Origin: Gemmatimonadaceae bacterium
GTDB taxonomy: Bacteria; Gemmatimonadota; Gemmatimonadetes; Gemmatimonadales; Gemmatimonadaceae
Direction of reading: 5' to 3'
Length of the DNA: 52,031 nucleotides
Assembly (NCBI GenBank): GCA_035606695.1
Contig: DATNEW010000004.1
Span: 1 to 52,031, forward strand
The notes beneath the pieces are model-generated. The model worked only from the letters and a program-made list of their open reading frames with translations, ran no database searches and had not been told where the DNA came from. Each line of letters starts with the position of its first letter. The stretch's first letter is position 1. Positions 1 to 52,031 of the stretch are shown here, piece after piece. Both the position numbers and the translations under genes were made by a program.

Positions 1-29
1 TTGGTCGTACGCGCCGCCGGGCGGCGGCT

Positions 30-60
30 GGGGGTGCAGGGGGCGCCGTTAGGCACCCCC
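30..60 (-). terminator. Possible stem-loop after the pilin gene
   Basis: An 8-bp perfect inverted repeat (GGGGGTGC at 30-37, GCACCCCC at 53-60) lies just downstream of the pilin stop on the minus strand. There is no T tract, so it may be a processing or stabilising hairpin rather than an intrinsic terminator. Confidence 0.35.
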
Positions 61-72
61 CGCAGTGAAAGC

Positions 73-477
73 TTAGTTACACTTCGGTTCTGCTTCGACG
101 GTGGCCGGCGAGACCGCCGCCACACCGAGGAAGATCGCGCAGGTACGGGTCGTGGCGCTGTGAGCCGCCGTGGCGCTCCAGCCCGTGCCACCCGTGTTCG
201 CCGCAACGACGCGCACACCAGCCGACGGGACGAACCCGACGAGCGACTGCGTGGAACCACCCTGGTTGAGCGCGGTACCGTTCGTGTAGACCTGGAAATC
301 CGAGAAGTAGCCTTCCTGGACGGTCGCCATGTTGCGGAGGTCCGACTTCATCGACGCCAGGTACGCCTTCTCCTTCGTGTTCGCGAACTTCGGGATCGCG
401 ATCGCGGCCAGAATGCCGATGATCACGACGACGATCAGAAGTTCGATGAGCGTGAAGCCTTTACGAATGCGAAGCAT
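73..477 (-). CDS. Type IV pilin (major pilin-like, prepilin)
   Basis: A 134-residue prepilin. The N-terminus MLRIRKG precedes FTLIELL, so prepilin peptidase should cut after Gly7, leaving Phe at +1 and Glu at +5. The hydrophobic helix runs to about residue 30, and two cysteines near the C-terminus could close a D-region disulfide. The open frame extends upstream to 732, but this ATG has an AGGAG ribosome site six bases ahead and matches the pilin start, so the longer form is rejected. Pilins of this class assemble into type IV pili or pseudopili for motility, adhesion or DNA uptake. No other pilus gene is in the window. Confidence 0.93.
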   Translation of the reverse strand: MLRIRKGFTLIELLIVVVIIGILAAIAIPKFANTKEKAYLASMKSDLRNMATVQEGYFSDFQVYTNGTALNQGGSTQSLVGFVPSAGVRVVAANTGGTGWSATAAHSATTRTCAIFLGVAAVSPATVEAEPKCN

Positions 478-739
478 TGGTGCTCCTGGCGGAGTGGGGT
501 GGGATCGATCTCTTGGGGGGCCAATCGTGACGCCCCAGCCTGATGTCAGGGAGATGCCGCCAACTAAGGCAAGCGAGGGGCCGTCCGACGGTACGGGCGG
601 ACAGGGCGCTGCATGTTGCGTCGAGCCAACGACATGACTCCCTGATGACCCATCAGCATCGGCAGATCGCACCCGGAATGAAGCAGTCAATTGCAAACTT
701 CCATGCAAACTGCCAGATGAAAAAAGCAGCACATGTTTA

Positions 740-1651
740 CTAATGGGACATCGAGTATCTCGATGCGATACGTGCCGTGTTCACATGGACTTGGACGGTG
801 GCGTCGATCGGATCGCCGTAGCCGCCGGCAATCGTCACCGCCACTGGAACACCGGCGTTGCGGCACGCATCGAACACCAATGCGTCGCGCTGCTCGAGAC
901 CCGCGAACGTCAGCGCCAATCGGCCCAGACGATCGTGCTCGTGCGGGTCTGCGCCGGCGAGATAGACCACCAGGTCCGCACGCGCGGCGGCCATCACGCG
1001 CGGCATCGCTTCGGTGAGCAGCGACAGATACTCGTCGTCCCCCGTGCGATCGTCCAGCTCGAGATCCAGCCGCCCCGGCACTTTGTGAAACGGATAATTG
1101 CGCCCGCCATGCATGCTGAACGTGAAGACACGCTCATCGCTCGCGAACACCGCATGCGTTCCGTTGCCTTGATGCACGTCGAGATCGACGATCGCCGCGC
1201 GCTCGATGCGTCTGTCGCGCTGCAGCGCACGAATCGCGATCGCCACGTCGTTGAATACGCAGAACCCCTCACCATGCGAGGGGAAGGCGTGATGCGTCCC
1301 GCCCGCCAGGTTCATTGCGATGCCGTGCGTCATGGCGTGCGCGGTCGCTTCCATCGTGCCGCCCGTCGAACGATACGACCGCTCGACGAGCGCCTCAGAC
1401 CACGGGAAGCCAAGCGTTCGCGCTTCGCCGGACGTGAGCTCGCCGCGCGTGAAGCGATCGACGTAGTCGCGCGTGTGCACGAGCAATAAATCGTCGCGCG
1501 CGACGGACGCCGGCTCGTGCACACACTCCGGCGGCACGATCCCCTCGGCCAGCACGCGATCGCGCAGCATCGCGTACTTCGCGATCGGAAAGCGATGCCC
1601 TTCGGGCAGCGGAAAGCTGTAGCGAGCGCTCGTCCAGACGTGGAGCGGCAT
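740..1651 (-). CDS. Histone deacetylase family protein (class IV/AcuC-like)
   Basis: A 303-residue zinc-dependent deacetylase of the arginase/HDAC fold. Visible motifs are GGTHHAF with the His pair at 120-121, FCVFNDVA, DLDVHQGNGT giving Zn ligands Asp158 and His160, AGADPHEHD with Asp235 as third Zn ligand, and the GGY catalytic Tyr near 278. The full catalytic set is present, so an active enzyme is expected. Bacterial members deacetylate small molecules, polyamines or protein lysines; the substrate cannot be read from sequence. It is the last gene of a possible minus-strand run, 45 bp after the proline-rich membrane protein. Confidence 0.92.
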   Translation of the reverse strand: MPLHVWTSARYSFPLPEGHRFPIAKYAMLRDRVLAEGIVPPECVHEPASVARDDLLLVHTRDYVDRFTRGELTSGEARTLGFPWSEALVERSYRSTGGTMEATAHAMTHGIAMNLAGGTHHAFPSHGEGFCVFNDVAIAIRALQRDRRIERAAIVDLDVHQGNGTHAVFASDERVFTFSMHGGRNYPFHKVPGRLDLELDDRTGDDEYLSLLTEAMPRVMAAARADLVVYLAGADPHEHDRLGRLALTFAGLEQRDALVFDACRNAGVPVAVTIAGGYGDPIDATVQVHVNTARIASRYSMSH

Positions 1652-1696
1652 CGCTGGAAGTTATCAGCGAGCGGCGCGACGCTCGTCGCTTCCGAG

Positions 1697-2644
1697 CTAC
1701 GGAATGATTCGCCGGCGAGCCTTGGCGATCGAATCCGCGCGCAATGAGTCGGCACGCACGGAATCCGCCTTCGTTTTGACGCGCACGCCCAGTCGGCCGA
1801 GTCGCGCAACGTTGTCGGCGTTGACGATCGAATCGCGCTTGCGCTGCGCCGGCGACGGACCCGGATAAAAAAGCGGGAAGGGAATGCTCACCATGGGACC
1901 GTTCGGTGTCATCTTCACGCCGTTGCCCGGACCGCCATCGACGCCGACGCCGTCGACGCCCTTGCCCATCGGCACGTGCACGTCGTTCGCGTTGCCGACA
2001 GTCGTCGCGCGCCGCGCAACGCGATCGGCTTGGCGCGCTCTCGCGTCCATCTCGGCCTTGATCTCACCGGTCGGCGGTTTCTTCGCCATTTCGACAATCG
2101 CCGCCATGCGAACTTTCATAATCGAATCGCGCGCCGCCGGTGTATCCAACACCTTCGGCGGCAGCACCATTCCACTCCGCGCGATCGGTGCCCCGCCCGC
2201 GAACACGCGGTCGCCCGTCGATGCCGACGCCGCACCCGCGGTGCCGCGAGCCCCGACCCCGCTATCCGCGCTCGTGCGCGCCGGCGCTGCCACACTCGGC
2301 ACCACTGGGGCGACGAGCGGTACGTCGATGCGACCAGGCGTCGCAATTGGTGCGATGGTGGTGGGAATCGTCGTCGGTGCGGCGACGACCGCCGAGCGCG
2401 GCACCTGTTGAACTGTCTGTACGGGCTTGGCTTTGGGAACCGGCGCGGGTGTCGGCGGCGTGAGTCGAACGACGACCGGTTTGTCGGGCGCGGATGTGTC
2501 GCTACGCCATGGCGCGATGGTGCGCATCGCGGCGAGCGCCGCCGCAAACATGGCGGCCGTGATGATGAGCGAAACGCCAAAGCTCGGCCAGCGTGGATCT
2601 GGCGTCGTACGATCGAACCATCGCGGGCCGTTCGTAGCGAGCAT
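1697..2644 (-). CDS. Proline-rich single-pass membrane protein of unknown function
   Basis: 315 residues. One transmembrane helix lies at about residues 22-42. A long Pro/Ala/Thr/Val-rich segment (about 55-140) follows, then a charged C-terminal half ending in repeated ADSxRADS-like units. The TonB-like layout of one inner-membrane anchor and a proline-rich periplasmic arm is suggestive, but I see no TonB C-terminal domain. It lies 9 bp downstream of the M28 peptidase gene, so the two are probably co-transcribed. Confidence 0.75.
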   Translation of the reverse strand: MLATNGPRWFDRTTPDPRWPSFGVSLIITAAMFAAALAAMRTIAPWRSDTSAPDKPVVVRLTPPTPAPVPKAKPVQTVQQVPRSAVVAAPTTIPTTIAPIATPGRIDVPLVAPVVPSVAAPARTSADSGVGARGTAGAASASTGDRVFAGGAPIARSGMVLPPKVLDTPAARDSIMKVRMAAIVEMAKKPPTGEIKAEMDARARQADRVARRATTVGNANDVHVPMGKGVDGVGVDGGPGNGVKMTPNGPMVSIPFPLFYPGPSPAQRKRDSIVNADNVARLGRLGVRVKTKADSVRADSLRADSIAKARRRIIP

Positions 2645-2653
2645 GCACCGTCC

Positions 2654-3940
2654 TCATCCGCTGCGTTTGCCGAGCCTCGCGTGCAGCGTCACGCGCTTGC
2701 TGTCGCGCAACACGACGATGTCGACCTCATCTCCCGGTTTGTGCGAGTACAGGGCGTTGGAGTACTCGTACAGGTCTTTTACCGGAACGCCGCCGAACTC
2801 GATGATGACGTCGCCCGCCTTGAGACCCGCCGCGTCGGCGGGAGTTCCCGCGCGGACGCCGCTGAGCCTCAAGCCCGGTGTGTCACCGCCGGCCATGTCG
2901 GGAATGGAGCCGAGATACACCTGGCTCCCGCCTTCGCCGGCGTTCATCTGTGGCTTGGCCGGCACGTTCACATAGCTCAGTCGCGCCGGCCGGTCGGCAA
3001 TGCGACGAAGGGCGGCCGCGGCGACGTTCACGACGCGCGCCTCGCCCGCCGCGTTGATCTTGCTCGCGACGTCCGTCGCGCGATGGTAGTCGTCGTGCAG
3101 GTCGGTGAAGAAGAAGAGCACCGGAATCTTCTTCGCGTAGAACGACGTGTTGTCCGACGGTCCGTAGCCGTCGCCCTGCGCGGCGATGTTCAACTTCTCG
3201 GTCGATTGATTCGCGCTGTCGAGCAACGTGGTCAGCTCGATGGCGGTCGCGACGCCATACACGATCAGCCGATCGTTCTTCATGCGGCCGACCATGTCGA
3301 AGTTGAGCATCGCATCCACGCTGTCGAGCGTCGCGGGAAAGTGCTCGACCATGTATTCGGAGCCGAGCAGTCCCTGCTCTTCGCCGCTGAAGTTGGCGAA
3401 GATGATCGAGCGGCGCGCCGGCGAGCGCGCGAAGATCCGCGCCAGCTCGAGCACCGCCGCGGTGCCGGATGCGTTGTCGTCTGCACCGAGACGCAATTCG
3501 CGCGAGTCGGGATCGAGCGCGCCCTCGGTGGACGCGCCGAGATGGTCGAAGTGCGCGCCGACGACGACGAACTGTTCGCGAAGCGCGGGATCGCGACCGG
3601 GCAACACCGCGAACACATTCTGCGTTCGGAGCGATGGACTCGGACCGAAGTGCGCGGGCGGTCGCGCGATGAACCGCTGTTGGAAATCGGTATCGAGCGG
3701 GACGAGGTGCAGCGCCGCGTACCGGCGCGCGATGTATGCGGCGGCGGAGTCGTTGCCTGATGTTCCGGTGAGTCGCCCGGCGAGCGCGGGGCTCGCCAGG
3801 TATTCGATGTCGCGGCGGAGGCGGAGCGAGTCGGCGGCGGTGGCGGGGGTTGGGTGTACGACGCCGCAGCCAATCACCGCCGTCATTCCGAGGAGCGAAG
3901 CGACGAGGAATCTCCCGTCGCGGCGCCGCCGGCTAGCCAT
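2654..3940 (-). CDS. M28 family metallopeptidase with C-terminal PDZ domain, lipoprotein
   Basis: 428 residues. The M28 two-zinc site is complete: His130 (GAHFDHLG), Asp154 (GADDNASG), Glu187/Glu188 (SGEEQG), Asp215 (NFDMVG) and His286 (DDYHRATD). A PDZ domain occupies about 335-420. The signal sequence ends in a VIGC lipobox (Cys25), so it is probably a membrane-anchored exo-aminopeptidase. ATG at 3940 is chosen because the 14 extra codons back to 3982 (reading SFRAQRGIY) come from a dispersed repeat. The signal peptide itself is encoded by the inverted copy of that repeat. Confidence 0.9.
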   Translation of the reverse strand: MASRRRRDGRFLVASLLGMTAVIGCGVVHPTPATAADSLRLRRDIEYLASPALAGRLTGTSGNDSAAAYIARRYAALHLVPLDTDFQQRFIARPPAHFGPSPSLRTQNVFAVLPGRDPALREQFVVVGAHFDHLGASTEGALDPDSRELRLGADDNASGTAAVLELARIFARSPARRSIIFANFSGEEQGLLGSEYMVEHFPATLDSVDAMLNFDMVGRMKNDRLIVYGVATAIELTTLLDSANQSTEKLNIAAQGDGYGPSDNTSFYAKKIPVLFFFTDLHDDYHRATDVASKINAAGEARVVNVAAAALRRIADRPARLSYVNVPAKPQMNAGEGGSQVYLGSIPDMAGGDTPGLRLSGVRAGTPADAAGLKAGDVIIEFGGVPVKDLYEYSNALYSHKPGDEVDIVVLRDSKRVTLHARLGKRSG

Positions 3941-3980
3941 GCGAGTCAGACGGTAGATTCCTCTCTGCGCTCGGAATGAC
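3882..3980. repeat. Inverted pair of dispersed palindromic (REP/BIME-like) repeats
   Basis: Copy one (3882-3913) begins GTCATTCCGAG and ends GAGGAATCT. Copy two (3955-3980) is its inverse, AGATTCCTC to CTCGGAATGAC. Together they form a long hairpin whose loop (3914-3954) holds the M28 start codon. The family is known from translation artefacts such as FRAQRGI and CHSERREES in many environmental genomes. Here copy one is inside the coding sequence. Confidence 0.85.
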
Positions 3981-3983
3981 AAG

Positions 3984-5054
3984 CTACCGCGCCGTAAAGT
4001 CCGTCTTCGCCGTGATGGCTCGGCAGGCTTCCGCCAACAACGTCGACGTCTTGTCGACGTCGTCCAGGCTCACCAGCTCGTTCGGCGAATGCATGTACCG
4101 ATTCGGAATCGACACGAGGCCCGTCGCGACGCCTTCGCGCGAGATGTGAATCGTGTCGGCGTTCGTCGACGTGTCGCGCCCCGCTGCATGCACGGAATAT
4201 TTGATTCCCTGCCGCTCGGCCGTGCTGCGCAGCAGCTCGTACACGACGGGCGAGATCACGGCGCCGCGGCTCAGCACGGGTCCGCCGCCGATCTTGTGAT
4301 CGCCGATCTCTTTCTTCTCGACGGTCGGGTGATCGGTCGCGAAGGTCACGTCGACGACGATCGCCATCGTCGGGTTGATGCAGTTCGTGCAGACGAGCGC
4401 ACCGCCGCCGTGCCACGCGATCTCTTCCTGCGTCGTCGCCGCGGCGACGACGCGGGCGGGTCCGGGATTCTGGGCGTAGCGGCGCAGCGCCTCGAGCACG
4501 ACGAACGCGCCGATGCGATCGTCGATGGAGCGCGACACGATGCGGTTGTTCGGGAAGTCGATCGTCTTCGAGTCGATCACCCCCGGATCGCCGACGCTGA
4601 TGCGCCCTTCCGCCTCGGCGCGATTCGATGCGCCGATGTCGACCCAGATGTCGGTGAACTTGGTCGCGTTGTCGCGATCCGACGCTTTCATGAGGTGAAT
4701 CGGCTTCTTGCCGACGACGCCGACCACGTCGCCGCCTTTGCCGAGGAAGCGAATGCGTTGGCCGACGAGGACCTGGCAGTCCCAGCCTCCGATCGCGGAC
4801 GGATAGACGAAACCGTCATCGTCGATGTACTGCACGATGAGACCGATCTCGTCGATGTGGCCATCGAGCATGATCGTCGGCGAGCCGCCGGGATTGATCT
4901 CGGCCATACTGTTGCCGGCGACGTCGGTCGTGACGCGGTCGGCGAACGTGGATGCTTCCTCGCGCCAAACGCGCGCGGCCGGCCCTTCGTAGCCGGACGG
5001 GGCGGGCGTATCGAGCAAGCGCTTCAGGAAAGCCAGCGATGTCGGGCTGAGCAT
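3984..5054 (-). CDS. M42 family metallopeptidase (glutamyl aminopeptidase/FrvX-like)
   Basis: 356 residues, the usual length for M42 dinuclear aminopeptidases. Metal and catalytic residues are visible: His66 (DGHIDEIG), Asp179 (RSIDDRIG), Glu210/Glu211 (TTQEEIAW), Asp235 (VVDVTFATD) and His322 (RYMHSPNE). These cytoplasmic enzymes form large assemblies that trim peptides from the N-terminus. There is no signal peptide. It heads the minus-strand run with the M28 peptidase 43 bp downstream, so the pair may serve successive steps of peptide breakdown. Confidence 0.92.
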   Translation of the reverse strand: MLSPTSLAFLKRLLDTPAPSGYEGPAARVWREEASTFADRVTTDVAGNSMAEINPGGSPTIMLDGHIDEIGLIVQYIDDDGFVYPSAIGGWDCQVLVGQRIRFLGKGGDVVGVVGKKPIHLMKASDRDNATKFTDIWVDIGASNRAEAEGRISVGDPGVIDSKTIDFPNNRIVSRSIDDRIGAFVVLEALRRYAQNPGPARVVAAATTQEEIAWHGGGALVCTNCINPTMAIVVDVTFATDHPTVEKKEIGDHKIGGGPVLSRGAVISPVVYELLRSTAERQGIKYSVHAAGRDTSTNADTIHISREGVATGLVSIPNRYMHSPNELVSLDDVDKTSTLLAEACRAITAKTDFTAR

Positions 5055-5165
5055 TTAGAAAAGAGGTGTAATCGTAAACATCCCAAAAATGCTAGTTTGC
5101 ACCGCCACAAAAAGAAATGGCCGCCTTCTTGGGGTTGCACAACGTTGCATCATGACAACGTCTGA

Positions 5166-5273
5166 CCAGATATCTGGCCAGGGCTGGAAAACGCCGTAGC
5201 AAAAGCCCTTCTGATGCAAGAATCAGAAGGGCTTTTGGCACTTTCAGGTTTTGTCAGATCTGGTCAGATCTGG
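5166..5273. repeat. Cluster of small palindromes upstream of the M42 gene
   Basis: The 278-bp gap 5055-5332 holds no gene. It contains the perfect palindrome CCAGATATCTGG (5166-5177) and a tandem pair of TCAGATCTGG units (5254-5273), on either side of the terminator at 5201-5236. The palindrome nearest the M42 gene could be an operator; this is inference from symmetry only. Confidence 0.45.
5201..5236. terminator. Strong bidirectional intrinsic terminator
   Basis: A perfect 15-bp inverted repeat, AAAAGCCCTTCTGAT at 5201-5215 and its complement at 5222-5236, with a 6-base loop and an A/T tract on each flank. It should end transcripts arriving on the minus strand from 5333-7501. Confidence 0.85.
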
Positions 5274-5332
5274 TCGTGGTCACAGTTGTGAGGTCTGAAG
5301 GCCGGCTACGGTCGCGTCCGGTTTGGTCGACG

Positions 5333-5776
5333 CTACCGACGGCGCCCGATCGGAAACGCCAGAAAACTCACCACCAGCAAAATCATCCCCGCCGCGTACC
5401 ACCGCACGTCCTCGGTAAGCCCGTAATAGAGGATGCCATACCACGCCAGCATCTGGCCCAGCAGCCAGCCGTGGAGGCTGTCCGGCAGCCCGGTGGACTC
5501 ACGCCGGCGCTGCGCCCAGCGGCTGTTGTAGAAGCGCAGATCGAACATCTGCACCAAAGCGTACAGCCATGTCAGCACTCCCACGCCGCGCAACTTGGTG
5601 ATCAGCGGGGGCGTCGCGTTTCGCGCGGTGCTCACGGTGTGAAACACGTAGACCGCGAGTCCCAGAAACAACGACAGGGCGAGCAAAATGGCGCGCACAC
5701 GGCCCAAGCGATCGGCGGTCAGCCAAGGGTAGCGGGCGGGGCGCGCCAGCTCGCTCGAGAGGGGCAGGGGAACCAT
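5333..5776 (-). CDS. Hypothetical four-helix membrane protein
   Basis: 147 residues with about four transmembrane helices (roughly 27-47, 62-80, 103-120, 125-142) and a basic C-terminus (IGRRR). I recognise no catalytic motif. It begins 33 bp after the amidohydrolase stop on the same strand and is followed by the strong terminator at 5201-5236, so it is probably the last gene of that transcript. Confidence 0.75.
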   Translation of the reverse strand: MVPLPLSSELARPARYPWLTADRLGRVRAILLALSLFLGLAVYVFHTVSTARNATPPLITKLRGVGVLTWLYALVQMFDLRFYNSRWAQRRRESTGLPDSLHGWLLGQMLAWYGILYYGLTEDVRWYAAGMILLVVSFLAFPIGRRR

Positions 5777-5809
5777 GAAACCACCAAAAAGGATGTCGCG
5801 GACGGTGAT

Positions 5810-7501
5810 CTAGCGACTGCGCTCGAACACCGCCCGTCCACCAATATATGTCGCGAGCACCGAAGTGCCGAGGATTTCCTGGTCCGGCACCGTCATGATG
5901 TCGCGGTCGAGTATCACAAAATCCGCAAACTTGCCTGGTGTCAGCGAGCCGAGCTCTTTCTCCTGGAACCCCGCGAACGCGGGCCAGATCGTCATCGACT
6001 TGAGCGCTTCGTCGCGCGTCATCTTCTGCTCCGGAAACCAACCGCCCGGCGGCCAATTGTTGTCGTCCTGCCGCGACACCGCGGCGTGGAACGAATAGAG
6101 CGGATTCACGCGCTCCACCGGCATGTCGCTGCCGTTCGGAAGGATGACGCCGGTGTTGAGCAGCGAACGCCACGCATACGCGCCGAACGTGCGCGCGTAG
6201 CCGAGCCGGTTCGACGCCCAGTACATGTCGCTCGTTTGATGCACCGATTGCATCGACGGAATGACGCCGAGCTGCGCGAAGCGCGGAACGTCCGCGTGAT
6301 CGAGCACCTGCACGTGCTCGATGCGAAAACGATGATCGACCGTCGGAACCGCCTCGAGAGCGGCCTCATATGCATCGAGCGCGATGCGATTGCCGCGGTC
6401 GCCGATCGCATGCGTCGCCACCTGGAAGCCGTGCTGCAGCGCGCGCGTCGACACATCGCGCAGATGCTCGGGGGTGGACTTGAGCAGGCCGTTGTTCTTG
6501 GGATCGTCGGTGTACGGGTCGAGCAGCGCGGCGCCGCGCGAGCCAAGCGCGCCGTCGGCGTAGAGCTTGATCGCGCGAATCCAGAGGTGGCTGTCGTACA
6601 GATCGCTGCGCGGCCCGAGCTCGAAGTAATGCTCGATCGCGGCGCTGTCGTCGGAAATCATCGCGTACACGCGAAGACTCAGGTTGTTCGCCTTCGCGAG
6701 CTCTTCGAACACGTCGAGCACGGTGCGAGGCTCGCCGGGATCGTGCACGCCGGTGAGACCGTACTTGTTGGCTTCCTTCACACCAGCGAGAGCGAGGCTG
6801 ACCATCTCGTCATGCGACCACGGCGGCACGACGCGCTCGATCAACGCCTGCGCGTTGTCGACGAACACGCCGGTTGGTTCGCCGTTGGCGTTGCGCTCGA
6901 TGCGTCCGCCCGCGGGGTCCTTGGTCGCGGCAGTGACGCCTGCCGCGCGCATCGCGGCGGCGTTCGCGAGCAGCGCGTGGCCGTCGACACGCTCGAGGAC
7001 CACGGGATTGTTTGGCGAGATGCGCGACAGCGCCTCGTGCGTCGGGAAGCGCGTATCGCCCCATTTGTTCTGATCCCACGCGCGGCCGCGAATCCACCGC
7101 CCACTCGGCGTCTCCTTCACGTGCGCGGCGATGATGTTCACGATTTCCTCATACGACCGCGTCGCGCGCAGATCGATGTTGTGCAAAAATTCGCCGAGCT
7201 CGAACAGGTGCGCGTGGGCGTCGACCATGCCGGGAATGATCGTGTGGCCGCCGGCGTCGACGACGCGTGTCGAGGGATCGCGAAGCAGCATGGCTTCGCG
7301 CGCCGAGCCGACGAACGTCACGCGGCCCTCGCGCACGGCCATGGCTTCGACGAACGGATGGTTGTCGTCGACGGTGTAGATGCGCGCGTTCGTGACAATG
7401 AGGTCAGCGCGTTGGGCGGTGGGCGCTGGGCGTTGGGCGAACGCATTCGCAGATGCCGCGATGAGCGCGTAAAGCGCCATGCCGAAGAAACGAGAACGCA
7501 T
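5810..7501 (-). CDS. Secreted amidohydrolase, YtcJ/Amidohydro_3 family
   Basis: 563 residues. A signal peptide (about 1-22) precedes an amidohydrolase barrel. Metal-site motifs are GMVDAHAHLFE, HAIGDRGNR, RIEHVQVLDH and the late LPNGSDMPVE Asp; YADGALGSRGA is characteristic of the YtcJ-type branch. Members hydrolyse amide or related bonds in varied substrates, and the substrate here is unknown. ATG at 7501 is preferred to the upstream in-frame start because it opens the signal peptide. The residues after the cleavage region (AQRPAPTAQR) are encoded by a dispersed repeat. Confidence 0.9.
   Translation of the reverse strand: MRSRFFGMALYALIAASANAFAQRPAPTAQRADLIVTNARIYTVDDNHPFVEAMAVREGRVTFVGSAREAMLLRDPSTRVVDAGGHTIIPGMVDAHAHLFELGEFLHNIDLRATRSYEEIVNIIAAHVKETPSGRWIRGRAWDQNKWGDTRFPTHEALSRISPNNPVVLERVDGHALLANAAAMRAAGVTAATKDPAGGRIERNANGEPTGVFVDNAQALIERVVPPWSHDEMVSLALAGVKEANKYGLTGVHDPGEPRTVLDVFEELAKANNLSLRVYAMISDDSAAIEHYFELGPRSDLYDSHLWIRAIKLYADGALGSRGAALLDPYTDDPKNNGLLKSTPEHLRDVSTRALQHGFQVATHAIGDRGNRIALDAYEAALEAVPTVDHRFRIEHVQVLDHADVPRFAQLGVIPSMQSVHQTSDMYWASNRLGYARTFGAYAWRSLLNTGVILPNGSDMPVERVNPLYSFHAAVSRQDDNNWPPGGWFPEQKMTRDEALKSMTIWPAFAGFQEKELGSLTPGKFADFVILDRDIMTVPDQEILGTSVLATYIGGRAVFERSR
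7409..7439. repeat. 31-bp GGGCG-rich dispersed repeat, copy 1 (inside the amidohydrolase)
   Basis: A run of degenerate GCGTTGGGCG/GTGGGCGCTG units. It is the inverse of the run at 7565-7595 with a few substitutions. In the amidohydrolase frame it encodes AQRPAPTAQR just after the signal peptide. Confidence 0.75.
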
Positions 7502-7564
7502 GAAAACCGGACGGTGGAAGGGAGACGAGAGAGGACCGACGAAGATCAAACTACGGCTTGTCGA

Positions 7565-7595
7565 CGCCCAGCGCCCATCGCCCAGCGCCCAGCGC
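7565..7595. repeat. 31-bp GGGCG-rich dispersed repeat, copy 2 (end of the plug gene)
   Basis: CGCCCAGCGCCCATCGCCCA and onward, the inverted partner of 7409-7439. It lies in the gap between the amidohydrolase start and the upstream plug-protein stop, reaching the stop codon of the latter. The pair could pair over 125 bases of mRNA around the amidohydrolase start. Confidence 0.75.
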
Positions 7596-8347
7596 TATTT
7601 CTTTCGGTCGCTCCCCGGCAGCCGCGTCCAGATCACGACCGTGCCGCAGATGGCCGTGCTGTGCACCCGATTGAATTCCGGCGGCAAGCCGGCGGAGCCC
7701 GCGTAGAGCTCCACGCCTTCGACGTCGCCCGGCGGCATGTCGTCGATGCTGAACCCGTACACCTCCATGCCGTCCACGTAGAACTGCGGCGGGCAGTTGC
7801 CTCGCGATACGCGAGAGAAGCGGAGCGACGTGCGGCCGTTGTCGCCGGGAATGAGCACCGTGCCGGGGATCATCCGAACCATGTCGCTCAAGAGCATCGG
7901 GTGCCGATCCTCGATCTGCGACCGGGTGATGAAGTGTCCGATGCCCTGCCGGCGGCGCGTCTCGAACGCGAACAGCTCGTGCAGGTGGTCGCGATCGGCC
8001 TGGACGACGACGCCGGTCAACTGCTGGGCGACGACGCCGAGCTCGATCTCGACCTCCGTCGTGTCGGCCGGTGGAATCTGAACGCCGAGGATGACGGGGC
8101 TGTACGCCAATCGCCGCACGCTCAAATCCGCCGGCCCGGCCGGCAGGCCGGCGAGGGTGAAGCGGCCGAGCGAATCGGTGCGTACCGATTTGGCGGCCGT
8201 GATCGCCGTGACTTCGACGTTCTCGAGCACGTTGCCGATGCTGTCGCGCACCACCCCGGCGACGGCGCCCGCCCGAGCCTGGGCATGGGCCGTGGCGACG
8301 CCGGCCATCAGGCAGAGTTGAGCAATTGTTAATACCGCTTTGCTCAT
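7595..8347 (-). CDS. Carboxypeptidase-regulatory plus TonB-receptor plug domain protein, no barrel
   Basis: 250 residues. A signal peptide (about 1-23) is followed by a carboxypeptidase regulatory-like beta-sandwich (about 28-110, GVVRDSIGNVLENVEV...GRFTLAGLPAG) and a plug-like domain (about 115-240) including YVDGMEVY and DMPPGDVEGVELYAGSAG. TonB-dependent receptors continue into a 22-strand barrel of about 500 or more residues; this protein stops after the plug. It is either a natural plug-only family or a truncation. It is divergent from the OPT transporter gene. Confidence 0.88.
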   Translation of the reverse strand: MSKAVLTIAQLCLMAGVATAHAQARAGAVAGVVRDSIGNVLENVEVTAITAAKSVRTDSLGRFTLAGLPAGPADLSVRRLAYSPVILGVQIPPADTTEVEIELGVVAQQLTGVVVQADRDHLHELFAFETRRRQGIGHFITRSQIEDRHPMLLSDMVRMIPGTVLIPGDNGRTSLRFSRVSRGNCPPQFYVDGMEVYGFSIDDMPPGDVEGVELYAGSAGLPPEFNRVHSTAICGTVVIWTRLPGSDRKK

Positions 8348-8499
8348 TATACTTCCTCCGGAAGCCGGCCGCGGTCACGCCGCTTGGCCGGGACCCCTCG
8401 GAACAATACTTCACGGTGCGAATCCCTGGCGAGACCCATACGTTCGTCGGACTCGCCCGGGCTGTCCCTCCGCTCGCCTTCAGGTGTAAGATTGGGCCC

Positions 8500-10473
8500 A
8501 TGAAACCCAAAGAACTGACCCTGCGCGGACTGATCCTCGGCGCGCTCATCACGACGGTGTTCACCGCCGCCAACGTGTATTTGGGCCTCAAGGTCGGGCT
8601 CACGTTCGCGTCGTCGATCCCGGCCGCCGTGATCTCGATGGCGATCCTGAGCGCCGTGAAGGATTCCTCCATTCTCGAGAACAACATCGTTCAGACCGTT
8701 GCCTCGGCAGCGGGGACGCTGTCGGCGATCATCTTCGTGTTGCCTGGTCTGGTGATCATCGGCTGGTGGAAGGGCTTTCCATTCTGGCAATCATTTTTCA
8801 TCTGTTTGAGTGGTGGCGTGCTCGGCGTGTTGTTCACGATTCCGCTGCGGCGCGCATTGGTGACGACGTCCGACCTGCCGTATCCCGAAGGCGTCGCGGC
8901 GGCGGAGGTGTTGAAGGTTGGCTCGGGCACGCGCGGCGAGGTTTTAGATCCCTCGCTCCGCTCGGGACAGGCTGGCGAATCGCGCGAAGGACTGGTGGCC
9001 GTGATCCTGGGCGCCGTGGCGTCAGCGGGGCTGGCGATCGTGAGCGCGACACAACTCATCGCCGGTGAGTTCACGGGTTTCTTCAACATCGGCGGCGGTG
9101 CGGCGAGCGGTTACGACTTCGCGTGGTCACTTGCGCTGCTCGGCGCGGGCCATCTCGTCGGCCTTTCGGTGGGCATGGCGATGTTGACGGGACTGATCAT
9201 CGCGTGGGGGATTGCGGTTCCGATTCTCACGCACGCGGCGCCGCTCCAGGCGGGCGCGGATCTCGCGGCGCATACGAGCGCCATCTGGCGGACGCAGGTG
9301 CGGTTCATCGGCGCCGGCGCCATCGCGATTGCCGCGATCTACACACTCGCGCGGCTCGCGAAGCCCGTGCTCGGCGGGTTGGTCAGCACCCTGGCCGCCT
9401 CGAAGTCGAAAGTCGTCGGCGACGATTTGGATCGCGATCTGGCGCCGGTGTGGATCTACGCGCTCGCGTTCGTGTGCGCCGTCATCGCCGCGTGGCTCGC
9501 GTTCAGCTTCGCGCGCTCGACCGTGCTCGCGAGCAACGCGGTGCTGTTGACCGCCGTCACCGTGCCGTTCGTCGTGCTCGTCGGATTTCTGATCGCCGGC
9601 ATCTGCGGGTACATGGCCGGACTGATTGGCGCCTCGAACAGCCCGATCTCGGGCGTCGGCATTCTCTCGATCGTGATCTGCGCGTCGGTGCTCGTCGTCG
9701 CGGTGAAGCCGTCCACGCCGGATGCGCGGTCGGCGCTGGTGGCGTTCTCGCTCTTCATCACCGCGATCGTCTTCGCGTGCGCGACGATCTCGAACGACAA
9801 CTTGCAGGATCTGAAAACAGGACAGCTCGTCGGTGCGTCGCCAATGCGGCAGCAGGTTGCGCTGATCGTCGGCGTCGCGGCGGGCGCGGCGGTGATTCCC
9901 TGGGTGCTCAATTTGCTCGCGCACGCGTACGGCTTCGCCGGCGCGGCGAATGTCGGTGTCGTCGCGCCTCATCCGCTCGCGGCGCCGCAAGCCACGCTCA
10001 TCTCGGCGCTCGCGAAGGGTGTGATCGGCGGCAATCTCGAGTGGGCGATGATCGGCATCGGCGCGCTCGTCGGCGTCGGCCTGATCGTTCTCGACGAAAT
10101 CCTCGGCGCGATGAAAAGGCTTCGCATCCCGCCGTTGGCGGTGGGTATCGGCATCTACCTGCCGATGTCGGCGACGTTCGCGGTGGTCGTCGGCGCGATC
10201 GTGTCGCACTGGTACCTTGGACGAATTCGTACCGCGCCAGACCCGGAACGCGCGGAGCGGCTTGGAACGCTCGTCGCGTCGGGGTTGATCGTGGGCGAGA
10301 GCATCTGGGGCGTGATCAACGCCGGCCTGATCGTGGCGCTGGTGAAAGATGCGCCGATCGCGCTCGTCCCCGAGACCTTCGCGCCCGCGCCGTGGCTTGG
10401 GACGTTCGCCTTCATCGCGATCGTGGTGCTGCTCTACGGATGGATGCTGCGCCGCGCGAGGGCGATGCAGTAA
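8500..10473 (+). CDS. OPT family oligopeptide transporter
   Basis: 657 residues, almost entirely hydrophobic, with about 14-16 transmembrane helices. Signature stretches are the start LTLRGLILGALITTVFTAANVYLG, then DLPYPEGVAAAEVL and a late IPPLAVGIGIYLPM. OPT proteins import oligopeptides or metal chelates by proton coupling. ATG at 8500 is chosen because homologous OPT N-termini begin like MKPKELTLRG; upstream in-frame sequence is not transporter-like. An insert of about ten residues after PYPEG comes from a repeat. The stop overlaps the start of the M61 peptidase gene (TAATG), implying coupled translation. Confidence 0.92.
   Translation: MKPKELTLRGLILGALITTVFTAANVYLGLKVGLTFASSIPAAVISMAILSAVKDSSILENNIVQTVASAAGTLSAIIFVLPGLVIIGWWKGFPFWQSFFICLSGGVLGVLFTIPLRRALVTTSDLPYPEGVAAAEVLKVGSGTRGEVLDPSLRSGQAGESREGLVAVILGAVASAGLAIVSATQLIAGEFTGFFNIGGGAASGYDFAWSLALLGAGHLVGLSVGMAMLTGLIIAWGIAVPILTHAAPLQAGADLAAHTSAIWRTQVRFIGAGAIAIAAIYTLARLAKPVLGGLVSTLAASKSKVVGDDLDRDLAPVWIYALAFVCAVIAAWLAFSFARSTVLASNAVLLTAVTVPFVVLVGFLIAGICGYMAGLIGASNSPISGVGILSIVICASVLVVAVKPSTPDARSALVAFSLFITAIVFACATISNDNLQDLKTGQLVGASPMRQQVALIVGVAAGAAVIPWVLNLLAHAYGFAGAANVGVVAPHPLAAPQATLISALAKGVIGGNLEWAMIGIGALVGVGLIVLDEILGAMKRLRIPPLAVGIGIYLPMSATFAVVVGAIVSHWYLGRIRTAPDPERAERLGTLVASGLIVGESIWGVINAGLIVALVKDAPIALVPETFAPAPWLGTFAFIAIVVLLYGWMLRRARAMQ
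8943..8977 (+). repeat. Dispersed palindromic repeat inserted in frame in the OPT gene
   Basis: TTAGATCCCTCGCTCCGCTC and the following GGGACAGG match a common dispersed repeat whose translations read DPSLRSGQAG on one strand and CPERSEGS on the other. The reading frame of the transporter stays open across it, in the loop after the PYPEG motif. Confidence 0.8.
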
Positions 10474-12281
10474 TGCGCTGGCTCGTGCTGTTGGCGGTGC
10501 CGGCGTCGCTCCTCGCGCAAACGCGCGGAGATACCGTCTCGGCGCCGGTGCGCGACATTCGGTACGAGGTGATGTTCAATCGCCGAAGTGCGGCCGAGCG
10601 AGAGGTCGCGGTGGCGATGACGTTCACGACGGCGGGAACCGCGCCGGTGGTGTTGTCACTTCCCGCATGGACGCCGGGCGCGTACGAGTTGGATAATTTC
10701 GCGCGATTCGTCACGGGGTTCGCGGCGGAGACGGGCGACGGCAAGCCGCTCACCTGGGACAAGCTCGATTACGACACGTGGCGCGTGCGCCCGGCGGGCG
10801 CGAAGTCGATTCACGTTTCCTTCGTCTATCGCGCCGATACGCTCGACAACGCGATGGCGTGGTCGAAGTCCGACTTCCTGTTGTTCAACGGCACGAACTT
10901 CTTTCTGTATCCCGAAGGCCAGACGCTCGATTTTCCGGCGACGGTCGTTGTACGCACCGAGACCGATTGGAAAGTCGCGACGGGTATGACGATGGCCGGT
11001 ACGCGCACGTACACGGCGGCGAACTATCACGATCTCGTGGACATGCCGTTCTTCGTCGGCCGCTTCGATTACGACAGCACGCGCATCGCCGACAAGTGGG
11101 TGCGGCTCGCGACGTATCCCGCGGGCTCGGTGAGCGGACAGACGCGCAACGCGGCGTGGGAGCAACTTCGAAAGATCATTCCCGCGGAGATCAAGGTGTT
11201 CGGCGAAGCGCCGTGGGCGAACTACACGCTCATGCAGATCGTCGATTCGTCGTACGGCGGCGCGAGCGGGTTGGAGCATCAGAGCTCGCACGTCGACGTG
11301 CTCGCGCCCTCGTACGTCGGCAGCGAATTCCAGCCGTCGCTGTACGCACATGAGATCTTTCATTCATGGAATGTGAAGCGACTTCGGCCGTCGGAGATGT
11401 GGCCATACCAGTACTCGCATGCGCAGCCGACGCCGTGGTTGTGGGTGTCGGAGGGCATCACCGACTATTACGCCGATCTCGCCGAAGTGCGCAGCGGGCT
11501 TGTTGACGCCCACGCCTTCTACGGGCTCACGGCCGCGAAGATCAATGAAGTGGCGGACGTCGAGCCGATCTCGCTCGAGGATGCGTCGCTCAGCACGTGG
11601 ATTCATCCCGTCGACGGCACGGGATACATCTACTATCCGAAAGGCTCGCTCGCGGGACTGATGCTGGACATCGTCATCCGCGACGCGAGCGACAACAAAC
11701 ACTCCCTCGACGACGTGATGCGCGGGCTGTATCAGAATGTGTACAAGCACGGGCGCGGCTTCACGTCGGCGGATTGGTGGAACGCGGTGAGCGCCGCGGC
11801 GAACGGCAAATCGTTCACGTCGTTCGCGTCCAAGTACATCGACGGGCGCGAGCCATTCCCGTGGGAGACGGTGCTGCCCCTCGCCGGTCTGCGGGCGCGG
11901 CAGGATAGCGTCCCCCGTCTCGGTGTATTGACGTCAATGGATTCGTCGGGAATCCTGGTCGCCAACGTGGCCGAGGGCAGCTCAGCGGCGGCGGCGGGCG
12001 TGCGCGCGGGCGATTATCTGATTTCGGTCGGCGACATTCCGGTTCAGGACCAGCAGTTCGGCGCAAAGATGCGCGCCAAGTACGGTGCGTCGATGCCAGG
12101 CACGCTCATGCCGATCCGGGTCCGACGCGGCTCGGAGGAGATCACCCTCGCTGGTAAGCTGCAGTTCGCGCCGGGCGACGTTGTCGTGGACGAAGATCCG
12201 ACGGCGTCGGAGAAGGCAGTCCGGATCCGCAACGGGATTCTGCGCGGCGACAAGAGCGGGAAAGGAATTGACGATCGTTAA
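10473..12281 (+). CDS. M61 glycyl-aminopeptidase-like peptidase with PDZ domain
   Basis: 602 residues. A signal peptide (about 1-16), an N-terminal beta domain, a gluzincin catalytic domain with HEIFH at 293-297 and the third zinc ligand Glu327 (SEGITDYYAD), and a PDZ domain at about 480-570. M61 peptidases release N-terminal Gly or Ala or act as periplasmic peptidases. The ATG overlaps the OPT stop by one base, so both proteins are probably made together: one trims peptides outside, the other imports them. A run of eight T follows the stop (12284-12291) without a clear stem. Confidence 0.93.
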   Translation: MRWLVLLAVPASLLAQTRGDTVSAPVRDIRYEVMFNRRSAAEREVAVAMTFTTAGTAPVVLSLPAWTPGAYELDNFARFVTGFAAETGDGKPLTWDKLDYDTWRVRPAGAKSIHVSFVYRADTLDNAMAWSKSDFLLFNGTNFFLYPEGQTLDFPATVVVRTETDWKVATGMTMAGTRTYTAANYHDLVDMPFFVGRFDYDSTRIADKWVRLATYPAGSVSGQTRNAAWEQLRKIIPAEIKVFGEAPWANYTLMQIVDSSYGGASGLEHQSSHVDVLAPSYVGSEFQPSLYAHEIFHSWNVKRLRPSEMWPYQYSHAQPTPWLWVSEGITDYYADLAEVRSGLVDAHAFYGLTAAKINEVADVEPISLEDASLSTWIHPVDGTGYIYYPKGSLAGLMLDIVIRDASDNKHSLDDVMRGLYQNVYKHGRGFTSADWWNAVSAAANGKSFTSFASKYIDGREPFPWETVLPLAGLRARQDSVPRLGVLTSMDSSGILVANVAEGSSAAAAGVRAGDYLISVGDIPVQDQQFGAKMRAKYGASMPGTLMPIRVRRGSEEITLAGKLQFAPGDVVVDEDPTASEKAVRIRNGILRGDKSGKGIDDR

Positions 12282-12321
12282 TTTTTTTTCGCCTTGAGAC
12301 CAGCCCCTACCGCCGATCTGG

Positions 12322-12921
12322 TCACTTCGGAAAATCAGTCGCATACGCCGCCCATGGCCCGGTCGTATGCGTTGTCTCCCGAACCAGCTTCGTCACGGTA
12401 TTCAGTGCATCCTGATCTTCGATCGGGAGCGAGAGGCCGCTCACCTTCGTCGAGAGAATGTTGTACGGCAACGGTTCCTGCGAGGCGTAGATGAGTAGAA
12501 ATCCGCGCGCCGCGCCGCCGAACGCGATCGTTGAATCACCGCGGCCGCGCTGCGGAAAACCGCGTCCACCCGGCGGGTTCATGGGGCGAGTCGCCGGCTG
12601 CCGAATCAGACGCGACGTATCGGTCGGCGCACGCCGCGCATAATACGTCTCGACGAGGTGCGAGCCCGCGTCCATGAAGCCGCTCTGATTCGAATCGGCG
12701 GGGAAGAGGAGTTGGCTGCCGCGCCCCGGCACCACCAGAAACACCGCAACGTTCGCGGGCCGGTTGAGCTGCACGGTGAGATGCTGCGGCAAGCGCTCGC
12801 CCTGCGTCGGCGCCACCGCCGGCGCCAGATCATGATACGCGCCGAATGTCTTCGGAGCACTGCTCGCGCAACCGGCCAGCACGACGGCTGCCGCGACAAA
12901 CCTCATTCTATCGGATCGCAC
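12322..12921 (-). CDS. Putative lipoprotein, DUF4384-like
   Basis: 199 residues. The signal sequence ends in VLAGC, a lipobox. The mature part contains a beta-rich region (LTVQLNRPANVAVFLVVPG...LLFPAD) resembling DUF4384-type sandwich domains, then a low-complexity PGGRGFPQRGRG segment. The start is GTG at 12921 with GAGGG just upstream; ATG at 12906 is an alternative that keeps the lipobox. It is convergent with the M61 gene. Function is unknown. Confidence 0.75.
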   Translation of the reverse strand: MRSDRMRFVAAAVVLAGCASSAPKTFGAYHDLAPAVAPTQGERLPQHLTVQLNRPANVAVFLVVPGRGSQLLFPADSNQSGFMDAGSHLVETYYARRAPTDTSRLIRQPATRPMNPPGGRGFPQRGRGDSTIAFGGAARGFLLIYASQEPLPYNILSTKVSGLSLPIEDQDALNTVTKLVRETTHTTGPWAAYATDFPK

Positions 12922-13335
12922 TGAACCCTCACGAAGCGATTGGGACTGAACTCAGCGACATCGACACGCACCGACCTCTTTGCCCTTCCGGCCACGGAAC
13001 CGGGCTGACTTCGTTTCAATCTACATCGCCGGTGAGCGAGCTGAGGAGTTGGCCTTTCGCCGGGATGCGTCGGACAAGTGCATACCACGGACGGACGGCG
13101 AACGTTCACCGATCGGCACGGAGACGGCGTCTCGAACGAGTGCTCTTCAGAACACCCTCGGATGCTTCGGGAACCGGCATCCCGAGGGTGTTCTTCAAAG
13201 AATAACTCAACAGCAGTTGACTGCAGTTAACGGTGTTTCCGTGTCGGTCCGTGTACGTCCGAACTCCGTCCGTGGTACGGTTCGTCCGCTGTTTATCGGT
13301 AGTATCATTCGAGGAGACACTCTCTGGAAACACGA
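12922..13335. other. 414-bp intergenic region with a hairpin and repeat-like tract
   Basis: No gene is supported here. It separates the lipoprotein gene from fadN and contains the hairpin 13150-13193. From about 13225 to 13290 there is a C/G/T-rich run of related ACGTCC/CCGTCC/GTCCGTG words that looks like a dispersed repeat. A GAGGAGA about 20 bases before the fadN ATG may contribute to its ribosome site. Confidence 0.6.
13150..13193. terminator. Long stem-loop, likely terminator
   Basis: GAACACCCTCGG(ATGC) at 13150-13165 pairs with (GCAT)CCCGAGGGTGTTC at 13177-13193 with one bulged base, a stem of about 16 bp. A short TTCTTC run follows on the plus strand. No upstream plus-strand gene is close, so its client is unclear. 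Confidence 0.6.
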
Positions 13336-15651
13336 ATGCGTATCCGCAAGCTCGGAGTCGTCGGTGCCGGCACGATGGGCGCGGGAATCGCCGCGCTCGC
13401 TGCATCGGCCGGCGTTCCGGTGATTCTCCTCGACGTGCCGGGTAAAGACGGCGACCGCAACGGGCCCGCGCGCGCCGGCGTCGAGCGCATGAAGAAATCC
13501 AAGCCGGCGGCATTCATGGATCCCGACCGCGCGAGCGCGATCGAAACCGGCAACCTCGACGACGACCTGGCTCGGCTGGCCGAGTGTGATCTCGTGATCG
13601 AGGCGATCATCGAACAGCTCGAGCCGAAGCAGGCGTTATTCGAGAAGTTGGAAAAGCTGCTGCCGGCGCACACCATCGTCGCGTCGAACACGTCGGGCAT
13701 TCCCATGCAGCTGCTCACGAAAGGCCGCGGCGAGTCGTGGCGCTCGCGCTTTCTCGGCATGCACTTCTTCAATCCGCCGCGCTATCTCCATCTGCTCGAG
13801 ATCATTCCGACGCCGGAGACCGCCCCCGAGACCATCGACGCCGCGCGCCGGTTCAGCGATCGCATCCTTGGCAAAGGGATCGTCGTCGCGAAGGACGTGC
13901 CGGGGTTCGTCGCGAATCGCCTGGGCGTGTTCGGCATGGTGCTCGTGATTCGCCAGACGGAGAAACACAAGCTCACAATCGACGAAGCGGACGTCCTCAC
14001 CGGCGTGTTGACGGGCCGATCGAAGTCCGCGACGTATCGCACGGCCGACTTGTCCGGCATCGACGTCATCGGTCACGTGACGCGTGGCTTGAGCGATACG
14101 ACCGGCGAGGACTTTACGCTCTCGACGTGGGTACAGGATCTCATCAAGGCCGGCAACGTCGGGGAGAAGAGCGGCGCCGGTTTTTACAAACGCGTCGGCA
14201 AGGAAATTCATACGCTCGATTGGACGACCGGCGCGTACAAGCCCCAGGTCAAGCCCGAGACGCCGGAGCTCAAGCGGCTGAGCAAACTGCCGTTGCCCGA
14301 ACGATTCGCCGCCTTCCGCGACTGGAATGACCGCGAAGGGGCGTTCGTCAGGGAATACTTGTTACGCTTCTCTCATTACGTGCTGACGACGACCCCGGCG
14401 ATCGCGTACGACATTCCCGCCGTCGATCACGCCATGGAGTGGGGCTACGCCTGGGACTTGGGGGCGTTCAAGCAGATGGATCTCCTCGGCATCGATTTCC
14501 TGCGAAAGGGATTCGCCGAGCTCGGGCTCGACGAGCCCGCGCTGCTGCGGGAGGCAACCGACGGCTTCTACACGGCCGACGGCGAGCGCGTGCTCTCGCT
14601 CAGCGGTGGATACGAGGAGATTCCGCGCGATCCGGGCGAGATTCGGCTCGCTGAATTTCATACGCCGCAAAACCGCGAGCGGCGCATTCTCGAGCATTCG
14701 AACGATGCGTCGCTGGTCGACGCCGGGCACGGCGTCGCCGTGCTCGAGTTCCATAGCAAGATGAACACGCTCGGTGAAGGCGTCGTGACGATGGTGCATC
14801 GCGCGCTCGATCGTGTCGAAAAGGACGGACTACAAGGCCTCGTCATCGGCAACGATGATCCGCGCACGTTCAGCGCCGGCGCCGATCTGTACATGGTGCT
14901 TCAGCTGGTCGGCGGCGGCGACTGGAAGAAGGTCGACGGTGCGGTGCGCCGGTTCCAGGATACTTCGCTTCGTATTCGGCGATCGCGGTTTCCCGTCGTT
15001 TCCGCTCCGTTCGGTCTCACGCTCGGCGGTGGATGCGAGTTCTCGCTGCACGCCGACGCGGTGCAAGCGCATGCCGAGTTGTACATGGGGCTCGTCGAGG
15101 TGGGTGTCGGGTTGATTCCCGCGGGCGGCGGTACCACGGAATTGTTGTTCCGCTTCGCGACTGACCTCGTGCCGTACATCGAGGCCGATCCGTTCGAAGC
15201 GGTGCGTCGCGCGTTTCAGCTGATCGCGATGGCGACGACGAGCACGAGCGCGCCCGAGGCACGGAAGCTCGGCTTCCTGCGCGCGCGCGATCGCATCACG
15301 ATGAATCGCGATCGATTGCTTGCCGACGCCGTGGCGCGCGTTGTCGATCTCGCGCCGGACTATGTGTCACCGTTGCCGCGTTCGATCACGGCCATGGGCA
15401 AGGACGCGCTCGGCAACTTGCAGTACGCCGTGTGGGCGATGCGCGAAGCGGGACAGATTACGGAGCACGAGGTCAAGATCGCGCACGAGCTCGCGTATGT
15501 GCTCACCGGGGGCGACGGACCGCCGCGGCGTGTCACCGAAGAAGATATTCTCGCGCTCGAGCGGGAGGCTTTTTTGCGGCTGCTGGGGACCAAGGAGACG
15601 CAAGAGAGAATGCAGTACACGTTGAAGACCGGGAAGCCGCTGAGGAATTAA
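13336..15651 (+). CDS. fadN: 3-hydroxyacyl-CoA dehydrogenase/enoyl-CoA hydratase, FadN type
   Basis: 771 residues with dehydrogenase first and hydratase last, the order of Bacillus FadN rather than E. coli FadB. The NAD-binding loop GAGTMGAGIAA is at 9-19, HFFNPPRYLHLLEI marks the 3HCDH domain, and the crotonase part (about 460-670) has FSAGADLY, GGGCEF (catalytic Glu) and EVGVGLIPAGGGT (second Glu). It should catalyse hydration and NAD-dependent oxidation in fatty-acid beta-oxidation in the cytoplasm. fadA follows 75 bp downstream, as in Bacillus. Confidence 0.94.
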   Translation: MRIRKLGVVGAGTMGAGIAALAASAGVPVILLDVPGKDGDRNGPARAGVERMKKSKPAAFMDPDRASAIETGNLDDDLARLAECDLVIEAIIEQLEPKQALFEKLEKLLPAHTIVASNTSGIPMQLLTKGRGESWRSRFLGMHFFNPPRYLHLLEIIPTPETAPETIDAARRFSDRILGKGIVVAKDVPGFVANRLGVFGMVLVIRQTEKHKLTIDEADVLTGVLTGRSKSATYRTADLSGIDVIGHVTRGLSDTTGEDFTLSTWVQDLIKAGNVGEKSGAGFYKRVGKEIHTLDWTTGAYKPQVKPETPELKRLSKLPLPERFAAFRDWNDREGAFVREYLLRFSHYVLTTTPAIAYDIPAVDHAMEWGYAWDLGAFKQMDLLGIDFLRKGFAELGLDEPALLREATDGFYTADGERVLSLSGGYEEIPRDPGEIRLAEFHTPQNRERRILEHSNDASLVDAGHGVAVLEFHSKMNTLGEGVVTMVHRALDRVEKDGLQGLVIGNDDPRTFSAGADLYMVLQLVGGGDWKKVDGAVRRFQDTSLRIRRSRFPVVSAPFGLTLGGGCEFSLHADAVQAHAELYMGLVEVGVGLIPAGGGTTELLFRFATDLVPYIEADPFEAVRRAFQLIAMATTSTSAPEARKLGFLRARDRITMNRDRLLADAVARVVDLAPDYVSPLPRSITAMGKDALGNLQYAVWAMREAGQITEHEVKIAHELAYVLTGGDGPPRRVTEEDILALEREAFLRLLGTKETQERMQYTLKTGKPLRN

Positions 15652-15657
15652 TTCCGT

Positions 15658-15703
15658 GTCATCCCGAGCGACTCCGGCGCTTCGCGCCGCCGCGCGGGAT
15701 GAC
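15658..15703. repeat. Dispersed palindrome between fadN and fadA
   Basis: GTCATCCCG (15658-15666) and CGGGATGAC (15695-15703) frame a GC-rich centre with its own inner stem. Its translation in one frame reads CHPERLRRFAPPRGMT, the hallmark of the same repeat class as 3882-3980. It may attenuate or stabilise the fadN-fadA transcript. Confidence 0.8.
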
Positions 15704-15725
15704 AACTTCATATTAGAGATTCCAT

Positions 15726-16898
<1,173 letters not shown>

Positions 16899-16992
16899 GC
16901 CGAAGCGTTCGCCGGACATAAGACAACAGAAATGCGCGTTGGCGCCGATACTGAGAGTGCAGGGCCTGAACTACACTCTCAGACGACGCGCA

Positions 16993-18060
16993 ATGACTCA
17001 CTCACCCGATGCCACTCGCGCTCGCGACGCCGCGGCGCCGTGCAGCGGAGGAATGGATGCTGGTCGCCTGTACCTGTGGTTTCCGGTCGGGCTGGCGCTG
17101 CGCAAAGTGCGCACGTACCTCCGCCGCGTCGATTGGACCGTCGGCACCGCACCCAGCGGCGCGTTGATGGTCGAATCACCCAACGGCTATCCTGAAGAAT
17201 TGCTCATCGACCTGTTCTCGCTGCTCTCGAGCGACGAGGCGGCCGATACTCGCTGCGTGTTCAAGTTCGGCACGGACGATCTCGATGTCGACGACATCGC
17301 GCGCGTGCGAACGATCGACGAGCTGCGCCGGGCACGCGAGTCGGCCTGGTTCGTTGATCTGCTTCGCGACGACCGGTTGACGAGCATCTTTCAGCCGATC
17401 GTTCACGCGAGCGAGCCGAGTCGTGTGCTGGGACACGAGGCGTTGCTGCGCGGGATCGGTCACGACGGCCGCCAGATGTCGCCGGCGAAGCTGCTCGACG
17501 CCGCGCGCGGCTGCGGGATGCTGCCGGAGCTCGACTGCGCGGCGCGTCGCTCGGCGATTCGCGTCGCGGCAAGTCGAGATGAACGACGTCCGCTGTTTCT
17601 CAACGTGACGCAGGAATCCATGCGCGGCGGCGCGAGCGCGCTCGCCCCAACGATCGAGGCGATTCAATTCGCGGATATTCCGCGGGAGCGCGTGGTGCTC
17701 GAGGTGATCGACGCCGAACAGACGCAAGACCTCAGGCAGCTGCGGCTGGTCGTCGACTCGGTGCGTGAGGCTGGATTTCGCGTCGCCCTCGACGACGTCG
17801 GATGCCAGGAGCAATCGCGCCGGTTGATTCACGAAGTCCGCCCCGACTATGTGAAGCTCGACATGGAGCGGGTCCGCATGTCGCCGCAGCCGCATCTTGG
17901 CGGCGCGGAACGGCTGCTCGATCTCGCGCAACAGCTGCAGATCCAGACGATCGCCGAGGGCGTCGAGACGGTCGAGGAGCTGGACTGGAATCGCGAGCGC
18001 GGCGCGACCTACGTGCAGGGCTACTACATCGCGAAGCCCGGCGGATTGCGAGTGGCGTAA
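16993..18060 (+). CDS. EAL-domain c-di-GMP phosphodiesterase
   Basis: 355 residues. An N-terminal region of about 120 residues I do not recognise precedes an EAL domain. The catalytic set looks complete: Glu of GHEALLR, Asn of LFLNVT, Glu of LEVIDAE, the Asp pair of ALDDVG (usually DDFG), Lys of YVKLDM, Glu of AEGVE and Gln of QGYY. It should hydrolyse c-di-GMP to pGpG. No GGDEF domain is present. The start at 16993 begins a plausible N-terminus; a later ATG at 17053 has a badly spaced GGAGG. A role with the type IV pilin at 73-477 is possible but only inferred. Confidence 0.88.
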   Translation: MTHSPDATRARDAAAPCSGGMDAGRLYLWFPVGLALRKVRTYLRRVDWTVGTAPSGALMVESPNGYPEELLIDLFSLLSSDEAADTRCVFKFGTDDLDVDDIARVRTIDELRRARESAWFVDLLRDDRLTSIFQPIVHASEPSRVLGHEALLRGIGHDGRQMSPAKLLDAARGCGMLPELDCAARRSAIRVAASRDERRPLFLNVTQESMRGGASALAPTIEAIQFADIPRERVVLEVIDAEQTQDLRQLRLVVDSVREAGFRVALDDVGCQEQSRRLIHEVRPDYVKLDMERVRMSPQPHLGGAERLLDLAQQLQIQTIAEGVETVEELDWNRERGATYVQGYYIAKPGGLRVA

Positions 18061-18130
18061 TTCAGCGGCTCCGTCTGGATTTCCGGGCGCAACGGGGATA
18101 ATCTCCCGCGGCCATCTCATCGGAATTTCC

Positions 18131-19366
18131 ATGCGCTCGCTGTTGCTCTCGATGCTCATGTTGGTTAGTGCGACCGTCGCGTCGCTGGCTCAGGCTCAAT
18201 CCATGACCGCTTCGCCGAAGCCGATCATCCTTCACGCCGACCGCATCGTGGACGGACGCGGTCATGTCATTCCCGGCGGCAGCATCACCGTCGTCGGCGA
18301 CAGGATCACGAAGGTCGACAAGTCGGCCGGCGGCGCCGCAACGTACGATCTCAAGGGCCTGACGTTATTGCCCGGATTGATCGACGCGCATTCGCATCTG
18401 ACGTGGTACTTCAATCGGCAGGGGCGCTATCACACGCGCGGCGACGGCGACACGCCGGTCGAGTCGATGCTCTCGACCGCGGGCAACGCCTACGCGACGC
18501 TCATGGCCGGCTTCACGACGATTCAAAGTCCCGGTTCGCCCGAGGACAAGGATCTGCGCGAGTGGATCGCAATGGGTCAGATTCCCGGCCCGCGCGTGCT
18601 GACGTCACTCAACCCATTCAGCAGCACGCGCCCGACGCCCGACACGCTTCGTGCGCAAGTACGCCAGCGCAAAGCGGAAGGCGCGGACGTCATCAAGATC
18701 TTTGCATCGGCCAGCATTCGCGACGGCGGCGCGCAGACGTTGAGCCAGGATCAGCTCAACGCGCTGTGCGGCGAAGCCAAGGCGCAGGGCATGCGCACCA
18801 TGGTCCACGCGCACAGCTCGGCCAGCATCAAGGCGTCGGTGCTCGCGGGCTGCGACCAGATCGAGCACGGCGTGTTCGCCGATGATGAAACGCTCAAGCT
18901 CATGGCGGATCATCACGTCTACTTCGATCCCCAGGTGTGCCTCGTCTTCCGCAACTATCTCGACAATCGCGCGAAGTACGAAGGCATCGGCAACTACAAT
19001 GCGGAAGGATTCGCGGCAATGGAGAAAGCGCTGCCGCTGGCGGCGACAGTATACAACCACGCGATTCACACCCCGGGACTCAAGGTAATCTTCGGCACCG
19101 ACGCCGTCGCCGGCGCGCACGGTCGCAACGCCGAAGAGCTGGTGTGCCGCGTGCAGGCGGGCGGTCAGTCGCCGATGGACGCCATCACGTCGGCCACGTC
19201 ACTGACGGCCGAGTCGATGCACCTGCAGGATTCGATCGGCACGATCGCGCCGAACATGCAGGCCGACATCATCGCGGTGCGCGGCGATCCGACGAAGGAC
19301 ATCACGGCGCTACGGAACGTCGTGTTCGTGATGAAGGGCGGGCGGATCTACAAGAACGAGAAATAG
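18131..19366 (+). CDS. Secreted metal-dependent amidohydrolase (imidazolonepropionase-like)
   Basis: 411 residues. The signal peptide (about 1-23, ending AQAQ) is followed by an amidohydrolase barrel: GLIDAHSHL metal motif, Lys of DVIKIFAS as the likely carbamylated ligand, HAHSS, IEHG and FGTDA with the late Asp. Family members include prolidases and secreted dipeptidases or aryldialkylphosphatase-like enzymes; the substrate is not predictable. It starts 70 bp after the EAL gene on the same strand. Confidence 0.9.
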   Translation: MRSLLLSMLMLVSATVASLAQAQSMTASPKPIILHADRIVDGRGHVIPGGSITVVGDRITKVDKSAGGAATYDLKGLTLLPGLIDAHSHLTWYFNRQGRYHTRGDGDTPVESMLSTAGNAYATLMAGFTTIQSPGSPEDKDLREWIAMGQIPGPRVLTSLNPFSSTRPTPDTLRAQVRQRKAEGADVIKIFASASIRDGGAQTLSQDQLNALCGEAKAQGMRTMVHAHSSASIKASVLAGCDQIEHGVFADDETLKLMADHHVYFDPQVCLVFRNYLDNRAKYEGIGNYNAEGFAAMEKALPLAATVYNHAIHTPGLKVIFGTDAVAGAHGRNAEELVCRVQAGGQSPMDAITSATSLTAESMHLQDSIGTIAPNMQADIIAVRGDPTKDITALRNVVFVMKGGRIYKNEK

Positions 19367-19369
19367 CGC

Positions 19370-19768
19370 CTATTCCGGGTTCGCGCTCGATGAATCTTCG
19401 GCCGCCTCGCCAAAGTACAACGTGTGTCCCTGATCGTCGCGGATGACGAACTCGCGCGTGCCCCATTCGGTCGCGTGGACGTCTTTCACCATGGGCACGC
19501 CGGCGTCGCGGACGGCTTGTGCCGCCGCGCTGATGTCCGGAGTCACGAAGTAGAGATGCAGATGCTCGTCGCGCGCGACGACGTCGATCGACGGATCCTT
19601 CGCGTCGACGAGCTTGAGGTGGATGGGCTGCGTGCCCGCGAGGATGCCGGCGTAAAAGTCCTCGTACTGGAACGCGAGCGAGAATCCGGGCAGCGACGTG
19701 TAGAATCGGATCGACGCCCCGAGATCGGTGGTCCGCAGCTGTGGAACGACGCGTGAGATTTCGATCAT
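19370..19768 (-). CDS. VOC (glyoxalase/bleomycin-resistance) family protein
   Basis: 132 residues in the paired beta-alpha-beta-beta-beta VOC fold: VVPQLRTTDLGASIRFYTSL starts the first module and LHLYFVTPDISAAAQAVRDAG the second, ending EFVIRDDQGHTLYFGE. Such proteins are metal-dependent lyases or dioxygenases, or drug-binding proteins. It overlaps no gene and ends 3 bp from the convergent amidohydrolase. It is the last member of the minus-strand run 25468-19370. Confidence 0.88.
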   Translation of the reverse strand: MIEISRVVPQLRTTDLGASIRFYTSLPGFSLAFQYEDFYAGILAGTQPIHLKLVDAKDPSIDVVARDEHLHLYFVTPDISAAAQAVRDAGVPMVKDVHATEWGTREFVIRDDQGHTLYFGEAAEDSSSANPE

Positions 19769-19775
19769 AGATGCG

Positions 19776-20429
19776 CTACGTACCAGGCATGTAGGCGCAC
19801 CCCGCGTTCTGCGCGCGGATCAACGCGTAGATTCCCGACGGAACGAGAATCGCGCCGGGAATGAGATTCTCGCGCGCTTCGGCTTTCACCGCTTCGGGAT
19901 CGCGTTGGGTTTTCCGCGCCATGCCTGCCGCCCAGTTTCCGAGCGCAACGTTGCACACGAGCGAGATCAACCCGCGCTGTTGCAGCGGTTCGATCGCGTA
20001 CTTTGCTTCGTACCCCGTTGCCCCATCGCGTGCCTTCCAGTACACGTTGCGCGTCGCGAAGGCGTGGGTATTCGCATCCTTGATCTTGAGGTCTTCGCCA
20101 ATGGCGTAGCGTTCCCACATCGCGTCGTTCACCGCCATCGGAGTACCGAGCCGGCGAAACACGATGACGGGCCGGGTTTGCGCGTCGGTCGTGCCATGGA
20201 CCGTGTGGTAATCGTCGAGGAATGTCGACGCGTAGCTCAGCACGTTGCCGTCGTTGATCTCGCTGGTGTTGAAGACGACGCGGTACTGTGCGGCCGCGAG
20301 GCGGTCGAGCCACGAGGTGTCCCACGGGCCCATGTTTCGCGCCGAGGCGGCGCGCAGCTCGTCGGGAGCGACCGATACCCCGGCGGCGAGGGCACCGAGT
20401 TGGCCGAGGAACGTCCGACGTTTGGTCAT
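19776..20429 (-). CDS. Tat-exported DsrE-like protein
   Basis: 217 residues. The N-terminus TKRRTFLGQLGALAAG is a twin-arginine signal. The body resembles DsrE/DsrF-like folds: RVVFNTSEINDGNVL near the start and a late segment LIPGAILVPSGIYALIRAQNAGCAY where DsrE proteins carry the VPSG region and a nearby cysteine. Family members act in sulfur transfer or redox. Secretion through Tat and the single conserved Cys fit a periplasmic role, but the function is inferred. Confidence 0.75.
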   Translation of the reverse strand: MTKRRTFLGQLGALAAGVSVAPDELRAASARNMGPWDTSWLDRLAAAQYRVVFNTSEINDGNVLSYASTFLDDYHTVHGTTDAQTRPVIVFRRLGTPMAVNDAMWERYAIGEDLKIKDANTHAFATRNVYWKARDGATGYEAKYAIEPLQQRGLISLVCNVALGNWAAGMARKTQRDPEAVKAEARENLIPGAILVPSGIYALIRAQNAGCAYMPGT

Positions 20430-20454
20430 GCGGGCTCCGTTGGGAAGTGGCCCC

Positions 20455-21174
20455 TCACGTCACGTGCAGATCGTTGCCAAAATGCAGAAGTCCGAGCTTT
20501 CGCGCCACCGTGCGCGAGGCAGTGTTCGCCCAACTGGTGCTATAGAGCGGCTCCGCACCCATCGCCCGCACCGCCTGCGCCCACGTGGCAACCACCAACG
20601 CCGCGTAGCCGCGGCCTCGGAATGCCGCGGCGGTCTCGACGCCCGCTTCGTGCGCGCGAGGCGTGATGCGCACACTTCCGCACACGGCGACCGCGTTCCC
20701 ATCGACGAGCAGCGCGAAAAGTGGCGGAGAGTGGTGAACATCGGGCATCCACGCCGGCAGGAAAGCCCGCAGCACGCCGACGTTGTCCCGGGTGACGTGC
20801 ACGACGGTTGTGCCGCTTGGCACGGCGGGCACGTCGGCGTTATTAGAGAATGCGAATACCGGCCCGGCCGAGCTGCCGTCGACGGGCGCCGAGCGTGCGA
20901 CGATCGCCGTTAGACGGGCCAGCTCAGCCGGCGCTTCCAGCGACGCGTCTTCGGTAAGCTCGCCGGCCGCATCGCACGCCGCGACGACCTCACGACGAAT
21001 CGTCTCCGCTACGTCGGCGCGGAAGCGATACGCGACGGCATTCGCGGTACGGCCGACGAACACGCGTGGAGCCGGCAAGCCGTCGTGCACGCGGACCCGC
21101 ACGAGCTGACCGGCGCCATCGAGCGTGTACAGCGCCTCGATGTGCAGATCCATGAGCATACGATCATCGCGCAT
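20455..21174 (-). CDS. GNAT family N-acetyltransferase
   Basis: 239 residues. The C-terminal half carries the GNAT core, with GVETAAAFRGRGYAALVVATWAQ as the acetyl-CoA pyrophosphate loop and a terminal TSWANTASRTVARKLGL segment. The N-terminal half is a poorly conserved variant domain. ATG at 21174 is chosen because it overlaps the HEAT-repeat gene stop by 11 bp, consistent with coupling; 21159 and 21153 are alternatives. Substrate unknown. Confidence 0.82.
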   Translation of the reverse strand: MRDDRMLMDLHIEALYTLDGAGQLVRVRVHDGLPAPRVFVGRTANAVAYRFRADVAETIRREVVAACDAAGELTEDASLEAPAELARLTAIVARSAPVDGSSAGPVFAFSNNADVPAVPSGTTVVHVTRDNVGVLRAFLPAWMPDVHHSPPLFALLVDGNAVAVCGSVRITPRAHEAGVETAAAFRGRGYAALVVATWAQAVRAMGAEPLYSTSWANTASRTVARKLGLLHFGNDLHVT

Positions 21175-21730
21175 TCGGAGCCGAGCGTGCTGCCGACAGT
21201 CGGCGCGCCCGCGCGCGAAGCGACGCACTTGGCGCGGCGAGCGCCTCCGCGACGAGACGCTCGCCAAATGGTCGGAGCTCCGCGTCGCGCTCCGCGAGAG
21301 CGACGCACGCGTCGAGCGCAGTGGCACGCACGATGGCGCTCGGGTCGGTCATGAGCCACACCTCGAGCTGGCGGGTCAGCCGAAGCAGCGCCGGCCGACG
21401 ATGCCGCAAACGCGGAAGACATTGAATCAGATTCCACCGCACGACTGGATCGCCCGTTCGCACGCAGACGTCGATCAATCGCCGGCGAAACGGCGCGAGA
21501 CAATTCGGATCGTCGCGCGAAATCTTCTCCAGCGCATCGGCGGCGCGCATGGCGACAAGCGGCCGCGGCGAGGCGAGCGCAGCAACGACGTCGCCGAGCA
21601 TCGCCGGATTTCGGCGCACACGTCTCACCAGTTGAGCCACCTGTCCCACGGAGCGCCGATCGCCGCCATCGAGCGCTCGTTCGACCGACGCGGCGGATGA
21701 TTTCGAGCGACGCTCGCTAGACATTGCCAT
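21164..21730 (-). CDS. HEAT-repeat-like protein
   Basis: 188 residues, Arg- and Ala-rich, built of helical pairs such as MLGDVVAALASPRPLVAMRAADALEKIS and SAIVRATALDACVALAERDAELRPF, typical of HEAT/PBS lyase-type repeats. It likely mediates protein contacts. The start at 21730 (or 21724, both ATG) lies inside the end of the DinB gene; the overlap suggests translational coupling. Confidence 0.78.
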   Translation of the reverse strand: MAMSSERRSKSSAASVERALDGGDRRSVGQVAQLVRRVRRNPAMLGDVVAALASPRPLVAMRAADALEKISRDDPNCLAPFRRRLIDVCVRTGDPVVRWNLIQCLPRLRHRRPALLRLTRQLEVWLMTDPSAIVRATALDACVALAERDAELRPFGERLVAEALAAPSASLRARARRLSAARSAPNAR

Positions 21731-22259
21731 CGCGGTGCCGACGCCGCGGACCGGGGGCATGCGGCATCTCGTCGGCGCGCCAATCAGGATCCGGGGCGTT
21801 GGGCAGTGATTGCGCGGGACTGAGATTCTTCGCATCGATCGTCGCGAAGATGAAATTCCCCGAGGGTATGGGCGCGCCATGAATGCGCCGAAGCATCGCG
21901 ATCTGACCCACGTGCGTCATCGCATCGGCCAACGGCCCCTGGAGAAACTGCTCGTCGCGAATGTGCGCGGACAATGCCGCGTTGCCAAAATCGTCTCGGA
22001 GCTCGCCGAGCAATTGGTGGAAGCGCTCGATCTCCGCCGTGAGGCTTGTCAGACGGGGCGGCTCGAACTCCCCGCCGTGAAACATGGTGCGTGCGTAGCC
22101 GATCAGGCCGGACATGTGCCACAGGAGCTCGTATGGCGTGCGCGCTGTGGGCGCCGCGCGGAAGTCGGCGAAGTCGTCGGGCGCGTCGCGCAGCGCCTTT
22201 TGCGTGCGATACGCCAGCGCGGCGAGAAAATGCTGAAGCAGGAGGCGGGATTCGGTCAT
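21717..22259 (-). CDS. DinB/YfiT-like family protein
   Basis: 180 residues of the four-helix DinB superfamily. Likely metal-site histidines are His48 (LLWHMSGL), His116-region (DAMTHVGQIAML) and a nearby RRIHG. Members include metal-dependent thiol S-transferases and stress proteins. The stop overlaps the HEAT gene start, and the start sits 1 bp from the stop of the deleted HAD gene, so it belongs to a compact run. Confidence 0.85.
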   Translation of the reverse strand: MTESRLLLQHFLAALAYRTQKALRDAPDDFADFRAAPTARTPYELLWHMSGLIGYARTMFHGGEFEPPRLTSLTAEIERFHQLLGELRDDFGNAALSAHIRDEQFLQGPLADAMTHVGQIAMLRRIHGAPIPSGNFIFATIDAKNLSPAQSLPNAPDPDWRADEMPHAPGPRRRHRDGNV

Positions 22260-22260
22260 G

Positions 22261-22518
22261 TCAGAGAGCGCGACGCACCAATGTCACAATGTCGGGCCAC
22301 GTGCAAGAGAGCGAAGATACGTCGGCACCCGCTGTTCGAGAATCCACATAGTGAATCGCATGCATGCCGGCGGCACGTGCACCGGCGACGACGCCCTCGC
22401 TTGGGGAGTTCTCCGCGGCGGCCAGGAGGATGTCGATGCCGGCGCGCGTATCGAACGCGACTTCCTCGACGAGCGTGCCGCCATAGTCGAGCAGCAGTGC
22501 GCGGGGCGGTCGGCTCAT
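22261..22518 (-). pseudogene. HAD-family hydrolase remnant with internal deletion
   Basis: 85 residues. The first 30 carry HAD motif I (LLLDYGGTLVEE), then the sequence jumps to a typical HAD C-terminus (VVAGARAAGMHAIHYVDSR...DIVTLV). The cap region, motif II, motif III Lys and most of motif IV are missing, while the reading frame stays intact. A working HAD phosphatase needs about 200 or more residues, so this is a non-functional internal-deletion derivative. The adjoining DinB start overlaps its end region. Confidence 0.8.
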
Positions 22519-22603
22519 GTGTGAACGCGTCTCGACGGTCGCGTGCGATCCATGGTTTTCGCCACATGGCAACCGATAAACCGCATTGCTCCCATTCCTC
22601 CGG

Positions 22604-23365
22604 TCACCGTTGTTCTCGGTTCCACGCTCGCTCCACCACCCGCGGCAACACCGCTCCGGCCGCACCCCTGACCGAGATCGTCGTGCGTCCCCACGGGTGC
22701 CCTTCCAGATCGGGATTCACGACGACCACCGTCTTTCCCGCGTTCACCGCCGCCCGCGGAATCTCCGCCGCGGGCCACACGAGCGCCGACGTCCCGACCG
22801 AGAACAACACATCACACGCGCGCGCGGCGTCGATCGCCGCCTCCATCGCGCCTTCCGGCAGCATCTCCTCGAACATCACAACATCCGGACGCAGCAATCC
22901 ACCGCAATCGCCGCACGTCGGCTCACCCGGGGGTTCGGGCCACTCCGAGTAGCGTGAGCACGCGAAGCAACGCGCACGACGCAATGTTCCATGCAGTTCG
23001 ATCACGTTCGCGCTTCCCGCGCGGCGATGCAAGCCGTCGACATTCTGAGTCACCAACACGAACGACGACACGCGCCGCTCGATCTCGGCGATCGCGTGAT
23101 GCGCGGCGTTCGGCTGCGCTTCGCGCGCGACCTGTGCACGCTTCGCGTACCAGCTCCACGCGTCGTGCGGACGACGCCGATACCCGGTGGGATTCGCGAA
23201 CTGCGCGATGTCGGCGTTGGACCACAACGCATTCGCGCCGGAACGAAAAGTCGGAATACCCGACTCGGCAGACACGCCGGCGCCCGTGAACACGACGACG
23301 GACGTTGCCGCCGCCAACGCGCGCGCCGCGGCGTCAATCGCGGCCCCGAGTATGTCGTCACTCAT
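22604..23365 (-). CDS. cobB: NAD-dependent deacylase, Sir2 family (SIRT5-like class)
   Basis: 253 residues. Sirtuin motifs are GAGVSAESGIPTFR (27-41), TQNVDGLH (106-113) and catalytic His125 (IELHG). A zinc finger uses Cys133, Cys136, Cys151 and Cys154. Tyr73 and Arg76 (WYAKR) match the Tyr-x-x-Arg pair that in SIRT5/CobB binds succinyl- or malonyl-lysine, so desuccinylase activity is likely alongside deacetylation. The symbol follows the E. coli orthologue class. It lies 15 bp after the nucleotidyltransferase gene. Confidence 0.92.
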   Translation of the reverse strand: MSDDILGAAIDAAARALAAATSVVVFTGAGVSAESGIPTFRSGANALWSNADIAQFANPTGYRRRPHDAWSWYAKRAQVAREAQPNAAHHAIAEIERRVSSFVLVTQNVDGLHRRAGSANVIELHGTLRRARCFACSRYSEWPEPPGEPTCGDCGGLLRPDVVMFEEMLPEGAMEAAIDAARACDVLFSVGTSALVWPAAEIPRAAVNAGKTVVVVNPDLEGHPWGRTTISVRGAAGAVLPRVVERAWNREQR

Positions 23366-23380
23366 TCGCGCGAGGTAGGC

Positions 23381-24139
23381 TCATTCCGGGGCCGTACCCT
23401 CGCCGGAATCCCACTCGAAGAAGCCACGCGCACCGATCGTGGCATCAGCGAGTGCTAATGCGAGGTCGGCGCGCTCGCGGGTCGGTGCCGTGCGAAAGAA
23501 TGCATCCGCGAGTCGCGCGAGATCGGGATGCCGCTCGGCGAGCGTCCGAAGCAAATCTTTCCGCCGGGGAATCGCGCCGGTGCCGGTCTTGCACGCATAC
23601 TCGAGCATAGCCGTGACCGAGTCGGCCAGCAGCATGGTCGCGGTGACTTCGTCCGTCGCGAGCACGTCGATCGCGTCTTCGAGCCGCGACGCAATGGAGT
23701 ATCGCGTGGCGAGCCGCTCGAAGTCCGACGTCGCCGTCTGCTTCGCCAGCCACTCTCGGGCTTCCGAGCGCAGTTCGTCGACGACTGCGTCACGCTGAAA
23801 GACGACGACGCCCGTCGCCAACATGTGCGCGGTGAGCCGCCGTCCGTCGCGATCCTCGTCGCGAAAATAGCTGCGTACCGCGGACGGGGGATTCACGAAG
23901 ATCTCGGCCGGCACACCGCGGAAGAAACGTTGCACGCGACGACGATGCGATCCAAGGCGAATCACATAGAGGTCCAAATCGCTGTTCGCGTGCGCGGCGC
24001 CGCGAACGATCGTTCCGGTCGCGATGATGCCGGCGGGCTCGAATTCCTTGAAGATGAACTCGACCGCATCGCGTAGTGCCGACGCAAACGGTTCGGCGAG
24101 ATTGGGCCACGTGCACTGCGCGCTGAAATCGACGGTCAT
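23381..24139 (-). CDS. Nucleotidyltransferase-domain protein
   Basis: 252 residues. The N-terminal third holds a minimal nucleotidyltransferase motif, GTIVRGAAHANSDLDLYVI (about 41-59), with the Asp-x-Asp pair. A helical domain follows, resembling HEPN-like or KNTase C-terminal partners. Possible activities are nucleotide transfer to small molecules or proteins. ATG at 24139 is preferred over the longer frame because the upstream extension is not domain-like. It lies 19 bp after the membrane protein gene. Confidence 0.82.
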   Translation of the reverse strand: MTVDFSAQCTWPNLAEPFASALRDAVEFIFKEFEPAGIIATGTIVRGAAHANSDLDLYVIRLGSHRRRVQRFFRGVPAEIFVNPPSAVRSYFRDEDRDGRRLTAHMLATGVVVFQRDAVVDELRSEAREWLAKQTATSDFERLATRYSIASRLEDAIDVLATDEVTATMLLADSVTAMLEYACKTGTGAIPRRKDLLRTLAERHPDLARLADAFFRTAPTRERADLALALADATIGARGFFEWDSGEGTAPE

Positions 24140-24158
24140 AGCTCCATCGCGTATCGTT

Positions 24159-24983
24159 TCAATGATTCCGCAGCAGCCCCGGACCAAGCCAGAAGAGCTG
24201 AACGATCGCCGCAACCCACCCGAACACCAGGACACCGCGCGACCTCGACAACGTCATCCCATGGGCCGCCGACGTGCCGCGCGCGCTACTCATGCGACGT
24301 CCCACGATGGGCAGTCCAATCGTACCGCCGAACGTCGCCGGTGCCGCGGAGATCAACGCCAGAATTCCGCCGCCGCCGACGACGGCGCTGAGTGTCTCGA
24401 GAATGCCACCAACAAGGTACGGTCCGAGCGTCAGGACACGTGCACGCACCGCTCGTTCGCGCGGATCGCTGCCGCCGAATACGTCCAATCCGTGTTGCGC
24501 ATGCTGCATTGTCGCGACGTAGCCAACGATGCCAATCAACGTCAAGCCCAACTGCCACGCGAGGACGTTCGGCAACCCTGCAACGAAGTCATGCCAATCG
24601 CCCGCCGGCAGAAAGGGAAACACCATGAGATAGCCGGTCGCAATGAGAAGACTCACATGACCGAACAGCCAGCAGGCATAGCGCAACGTTGAACGCGTCG
24701 TAGGCACGAGCCGTTCGAGCGTAAGGACCAACATACCGGTGAGCACGTTCGCGATGCATCCGCCCGCATACACCGTGCGCGCCGCCCACGGCGTGAGCGC
24801 CGATACATCACACGTGCACGCGGCGCTCGTGATTTGAACGACACGGCCCCCGAGCAACATGGTGGTGCCGGCGTGACCGAGGCCTTCATGAATCAATACG
24901 GCGGCGAAATACGAGATCGCTCCGATCGCGTAGACCGTCGGGCGATCGATCGCCGCGCGTTCGGCGTCGCTGCCGACGCTCAA
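24159..24983 (-). CDS. Multi-pass membrane protein with HEGLGH motif (M50-like)
   Basis: 274 residues with about six to seven transmembrane helices. The first helix ends in IHEGLGHAGT (residues 31-40). This resembles the M50/S2P zinc motif but is one residue longer than HExxH, so protease activity is uncertain. It uses a TTG start whose bases overlap the preceding stop (TTGA at 24980-24983); earlier in-frame codons lie inside the PhnB-like gene. The partner or substrate is unknown. Confidence 0.7.
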   Translation of the reverse strand: MSVGSDAERAAIDRPTVYAIGAISYFAAVLIHEGLGHAGTTMLLGGRVVQITSAACTCDVSALTPWAARTVYAGGCIANVLTGMLVLTLERLVPTTRSTLRYACWLFGHVSLLIATGYLMVFPFLPAGDWHDFVAGLPNVLAWQLGLTLIGIVGYVATMQHAQHGLDVFGGSDPRERAVRARVLTLGPYLVGGILETLSAVVGGGGILALISAAPATFGGTIGLPIVGRRMSSARGTSAAHGMTLSRSRGVLVFGWVAAIVQLFWLGPGLLRNH

Positions 24984-25468
24984 TGCCCGCGGCGTGCGGC
25001 CTCGATGGTCGCGATGTCGATCTTCTGCATTTCCATCATTGCATCGAAGGCGCGTTTGGCGGCGGCGGGGTCGGGATCCGTAATCGCCTGCGTCAACGCG
25101 ATCGGCGTGATCTGCCACGACAATCCCCATTTGTCCTTACACCAACCGCACTGGCTCTCCTGGCCGCCGTTGTCGACGATGGCGTTCCAGTACCGGTCCG
25201 TTTCGGCCTGATCGACCGTGGCGACCTGGAACGAGAAGGATTCGTTGTGTTTGAACGTCGGTCCGCCGTTCAGTCCGAGACACGGAATGCCGATCACCGT
25301 GAACTCCACGGTCAGCACATCGCCTTTCTTGCCTGACGGATAGTCGCCCGGCGCGCGATGAACGGCCCGCACGCTCGAATCGGGGAAGGTGCTGGCGTAG
25401 AAGCGCGCCGCCTCTTCGGCCTCGCGGTCGTACCAGAGACAAATCGTGTTCTTTGGTGGGGTGGCCAT
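24980..25468 (-). CDS. PhnB-like VOC family protein
   Basis: 162 residues of the PhnB/3-demethylubiquinone-methyltransferase-like VOC group. It has LWYDREAEEAARFYASTFPDS at the start, CLGLNGGPTFKHNESFSFQV in the middle, and the CGWCKDKWGLSWQITP signature. The enzymatic role is not established for most members. First gene of the ten-gene minus-strand run. Confidence 0.9.
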   Translation of the reverse strand: MATPPKNTICLWYDREAEEAARFYASTFPDSSVRAVHRAPGDYPSGKKGDVLTVEFTVIGIPCLGLNGGPTFKHNESFSFQVATVDQAETDRYWNAIVDNGGQESQCGWCKDKWGLSWQITPIALTQAITDPDPAAAKRAFDAMMEMQKIDIATIEAARRGH

Positions 25469-25519
25469 GTCAGATCTCCGTTAGCGTGTGGTCCGCATCA
25501 ACATTCATGATACAGACCT

Positions 25520-25753
25520 TCACGAGCAACCGTATTTGTTGAGTTGCGCGCGCCACGCCGGCCACCCGGGCCACGCCGGGGCCGTTCGCGATGCGACAGC
25601 GGCGCGCCAATTGTGCTCCAGCGTTGCACGGTCGATTCCCAGCGTCTCGCGTACATTGGCCAACCCGCCGTGCGACCACTCGCCTCTTAGCGTGTCGCGC
25701 CCGAACGTCGCGCCGATGAATTGCACGAGGTCAGCCGCCTCCAGATAGAACAC
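25520..25753 (-). pseudogene. C-terminal remnant resembling a peptidase-MA-like protein
   Basis: 77 residues from a GTG start, GC-rich and protein-like (ADLVQFIGATFG, ETLGIDRATLEHNW). The pattern (a helix, then xxFG, then LGID-x-x-x-LE-x-x-W) resembles the end of peptidase MA-like gluzincins. The frame stays open for another 170 bases upstream with plausible coding text (LATGFVFYLEAADL) but has no other start. I read it as the tail of a decayed gene. A small intact gene is the alternative. Confidence 0.45.
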
Positions 25754-25769
25754 GAAGCCTGTCGCCAGT

Positions 25770-25804
25770 GATAAATTTTTATCTCCATGAGATAATATTT
25801 TATC
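25770..25804. promoter_or_regulatory. 35-bp AT-rich nested palindrome
   Basis: Nested arms share one centre at 25787: TTATCTC (25779-25785) with GAGATAA (25789-25795), and GATAAA (25770-25775) with TTTATC (25799-25804). The block is strikingly AT-rich in a GC-rich neighbourhood. It lies 17 bp ahead of the 25753 start on the minus strand. It could be a repressor operator. Confidence 0.55.
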
Positions 25805-25878
25805 CCTCGACCACAGACCGTCAAGCAGCGGCGCCGTCGGCGCGACCGGACGCGTTGCGGCCTGTCTCCAGCATCGTA

Positions 25879-25922
25879 AAACACCAAAACGGAGACAACC
25901 GGCTGTCTCCGTTTCGGTGTTT
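25879..25922. terminator. Strong intrinsic terminator (bidirectional)
   Basis: Two perfect stem blocks, AAACACC/GGTGTTT and AAACGGAGACA/TGTCTCCGTTT, with a single mismatch between them and a 6-base loop at 25898-25903. It lies 50 bp after the stop of the DUF11 lipoprotein gene on the minus strand. Confidence 0.85.
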
Positions 25923-25972
25923 CACCGTCGATGTGCGTGTCGTCGCGCTCGACCGACGCGCCGGCTACCGCA

Positions 25973-27097
25973 TTAGTGAAGCACGCTGATTTGGAATGCC
26001 GGGTAGCGGCATGCTGCGCCGGGTTCCACGCCGATGCCTGGGAACGGGCCGCTCGCGCAGGGCGTGGTGGCCAGGACATTCGACGAGAGATGCCACAATC
26101 CGCTGAGCTCACCGGTCACGCCGAACCCGAACAGCCAATACTTCTGGCCGGCGACGAGCGGCGGCCCACCCTTCGGGAAAGAAATGATGTCGAGCGCAAA
26201 GGTCGACTGAATCACGCCGAACATCGGGCCGAAGTACAGAGTGCCCGGATTGTCTGGATTGAGTGGATTATCATTATAGATCCAGAATTCGGACTTTCCG
26301 CCGCCCGACGCTTCCGTCGCGGTGATCAGGTTCACCATGGGACCGGAGACGGTCGGCGTAAACTCGAAGCCGACGCCGCTCGGGCCACCCGCGAAGACGT
26401 AACCGCCGAACTGTTCGGCCGGCAGCGTGGAGAACGCCACCGTCGGGACGGGCGTCGGAGGAGGCGGCGTCGGCGTGGGATTGACCTTGGCCGGCTTTGC
26501 CGCCTGCGCCTGCACGTTGATAGTGACCGAGTTGTTCGCCGGTGACGGATCGGGGAAGCTCGAGACGGCGTGCGCGGTGTTCGAGATGGGCCCTGGACTA
26601 TCGGGCGCGACGACGCTCACCTGGATCGTGACGCTCCCACTCTTCTTCAGGAAGCCGACGTCGCATAGCGCGACGACGTTCGTCGGGGTCAGCGTCTGCG
26701 TGCAGAACGGCGTGATGGATATGGGGCCGATTATCGCCCCCGGTTGCGACAAGACGACGCCACCGGTGTTGACGAGCGTGACGCTCGCGAAGGTCAGCGA
26801 CGGCGGCAACGTGTCGACGAACGTTGCGTCCGGCGCGCTGTCCGGCCCGACGTTCTTGATCTGGAACGTGTAGACGAACAGTGAATCGGTGAATGGCGAT
26901 CCGGTGCTCGCCGACCCGCTGATCTGGAGATCGGCGGCTGGCCCGCTCGACCCCGAGGTGCCGCCCGACGCCGACGCATGCAGTCCCGCCGCCGTGCGAT
27001 TGCTGCTGACGGGATCATTATGGTCGCCGCACGCCGCCATCGTCGCAATTGCAGTAGCTGCGAACAGGGAAAGGAGTGTAGCTGAACGTCGACCCAT
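25973..27097 (-). CDS. DUF11-repeat surface lipoprotein
   Basis: 374 residues. The signal sequence ends TMAACGD, a lipobox. An Ig-like DUF11 domain occupies about 55-195 (DSLFVYTFQIKNVGPDSAPDA...TLPPSLTFASV), followed by a TPTPPPPTPVPT linker at about 205-218 and a C-terminal beta-rich domain (about 225-370) with four aromatic-rich blocks that I do not recognise. It is likely displayed on the cell surface. The terminator at 25879-25922 follows it. Confidence 0.85.
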   Translation of the reverse strand: MGRRSATLLSLFAATAIATMAACGDHNDPVSSNRTAAGLHASASGGTSGSSGPAADLQISGSASTGSPFTDSLFVYTFQIKNVGPDSAPDATFVDTLPPSLTFASVTLVNTGGVVLSQPGAIIGPISITPFCTQTLTPTNVVALCDVGFLKKSGSVTIQVSVVAPDSPGPISNTAHAVSSFPDPSPANNSVTINVQAQAAKPAKVNPTPTPPPPTPVPTVAFSTLPAEQFGGYVFAGGPSGVGFEFTPTVSGPMVNLITATEASGGGKSEFWIYNDNPLNPDNPGTLYFGPMFGVIQSTFALDIISFPKGGPPLVAGQKYWLFGFGVTGELSGLWHLSSNVLATTPCASGPFPGIGVEPGAACRYPAFQISVLH

Positions 27098-27314
27098 TTG
27101 AATCGCTCCGCGCGAGAAGTGTGTGCGTGTCCCTGCATGTATGTGCGTGCGACGTGGACACGAACGCGGAGCCTGGTTCGATCGTTCCTCGGTTTGGCGT
27201 TAAGGTTCGTGCACTCCCAGAATCCTTACGAGTGAGGGCGCGAGAGCGCATCGAAGCGAGACGCCATTTGCTCGAATCGATACAGCGGCACTCCCAGCGC
27301 GCGCGATGAGCCGA

Positions 27315-27791
27315 CTATTTCTTCTCCGGCGCCATCGGTGCCATCATGAAGTACTGCTGCAGCCATTTGTTGTTGGGCTGCCGCACGTAGGTCGCCAGGT
27401 AACGCCCTTCCTGGGTTTCCACCTTGCCCGTCGCTTTCGACTTCAATGTCATCTTCAGTGTGCCCGCCGCCCACGCAAGCGAACCACTACTGTGAAAATC
27501 GGTGGTCGTCGCGTCCCACGCTGTAATCGTGTTCGCTGCGCAGAGCTCACGGTCTCCCTGCAACTCGGCGGCTCGTCCTTTCGTGACGCGTCCAGCCGGA
27601 TTGACGCCGGTGTAGTCGTCCGTCACGCCGGCCATCGCATCCACATCGCACTTCAGAAAACTGCGCTTCGCCTCTTGAATCGCGGCGTCGTAGGACTTCC
27701 GCGCTTCTGACGTCGTTTGCCCGAACGCATGGGTCGAGCTCAGCGACAGAAGACACACCGTCACAAGGCCTGACGACAGACGAGTACGCAT
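27315..27791 (-). CDS. Secreted SnoaL/DUF4440-like (NTF2 fold) protein
   Basis: 158 residues with a signal peptide ending AFGQ (about 25). The mature part has the NTF2-like pattern AKRSFLKCDVDAMAGVTDDYTGVNPAGRVTKGRAAEL and an AGTLKMTLKSKATGKVETQEGRYLATYV strand pair. Members are diverse binding or isomerase scaffolds. It is divergent from the DUF5602 gene, with the 18-bp dyad at 27861-27878 between them. Confidence 0.85.
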   Translation of the reverse strand: MRTRLSSGLVTVCLLSLSSTHAFGQTTSEARKSYDAAIQEAKRSFLKCDVDAMAGVTDDYTGVNPAGRVTKGRAAELQGDRELCAANTITAWDATTTDFHSSGSLAWAAGTLKMTLKSKATGKVETQEGRYLATYVRQPNNKWLQQYFMMAPMAPEKK

Positions 27792-27860
27792 GGACGCTCC
27801 AGGTAGAAACTGGTATTGAAATCACTCGACTGGCGCACGTTGCGTACCGTGCGCCATGCC

Positions 27861-27878
27861 GTCCCCAAAAAACGGGAC
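27861..27878 (+). promoter_or_regulatory. 18-bp dyad GTCCC-N8-GGGAC, copy 1
   Basis: GTCCCCAAAAAACGGGAC. It differs by one base from the dyad at 29836-29853 and lies 61 bp before the DUF5602 start, in the divergent gap with the SnoaL-like gene. The size and symmetry fit a dimeric HTH regulator site. Confidence 0.65.
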
Positions 27879-27939
27879 AGCGCCGCATCTCGAATCCTTC
27901 GAGCATTGACGTATGACAAGCCTCGAGAGGAGAAGCAGG

Positions 27940-28695
27940 ATGCGAGCAGTACTCACCACACTCGTGACACTCGCCGGCGCCGCCTTGGTCGCCGGCGTCG
28001 CCTCGTGCAGCGACGACAACGTCACGCCACCGGCACCCACGGAGCTCGACGGCCCAAGCGTGACCGTCGGCAACGGAACGGCGCACGCCGTGGTCATCGA
28101 GCAGGATGGCCAAATCAGGTCGATCGGCGTGCAGCTCAGCGACAACGCGCTCACCGGCCTGCCGGCGACGACGCCGATGACCGAATGGCAATTGAGTCTT
28201 CCCGCGGGCGTCAGCGCCGGACCATGGGATCACCTGGCGCTCGACTGGAATCCGCAGGGCCATCCGCCGCCGCATGTATACACCGTGCCCCACTTCGACT
28301 TTCACTTTTATATGATCCCGACCAGCGCGCAGATGGCGATTGCCGGCGGACCGGACACGACAGCCGTCGCCGCGCAGTTCGTGCCGCGCGATTACCAGTC
28401 CGAAGTGGAGTCGGTGCCGATGATGGGCGTGCACTGGGGCGATACGCTCGCCGCGGAGTTCCACGGCCATCCGTTCGATCACACGTTCATCTACGGGTTC
28501 CATCAGGGTCAGATGATCTTCACCGAGCCGATGGTGACGCTCGCGTTCCTCGAGAGTGGCGCCGATTTCAGCGGCGCGGTGAAACAGCCGGCCGCGTTTC
28601 AAACCGGCGGATCATATCCGACGAGCTACAGCGTACGTCACGACGCCACTGCGCACACGATTACGGTGTCGCTCGATTCTCTCGTGATGCACTGA
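27940..28695 (+). CDS. DUF5602 (TTHB210-like) lipoprotein
   Basis: 251 residues. The signal sequence ends GVASC, a lipobox. The body has the DUF5602 hallmarks: His-rich VPHFDFHFYMIP and GVHWGDT, which suggest a metal site. TTHB210 of Thermus, the structural prototype, belongs to an ECF sigma regulon; that is family knowledge and not shown here. ATG at 27940 is chosen for its GAGAGGAG upstream; an in-frame ATG at 27913 exists. Its last 35 bp overlap the convergent LuxR-type gene. Confidence 0.85.
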   Translation: MRAVLTTLVTLAGAALVAGVASCSDDNVTPPAPTELDGPSVTVGNGTAHAVVIEQDGQIRSIGVQLSDNALTGLPATTPMTEWQLSLPAGVSAGPWDHLALDWNPQGHPPPHVYTVPHFDFHFYMIPTSAQMAIAGGPDTTAVAAQFVPRDYQSEVESVPMMGVHWGDTLAAEFHGHPFDHTFIYGFHQGQMIFTEPMVTLAFLESGADFSGAVKQPAAFQTGGSYPTSYSVRHDATAHTITVSLDSLVMH

Positions 28696-29800
28696 TGGTT
28701 CGCGCGATTGCCGCCGGCGTCTTCGCGGGCGACGGCGCCGTCACCGTCGGCGCGTATCCGTCGACGAACAGCTTGGCGACGAGCGCCTTCCGTCCGCGAA
28801 CGCCGATCTTTCGGCACGCGCGCTCGAGATGCTCTTCGATCGTATGCGGCGAGACGCCGAGTGCGGCGGCAATGCACTTGGTCGGCTCGCCGCGCGCGAC
28901 GGCGGCGACGACTTCGCGCTCCCGCTCGGACAACGCGTAGAGATGCGTGAGCATGGGCGCGATTTCGCGCCGCACCGCCGGCCGCACGACGACGACGACC
29001 GCCGACGCGGCCGACGCATCCGACTCGGCGAGCGATCCGCGGAGCACATACCATTGTCCCGACGCGCCGCGCAGGCGAAGCACCACTTCCTGCGGCAGAT
29101 CACTCGGGGTTCGGCGCAGACGCGTGGCGATGCCCAACACCGAGAGCGGTACATCATCGGCATCGCCGACGCCGGAATCCGCGAGGTCGGCCAACCATCG
29201 CTTCGCGAGCGCGGTACGAACGAGCGGGCGGTTGCGGCCGTCGAGCACGACGACGCCGGGACTCGTCGATCCGGATTCCGCTATGTCCTTGCGTTCCTGT
29301 GCAACGAGCGCTTGATCGACGAGCGACGCGGACTTGAGCCCGCGTGCGATCCACGGACCGGCGCGCCGCAGGAGCGCCATCGAACGCGCGTCGTGCGGTG
29401 ATTTGTGTTCGCGCATCATGCACCACGTGCCCCAGAGCCGTCCGTCGAGCACGAACGTCGAGTGAATGTGCGACTCGATGCCGTGATTGCCGAACGTTCG
29501 TCGCGCGGCGGGCGACTTGTCGAGCATCGAGAAGACCGCGGCGCCGCGACGCGACATCGTCACCGCGATGGTGGCGCACTCGGTCGGATAGAGGCGCTCC
29601 ACATACGCGCGGCCGAGCGTCGGCGGAATGCCCTGGGCGACGGTGTGCGCCATCAAGCCCGTGTCGGGATCGCAGATGCTGAACGCGTAGGCGTCGACCG
29701 GGACGTCGGAGGCAATGCGCTGCACGAGCTCCCGGCGCAGGGTCACCGAGTCGAGTCCCGCCGTGCACGCGCGTTGAATGTTGCGAAGAATCGATTCCAT
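28661..29800 (-). CDS. LuxR-family transcriptional regulator
   Basis: 379 residues. The C-terminal HTH (about 310-365) reads LSEREREVVAAVARGEPTK then ALGVSPHTIEEHLERACRKIG. The N-terminal 280 residues look like a GAF/PAS-type sensory region with no response-regulator receiver. ATG at 29800 has GGAGAA at 11 bases; the longer frame to 29875 runs through the operator-like dyad. The 18-bp dyad sits 35 bp upstream, so autoregulation is likely. Probable targets are the DUF5602 and cupredoxin genes. Confidence 0.88.
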   Translation of the reverse strand: MESILRNIQRACTAGLDSVTLRRELVQRIASDVPVDAYAFSICDPDTGLMAHTVAQGIPPTLGRAYVERLYPTECATIAVTMSRRGAAVFSMLDKSPAARRTFGNHGIESHIHSTFVLDGRLWGTWCMMREHKSPHDARSMALLRRAGPWIARGLKSASLVDQALVAQERKDIAESGSTSPGVVVLDGRNRPLVRTALAKRWLADLADSGVGDADDVPLSVLGIATRLRRTPSDLPQEVVLRLRGASGQWYVLRGSLAESDASAASAVVVVVRPAVRREIAPMLTHLYALSEREREVVAAVARGEPTKCIAAALGVSPHTIEEHLERACRKIGVRGRKALVAKLFVDGYAPTVTAPSPAKTPAAIARTISASRENRATP

Positions 29801-29835
29801 ACGAATGACTTCTCCTGCCGAGCCGCCAACGTCAC

Positions 29836-29853
29836 GTCCCGATTTTTGGGGAC
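29836..29853 (-). promoter_or_regulatory. 18-bp dyad GTCCC-N8-GGGAC, copy 2
   Basis: Read on the minus strand it is GTCCCCAAAAATCGGGAC, one base from copy 1. It sits between the divergent LuxR-type gene (start 29800) and the tandem cupredoxin gene (start 29970). Confidence 0.65.
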
Positions 29854-29969
29854 AGCGGGCGACCCGTGCGCTCATTCAAACTGACGTACACAACCTGGGC
29901 GAAAGTCCGGACAAAACACAAGGGATGCCGCCGTGCGCTCGGCGCACGGTCACGGAGGACAGTCGAACG

Positions 29970-30761
29970 ATGCTGAGTCTGCTTTTCGCGCTCGCCGTCG
30001 CGGGCGGATCGCCGCCGCGCGACGTCACCGTCGTCGCGACGGACTACAAGTTCGCCATGCCAGATACGCTGCCCGCTGGCGCGACGACGTTTCGCGTGGT
30101 GAATCGCGGCAAGGAGCTGCACCACCTCTATCTCGCGCGACTCGCGGCGGGAAAGACCGCGGCCGATCTCGTGGCGGCGTTCAAGGCCGGCGGTCCACCG
30201 CCGGCGTGGGCGACGGACGTCGGCGGCGCGAACGGCGCCGATCCGGGAACGACCTCGCTCGCCACGACCGTGCCCCTCACCGCCGGGCACTACGCCGTGC
30301 TGTGCATCATCCCCGGCCCCGACGGCGTTCCGCACGTCATGAAGGGGATGTACAAGGATCTCATCGTCGCCCCGTCGGTACAGCCGGCGTCCATGCCGCA
30401 CGTGTCGCGAGGCGCGACGATCACGCTGACCGATTACGCCTTCGAGATGAGCGGACCGCTCACGCGCGGCGTCCATCGAGTGATCGTACGCAACACGGCG
30501 GCGCAGTCACACGAGCTCGAGCTCGCGCGGCTGCTGCCGGGCAAGACGCCAGGGGATCTCGCCGCGTGGGCGGAGAAGATGGCGGGGCCGCCACCGGCGC
30601 ATTTCCTCGGCGGGGTCAGTCCGATGGCGCGCGGTCATGAGAACGAGCTCACGCTCGATCTCACGCCGGGCCACTACGTGATGCTGTGCTTCGTTCCGGA
30701 CGCGAAGGACGGCAAACCGCACGCCGCCCACGGGATGGTTCATGATTTCATCATTAAATAA
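29970..30761 (+). CDS. Exported tandem cupredoxin-like protein
   Basis: 263 residues. After a short signal region (about 1-15) two homologous units follow, at about 20-135 and 140-262. Each has DY-x-F-x-M, a hydrophobic core, LARL-x-x-GKT-x-x-DL, and a C-x-x-P...DG-x-PH...GM block, where Cys, His and Met could bind copper. The tandem duplication is clear to the eye. It may transfer electrons or buffer copper in the periplasm. It is divergent from the LuxR-type regulator. Confidence 0.75.
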   Translation: MLSLLFALAVAGGSPPRDVTVVATDYKFAMPDTLPAGATTFRVVNRGKELHHLYLARLAAGKTAADLVAAFKAGGPPPAWATDVGGANGADPGTTSLATTVPLTAGHYAVLCIIPGPDGVPHVMKGMYKDLIVAPSVQPASMPHVSRGATITLTDYAFEMSGPLTRGVHRVIVRNTAAQSHELELARLLPGKTPGDLAAWAEKMAGPPPAHFLGGVSPMARGHENELTLDLTPGHYVMLCFVPDAKDGKPHAAHGMVHDFIIK

Positions 30762-30814
30762 CTGCTATCATCGACGGCCGCCGCTCGCCTCGATCGACCG
30801 CAGCGACTCGGCGC

Positions 30815-31266
30815 TCACGAAGATTCGCGCGTGATACTGCTCGCGTCCGGATTCATGCCCCGATCGAGCAACCATTCGCCGATCTCCAGCTCGTCGAAGT
30901 ACGCGGCGATGTGAAGAAGCGTCGTTCCGTGTACCGGCGTCCCTTGCGCGGTGTACGGCTCACGCGCGAGATGCGCCTCGAGCAGGGCGATGCGCCCACG
31001 ATGCAGCGCCATCGCCGGCGTATCGGGCGGCACGAAGCCGTGCTCGACGTACATCTCGAGAATGCGATGCCTGGCCGCCGGATTCCGGCTATCGGTGCCG
31101 AGCAAATGCTCCATCGTGTTCGCGTCCACACCGTGCGGTCAGGATGGTGCTCGCGCAATTCGGCGATGGCGTCTGCATCGCCCGCATGGATGGCGCGGAG
31201 CAGTTCCTTGGCCTGACGCTGCAGCTGTTCCAGGTCAGGCCGCACGGGCAGGCGGCGAACGGACAT
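30815..31266 (-). pseudogene. Ankyrin-repeat protein pseudogene (frameshifted, truncated)
   Basis: The start at 31266 has a strong AAGGAGG and opens with RRLPVRPDLEQLQRQAKELLRA, a common ankyrin-protein N-terminus. After about 45 codons the frame becomes Arg-rich nonsense (WSICSAPIAGIRRPG). The ankyrin text resumes in another frame from 31129 (ALHRGRIALLEAHLARE, TTLLHIAAYFDELEIGEWLLDRG) and stops after one clear repeat. So it carries a frameshift with loss of intervening sequence, and its C-terminus is missing too. Confidence 0.78.
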
Positions 31267-31486
31267 GAGAAGCCTCCTTGATCATGCCCGTGGTCCGCTG
31301 GCGTCGGGCAAAGGAGGTTCGGCGATCAGTTTCCGAACGGCTCGCGACTGCTCAGGTGGACTCGGTCCTGTCCGCGGACGAGAGGCGCCCTGCACGCCTG
31401 GCCGCAGGCCATGGCGAAGCGATGAGGCGGGCAAGCATCGCAGAAACGCTGATGGCGGCGCATAAAGATTGCCTTCGTGGCGGGCA

Positions 31487-34471
31487 ATGATCCGCTCATT
31501 CAAGGCGGGCGCCGTCGTCATCGCGCTCGCTGTACTCGACGCCAGCGCATTGCGAAGCCAGCAAGCTGACTCGGCGGCAGTGTTTTCAATCGGACAGCCG
31601 CCGATCTGGCGCCAGCAGTTCTCGGCACAAGGAACGGCGTACGCGCAGGGTGGCCGCTATGGCGCGACGTTCAGCTATGGCGCGTTTCACTCCTTCAACA
31701 AACCACCGATCACTGCGTTCAACCCGTTGCTTGGTGTCATCGGCGGAACCGTCGAAGGCTACGGCAGCATCGGCGGCATCGAGGACGACGGCATTCGTGC
31801 GATGGCGACCTCGCGACTGCTCGCGACGAGCATCGGCGCCGACTGGGACATTCGGCACGGGCGCGTCAACACCATCGTGAGCTGGCAGAGCGCCATTCGC
31901 CGCGGCGGCCTGCTCGGCCACGGCTCCATGGTGCGCGTGGACTGGATTCCAGCGCGCGAACAGACTCTGCGCATTGGCATTACCGCTCCCACTTTCCAAC
32001 CGTTGGCCGGACGCACGCGTCCGCGCGCGACGACCGTCACGATTCCAGATCCTCCGCAAGCGCGAGCGCCGATGACTGCGGCACGCGACGCGGCCATGCA
32101 ACACCTCGCGCGCGACATCGAGTCTGCGTCGGCGACGATCGCGGCCTATTCGAATCTCTACACGAACGATGCGATTCACACGGCGCGCGCGAGCAGCTAT
32201 CGCGGTGCAATGGACCGCTCGCGTACGGCGCTCGAGGAGTTGTTCGGCCGTGCGCTCGACGGCACCCAGCGTGCGATCGCGGCGCGGCGTGCGCGCGACG
32301 CGGTGCTCGATCGCATCATCATTCCCGTCGACTCGGTGTTTGGGCGAGCGAAGCACGTCGACATCTCGCGACTTGCGGGCGGCGCGATCGCGGACTTCGA
32401 GCGTTGGCTGAGCGATTCATCCGGCATCGCGACCGACAAACGATCGCTCGCCGAGTCGGCGTTTGCCGCGTGGCTCGACGCGGTGACGTCGCCGATGCGC
32501 GCGATCGTCGCGCACACTCGCGATTCGCGCCTCGTCTGGCTGCCGATGGACCTGGCGCTCACGTTCGATCAGTACGACGACCAGCTCGAGGTCGATTCGC
32601 TGATCGGCCGCGTGGTCGGGCATCCATTCACCGATGGCAATGCGCTGACGTACATGCGCAGCACCGATCTTACCCTCGAGGTGGCGCGTTCCATCCTCGC
32701 GGCGCGGCAGTATCACGTGCTGTGGACGCACGAGTTCATGGGACGCGAGTGGTACACCCGCGCCATCGACAACGTCGGCTATACGATCGTGGCGGATGCG
32801 TATTTTCCGGCGCTCACCGCGGCGGTGCGTCGCTACGACAGCACCGGCGTGATGCCGATGTACATGATTCTGCACGACCAATACTTCTACGAAACGTCCG
32901 ACGGGCGTCTCTGGCTCACGATTCTTCAGGATCCGCTCAACGCGTCGATGCACCTGAAGGGCGACGACGGCACACGCGAGCGGCATCTGCGCGAGCGACA
33001 GGACGAGCTGCGCGCGGCCATCGCGGCGTCGCGCCGATTGCAGCAGGATGCGCGCGCGTCGGGCGATGCCGGGCGTTGGCTGCGCAACATCGTCTCGGTG
33101 CACGTGAACGTCGCCAATCAGTCGGATTTCTCGTTCCGCAGCGGCCACATCATCCCGGGTGTCTCGTTCACGCCCGACAACGTCATGCGCGATCACCGCA
33201 AGCTCGTGATCTACGACGTGAACGAAGCCGATCCGAATCGCGGTGCGGTGCTGGTGATGGGGATCGGCATCGGCGACGTGTACTCCAGTGCATCGTGGGA
33301 GGATCGCGGATTTCGTATTCGTGGTCCGGCGACGTTGGACGCGCGCGCCGGTCTTCGGCAGGCGTTGCGCGTGAACGGATTCTCGGAGAGCGAGATTCCG
33401 GCGCCACTGCGCTCCGTCGCCAGCAAACGCGCTCAGGAAGAGAAGGCCAACCTCGGCGAGTTCATCGGGCGCGCGTTGCAGGTGCACAACGAAGTGGGAT
33501 TCGGCGACAAGCGATCGTCGATCGCGCGCGCGATGTTGTACAACCTCGCGCAGCCGGGCGCGGTGATCGTCGTACCCGACCAACTTTGGTTCAGCGAGAC
33601 ATGGGCGGGAATGCTCGCCGGAGCCGCGGCTCGTGGCGCGCGCGTCGAGATCATCGCGCCGGCACTCGGCAACGCGCCGATTCCCGACGCACCGGCGATG
33701 GCGCGCGCCCACGACGTCTTGATTCACATGCTCGCGCTGCGCGACAGTCTCACACCGGCGATGCGCGAGAGCGGTGGTGAGCTGCACATCGGTCTCTTCG
33801 CGGCGCAGGCACAAGAGGACGACGCAGCGGGCCGGCTGCGCGAGGTCCGCGCGGGTCTGGCGAAATACCCGTGGATTCGCCAGGTGATTCCTTTCGATGA
33901 CAAAACTCTCATGGTCCTCGATCGCGTCGAGCACGAGATCGCGAACGCCGGCCGCCCGGACGCGACGAAGCTCGCCACCACGGCGAAACCGCAACCGCCG
34001 CAGCCGCATCGCAAGACGCAGCTCATTGCCCGGCCGGACGCGATCGCGGCGCTGCTGCGCCAGCCTGGGTGGGACGACATGCTCGCCGAAGCGATGCGCA
34101 CGCAGTCGAGCCAGAGCGAAACGTTCGCCCAGCAATTAGGAGATACACATCCCGCCGTCGACACCGCGGCAACGCGCCGCGCCGATCAGATGATGAAGAG
34201 CTACGAGGCGAGCATTCCGGAGGCGGAGCGCAAGCGCGTGAGCTTCTACTTCGCCGAGGGTTCGCACAACATGGACGATCGCGGGCTGGTTTCGGATGGC
34301 GAGGCGATGTTGATCGTGTCGGGCCCGCAGGCGTCGGCCGGGCTGGCGGATCTCTTCTATATGATGGCGCGCACGACGTGGGTGGATCAGCCGGCGGAGC
34401 TGGAGCGGCTGCTGCCGCGCCAGTCGTCGCTCATCAGCCGGTTTGCGCGATGGATTCGCGCAACGTTGTAA
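31487..34471 (+). CDS. Large exported protein, possible phospholipase D-like domains
   Basis: 994 residues after ATG 31487, with a signal peptide at about 1-24. The middle is mostly alpha/beta and not recognised. The last third has two segments that recall PLD-superfamily halves: about 675-740 (SSIARAMLYNLAQPGAVIVV...RGARVEIIAP) and about 900-950 (GSHNMDDRG...MLIVSGPQAS). The canonical HxK(x4)D is not preserved in either, so activity is uncertain. It is a real gene by its length and codon pattern. Confidence 0.8.
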   Translation: MIRSFKAGAVVIALAVLDASALRSQQADSAAVFSIGQPPIWRQQFSAQGTAYAQGGRYGATFSYGAFHSFNKPPITAFNPLLGVIGGTVEGYGSIGGIEDDGIRAMATSRLLATSIGADWDIRHGRVNTIVSWQSAIRRGGLLGHGSMVRVDWIPAREQTLRIGITAPTFQPLAGRTRPRATTVTIPDPPQARAPMTAARDAAMQHLARDIESASATIAAYSNLYTNDAIHTARASSYRGAMDRSRTALEELFGRALDGTQRAIAARRARDAVLDRIIIPVDSVFGRAKHVDISRLAGGAIADFERWLSDSSGIATDKRSLAESAFAAWLDAVTSPMRAIVAHTRDSRLVWLPMDLALTFDQYDDQLEVDSLIGRVVGHPFTDGNALTYMRSTDLTLEVARSILAARQYHVLWTHEFMGREWYTRAIDNVGYTIVADAYFPALTAAVRRYDSTGVMPMYMILHDQYFYETSDGRLWLTILQDPLNASMHLKGDDGTRERHLRERQDELRAAIAASRRLQQDARASGDAGRWLRNIVSVHVNVANQSDFSFRSGHIIPGVSFTPDNVMRDHRKLVIYDVNEADPNRGAVLVMGIGIGDVYSSASWEDRGFRIRGPATLDARAGLRQALRVNGFSESEIPAPLRSVASKRAQEEKANLGEFIGRALQVHNEVGFGDKRSSIARAMLYNLAQPGAVIVVPDQLWFSETWAGMLAGAAARGARVEIIAPALGNAPIPDAPAMARAHDVLIHMLALRDSLTPAMRESGGELHIGLFAAQAQEDDAAGRLREVRAGLAKYPWIRQVIPFDDKTLMVLDRVEHEIANAGRPDATKLATTAKPQPPQPHRKTQLIARPDAIAALLRQPGWDDMLAEAMRTQSSQSETFAQQLGDTHPAVDTAATRRADQMMKSYEASIPEAERKRVSFYFAEGSHNMDDRGLVSDGEAMLIVSGPQASAGLADLFYMMARTTWVDQPAELERLLPRQSSLISRFARWIRATL

Positions 34472-34476
34472 GCGGC

Positions 34477-34506
34477 GGCCTCGACCGCGAAGGCCTCGAC
34501 CGCGGA
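34477..34506 (+). repeat. 15-bp tandem duplication
   Basis: GGCCTCGACCGCGAA (34477-34491) is followed directly by GGCCTCGACCGCGGA. It lies between the large exported protein and the next lipoprotein gene and has no evident role. Confidence 0.6.
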
Positions 34507-34563
34507 GTGACGCTCCGTGACGATTGGGCGTTTAGCAGGTATCCACCTCATAGGAGAAAGTGC

Positions 34564-35409
34564 ATGCACGTGCGTCGTTTGAATGTCGTAGCCGGGGGAA
34601 TGCTGGTGCTCGCGATCGTGACGGCCGGATGTTCGGAGATCCGCTCGCTGGCTCCAGATCCCGCGCGTCTTGCCGGCACGTGGGTCGCGGCGAGCGCGGA
34701 CTCGACGGAAAACTGGAAGCTCAGCGTCACCAATGACACCGTGAGCGGCGGCGGGACCTGGGATCACGGACCTTTCTTCTGGGGCGAGGTCGGCGTCTCC
34801 GGGACCGTGAGCGGAAACGTCTTACAGCTCCATGTGTTGTATTCGGCCCTGCTCTTCCCGGATATCGCGCAAGATCTCCTCATCAATGACGAAGGAGACA
34901 TCAACGCAACGCTCGAGTCGCCGACCGATCTCGTCGGCACGATGCACGACCGGAAGGGGACGACGAGATTGATTCACTTCCGAAAGGTGGTGCCCGAGCC
35001 TCTGCGGCTGCCGCCAAGCGGAAACTGGTCGACGAACTCCGCGTTCAACGGGCTGGGAATGAACCTGACGCTCGCGTGGTCGAAGCGCGATTCGGTGCAT
35101 GGCACTGGTACGTACTCGGCCACGCCCGCAATGCATTGCGGCAACAGCACGCTCACCGCGGGCACCGTCAAGCTCACTGCTGTTCGTCCCGAATCGCGAG
35201 CTGTCGTGGATGCCGACATCGCCGGCACGATGACGTTGTCGGATACCATTCAATTCGTGTATCACGCCTTTCTGGCGGACAGCACTCGGCTCGTTGGGAC
35301 GATTACCGCGGCGGACCCACACGTCTTTAACGGCATCGGGCCCTGTCCCTTCGTGTTGCGCGCGGTCGGCTCGGACCTCTCGAAAGCGGGCGTTGTCGGG
35401 AGGCCGTAG
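34564..35409 (+). CDS. Hypothetical lipoprotein
   Basis: 281 residues. ATG at 34564 is preceded by AGGAGAAAG. The signal sequence ends IVTAGC, a lipobox. The mature part is beta-rich with Gly/Thr-rich strands (NDTVSGGGTWDHG, SGTVSGNVLQLHV, TYSATPAMHCGNSTLTAGTVKL) and two halves of similar layout, possibly a lipocalin-like or repeated sandwich fold. I do not recognise the family. Confidence 0.8.
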   Translation: MHVRRLNVVAGGMLVLAIVTAGCSEIRSLAPDPARLAGTWVAASADSTENWKLSVTNDTVSGGGTWDHGPFFWGEVGVSGTVSGNVLQLHVLYSALLFPDIAQDLLINDEGDINATLESPTDLVGTMHDRKGTTRLIHFRKVVPEPLRLPPSGNWSTNSAFNGLGMNLTLAWSKRDSVHGTGTYSATPAMHCGNSTLTAGTVKLTAVRPESRAVVDADIAGTMTLSDTIQFVYHAFLADSTRLVGTITAADPHVFNGIGPCPFVLRAVGSDLSKAGVVGRP

Positions 35410-35499
35410 CTCGCCGGTAAGGTCCTTGGTCGATTCAACGTTTGCTAATAGACAAGGCCGAGGTCGTATTTGGAATGGCGGACCGCGGGCCGAGCGACC

Positions 35500-36420
35500 C
35501 TACGAGTCCGCCGCCAAATATGTATAGACGTTGAGCTCGCGCCCCACGTGAAACTCCTCGGCGAGTCGGCGATAGGCGGCAAGCACCGGGATCGGCAAGC
35601 CCCGATCCGGAATCGGAACGTGCTGCGTGATTCGGATATCCCCAAAGGATGCGCCCTTCTGAATCGCCCAGCACCCGACGATTCGTTCGAGCGGCAATGT
35701 GGGCGAGAGAATTTCCTCCTGCGTTCCCGGCCGAATGGCCGGCCAACGCTCAATCCGTTCCCATTCACGCACCGCAGCGAGTACGTCGATCCCATACTCG
35801 ACCCATGCCACGTACAACCAGCCGGGCTTGGGACCGGATGCCGGAGCCGAGACGGCGGCCGCCGCTGAGGCGCGTGCGTCGGAGTCCTGCGCCAGTCCGC
35901 CCTTGATGCATCCCATCGCGTACTCGAGCGCCTTGTAGATCGACTTCGACCACGCAAGCACCACCTTGGTCTGCATGTGTGTCGTCACGCCCTTTTCCTT
36001 CCACTTGTCTCGGATGATCACCGGGCCCGCGAACCGAGCGTCCGCCTTCGCGGTGAAGCCGGGCGGTCTGAGACTCAGGAAGCCGGTGCCGTCACCTCGA
36101 AAGACGAGCCGGTTGAGGAGCACCGACTGGGTCGAGGCCGTCGCACTCGGCATGTCGTTGTGCAGGTCTACCGTGAGGGCGGCCGCGGGTGGCACGTGCG
36201 CGGTGAGCCCGGCCCGCCGCGCGTCGGGCCGGATGAGCGTCGAACAGCGTGGGCACGCGCGTGGAATCTGCCCCGGCATGAGCGCGGTCACCTTCATGCA
36301 CGACGTGCACTTGTAGAGGAAGATCTCGCCGCGGCAATACTGGCAGTCGCTGAGATCGTGCGACGCGACGTTTTCGACGTCGATGTAGGAGTGGCAGCGC
36401 GGGCAGGTGGCTTGTGGCAT
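35500..36420 (-). CDS. Zinc-ribbon protein of unknown function
   Basis: 306 residues. Four CxxC knuckles (CPRC 6-9, CQYC 27-30, CTSC 38-41, CPRC 56-59) form two zinc ribbons at the N-terminus. The remainder has no transmembrane segment and includes a Trp-rich region (GWLYVAWVEYGIDVLAAVREWERIERW). The ribbons suggest a nucleic-acid or protein-binding role. It is upstream, on the same strand, of nothing close, with 90 bp to the plus-strand lipoprotein. Confidence 0.82.
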   Translation of the reverse strand: MPQATCPRCHSYIDVENVASHDLSDCQYCRGEIFLYKCTSCMKVTALMPGQIPRACPRCSTLIRPDARRAGLTAHVPPAAALTVDLHNDMPSATASTQSVLLNRLVFRGDGTGFLSLRPPGFTAKADARFAGPVIIRDKWKEKGVTTHMQTKVVLAWSKSIYKALEYAMGCIKGGLAQDSDARASAAAAVSAPASGPKPGWLYVAWVEYGIDVLAAVREWERIERWPAIRPGTQEEILSPTLPLERIVGCWAIQKGASFGDIRITQHVPIPDRGLPIPVLAAYRRLAEEFHVGRELNVYTYLAADS

Positions 36421-36466
36421 GCGATAGACTCGCGCGTGAATACGAGGGCGTCAAGGCGCGGGTGTG

Positions 36467-36919
36467 CTACTCGTTCAGCCGCTTGCGAAACTGCACGACG
36501 CGATCGACTTCGTCGTACCCGGCGCGTCGATGTGTCGCGTGACTCACCACGTTGTCCAAACGTGCGTCCGAGGCCACCTCGCGATAGCCGTGTTCGCGTG
36601 CCCATGCTTCGGCGGCGTCGAGCAGCGCGAGCGCGCATCCTTGGCGGCGCATATCGGGATCTACGAACAGCGCCTCGATGTATCCCACCGGCGTCGTATC
36701 GCAGCCATCGGCATATGGTCGAGTGCCGACCTCGACGAACCCGGCCATCCCACCGTCGTCGCGTGGCGCGACGAACACCGCGGCGTCAGGGTTGGCGGAC
36801 AGCTCCCGCATGCCCTGTGTGAGCTCATCTGCCGAATGTTGTGGAAAAAGCGCGAGGTTCATCCGCAGCCACTCCGGCCAATCGTGCTGGTCGTAACGTC
36901 GAATGCGAACGTGAGGCAT
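36467..36919 (-). CDS. GNAT acetyltransferase, aminoglycoside 6'-N-acetyltransferase-like
   Basis: 150 residues, the length of AAC(6')-I enzymes. The pattern fits that family: an N-terminal RIRRYDQHDWPEWLRM, then CDTTPVGYIEALFVDPDMRR as acetyl-CoA fold start, QGCALALLDAAEAWA and a final HRRAGYDEVDRVVQFRKRL. It could acetylate an aminoglycoside or another primary amine; environmental members often have other natural substrates. No attC site adjoins it, so it is not an obvious cassette gene. Confidence 0.85.
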   Translation of the reverse strand: MPHVRIRRYDQHDWPEWLRMNLALFPQHSADELTQGMRELSANPDAAVFVAPRDDGGMAGFVEVGTRPYADGCDTTPVGYIEALFVDPDMRRQGCALALLDAAEAWAREHGYREVASDARLDNVVSHATHRRAGYDEVDRVVQFRKRLNE

Positions 36920-36922
36920 GCG

Positions 36923-37402
36923 CTAGACTCCGTCGGTCGCCGCCGCGGTGAGCCAGGTCAATATGCGATCCTCGCTGACGGTCGCGCCAAGGCGTTGATA
37001 GAAGTGTAAAGCGTCGAGGTTCGGCGGGTAGACCGTCCAGATCAACGCGCGTCCGCCCGCGTCCTGACAGGCGTGGCGCGCACGAATCATCAGCGCTCTG
37101 CCAACGCCGGCTCGACGCGCTGTCGCGGTCACGAACAGGTCGAAGACATACCAAACGCGACCGCCGCGATCGACATCGTAGCCGGGATGATGCAAGAGAT
37201 AGCCGACGATGCGGCCCGCGAACTCGGCGACGAATCCGCCGAATGCCGCGTGGTCGCCGAAGCCCTCGCGCAGAACCTCGTCCGCGGTTATTCCGCCAGG
37301 CGCGGGATCGCCGAGTCGAGCGAGATACCTCACGAACTCGGCGCTGAGCTCCGCGATCGCCGGTGCGTCGCTGGGTGTCGCAACGCGAACGTTGAGCATC
37401 AC
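36923..37402 (-). CDS. GNAT family N-acetyltransferase
   Basis: 159 residues. RVATPSDAPAIAELSAEFV starts the fold, DLFVTATARRAGVGRALMIRARHAC is the acetyl-CoA loop, and NLDALHFYQRLGA closes it. This layout is typical of amine acetyltransferases such as PhnO or diamine enzymes. It lies 3 bp upstream of the AAC(6')-like gene; the two are probably co-transcribed tandem paralogues of one superfamily with different substrates. Confidence 0.87.
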   Translation of the reverse strand: MMLNVRVATPSDAPAIAELSAEFVRYLARLGDPAPGGITADEVLREGFGDHAAFGGFVAEFAGRIVGYLLHHPGYDVDRGGRVWYVFDLFVTATARRAGVGRALMIRARHACQDAGGRALIWTVYPPNLDALHFYQRLGATVSEDRILTWLTAAATDGV

Positions 37403-37414
37403 CGTCCGCTCTCG

Positions 37415-39301
37415 CTACCGTACCACCGGCAGTGTGATGTGCGACGCCATCGCCGGCGTCGCATACACGCGCTGCGTCGCCTTCACGTAGTCGCTCGCCT
37501 TCGCCTCGTAAATACTCGGCACGAACTTCTGCGGGTTGCGGTCGATCACCGGGAACCACGTCGACTGCACCTGCACCATGATCCGGTGCCCCTTCAGAAA
37601 GACATGATCATGCTCGCGCAGCGGGATCGTCCACTCGCTGGGCTTGTTCGGCACGAGCGCATGCGGCGTCTCGAAGCTCTGATTGAATCGTCCGCGCCGC
37701 ACCTCCATCGCGATCGGCAGCTCGTACCCATTGAGAGATCTCGCATATTCACTCGGTTCCGGCCCAGCGTCCGGGTTCCACGCGTTCGGCTGAGCGTTCT
37801 CGGGATAGACGTCGATCAGCTTGACGATGAAGTCCGCGTCCGTGCCCGACGTCGATGCGAACAGCGTCGCCGAGAGCGCGCCGGTGACGGTGACATCGTG
37901 GTCGAGTGGCGCGCTGGTGTAGGTGAGCACATCCGGCCGTCCGTCGACGAACCGCTGATCGGCCACCTCCCATCGGCGCGAGTCGCCCGCGGGATATGTC
38001 GGCGAGATCGGCCGTTGGCGATAGGGAACTGGATTCGCCGGATCGGAGACATACTCTCGAAACGGCTTTGCTGACGCCGCCGGCTTCTCAAAGGACAGCG
38101 TTCCATCGGAATGGAGATAGAGACTCGTCGGCGTCGCGCCCTTCACCGGCCACGTGTCGTACGTCTTCCATGTGTTCGATCCTGTCTCGAACATCATCGC
38201 CTGCCACGCGGGCTTCGTGCCCTTGCCGTGGAGATAGTAGCGGAAGAACGGCGCCTCGATGTTCTCGCGGAACTCGCGCGCCGTGGCATGTCCGCCGAGT
38301 GGGATGAGGCCGATGCTGTCGTTGACGGGCGTGTGCCAGGAGCCGTGATACCACGGGCCGGCGACCATCAGGTTCGTGTGCTGGGGATCGTTCTTCTCCG
38401 CTTGATGAAAGATCTGCCACGGCCCCCACGGATCTTCCTGATCCCAGAAGCCGGCGACGTTCAGGTTGGGCACCGTCGCGCCCGTGATCTGCGTGTACCA
38501 CGCCTCGCGTTTGTTGAACGCGTCGTAGTTGGGATGCGCGACGAGCGCGTTCCACGCCGGAATCGACCCGTGCAGATATTTCGCGTTGATGTTCGACAAC
38601 GGGCCGAGCTTCAAATACCAGTCGTACCCGTCGTAGACGTCGAAGTCGAAATGAGTATTCTTGAATTTGTCCGCCTGCTCGTACACGGCGTACTCGAACG
38701 AGTAGCTTTCGCGCAGCGCGCCGTAGCGGTGGTCGTCGTCGTTCATCCACTGATCGGCCGGCGACGCCTGTTCGCTGATCGCCTTGAGCGCCGGGTGCGG
38801 CATGAGCAGCGTCGTGGCCGCGGTGAGCCCATCGTACGACACGCCATAGATGCCGACTCGGCCGTTGTTGTTCGCGACGTGTTTCACGAGCCAATCGATG
38901 GTGTCGTAGGCGTCCGTGGCCTCGTTGACGTTCTTGGGCGACGGGTTGGAGAGATCGACCGCCGACGACAGGAGGAACGTGCCCTCGGACTTGAATCGTC
39001 CGCGCAGATTCTGCACGACGAAGATGTAACCGTCCGCCATCAATTCGTTGAGCACCGGCGGTACGGACGTCGGTGACGCGCTCGGCACTCCGTAGGGCGT
39101 GCGGCGAAGCAGAATGGGCAGCGGGCCGGTTTGATTCACCGGGCGCTCGATCACCGTTTGCAGATGCGCGCCGTCGCGCATCGGGATCATGACTTCCTCG
39201 AGCGTGAAGATCGGAGCGCCGGACTGTTGGGCGAGGCTCGCGAAGAACGGAGCGGCGACGAGGAGCAGGGCGGCGGAGAGGCGTACTCGAAGATGTCGCA
39301 T
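37415..39301 (-). CDS. Secreted CocE/NonD-type hydrolase (S15-like)
   Basis: 628 residues. A signal peptide (about 1-26, FFASLAQ) leads into an alpha/beta hydrolase with nucleophile Ser in YGVSYDGL. Then come a cap domain and a C-terminal jelly-roll (from about 440) typical of alpha-amino-acid ester hydrolases, cocaine esterase and X-Pro dipeptidyl peptidase. The catalytic Asp and His fall in the usual NLNVAGFWDQEDP and GPWYHGSW regions. ATG at 39301 is chosen for GAGG at seven bases; two in-frame upstream ATGs lack this. Substrate: acyl peptides or esters. Confidence 0.9.
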   Translation of the reverse strand: MRHLRVRLSAALLLVAAPFFASLAQQSGAPIFTLEEVMIPMRDGAHLQTVIERPVNQTGPLPILLRRTPYGVPSASPTSVPPVLNELMADGYIFVVQNLRGRFKSEGTFLLSSAVDLSNPSPKNVNEATDAYDTIDWLVKHVANNNGRVGIYGVSYDGLTAATTLLMPHPALKAISEQASPADQWMNDDDHRYGALRESYSFEYAVYEQADKFKNTHFDFDVYDGYDWYLKLGPLSNINAKYLHGSIPAWNALVAHPNYDAFNKREAWYTQITGATVPNLNVAGFWDQEDPWGPWQIFHQAEKNDPQHTNLMVAGPWYHGSWHTPVNDSIGLIPLGGHATAREFRENIEAPFFRYYLHGKGTKPAWQAMMFETGSNTWKTYDTWPVKGATPTSLYLHSDGTLSFEKPAASAKPFREYVSDPANPVPYRQRPISPTYPAGDSRRWEVADQRFVDGRPDVLTYTSAPLDHDVTVTGALSATLFASTSGTDADFIVKLIDVYPENAQPNAWNPDAGPEPSEYARSLNGYELPIAMEVRRGRFNQSFETPHALVPNKPSEWTIPLREHDHVFLKGHRIMVQVQSTWFPVIDRNPQKFVPSIYEAKASDYVKATQRVYATPAMASHITLPVVR

Positions 39302-39321
39302 CGCGATCCTCATAGAGGTGA

Positions 39322-39849
39322 CTACAAGCAAATCGCCCGTTGGAACGTATTCGAAACGCTGGTGACCTCGGTCGACACGATGAATTGCCGCACCGGCGTT
39401 TCATCGGTCGTGAGCTCCACGAGAAGCAGGCCCGCGACGAACTGCGCACGCAGATCCGCAAGAACGGTCGCATCGTCGATGTTGATGTTCATCGTCTCAG
39501 TGAGCGGCCCCGGCGAAACGGACGACGGAAGCTGATCCACCGGAGGCTCGAAGAACACTCGGCCCTCGCTCCCGAGTATTCGTACTTTCACGATGTGCCC
39601 GCGGAGTGCGTTTCCGTCCGGCGTCAAGTTGCTTTGCAGGGCCACCGACATCGTCGACCCGGTCACGGTCTCCGACTCGGCGAGATTGAGACTCACCGTC
39701 CCGAGCACCTGTCCGGGGTTGCCGATGATGTCGCCCGTGGCGGCCGCGGTTCTGATTGCATCGCCACATGGCTCGCCGGGAAGGCATGCCACGAGCTGCG
39801 TCGTCGCGGCAACGCACAAGAGTGGCCGAATCCAGAATGACGCCGGCAT
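39322..39849 (-). CDS. Hypothetical lipoprotein
   Basis: 175 residues. The signal sequence ends LVAC, a lipobox. The mature part has alternating polar and hydrophobic stretches suggesting a beta sandwich, including GTVSLNLAESETVTGSTMSVALQSN and MNINIDDATVLADLRAQ. No family recognised. Divergent from the 39966 gene across a 116-bp gap that probably holds both promoters. Confidence 0.75.
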   Translation of the reverse strand: MPASFWIRPLLCVAATTQLVACLPGEPCGDAIRTAAATGDIIGNPGQVLGTVSLNLAESETVTGSTMSVALQSNLTPDGNALRGHIVKVRILGSEGRVFFEPPVDQLPSSVSPGPLTETMNINIDDATVLADLRAQFVAGLLLVELTTDETPVRQFIVSTEVTSVSNTFQRAICL

Positions 39850-39965
39850 TAGTCGAATCTACTCCGCTCCGATGGCATCTATTGGATAAGGAATACTGTG
39901 ATTGGCGGCATGGTGAAGGACGCTCGGGCTGCCGATACTTCCGAGGATCGACCACCCAGCGGATC

Positions 39966-41039
39966 ATGCACCAGGCACGCCGTGTAGGAACCTACCTCGC
40001 CGCCGCGGCGCTCGCGTCTTCGTTGTCGTGCGGCAGCGACATGAATGGCCCCGAGTCCTCGAGTGGCGGGAATCATTGCCCCTGCCCGTTCACGAACATT
40101 CCCGCGCCGCCGGGTGGCGTCGCGCAATTCACCGTGATGCCGGTCGCGATCGCGCCGGGGATGTCGCTCACCGCGCTCGGCAGCCTGAATCCGCCGGGGC
40201 ATGTGCTGCCGACGGATCACGTCTATTTCTACGACGGCGATCTCTCGAAGAACCAGCCGTTCGGCAGCGATACGCGCGACGTGTTCATGCCCGCGACCGG
40301 TGCGGTCATTTCACTTCTGCCCAACGCGCAAGGTGAGACCAAGGTCATGTTCCGCGCGACGCCGGCGTTCTACTTCTATTTCGATCACGTCGTTCTCACG
40401 CAGCCGCTGACGATCGGGCAGATCGTACAAGTCGGAACGAAGCTTGGCAACACGACGAAGGGCACGACGCTCGATCTCGGTGCGTTCGACACGACGGCGA
40501 CGCATTCGGGATTTGTGAATCGAGCGCGATACGGCGAGCAAACGCTGTATTACGTATCGCCGTGGCAGTACTTCACGCCCGAGTTGCAGGCGCAGCTCTA
40601 TCCGCACGTGTATCGCACCGCGGCGGCCAGCGACAAGGACGGCCAACTCGACTTCGGTATTTCCGGCAAGCTCGCCGGCGATTGGTTTGTGTCGGACATG
40701 CCGGCCGACAGCAGCTGGGAGCCGTATGGGTGGACGCGGACGATTTCGTTCGCGTATGACTACTATGATCCGAGTCAGGTGCGGGTGTCGATCGGCGGCA
40801 CCGTTGGGCCGGCGGGCGTGTGGGCGATCGACTCAGCTGCGCCACGGCCAGAGAGGGTGACGGCGGGGAGTGGGGTGGTGCCGTATCTGCTTTACAGTCC
40901 GTTCGACAAAGGGTTTCCGCCGTATGGGTTGTTGCTCGTAAGGATGAATGACGATACGACGATTAGTGTCGAGTTGTTTGTGGGGGAGAGAACGGTGAAT
41001 CGGCAGATGGATGCGGGGGCGAGTACGTTCGTGCGGTAA
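39966..41039 (+). CDS. Exported lipoprotein with possible M23/hybrid-type region
   Basis: 357 residues. The signal sequence ends SSLSCGS, a lipobox. In the middle YFYFDHVVLTQPLTIGQIVQVGTKLGNTTKGTTLDLG (about 138-174) recalls the barrel-sandwich segment of M23-type peptidases, but the zinc residues are not clearly present. The rest is beta-rich and aromatic. Likely a surface or periplasmic protein of unknown function. Confidence 0.78.
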   Translation: MHQARRVGTYLAAAALASSLSCGSDMNGPESSSGGNHCPCPFTNIPAPPGGVAQFTVMPVAIAPGMSLTALGSLNPPGHVLPTDHVYFYDGDLSKNQPFGSDTRDVFMPATGAVISLLPNAQGETKVMFRATPAFYFYFDHVVLTQPLTIGQIVQVGTKLGNTTKGTTLDLGAFDTTATHSGFVNRARYGEQTLYYVSPWQYFTPELQAQLYPHVYRTAAASDKDGQLDFGISGKLAGDWFVSDMPADSSWEPYGWTRTISFAYDYYDPSQVRVSIGGTVGPAGVWAIDSAAPRPERVTAGSGVVPYLLYSPFDKGFPPYGLLLVRMNDDTTISVELFVGERTVNRQMDAGASTFVR

Positions 41040-41209
41040 CGGGGTGAATCTCCGTACGCGGCATACGGCTCTGAAGCAGCTCCGCCGCCTGTGCCGCCGC
41101 GACGATCCAGCGCCCGGCCGCAGTTCCGCTTCGCTCGGCGCTCCGCCGCGCGGACCCGACCGTCAGTCGCCGCTGAATGCCGTCGAATGCCCTGGCTCGC
41201 CCGTGAACT
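41040..41209. other. Gene-free gap
   Basis: 170 bp between convergent genes. I see no hairpin or repeat that stands out. Confidence 0.5.
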
Positions 41210-41629
41210 TCAGCCCTCCTCAGACGTCTGCTCCCCGACGCCCGGTCCGAGCGGCCGTTCCGCAACGAACCCAGTCGACGCCCGCCGACAGCCAATTCGC
41301 TCGAAGAATCCCACGCTCTGCGGTTGTGCCCCGAACCCAACCTTGCCGCGAGGCGATCGCTCGAGCGCGAGCTCCATCAGACGGCGGCCAATGCCGCGCC
41401 GCTCGTAGTCTGGGTCGACGAGGATCTCCGGGATGGTGGCGAAGAAATAACCGTCCGTCAGTACGCGGACGCTCCCGATGAGCCGCGAGCCATCCCAGGC
41501 ACCGACGTTGATGGTGCGGGTCAACGCCTGCGCCGCAGCCGCCGAGTCGTATGGGCGCGGCCAAACACGTTGAGCCAGTGCGAGAAAATCCTCGACGCCG
41601 AATCCATCACTGTAGGTCACGTCGGTCAT
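41210..41629 (-). CDS. GNAT family N-acetyltransferase
   Basis: 139 residues from ATG 41629. ILVDPDYERRGIGRRLMELALERS is the acetyl-CoA loop, and KVGFGAQPQSVGFFERIGCRRA the last strand pair. The upstream frame extension to 41701 lacks domain character and is rejected. Substrate unknown. Confidence 0.85.
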   Translation of the reverse strand: MTDVTYSDGFGVEDFLALAQRVWPRPYDSAAAAQALTRTINVGAWDGSRLIGSVRVLTDGYFFATIPEILVDPDYERRGIGRRLMELALERSPRGKVGFGAQPQSVGFFERIGCRRASTGFVAERPLGPGVGEQTSEEG

Positions 41630-41787
41630 ACCGAGATGTGTATGGCCATCAATGCTCAGGGTGAGTGCGGGCGAGCTCACAAGAGCGAGCGAGGCGAACA
41701 ATCACTCGATCGCGCGTCTGGCGCAACCCACGTCATACGGCTAACGCAATAGTCTCGAGCTTCCGTCGCAGGCGCAGCATCCGATTT

Positions 41788-41823
41788 TCAGAACTTGAAT
41801 CAGAACTTGAATCAGAACTTGAA
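41788..41823 (-). repeat. Three tandem 12-bp copies of F-K-F-stop
   Basis: Minus-strand unit TTCAAGTTCTGA repeats three times without gap. The first copy is the natural end of the outer-membrane-like gene (Phe-Lys-Phe-stop); two more copies follow in frame. Confidence 0.9.
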
Positions 41824-42342
41824 TACGAATCTTGCCGTGAGCGGCGTGACGGAGATTCCAAACGCGGGATGAGGCGACGACCAATAAGCCCCCGCCTGAA
41901 CGCGCGGTCCGATCCGGAAGTGCGACCCGCCCCACATCGGCGCGATGTACCCGCCTGCGAACCCGCCCGGTTCTGCCTCCGACGCGACCTGCGCCGCGTG
42001 GAAGTCGAAGGCGGCTCTGACGCCGACGTCGTACTGCCAGCGTCCCGGTGGTTCGAGCCGCTCGAACGCGTCGATGTGCGCAATCTCCGCGGACTTCGTT
42101 CCCCACGGTTCGCTGTGAACGAGTCTGAAGTTGAACTCGTATCCCAGTCCCAAACCCACGCCAACGAGCTTGTCTGGACTCGTCACTCGAGCATAACTGA
42201 GTCCGCCCGCAAGCAAACCGGCATCGAGCGTGACTCGAGATCGAGGAGCAGGTTCCTGCGCGGCGAGCTGGCCACAGGCGCTCGTGACTACGAGCACGAC
42301 TCCAATCAACGGCATGCCGCGTACGCGCGGAGAGGACGCCAT
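41812..42342 (-). CDS. Outer-membrane beta-barrel-like protein
   Basis: 176 residues from ATG 42342. The signal sequence ends SACGQLAAQ. The mature part is Gly- and aromatic-rich with alternating strands (LLAGGLSYARV, VGLGLGYEFNFRLV, YDVGVRAAFDF, GPRVQAGAYW). It ends in a C-terminal Phe (RFVFKF), the typical BAM recognition mark of outer-membrane proteins. Starts at 42372 or 42315 are possible alternatives. The last 12 bp are tandemly repeated past the stop. Confidence 0.75.
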   Translation of the reverse strand: MASSPRVRGMPLIGVVLVVTSACGQLAAQEPAPRSRVTLDAGLLAGGLSYARVTSPDKLVGVGLGLGYEFNFRLVHSEPWGTKSAEIAHIDAFERLEPPGRWQYDVGVRAAFDFHAAQVASEAEPGGFAGGYIAPMWGGSHFRIGPRVQAGAYWSSPHPAFGISVTPLTARFVFKF

Positions 42343-42553
42343 TAAACAACGCTCAATTGATATTGCATGCATCCCCAAGTCGGTCGGTCGCGAGCGAGAC
42401 ACAGCGTGCCCTCGCGGAATCAGCGTTCGCAATCATGAATTCGGCCATCAGCCTCGGCGTTCGCAGGGGCGCACGGCACGGCGGCGGCGATCCCCACGCG
42501 TTAAATTTCGCATCTACACCGTAGGCAGCGGACAGCTGTGAGGAGGACGAGGC

Positions 42554-42826
42554 ATGTCGATGGCGTTTCTTCGAGATGACGCGGAAGGGGAGATGCCGCG
42601 CCGCCACTACGACCTGCCGCCTCGCGACGATCCCGGCTACGACCGCGCCGCCGCTCGCGCGCTGCTCGAGGCGGCGCGGGTGAACGAGACTCAGCTCGCC
42701 GAGCGAGCGACGGGCTACTACTGGGGCGAGCCGCGGCTGCACGCGTACGTCGAGGAGATCCGTGCCGCGGCGGAACGTGATGGTGACGAACGCCTGGAGC
42801 AAGTGGCGCGCCGCTTCGTGCGCTGA
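42554..42826 (+). CDS. Small hypothetical soluble protein
   Basis: 90 residues, acidic and Arg/Glu-rich, helical, without signal peptide. A strong GAGGAGGACGAGG precedes the ATG, which supports real translation. There are no motifs that I recognise. Confidence 0.7.
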   Translation: MSMAFLRDDAEGEMPRRHYDLPPRDDPGYDRAAARALLEAARVNETQLAERATGYYWGEPRLHAYVEEIRAAAERDGDERLEQVARRFVR

Positions 42827-42920
42827 GCAAGACTCGGCCGGCCCAACGCCCAGAGCAGCTTCCGCGCGCTGAAGTCGAGCACATCGAAGACGCTGCTTCG
42901 AGTTCCGAAATACTTAGGTA

Positions 42921-42949
42921 TTGACCTTAGTATTATTCGCTGATAGAAT
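42921..42949 (+). promoter_or_regulatory. Sigma-70 promoter with overlapping ArsR-type operator
   Basis: TTGACC at 42921-42926 and TAGAAT at 42944-42949 are separated by exactly 17 bp. A direct repeat, CTTAGGTATT then CCTTAGTATT (42913-42936), overlaps the -35 region. The ArsR-family gene starts 44 bp beyond the -10, so autorepression is plausible. Confidence 0.75.
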
Positions 42950-42993
42950 CGCTCAGTCAGATCGGGCGACTCAACCAATCGACTGGTATTGCA

Positions 42994-43335
42994 ATGGTTC
43001 AATCCGCTGTCGTTGACGACGTGTTTTATGCCTTGTCCAACGCGACGCGGCGGAAGGTCCTCGAGCACCTGTCCGCGGGACCCGCCACGGTCAGCGAGCT
43101 GGCGGCGCCATTCGACATGAAACTCCCCTCGTTCGTGCAGCACCTCTCGGTGCTCGAACAGAGCCGGCTGGTGAAGTCGAAGAAGCGAGGGCGCGTGCGG
43201 ACGTACGAGATCGCACCCGAACGGTTCACAGTTGTTGAAGACTGGCTGACCGCGCGCCGGCAGTTGTGGGAAGCGCGATTGGACCGATTCGACCTCTACG
43301 TCAAACAACTCAAGCAGAAGGAATCGGAATCATGA
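42994..43335 (+). CDS. ArsR-family winged-helix regulator
   Basis: 113 residues. The winged HTH reads VFYALSNATRRKVLEHLSAGPATVSELAAPFDM then QHLSVLEQSRLVKSKKRGRVRTYEI. There is no cysteine metal-binding motif in the helix, so it is of the non-metal SRPBCC-linked type. It overlaps the downstream SRPBCC gene by ATGA, and its promoter carries a repeated element over the -35. Confidence 0.92.
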   Translation: MVQSAVVDDVFYALSNATRRKVLEHLSAGPATVSELAAPFDMKLPSFVQHLSVLEQSRLVKSKKRGRVRTYEIAPERFTVVEDWLTARRQLWEARLDRFDLYVKQLKQKESES

Positions 43336-43820
43336 GAAAGCAATTCGCGATCGATCCGAAGCTCGACTTCGTCATCGAACGGTTCATCGACGCTCCCGCG
43401 CGGCTCGTGTGGGAAGCGTTGACGAAACCGGAGCATCTCACGGAGTGGTACATGCCCAAGGCGTGGGGGCGCGTGGCGCGAGTCGAAATGGACGTGCGGC
43501 CGGGCGGCATGTTCAGCATCGACATCGCAACCGGAGACGGTCGCGAAGTTCCCAACCTTGGCTGCTTCCTCGACGTCGTTCCGATGCAGCGACTCGTCTG
43601 GACCTCCATGTTGTTCCCCGGCTACCGTCCGGCCGTCTTCGACGACATTCCGATCACCGCCATCATGACGCTCGAGAGCGTCGGGAGCGGCACGCGCTAC
43701 ATCTTCACGGCGTTGCATCGGGATGAAGCTGACTACGAGAAAGACAAGGCGTCCGGTTGGCAGGAGGGAACGGAGATCGCGCTGGAGCAGTTTGTCGCGC
43801 ACGTGATGTCGATGAAGTAG
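43332..43820 (+). CDS. SRPBCC/AHSA1-like protein
   Basis: 162 residues of the Bet v1/START-like AHSA1 family: VIERFIDAPARLVWEALTKPEHLTEWYMPKAW at the start and GWQEGTEIALEQFVAHV at the end. The fold has a hydrophobic ligand cavity. ArsR plus SRPBCC pairs are common and thought to form small ligand-responsive operons. The ATGA overlap with the regulator fixes the start at 43332. Confidence 0.92.
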   Translation: MRKQFAIDPKLDFVIERFIDAPARLVWEALTKPEHLTEWYMPKAWGRVARVEMDVRPGGMFSIDIATGDGREVPNLGCFLDVVPMQRLVWTSMLFPGYRPAVFDDIPITAIMTLESVGSGTRYIFTALHRDEADYEKDKASGWQEGTEIALEQFVAHVMSMK

Positions 43821-43934
43821 TTCCCCGGTTCGTCGATCTCGGAACGCATGACGAGAAGTGCGCCGCTCTCGATCCACGCGAACGATGAACGCCCGTGAAA
43901 TGGAGCTGACGGACGCCCGTTGCGCTAACCCGTC

Positions 43935-44480
43935 TCAGATCGGAACACACGTCAGGCAAACCGCTTCCTCGCCAATGCGATCGCTGGCAATAATGCGGAG
44001 CGGTGCCCGGGCTCCGGCAAAGTACGGCTTGCCACCGCCAAGCACGAACGGGCGGAAGTAGAGACGATATTCGTCGACGAGACCGAGTTCGGTCAGGCTT
44101 GCCGCCAGGGTGGGTCCCGCGACGTCGATCTCACCCTCGACGTCCTCTTTCAGCCTGCGAACAAATGCGTCGACGTTCTCGGCGACGAGCGTGGCGTTCG
44201 CGCCGACCGAGTTCAGCGTGCGCGAGACGACCCACTTCGGCTGCGCACGCCATGCCGCCGCGAACTCGTGATCGCCGTCATCCCACTCCGGTCGATCCTC
44301 GTCCCAGTAGCGCATGATCTCGTAGATCCGTCGGCCATACAACGAGCCGGCCAAGCCGCGGACGTGATCCATGAAATGACGGCCAAGGGCAGCGTCGGGC
44401 GGAGGCAATTCCAGCGTGCCCGCGACGCCATCGACGTAGCCGTCGAGGGACTGCATCATGCCGAAGACGAGCTTACCCAT
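43935..44480 (-). CDS. Dihydrofolate reductase-family (RibD C-terminal-like) protein
   Basis: 181 residues: the RibD_C fold begins LVFGMMQSLDGYVDG and includes GRRIYEIMRYW, VVSRTL and EIDVAGPTLAASLTELGLVDEYRLYFRPFVLGGGKPYF. Members reduce pteridine-like or other substrates with NADPH; it is not a canonical DfrA. It is stand-alone. Confidence 0.9.
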   Translation of the reverse strand: MGKLVFGMMQSLDGYVDGVAGTLELPPPDAALGRHFMDHVRGLAGSLYGRRIYEIMRYWDEDRPEWDDGDHEFAAAWRAQPKWVVSRTLNSVGANATLVAENVDAFVRRLKEDVEGEIDVAGPTLAASLTELGLVDEYRLYFRPFVLGGGKPYFAGARAPLRIIASDRIGEEAVCLTCVPI

Positions 44481-44536
44481 GCCTTTATTCCTCCGATTGT
44501 CGGCTCGCGCGTACGTTCGCTGGCGCGCGCCAAGGA

Positions 44537-45277
44537 CTATGGAGCCAAGCTACGGACAACGCGATTGCTGTCATTCAGAAATTCTATCCGCGCCGAACCA
44601 AGAGAATCGACGATGAATCTCAGGCGAGGCCGGCCCTTGCCGTCCATGAGCACGACGGCAGCGTTGCCGTTGTCGCGCCGGCCCACAAAGACTCGTGGAG
44701 CAAATTGTGGAGCTCCGTTGATCGGGGCAAACAAAGCTCGTCTGGCGGAATCCTTCGCCGCGCCGTTCTGCATCTTGTCGATCGAGTCCAACTGCCCGAC
44801 ACGCTCATCGACCATCGGCCCGCGGCGCTCTCCCATCTCGAGACCGACGGTCCGATCTCCGTTCCGGTCAACATAGGCGAGCGTCATCACCTGGTCGTGG
44901 TTGTATTGATCGAATGACAGCTGAGCGCCGGCATCGTACTTACCATCTTCCGTCTTTCCGTGGAAGACGAGCCCTCCATCTTCGGTCTCTTCATCATTAA
45001 AGAAGATGATTCCGGGCCGCGTTCCGCCCGGGTAGCCGAATGCTTTTCCGTAGGCAACGGGGCCGGTCGACCGAGCCTTGTTTGACAGCACCATCCGGAG
45101 CTTGCCGTCAGGCTCGCGGATGTTGATGCGCTGCACGTCAATTTCGTCGAAACGCGTCGGGGCCGCCGTTCGCCGAAATGCGGTCAAGCCGATGATGGCG
45201 ATGCCCAGCACGGCGCCGAGCACGTACGCGCGAAGAAGCCGGACCTCACGCTTCAATTGGACAAGTTGGTCTGACAT
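44537..45277 (-). CDS. Single-pass membrane protein with conserved C-terminal domain
   Basis: 246 residues. A coiled N-terminus (LVQLKREVRLLRA) precedes one transmembrane helix (about 19-36). A soluble domain follows with NIREPDGKLRMVLSNKA, GIIFFNDEETEDGGLVFHG and VGRRDNGNAAVVLMDGKGRPRLR. The repeated D-x-x-G-x-x-R-x-x-x strands suggest a beta-helix or beta-propeller-like periplasmic part. Function not known. No operon partner is obvious. Confidence 0.8.
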   Translation of the reverse strand: MSDQLVQLKREVRLLRAYVLGAVLGIAIIGLTAFRRTAAPTRFDEIDVQRINIREPDGKLRMVLSNKARSTGPVAYGKAFGYPGGTRPGIIFFNDEETEDGGLVFHGKTEDGKYDAGAQLSFDQYNHDQVMTLAYVDRNGDRTVGLEMGERRGPMVDERVGQLDSIDKMQNGAAKDSARRALFAPINGAPQFAPRVFVGRRDNGNAAVVLMDGKGRPRLRFIVDSLGSARIEFLNDSNRVVRSLAP

Positions 45278-45511
45278 ACGCGTTCTCCGATTTCGGGCCC
45301 GTTCGCAATGTGGAGTGAGCGGTGAACGAACTGACGACGTTCGTCACCATCCGGAGAGAAACGGTTGCCGGGACATACGGGACGACGGAACTCGGGGTGA
45401 CCGCGTGCGTGACGAGTTCGCGACGCTGCGCGGACCAGCCGGCGGCCGCAGTTGCGACCCACCAGGCTGGTCCGCGTCCGACTCTATGGTGCTGAGTGAG
45501 ACCGCCCGCGT

Positions 45512-45988
45512 CTAGCGACGGCAACCGTTGCTGATCGCGGTCGCCGCCCGCTCCGCGTCTGATCGATTGAGACCTCCGATTCGATATCCATTGCCGGTGA
45601 TCGCCGAGGCGATTCGAGGCGTGCCATAGACTTTCCCGTCGACGAGAAGGGCCAGCCTTCTGCCGACGTGCTGTTTGGTGAATTCACGAACGCGCATGGC
45701 CGCATCATCGGTCACCGTGAAGTCGAGACTCCACTGGTCCTTGCCCTGTGACGCTGTGGCGCCGGTGATATCGCCGGTAGCGACGAGAGGAGTTCGAGAC
45801 ATCAGGATTGTCGTCGTGTCGTTCAGAGTGACGGTCTTGGTGGAGTCCGTCGGTGTATCCGCGACCGCGCTCATCTCGACGGCGGGGCATGGTACGCCCG
45901 CCGCATGGCGTGTGGCGCAAGCGACGGATAGACAGATCGTCAGCGACAACAGCGTGTGAACGATTACAAAAGGCGGCTTGCGGTTCAT
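45512..45988 (-). CDS. Lipoprotein with SecD-type P1 head domain
   Basis: 158 residues. The signal sequence ends LSVAC, a lipobox. The mature part resembles the first periplasmic head of SecD: LVATGDITGATASQ, WSLDFTVTDDAAMRVREFTKQHVGRRLALLVDGKVYGTPRI and ITGNGYRIGGLNRSDAERAA. Normally this lies inside the SecD translocase protein; here it is an isolated lipoprotein. ATG 45988 is preferred over the longer frame. Confidence 0.8.
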   Translation of the reverse strand: MNRKPPFVIVHTLLSLTICLSVACATRHAAGVPCPAVEMSAVADTPTDSTKTVTLNDTTTILMSRTPLVATGDITGATASQGKDQWSLDFTVTDDAAMRVREFTKQHVGRRLALLVDGKVYGTPRIASAITGNGYRIGGLNRSDAERAATAISNGCRR

Positions 45989-46137
45989 GCGGGGGTTCAC
46001 GCATGACCGTCTGCGAAATGATTCGTGCATTGGGTGCTCCAGTCTGAGAGATCGGACGTGAGAGATTCACCGCCGCGAGGTGTTCGCGGACAGCGCGATG
46101 CGCGGCACGCGAGTGCCGGCGATCGTTTCGTCTGACT

Positions 46138-46473
46138 TCAGGCCTGGAACGGAGGTGGTCGGGCGGCTTGGCCGGTCGTGCGCTCGCACGAGCACAACGA
46201 CGAAGAATCGCGAGTCGGCGGCGGCGCGGATTGAACTCGGCGGTCGTGCAGGCTCGCGCCGGGTGCCAACAGCTGCGGCCGCGCGGCATCGACGTCCTTC
46301 GGCACGAGCGTCGCCGCCAGCAGCGCACTATGGTTCGCTGTCGCAATACTTGGGTGCGAGCCGTGATGCCTGCGCAGCGAGACACGCGCGCGTCCGTTCG
46401 CGTCGCTTCCCAGAAGCAACAGGAACGCCGCGATGAGCAGGCGCATCATGGCACGAGAAGATCTCGTCGACAT
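46138..46473 (-). CDS. Possible small exported protein
   Basis: 111 residues with a convincing signal-like start (MMRLLIAAFLLLLGSDANG); the later half is Pro/Ser/Arg-rich and low in structure. The start at 46473 or ATG 46449 is possible. Weakly supported; it may be an accidental open frame in a gap of about 600 bases. Confidence 0.4.
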   Translation of the reverse strand: MSTRSSRAMMRLLIAAFLLLLGSDANGRARVSLRRHHGSHPSIATANHSALLAATLVPKDVDAARPQLLAPGASLHDRRVQSAPPPTRDSSSLCSCERTTGQAARPPPFQA

Positions 46474-46593
46474 GTCAGCGGTTGCGAGTTGAGCAACTGC
46501 TCGAACGTATGTGCGTCAGCTCCAACGATCAAGCGCCGGGTAACGCGTTAGGCAGGCTAGGAGCGAGTCAACGCGTGTCGACGGCCGCGCGAA

Positions 46594-47787
46594 TCATCGG
46601 CCCTTGCGGGCCGGACCGTGGATGAACGGGGCGACAAGACCGAACAGGTCGTTGTCGTTCAGCTGTCCATCGTTCTGTGCCCACGCCACGACGATGTCGT
46701 AGTCTGGGTACAGCAGCAGGTTGGCAGTGCTTCCGATCGCGCCGCCGCTATGTCGGATAGTACGCTGCTTGATGAAACGCGTTGAATCGGACACAAACCA
46801 CCCGATTCCATACTGAGTCGGTTTGCCGGCGGCCGTGAGTTGCGACGTCTCCAACACACGGAGTGTCGCGGCACTGAGGAAACCGGGATGGAGCATCGCG
46901 GCGCCGAACCGTACGAGATCCGTCGGCGTCGACAGAAACCCCCCGCCCGCCCACTTGTAACTGAGGTCGGCGAATTCAGAATTGCGATATGTTCCGTCGG
47001 CTTGAAGATCGTACCATCGTGCGCGCCACGGAACGATGGCGGAGGGATCGTCAGGTACCGTACTCGTCATGCCGAGCACACCAAAGACGCTATCGCGCAT
47101 GAAATCCAAGTACGGGACCCCGGCCGTGTGTTCGATGACGCTGCTCAGCAAAACAAAGCCGTAGCTCGAGTAGACAAACCGCGTTCCGGGTTGTGCGACG
47201 AGTGAATCGTCTCGGAACCGAGAGAGACTCGAGTCGACGGACGGATAGTGACTCTGGCTTTCCGGCTCGTTCGGTTTGTATCCTCGAATGCCGCCGAGAT
47301 GGCCGCCAACCTCGCGGACCGTTACTGTGGCACCCTTGTCAGGAAATGAGGGCACATATCGGCGAACGGGCGCGTCGAAATCGAGTCGGCCGTGTTGTTC
47401 GAGGAGCCCGAGTGCCGCCGCCGTGAGCGGCTTCGAAATACTGCCGATGCGAAATTTCGTGGAAGTGGTGGCTGGAACGCGCTGTTCAAGGTCGGCGAAA
47501 CCAAACGCCTCGGCGTAGACGACCTGCCCGTGCACTGCGATCGCGACGGACAACGCCGGCGGTCGTACGCGTTCGCCATGGAACGGCGCCTCCATCGGGG
47601 CTGGGAGCCCGTGTTCGTAGGCCGCCAACGCGATCCGGTGGGCCGCGCCGATCTCGCGGGAGTAGGCGCGAGTTGCAGAGGCGGCTCGAGGCAGTGGCTG
47701 CTGAGCTGCGCACCAGGTGGCTTGGGCTGAGAAAATGAGGCCGCAGTACGCCAGGCGCGTGAACGCATACACGGTCGATGTCCTCAT
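46594..47787 (-). CDS. Serine hydrolase, class C beta-lactamase-like
   Basis: 397 residues. A signal peptide (about 1-29) precedes a beta-lactamase/D-peptidase fold. The catalytic SISK Ser-x-x-Lys sits in FRIGSISKPLTAA, the second motif is YSSYGF (Tyr-x-x, usually YSN), and the third is HSGG. Members range from EstB-type esterases to PBP4*; class C antibiotic hydrolysis is not implied. ATG 47787 has GGAG eight bases ahead. It is followed by the attC-like site 47851-47951 on its upstream side, so it is the downstream neighbour in the array. Confidence 0.9.
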   Translation of the reverse strand: MRTSTVYAFTRLAYCGLIFSAQATWCAAQQPLPRAASATRAYSREIGAAHRIALAAYEHGLPAPMEAPFHGERVRPPALSVAIAVHGQVVYAEAFGFADLEQRVPATTSTKFRIGSISKPLTAAALGLLEQHGRLDFDAPVRRYVPSFPDKGATVTVREVGGHLGGIRGYKPNEPESQSHYPSVDSSLSRFRDDSLVAQPGTRFVYSSYGFVLLSSVIEHTAGVPYLDFMRDSVFGVLGMTSTVPDDPSAIVPWRARWYDLQADGTYRNSEFADLSYKWAGGGFLSTPTDLVRFGAAMLHPGFLSAATLRVLETSQLTAAGKPTQYGIGWFVSDSTRFIKQRTIRHSGGAIGSTANLLLYPDYDIVVAWAQNDGQLNDNDLFGLVAPFIHGPARKGR

Positions 47788-47815
47788 CGAAGACACTCCA
47801 CTAAGAATCTTCGAT
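47786..47815. promoter_or_regulatory. Inverted repeat over the serine-hydrolase ribosome site
   Basis: ATCGAAGA (47786-47793) and TCTTCGAT (47808-47815) are perfect 8-bp arms with 14 bases between. The start codon lies in one arm and the GGAG ribosome site in the loop. It could act as an operator or mRNA hairpin. Confidence 0.45.
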
Positions 47816-47850
47816 AAAGGTGATGTGTCAGCGCGCGCCAGTCAATGGCG

Positions 47851-47951
47851 GCGCAACGCCCTATCTGGGGCTGCAAGGAAGTCTAATAAGCGGCGCGGGC
47901 GGAGCCCGCGCCAGTCCGCAGATTCCTTGTCAGCTTCAGCGTTCGTTAGCT
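47851..47951 (-). repeat. attC-like recombination site 1 (101 bp)
   Basis: The plus-strand ends are GCGCAAC and GTTAGCT, matching inverted core sites (RYYYAAC/GTTRRRY) imperfectly on the left. Inside are matching arms CTGCAAGGAA and TTCCTTGTCAG and a GC hairpin GCGCGGGC/GCCCGCGC. It aligns base for base in length with the sites at 49337 and 50171. It lies downstream of the NTF2-like gene in that gene's direction. Confidence 0.82.
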
Positions 47952-48045
47952 GACTCGGTTATGGACACTCGAATTACGCAACTCGGACGGCCTCTCGATT
48001 CTCGTCGTACATCAGATGCGGCCGCCCCCGGCCCGATGCGAGACG

Positions 48046-48091
48046 CGCGACGTCGCGACGTCACGACGTCACGAAGTCACGACGTCACGAA
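48046..48091. repeat. GACGTCAC short tandem repeat tract
   Basis: About five imperfect copies of a 9-base unit (CACGACGT and CACGAAGT variants), 10 bp downstream of the NTF2-like stop. Similar tracts are dispersed in related genomes by my recollection. Confidence 0.8.
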
Positions 48092-48100
48092 CCGCGAATC

Positions 48101-48526
48101 CTACCGACCCTTTGGAAAACGCGAATCGTGGCCAGCCACACACTGCCAGCGTCCGTCACGAAAGACAAAAACGTCGGTGAATCGTGTGCGTCCTGTAGGC
48201 CGGCCATTCTCGCTGTTCACGCCGATGCCTCGGACGTACGCGGCCTCACCGTATATGTGAACGTGTAAATCCACTAGCTCGCTGTGGCTGCTGCTCGGCT
48301 TCGCCGCGTTAGCCAACATCGCGGACCGGGTGATGAGCGAACCATCAAAGTCGGCCTCCTCGAATTCGGTCGCCAGGAGGCATTCGAGCGCTGTGGTGTC
48401 ATGGTGCTCCGCGGCGCGGACCCACGCCTGTTCGACCCGCACCAAAGCGGCTTCGTCCTTGGCCTCGTCGGCTGGGCACGCAGCGCCATGAGGCGATGAG
48501 AACAAGAGCAGAATGGCGAAAAACAT
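48101..48526 (-). CDS. Secreted NTF2-like (DUF4440) protein
   Basis: 141 residues from ATG 48526, with a signal peptide (FFAILLLFSSPHGAA). The NTF2-like core reads ALVRVEQAWVRAAEHHDTTALECLLATEFEEADFDG and GRTRFTDVFVFRDGRWQCVAGHDSRF. It is a cassette-like unit flanked by the attC-like sites 47851-47951 (downstream) and the decayed 48541-48616 (upstream). Function unknown. Confidence 0.85.
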   Translation of the reverse strand: MFFAILLLFSSPHGAACPADEAKDEAALVRVEQAWVRAAEHHDTTALECLLATEFEEADFDGSLITRSAMLANAAKPSSSHSELVDLHVHIYGEAAYVRGIGVNSENGRPTGRTRFTDVFVFRDGRWQCVAGHDSRFPKGR

Positions 48527-48540
48527 GTTCACCGCACCTC

Positions 48541-48616
48541 TTGGAACGAGAGCGCAGAGAGGCACACGGGGTCCTCCGCGTGCGATGTGTATAGTCAGCT
48601 TCAGCGTTCGTTGGGC
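48541..48616 (-). repeat. Decayed attC-like site
   Basis: The right half keeps GTCAGCTTCAGCGTTCGTT (48594-48612), identical to the full sites, and a GTTGGGC core. A central hairpin (GCACACGG/CCGCGTGC) remains. The left half has lost the conserved arm. It marks the junction between the VapBC and NTF2-like units. Confidence 0.6.
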
Positions 48617-48627
48617 GGCGTCAGGAG

Positions 48628-49047
48628 CTATCCTTTCGCGAGCTTCGGATGGAATTTCACGCCCGGCAGCCCGTCAAAATCCTCATCCTGCGTCCACACC
48701 GTCCCCGCCATCCGCTGCGCCGTCGCATAGACGATGCTGTCCGCCAACGGCAGCTTGTGCACCACGCCTACCGTGGCCGCTGACAACGCCAGCGCCGCGT
48801 CGAGGTCGATCACCGTGCCTTGTTGCATGAGCGCCACCGCTTGGAGCGCGTCGCTTTCCCCGCGTTGGCGCAATACCACCTTGAACACTTCGAGCAAACA
48901 CACGCTCGGTACCACGAGCCGGTCGACGGCTTCGATCGCCGCGGCAAAGCGCCCGGCCCCCGGGCCATCCGCGAAGTACTCGAGCCACGCCGACGAGTCG
49001 ACGACATTCGGGCCTGTCGTCGCGGCCCGCTTCGCTGGCGCGATCAC
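48628..49047 (-). CDS. PIN-domain toxin (VapC-like)
   Basis: 139 residues. PIN-domain acidic residues are visible: Asp in VVDSSAWLEYF, Glu in LLEVFK, Asp in LPLADSIVYATA and Asp in TQDEDFDG. It should be a magnesium-dependent RNase, probably acting on tRNA or rRNA. It begins with GTG overlapping the antitoxin stop (GTGA) at 49044-49047, so the pair is co-translated. Confidence 0.92.
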   Translation of the reverse strand: MIAPAKRAATTGPNVVDSSAWLEYFADGPGAGRFAAAIEAVDRLVVPSVCLLEVFKVVLRQRGESDALQAVALMQQGTVIDLDAALALSAATVGVVHKLPLADSIVYATAQRMAGTVWTQDEDFDGLPGVKFHPKLAKG

Positions 49048-49250
49048 ACCCGGTCGCGCTCGCGACGCATGGTGGTGTCGAGACCCGCGAGAAAGCCGCG
49101 CATGCGTTTCAGTGGCTGTACCGGGATCAGCTCGATGCGGTTCTCGTAGGCGAGCGCCTGCACTTTTTGGCCAGGCGCCAATCCCAGCCGCTCGCGAATT
49201 TCCCGAGGGATTACGACCTGGAATTTCGGCGAAATAGTCACGACGTCCAT
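49044..49250 (-). CDS. AbrB/MazE-type antitoxin (VapB-like)
   Basis: 68 residues. The swapped-hairpin DNA-binding motif reads VTISPKFQVVIPREIRERLGLAPGQKVQAL. The C-terminal tail (LKRMRGFLAGLDTT) would cap the PIN toxin. ATG 49250 is preferred; the longer frame to 49361 runs into the attC-like site. The protein likely autoregulates the operon with the toxin. Confidence 0.92.
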   Translation of the reverse strand: MDVVTISPKFQVVIPREIRERLGLAPGQKVQALAYENRIELIPVQPLKRMRGFLAGLDTTMRRERDRV

Positions 49251-49336
49251 CGGGGCCTCGATCGATCGAAGAATCGTATGACGATATGGCAATCTATCAT
49301 TAAATCGCCATACGGGCAACGAGCACCGGACGGGCT

Positions 49337-49437
49337 GGCTGACCCCTGAGCTCAGCTGCAAGGAGGCCCAATAAGAGCGCGCGGCGAAGCCGCGTGCAAC
49401 TCCGCAGCCTACTTGTCAGCTGCAGCGTCCGTTAGCC
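49337..49437 (-). repeat. attC-like recombination site 2 (101 bp)
   Basis: Core ends are GGCTGAC and GTTAGCC. The arms are CAGCTGCAAGGAGG and TACTTGTCAGCTG, and the central hairpin is CGCGCGGC/GCCGCGTG. It lies between the antitoxin promoter region and the unknown gene's stop. Confidence 0.85.
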
Positions 49438-49442
49438 GGTTG

Positions 49443-50156
49443 CTAAGAGATACCAGAGGTATGCATTCCGATGCGTCGAGTCAGCTCGGCCAAGCTCGAT
49501 GCGCCACGAGTAAGCGACTCGATGTGGCCACGGTACTCCGGCTGCTTGATCGCGTCGAAGTCTCCGCCAACGATCGTGGCATGAGTGCCGAGGTTCAGAT
49601 GCAATGCGAGTGTGAAGGCTCCCGCGTGTGCAAACTGGTCGTATAGGCCATGAATGCTGCTGTAGGCGTCCCAGCCCTTAAGGTTGAATCCCAGCTTCTT
49701 TTCGAGGATTTGTGCGGTTGCCTTCCGCGTGATGCGGCTCATCGCTTTGTGTGCAGGGTACTCTGTCTTCTGCCGTGAAAATGCCTGCCATTCAGCGTCA
49801 GCGAGAAGCAGCATGGCCATCGCGCAAGATTCCCCATAACTCCTAGCTTGGTACCCTGCCGCCTGTTGGTATCCCGATACTAGGAAGTGCGCAGACGTAT
49901 AGAGGCTGTTGAGGCCGACGTGCAAGAAAAGCAGAACGTAGTGCACCCGCTCGTTGCGCGGCCAGTGTTTACCCGCTGACTCGATTTCCGAGTGCGCAGC
50001 GAAGCTCGCAGCAACAAACGCGTCTAACTCGGGACTAAACCGCTGCTGAAACTTGCGTTGGACCGGGCCATCGTCATAGAACACAAGATCGCGTGACAGT
50101 GCGCGACTCGCTCGAACACGACTAGAACGATCGGGCTTGCGGCGGCCTTCACCCAT
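49443..50156 (-). CDS. Unrecognised cassette protein
   Basis: 237 residues, mostly helical with an Arg-rich start (RRKPDRSSRVRASRALSRD). The middle has hydrophobic segments (YVLLFLHVGLNSLYTSAHF, SYGESCAMAMLLLADAEW) that could be buried helices or membrane-associated. The last third is HGLYDQFAHAGAFTLALH. I recognise no motif. It is bracketed by attC-like sites 6 bp downstream and 15 bp upstream, the exact structure of an integron cassette. Confidence 0.75.
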   Translation of the reverse strand: MGEGRRKPDRSSRVRASRALSRDLVFYDDGPVQRKFQQRFSPELDAFVAASFAAHSEIESAGKHWPRNERVHYVLLFLHVGLNSLYTSAHFLVSGYQQAAGYQARSYGESCAMAMLLLADAEWQAFSRQKTEYPAHKAMSRITRKATAQILEKKLGFNLKGWDAYSSIHGLYDQFAHAGAFTLALHLNLGTHATIVGGDFDAIKQPEYRGHIESLTRGASSLAELTRRIGMHTSGIS

Positions 50157-50170
50157 ACTCTGTATAATCC

Positions 50171-50271
50171 GGCTAACGCCTTAGCTCAGCTGCAAGGAGA
50201 CCCAATATGAGCACGTGGCGAAGCCACGTGCAATTCCGCAGACTCCTTGTCAGTTTCAGCGTTCGTTAGAT
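50171..50271 (-). repeat. attC-like recombination site 3 (101 bp)
   Basis: The best-preserved copy. Core ends GGCTAAC (50171-50177) and GTTAGAT (50265-50271); arms GCTGCAAGGAG and CTCCTTGTCAG; central hairpin GCACGTGGC/GCCACGTGC. It lies 13 bp downstream of the two-gene unit's second stop. Confidence 0.88.
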
Positions 50272-50283
50272 GACCGCTCGCAT

Positions 50284-51069
50284 TCATTCGACGAGCAATC
50301 GGTCTGCTAGCTCATTGCGTATTCGACGCGAGCCCAAGTCAGTCAAGCGATACCGCCCGCTGCCAATAAGAACAATCTGCCGCTTTGCAGGCGCGACCAG
50401 AGACTGAAGAGCGCGAGTCACCGAGGGGGCTGACGACAGGCTGTATTGGCCGAGTTCAGTTCTGGTGAATCCCGCTTCTCCCGCATAGTGGAGCAGAATC
50501 AAGAGCTCTTCCTCGGCCTGAAGATCTGTGCGCTGAACGATGATGACATCTTCAAATACGCCGACGCATGGCACATCAAACTGCAGCAGTTCGCGAATCG
50601 CCTTAGCAACTTTTTCCCGGTCGCCCTGCCAAAACAGGCGTAGAGTTTCGTTCATGGCCCATCGCACGCACTCGATAACAAGCTTCGAATCCATGTGATT
50701 GGGAGTATAGGTGGGGGAGATGTGCACAGCGCCTCGTTGACTGCGAAACTTGTAGACTGTGCGCAGAACCTTTGTCAGGTGCAGCGGGTCTTGTCGAGGG
50801 ACTAATGTGTGCGCGACCTGGTCGTTCTCTAAGTACTTGATGCAGTCATCAAATCCCTTCGATGCGTTGAGGTTGCCCGAATCCATGTGATATAGGATTC
50901 GAGCTAGAATTTCGCAGAACTGGCCACCATCCAGCTCGGCCGGCTCCCAGTCTCGCTGGATGAATCGCCGCTCGGCCGAGATGAACTCGTCGACGAGTTG
51001 GTTTGACAGGAGGTGGTCAAGCGGCGGCGAGATTCGCACGAGCAAGGCCTGCTTCTCAATCAGCCCCAC
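50284..51069 (-). CDS. Unknown protein with RxxxH-type and winged-helix regions
   Basis: 261 residues, second gene of the overlapping pair. The middle reads KFRSQRGAVHISPTY then DSKLVIECVRWAMNETLRLFW. R-x-x-R-G-x-x-H followed by a helix ending LRL resembles the HEPN/Abi-C type segment seen in some antiphage and abortive proteins. The C-terminus (ELGQYSLSSAPSVTRALQSLV...GRYRLTDLGSRRI) looks like a winged helix. Its start overlaps the upstream gene by 14 bp. Confidence 0.78.
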   Translation of the reverse strand: MGLIEKQALLVRISPPLDHLLSNQLVDEFISAERRFIQRDWEPAELDGGQFCEILARILYHMDSGNLNASKGFDDCIKYLENDQVAHTLVPRQDPLHLTKVLRTVYKFRSQRGAVHISPTYTPNHMDSKLVIECVRWAMNETLRLFWQGDREKVAKAIRELLQFDVPCVGVFEDVIIVQRTDLQAEEELLILLHYAGEAGFTRTELGQYSLSSAPSVTRALQSLVAPAKRQIVLIGSGRYRLTDLGSRRIRNELADRLLVE

Positions 51070-51706
51070 TGTTCTCTTCCTGTTCGCCGGCGGTGCGTCC
51101 TAGAGCCTCCGAAACCAACCCTTGCGCGCGTTTCGTACCGGCTTCGGTGAGAAACCACGGAGACGAAGTTTGGGTGGTATCCTCAGACACCGGTGCGTCC
51201 TTGCCGATCTTTAGCTTTCCGAGATCACGCGTGACGTTGAACGGGAGAATCTGACCGGCCTGCTTGAAGTGTTTGTTGAACGTATTCGCGATACGCTTGG
51301 AAGAGAGTTCCTTCTGATCCGTCTCGTTCGAAGCGACGTACAACAGCCACATAGCCTTGTTAGCTGTGTTCCAAGCCTGCTTTGGTGATCCCCACTTCGC
51401 CGGGTCGTGGCGCCAATCAAGTGGCACTTCCTCTGCAGAATCGCTCGCGGCTGCGGCAGGGGGAGCGCCGCGTTTCTTCCGCGGTCCTCGCTTCCGTACG
51501 GTGCTGGCGGCATCGGGCTCCTGTATCGCGATCGGCGCCGCGTCGAGCGGCACGTCGTCGTTCCCAGCGACGATCTGCGCTGCCGGTTGGAGAAGACCCG
51601 CGAACTGCCTGCCAAGGTTTTGGGCGATGAGAGGGGCGTCTTCTCGGCTGCCTTCGATCTCCAGCTCCAGCCCCTGCAGCTTGAGCTTCACGCGGAACTT
51701 TGCCAC
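51056..51706 (-). CDS. Unknown two-gene cassette protein, first gene
   Basis: 216 residues. The N-terminus (KFRVKLKLQGLELEIEGSRED) is a short beta module. A Lys/Arg and Ala-rich linker (KRGPRKKRGAPPAAAASDS) precedes a helical domain with KWGSPKQAWNTANKAMWLLYVAS and a final winged-helix-like WFLTEAGTKRAQGLVSEAL. It starts with GTG at 51706 after GGAGG and has its own promoter at 51737-51765. Function not recognised. Confidence 0.78.
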   Translation of the reverse strand: MAKFRVKLKLQGLELEIEGSREDAPLIAQNLGRQFAGLLQPAAQIVAGNDDVPLDAAPIAIQEPDAASTVRKRGPRKKRGAPPAAAASDSAEEVPLDWRHDPAKWGSPKQAWNTANKAMWLLYVASNETDQKELSSKRIANTFNKHFKQAGQILPFNVTRDLGKLKIGKDAPVSEDTTQTSSPWFLTEAGTKRAQGLVSEALGRTAGEQEENSGAD

Positions 51707-51736
51707 GCATGCCTCCGTCGGCGATTGGGGGGCATA

Positions 51737-51765
51737 AACATAGCGCGACAGAAGGCGCGCGGCAA
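51737..51765 (-). promoter_or_regulatory. Sigma-70-like promoter of the two-gene unit
   Basis: On the minus strand TTGCCG (51765-51760) and TATGTT (51742-51737) are 17 bp apart. The start codon lies about 30 bases downstream. Cassette genes often lack a promoter, so its own promoter points to constitutive expression. Confidence 0.65.
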
Positions 51766-51779
51766 ATTCCTTAATGAGC

Positions 51780-52031
51780 GTTGATGTATATGGTCATCTA
51801 GAAAATATGACTGGGCTGGCCTCCGACTCTCGCGTGGGTTAGCTCCTCGCGCTGTGAGACGGAGTTGCCAGAGCCACCTGCGACGATCGATCTGTCGCCC
51901 CTTCGCGGAGACCAACCCATGTCATCAGTGTCCGCTGCTGTTGCTCCCTCTATCATCTACCTCGGTATGGATGTCCACAAGGACTCCATCACCATCGCCG
52001 TCCTGCCGATGGGCGCGAAAGCGCCGACGCA
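51780..52031 (+). mobile_element. IS110-family element, 5' part (left boundary not determined)
   Basis: The transposase starts at 51919 and about 140 bp of noncoding DNA lie ahead of it. IS110 elements lack long terminal repeats, so the exact edge cannot be read. In the IS110 group, the noncoding end encodes a guide (bridge) RNA; whether this group or the IS1111 group applies cannot be told from 113 bases of coding sequence. Confidence 0.6.
51919..52031 (+). CDS. IS110-family transposase, N-terminal fragment (cut by window edge)
   Basis: The first 37 codons are seen. IYLGMDVHKDSITIAVLP carries the first Asp of the DEDD RuvC-like catalytic set of IS110 recombinases. ATG at 51919 is the likely start. 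The rest lies outside the window. It is oriented opposite to the neighbouring cassette genes. Confidence 0.88.
   Translation, partial: MSSVSAAVAPSIIYLGMDVHKDSITIAVLPMGAKAPT

Follow-up and report, generated by a model that had tools for sequence, protein, structure and literature searches.

The palindrome at the start of the M28 peptidase gene

Two peptidase genes follow each other on the minus strand of the window (the whole analysed stretch of DNA, 52,031 nucleotides), and the beginning of the second one is occupied by a palindromic element. The features of this locus are as follows:

3984..5054, minus strand: M42 peptidase gene, upstream of the M28 gene (Pfam PF05343, E 3.6e-77); the gene order is kept in the congeners G001 and G002
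2654..3982, minus strand: gene of an M28 family peptidase with a PDZ domain, predicted lipoprotein (Pfam PF04389, E 4.7e-43; PF13180)
3882..3980, minus strand: dispersed palindromic element, 99 bp, in the M28 reading frame; its ends, GTCATTCCGAG / CTCGGAATGAC, are those of a genome-wide family
3949..3980, minus strand: outer arm, the 5' arm in the M28 mRNA; its frame reads SFRAQRGIYRL, basic, n-region
3882..3919, minus strand: inner arm; its frame reads GRFLVASLLGMT, hydrophobic core
3881..3910, minus strand: codons of FLVASLLGMT, the element-encoded h-region by translation, with an uncharged run of 9 residues
3866..3880, minus strand: codons of AVIGC, the retained native lipobox, with the Cys codon at 3866-3868; it matches TIAGC of L093 (the M28 of G001) and the lipobox of other orthologues
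3980..3982, minus strand: candidate start TTG at the element edge, 1 nt after the M42 stop, proposed by analogy with the cytochrome c, GH88 and DUF4861 starts
3938..3940, minus strand: candidate alternative start ATG in the hairpin apex (MASRRRRDGRFLVASLLGMTAVIGC)

The inverted repeat claimed in an earlier note was found exactly at 3882-3980, with arms at about 3882-3919 and 3949-3980. That note had placed the loop over the M28 start codon. An in-frame ATG does lie in the apical part of the hairpin, but the TTG is an equally or more probable start, since other genes here begin just upstream of their element. This TTG stands 1 base past the M42 stop codon (3984-3986), and its G also belongs to the end of the element. 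Either start keeps the element-encoded core whole. Read in frame, the inner copy gives RFLVASLLGMT and then AVIGC, the order of hydrophobic core and lipobox that the note had described. By inspection, the N-terminus MASRRRRDGR-FLVASLLGMTAVIG-C comprises a basic n-region, a hydrophobic core and the lipobox Cys, and lipidation is predicted.

In G001, which has the same M42-M28 order without the repeat, the M28 protein carries an ordinary signal of the lipoprotein type, MSVLRLPGDSAARRITNAILGALTIAGC, unrelated to the one encoded by the element. The earlier note had asked whether repeat-free orthologues share the same signal, and this one does not. At the M28 start of G002 there is a 67-bp palindrome of another type, reading ...GSFAALRMT-LVLAC, while orthologues beyond the genus have mostly ordinary signals, many of them lipoprotein-type. 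The native start of the M28 gene is not alignable. The M42 stop and the lipobox lie about equally far apart in this genome, G001 and G002, which indicates that the element replaced the region rather than just lengthening it.

The M28-sense RNA strand of the element has a predicted fold of -51 kcal/mol (z -3.4 against shuffles). The proposal that the mRNA could fold to hide the ribosome site thus stands as far as a strong hairpin predicted over the start region goes; control of M28 translation by this hairpin, for which the fold prediction is the evidence, is plausible but unproven. Ribosomes restarting at the TTG beside the M42 stop would open the hairpin during its translation. The main role of the element could also be at the RNA level, with the hairpin between M42 and M28 adjusting how stable or how well translated the M28 message is, while the coding would be incidental. 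The strength of the fold speaks for it, as does the preference of element ends for positions beside the 3' end of a gene (141) over those beside a 5' end (90), a trait of REPs in general. We consider such a main role unlikely, since it leaves both the replacement of native cores and the retained cleavage sites described below unexplained, and the M28 site of G002 has a shorter palindrome of a different type. The two roles are compatible and do not exclude each other.

Distribution and class of the repeat family

In the genome of this bacterium (5.9 Mb, 99% complete), GTCATTCCGAG is present 55 times in forward and 59 times in reverse orientation, and GTCATYCCGAG occurs 202+198 times, which corresponds to about 400 half-sites. 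The reversed control pattern had 0 matches genome-wide, against 114 and 400 for the real patterns, which rules out a chance palindrome. In a 2.43-Mb sample, 239 halves face outward, compared with 0 for the reversed pattern. Family copies are inverted pairs, most of them spanning 92-104 bp; their arms are conserved and their middles vary. Each congener genome has from 5 to 152 half-sites, and the exact 32-nt inner arm is found at about 80 loci in many phyla (Acidobacteria, Ignavibacteria, Desulfobacteraceae, Clostridia and others). No convincing signal-peptide fusion was seen among those loci in other phyla, so our proposal of a signal-peptide role is confined to the genus. No paper on this element family turned up when the literature was searched for its motif and for signals derived from repeats.

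The element shares with the CGTC-tagged REPs (Di Nocera et al. 2013, PMC3733652) a CGTC/TGTC tag (T or C precedes 205 of 227 half-sites, 90%), a putative stem beginning with AT, a head-to-head dimer organisation, with the tags outermost in the pairs, and the lack of a known dedicated transposase. It differs from them in its stem, which is of 8-9 bp in such REPs and here, in consensus-like units, would consist of ATTCC/GGAAT (5 bp), two mismatches and then 2 bp with a 3-nt loop, with weak fold energies (z -0.6 to +0.7), and in its clear CCA tail being absent: the units end in GGAATCT..., and no consensus for a CCA-like unpaired tail was found. In view of the stem mismatches and the missing tail we use the term REP-like and leave the element outside the CGTC REPs. 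It would consist of two tagged hairpin units placed head to head, about 92-104 bp in all, which would insert near gene starts.

Two other classes were considered. Like the REPIN/RAYT systems, the family forms dispersed inverted pairs of hairpin units, but the REP-associated tyrosine (Y1) transposase (PF01797) had no match in this 99% complete genome, while matches were obtained in 5 control genomes, and a RAYT-driven REPIN is therefore ruled out. A MITE of a DDE transposon is ruled out too, as target-site duplications of 5-9 bp were found in 0 of 112 elements and duplications of 2-4 bp in 1-2 of 112.

Other repeats were observed in the window. A shortened palindrome (GTCATCCCGAGCG...CGCGCGGGATGAC) lies at 15659-15703, just upstream of an ATG near 15727. 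At 8945-8975, a half-element-like stretch (GATCCCTCGCTCCGCTCGGGACAGG) is in frame inside a transporter-like ORF (8326-10473), where it reads LDPSLRSGQA, and may be what is left of a related repeat inside a gene. Three imperfect repeats are located between minus-strand genes at 47907-47954, 49337-49435 and 50171-50269, two of them of ~100 nt and one a shorter match; they look like integron attC sites (for example, minus strand ATCTAAC...GTTAGCC), in which case the genes between them would be cassettes.

Element-encoded signal cores in other exported proteins

Three frames lead out of the element end. The first stops at the TGA within GGAATGAC, the second (...RFAPRND) is hydrophilic, and the third, the GMT frame, gives ...RSLAxLGMT or ...RFLVASLLGMT, with a mean Kyte-Doolittle value over the last 10 residues of 0.31 vs -1.01. 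The GMT frame is open through the whole element in many copies. In translation, its first half would be basic (VIPSxARNL... or SFRAxRGI...) and its second hydrophobic (R-S/F-L-A/V-x-L-G-M-T).

We examined the genes beginning beside an element in the 2.43-Mb sample (41% of the genome), using a coding-frame score based on the codon usage of this genome in place of a gene caller, and chose the exported set by visual inspection of Pfam families and cleavage sites. At least 8 exported proteins with element-encoded signal cores were found: the M28 peptidase and the following seven, all in the hydrophobic frame, given as the end of the element and then the cleavage region.

GH3: RRERRFLAALGMT then MLLPLQPAVAQQ
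GH10: MRSLAALGMT then ALVTAC
GH28: GSLAALLLGMT then GALHAQ
DUF4861: ARSLAVLALLGLGTT then SVRAQ
GH88: ARSLALLALGMT then APLQAQ
HlyD-type fusion protein: RDARFLASLGMT then GIALAAC
Cytochrome c: ARSLVAAFLGMT then MAGC

Five of the eight are within 45 kb on contig C17, where GH28, DUF4861 and GH88 are close neighbours. A metallo-beta-lactamase (C1:208856) is a less certain ninth case and was kept outside the core eight; a match at C17:83010, inside a TonB receptor, was dropped as a chance match. With the ninth case counted, 9 of 22 open GMT-frame neighbours have element-encoded signal cores against 0 of 24 in other frames (p 5e-4), a comparison that is partly built in because the GMT frame is the only hydrophobic one.

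Orthologues were compared for seven of the eight proteins (all except GH3), and in the relatives the signals are ordinary and lack the element. Cytochrome c, GH88 and DUF4861 keep their native start and lack the native hydrophobic core; they carry the element in frame, and 3-5 residues past it comes the native cleavage site. The coupled GTGAGC start of cytochrome c is common to the 4 congener loci examined. In this genome only, about 30 element codons separate the start from the lipobox and there is no native core such as AGTVVLAVALTG, so that the N-terminus reads VSDRRAV[SFRAKRGISRPERALYPSARSLVAAFLGMT]MAGC vs VSDNVGFARRAGTVVLAVALTGC in G004. In DUF4861 the ribosome-site context GAGGGAAxTGAAATG is identical in G004, where MTRHLGLVLAGIVAVAPAAAAQ is the signal; in this genome it is followed by the element, giving MREMSVTPSEL[VIPSAARNL...ARSLAVLALLGLGTT]SVRAQ. 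The GH88 gene keeps its GTG start; G001 and G004 have no element at this place, G005 has a different one, and G002 reads VNQLRNSLALLGMTAAAASAQ, which may be an element remnant. Ordinary signals were found in 4 congeners for GH28 and for the HlyD-type protein, and in the relatives of GH10.

Different elements are present across congeners in three genes: M28 in this genome and in G002, and GH88 and DUF4861 in this genome and in G005. These different copies at the same gene starts (L354 and L362 of G005, L092 of G002) suggest repeated insertion or turnover.

These elements might nevertheless be tolerated neighbours, serving as non-coding leaders with translation starting downstream. This has been proposed for many N-terminal REPs, which may be extragenic, and most of which are regarded as probably non-coding (PMC3733652), and several cytosolic genes here, those of LarC, UMP kinase and a radical SAM protein, appear to start at the last ATG of the element or after it. 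For the exported proteins, which we read as coding through the element, such an explanation is very improbable. The next in-frame start past the element is 184 nt away in GH28 and 52 nt in GH88, and the native start of cytochrome c and DUF4861 is conserved with its context upstream of the element. In M28, the starts downstream of the element (MTAVIGC..., or a GTG at +4) leave no signal peptide, though the orthologues look like lipoproteins.

In cytosolic LarC (L226:17958-19202; N-terminus MTKIAILDPFSG) and NuoF (L222:818-2155; N-terminus MTDVPQKGD, next start 169 nt further), the last ATG of the element (GGAATGAC) is the apparent start, which points to the repeats as start-codon donors.

The arms of the 8 exported fusions are more hydrophobic (p 1.9e-4) and have a longer uncharged run (p 5.9e-5) than the other 230 arms. 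Compared with cytosolic fusions in the same frame (n = 8 and 8), neither hydrophobicity (p 0.11) nor the uncharged run (p 0.09) differs significantly, and refinement of the arms after insertion therefore lacks support; the good arms of the exported fusions were either chosen or refined. These data also bear on a further explanation, that the insertions are in frame and translated and have damaged the signals, the proteins being poorly exported or cytosolic and the copies mildly deleterious survivors. Some arms are indeed short (RFLAALGMT, uncharged run 7). We find this quite unlikely, as the cleavage sites (C or AxA-Q) are kept 3-7 residues past the element in most fusions, the native cores are gone instead of drifting beside the element, the frames are open at full length and the fused arms exceed the family average in hydrophobicity. 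In the cytosol, moreover, exported glycosidases, a fusion protein of the envelope and a cytochrome of the periplasm would be of no use.

Probable replacement of signal-peptide cores by the element

We suggest, with good confidence, that signal-peptide cores were recurrently replaced by the REP-like palindrome, which supplies the n- and h-regions while the native core is lost. If an element were inserted in the GMT frame behind the start codon of an exported protein and ahead of its cleavage region, it would become the n- and h-regions of a Sec or lipoprotein signal peptide, and the native hydrophobic core would then be redundant and disappear. In M28, the translated element would feed RFLVASLLGMT into the native AVIGC lipobox, making the protein a lipoprotein. 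The idea of the earlier note that a mobile repeat supplies the export signal is thus supported by the M28 orthologues and by the same replacement in at least seven other proteins predicted to be exported.

In-frame coding palindromes are known from the Rickettsia palindromic elements (RPEs; Ogata et al. 2000, reviewed in PMC10969869, PMC2229807), which are likewise tolerated and translated in unrelated conserved proteins. The same behaviour, an in-frame insert in a conserved gene whose orthologues are without it, is seen here in cytochrome c, GH88, DUF4861, the HlyD-type protein, GH28 and M28, where translation is predicted. RPEs are described as inserts in many proteins, with no function assigned to them, whereas the present element is N-terminal and assumes the place of the hydrophobic core in an export signal. 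One predicted case of a repeat-derived signal is the RU-2 (YPAL) repeat fused to Yersinia YPO1552, whose homologues have unrelated signals (Delihas 2007, PMC2759123). That case is a single protein, small and putatively exported, with a repeat of a different family, while here at least 8 conserved enzymes and envelope proteins of one genome are involved and the orthologues show the native core replaced. The repeat-derived signals reported here are the same kind of event as YPO1552, but they recur, they concern conserved enzymes and envelope proteins, and relatives still show the native parts that were replaced.

More tentatively, the family might be a mobile signal-peptide cassette, its hydrophobic frame being one reason for its persistence, with repeated independent takeover in the genus, especially in a pectin/xylan-degradation region, and with many secreted proteins sharing a repeat-derived signal; we regard this broader idea as doubtful.

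REP-like repeats of bacteria are usually taken as selfish or as acting at the RNA level, and where they overlap an N-terminus an annotation error is usually assumed. In the present genome the elements are flanked by conserved gene starts and cleavage sites, which makes REP-like repeats a concrete and recurrent source of new signal peptides and renders the gain and replacement of export signals testable. It also explains N-termini that end in an RFLASLGMT-like sequence, and warns against trimming them as artefacts.
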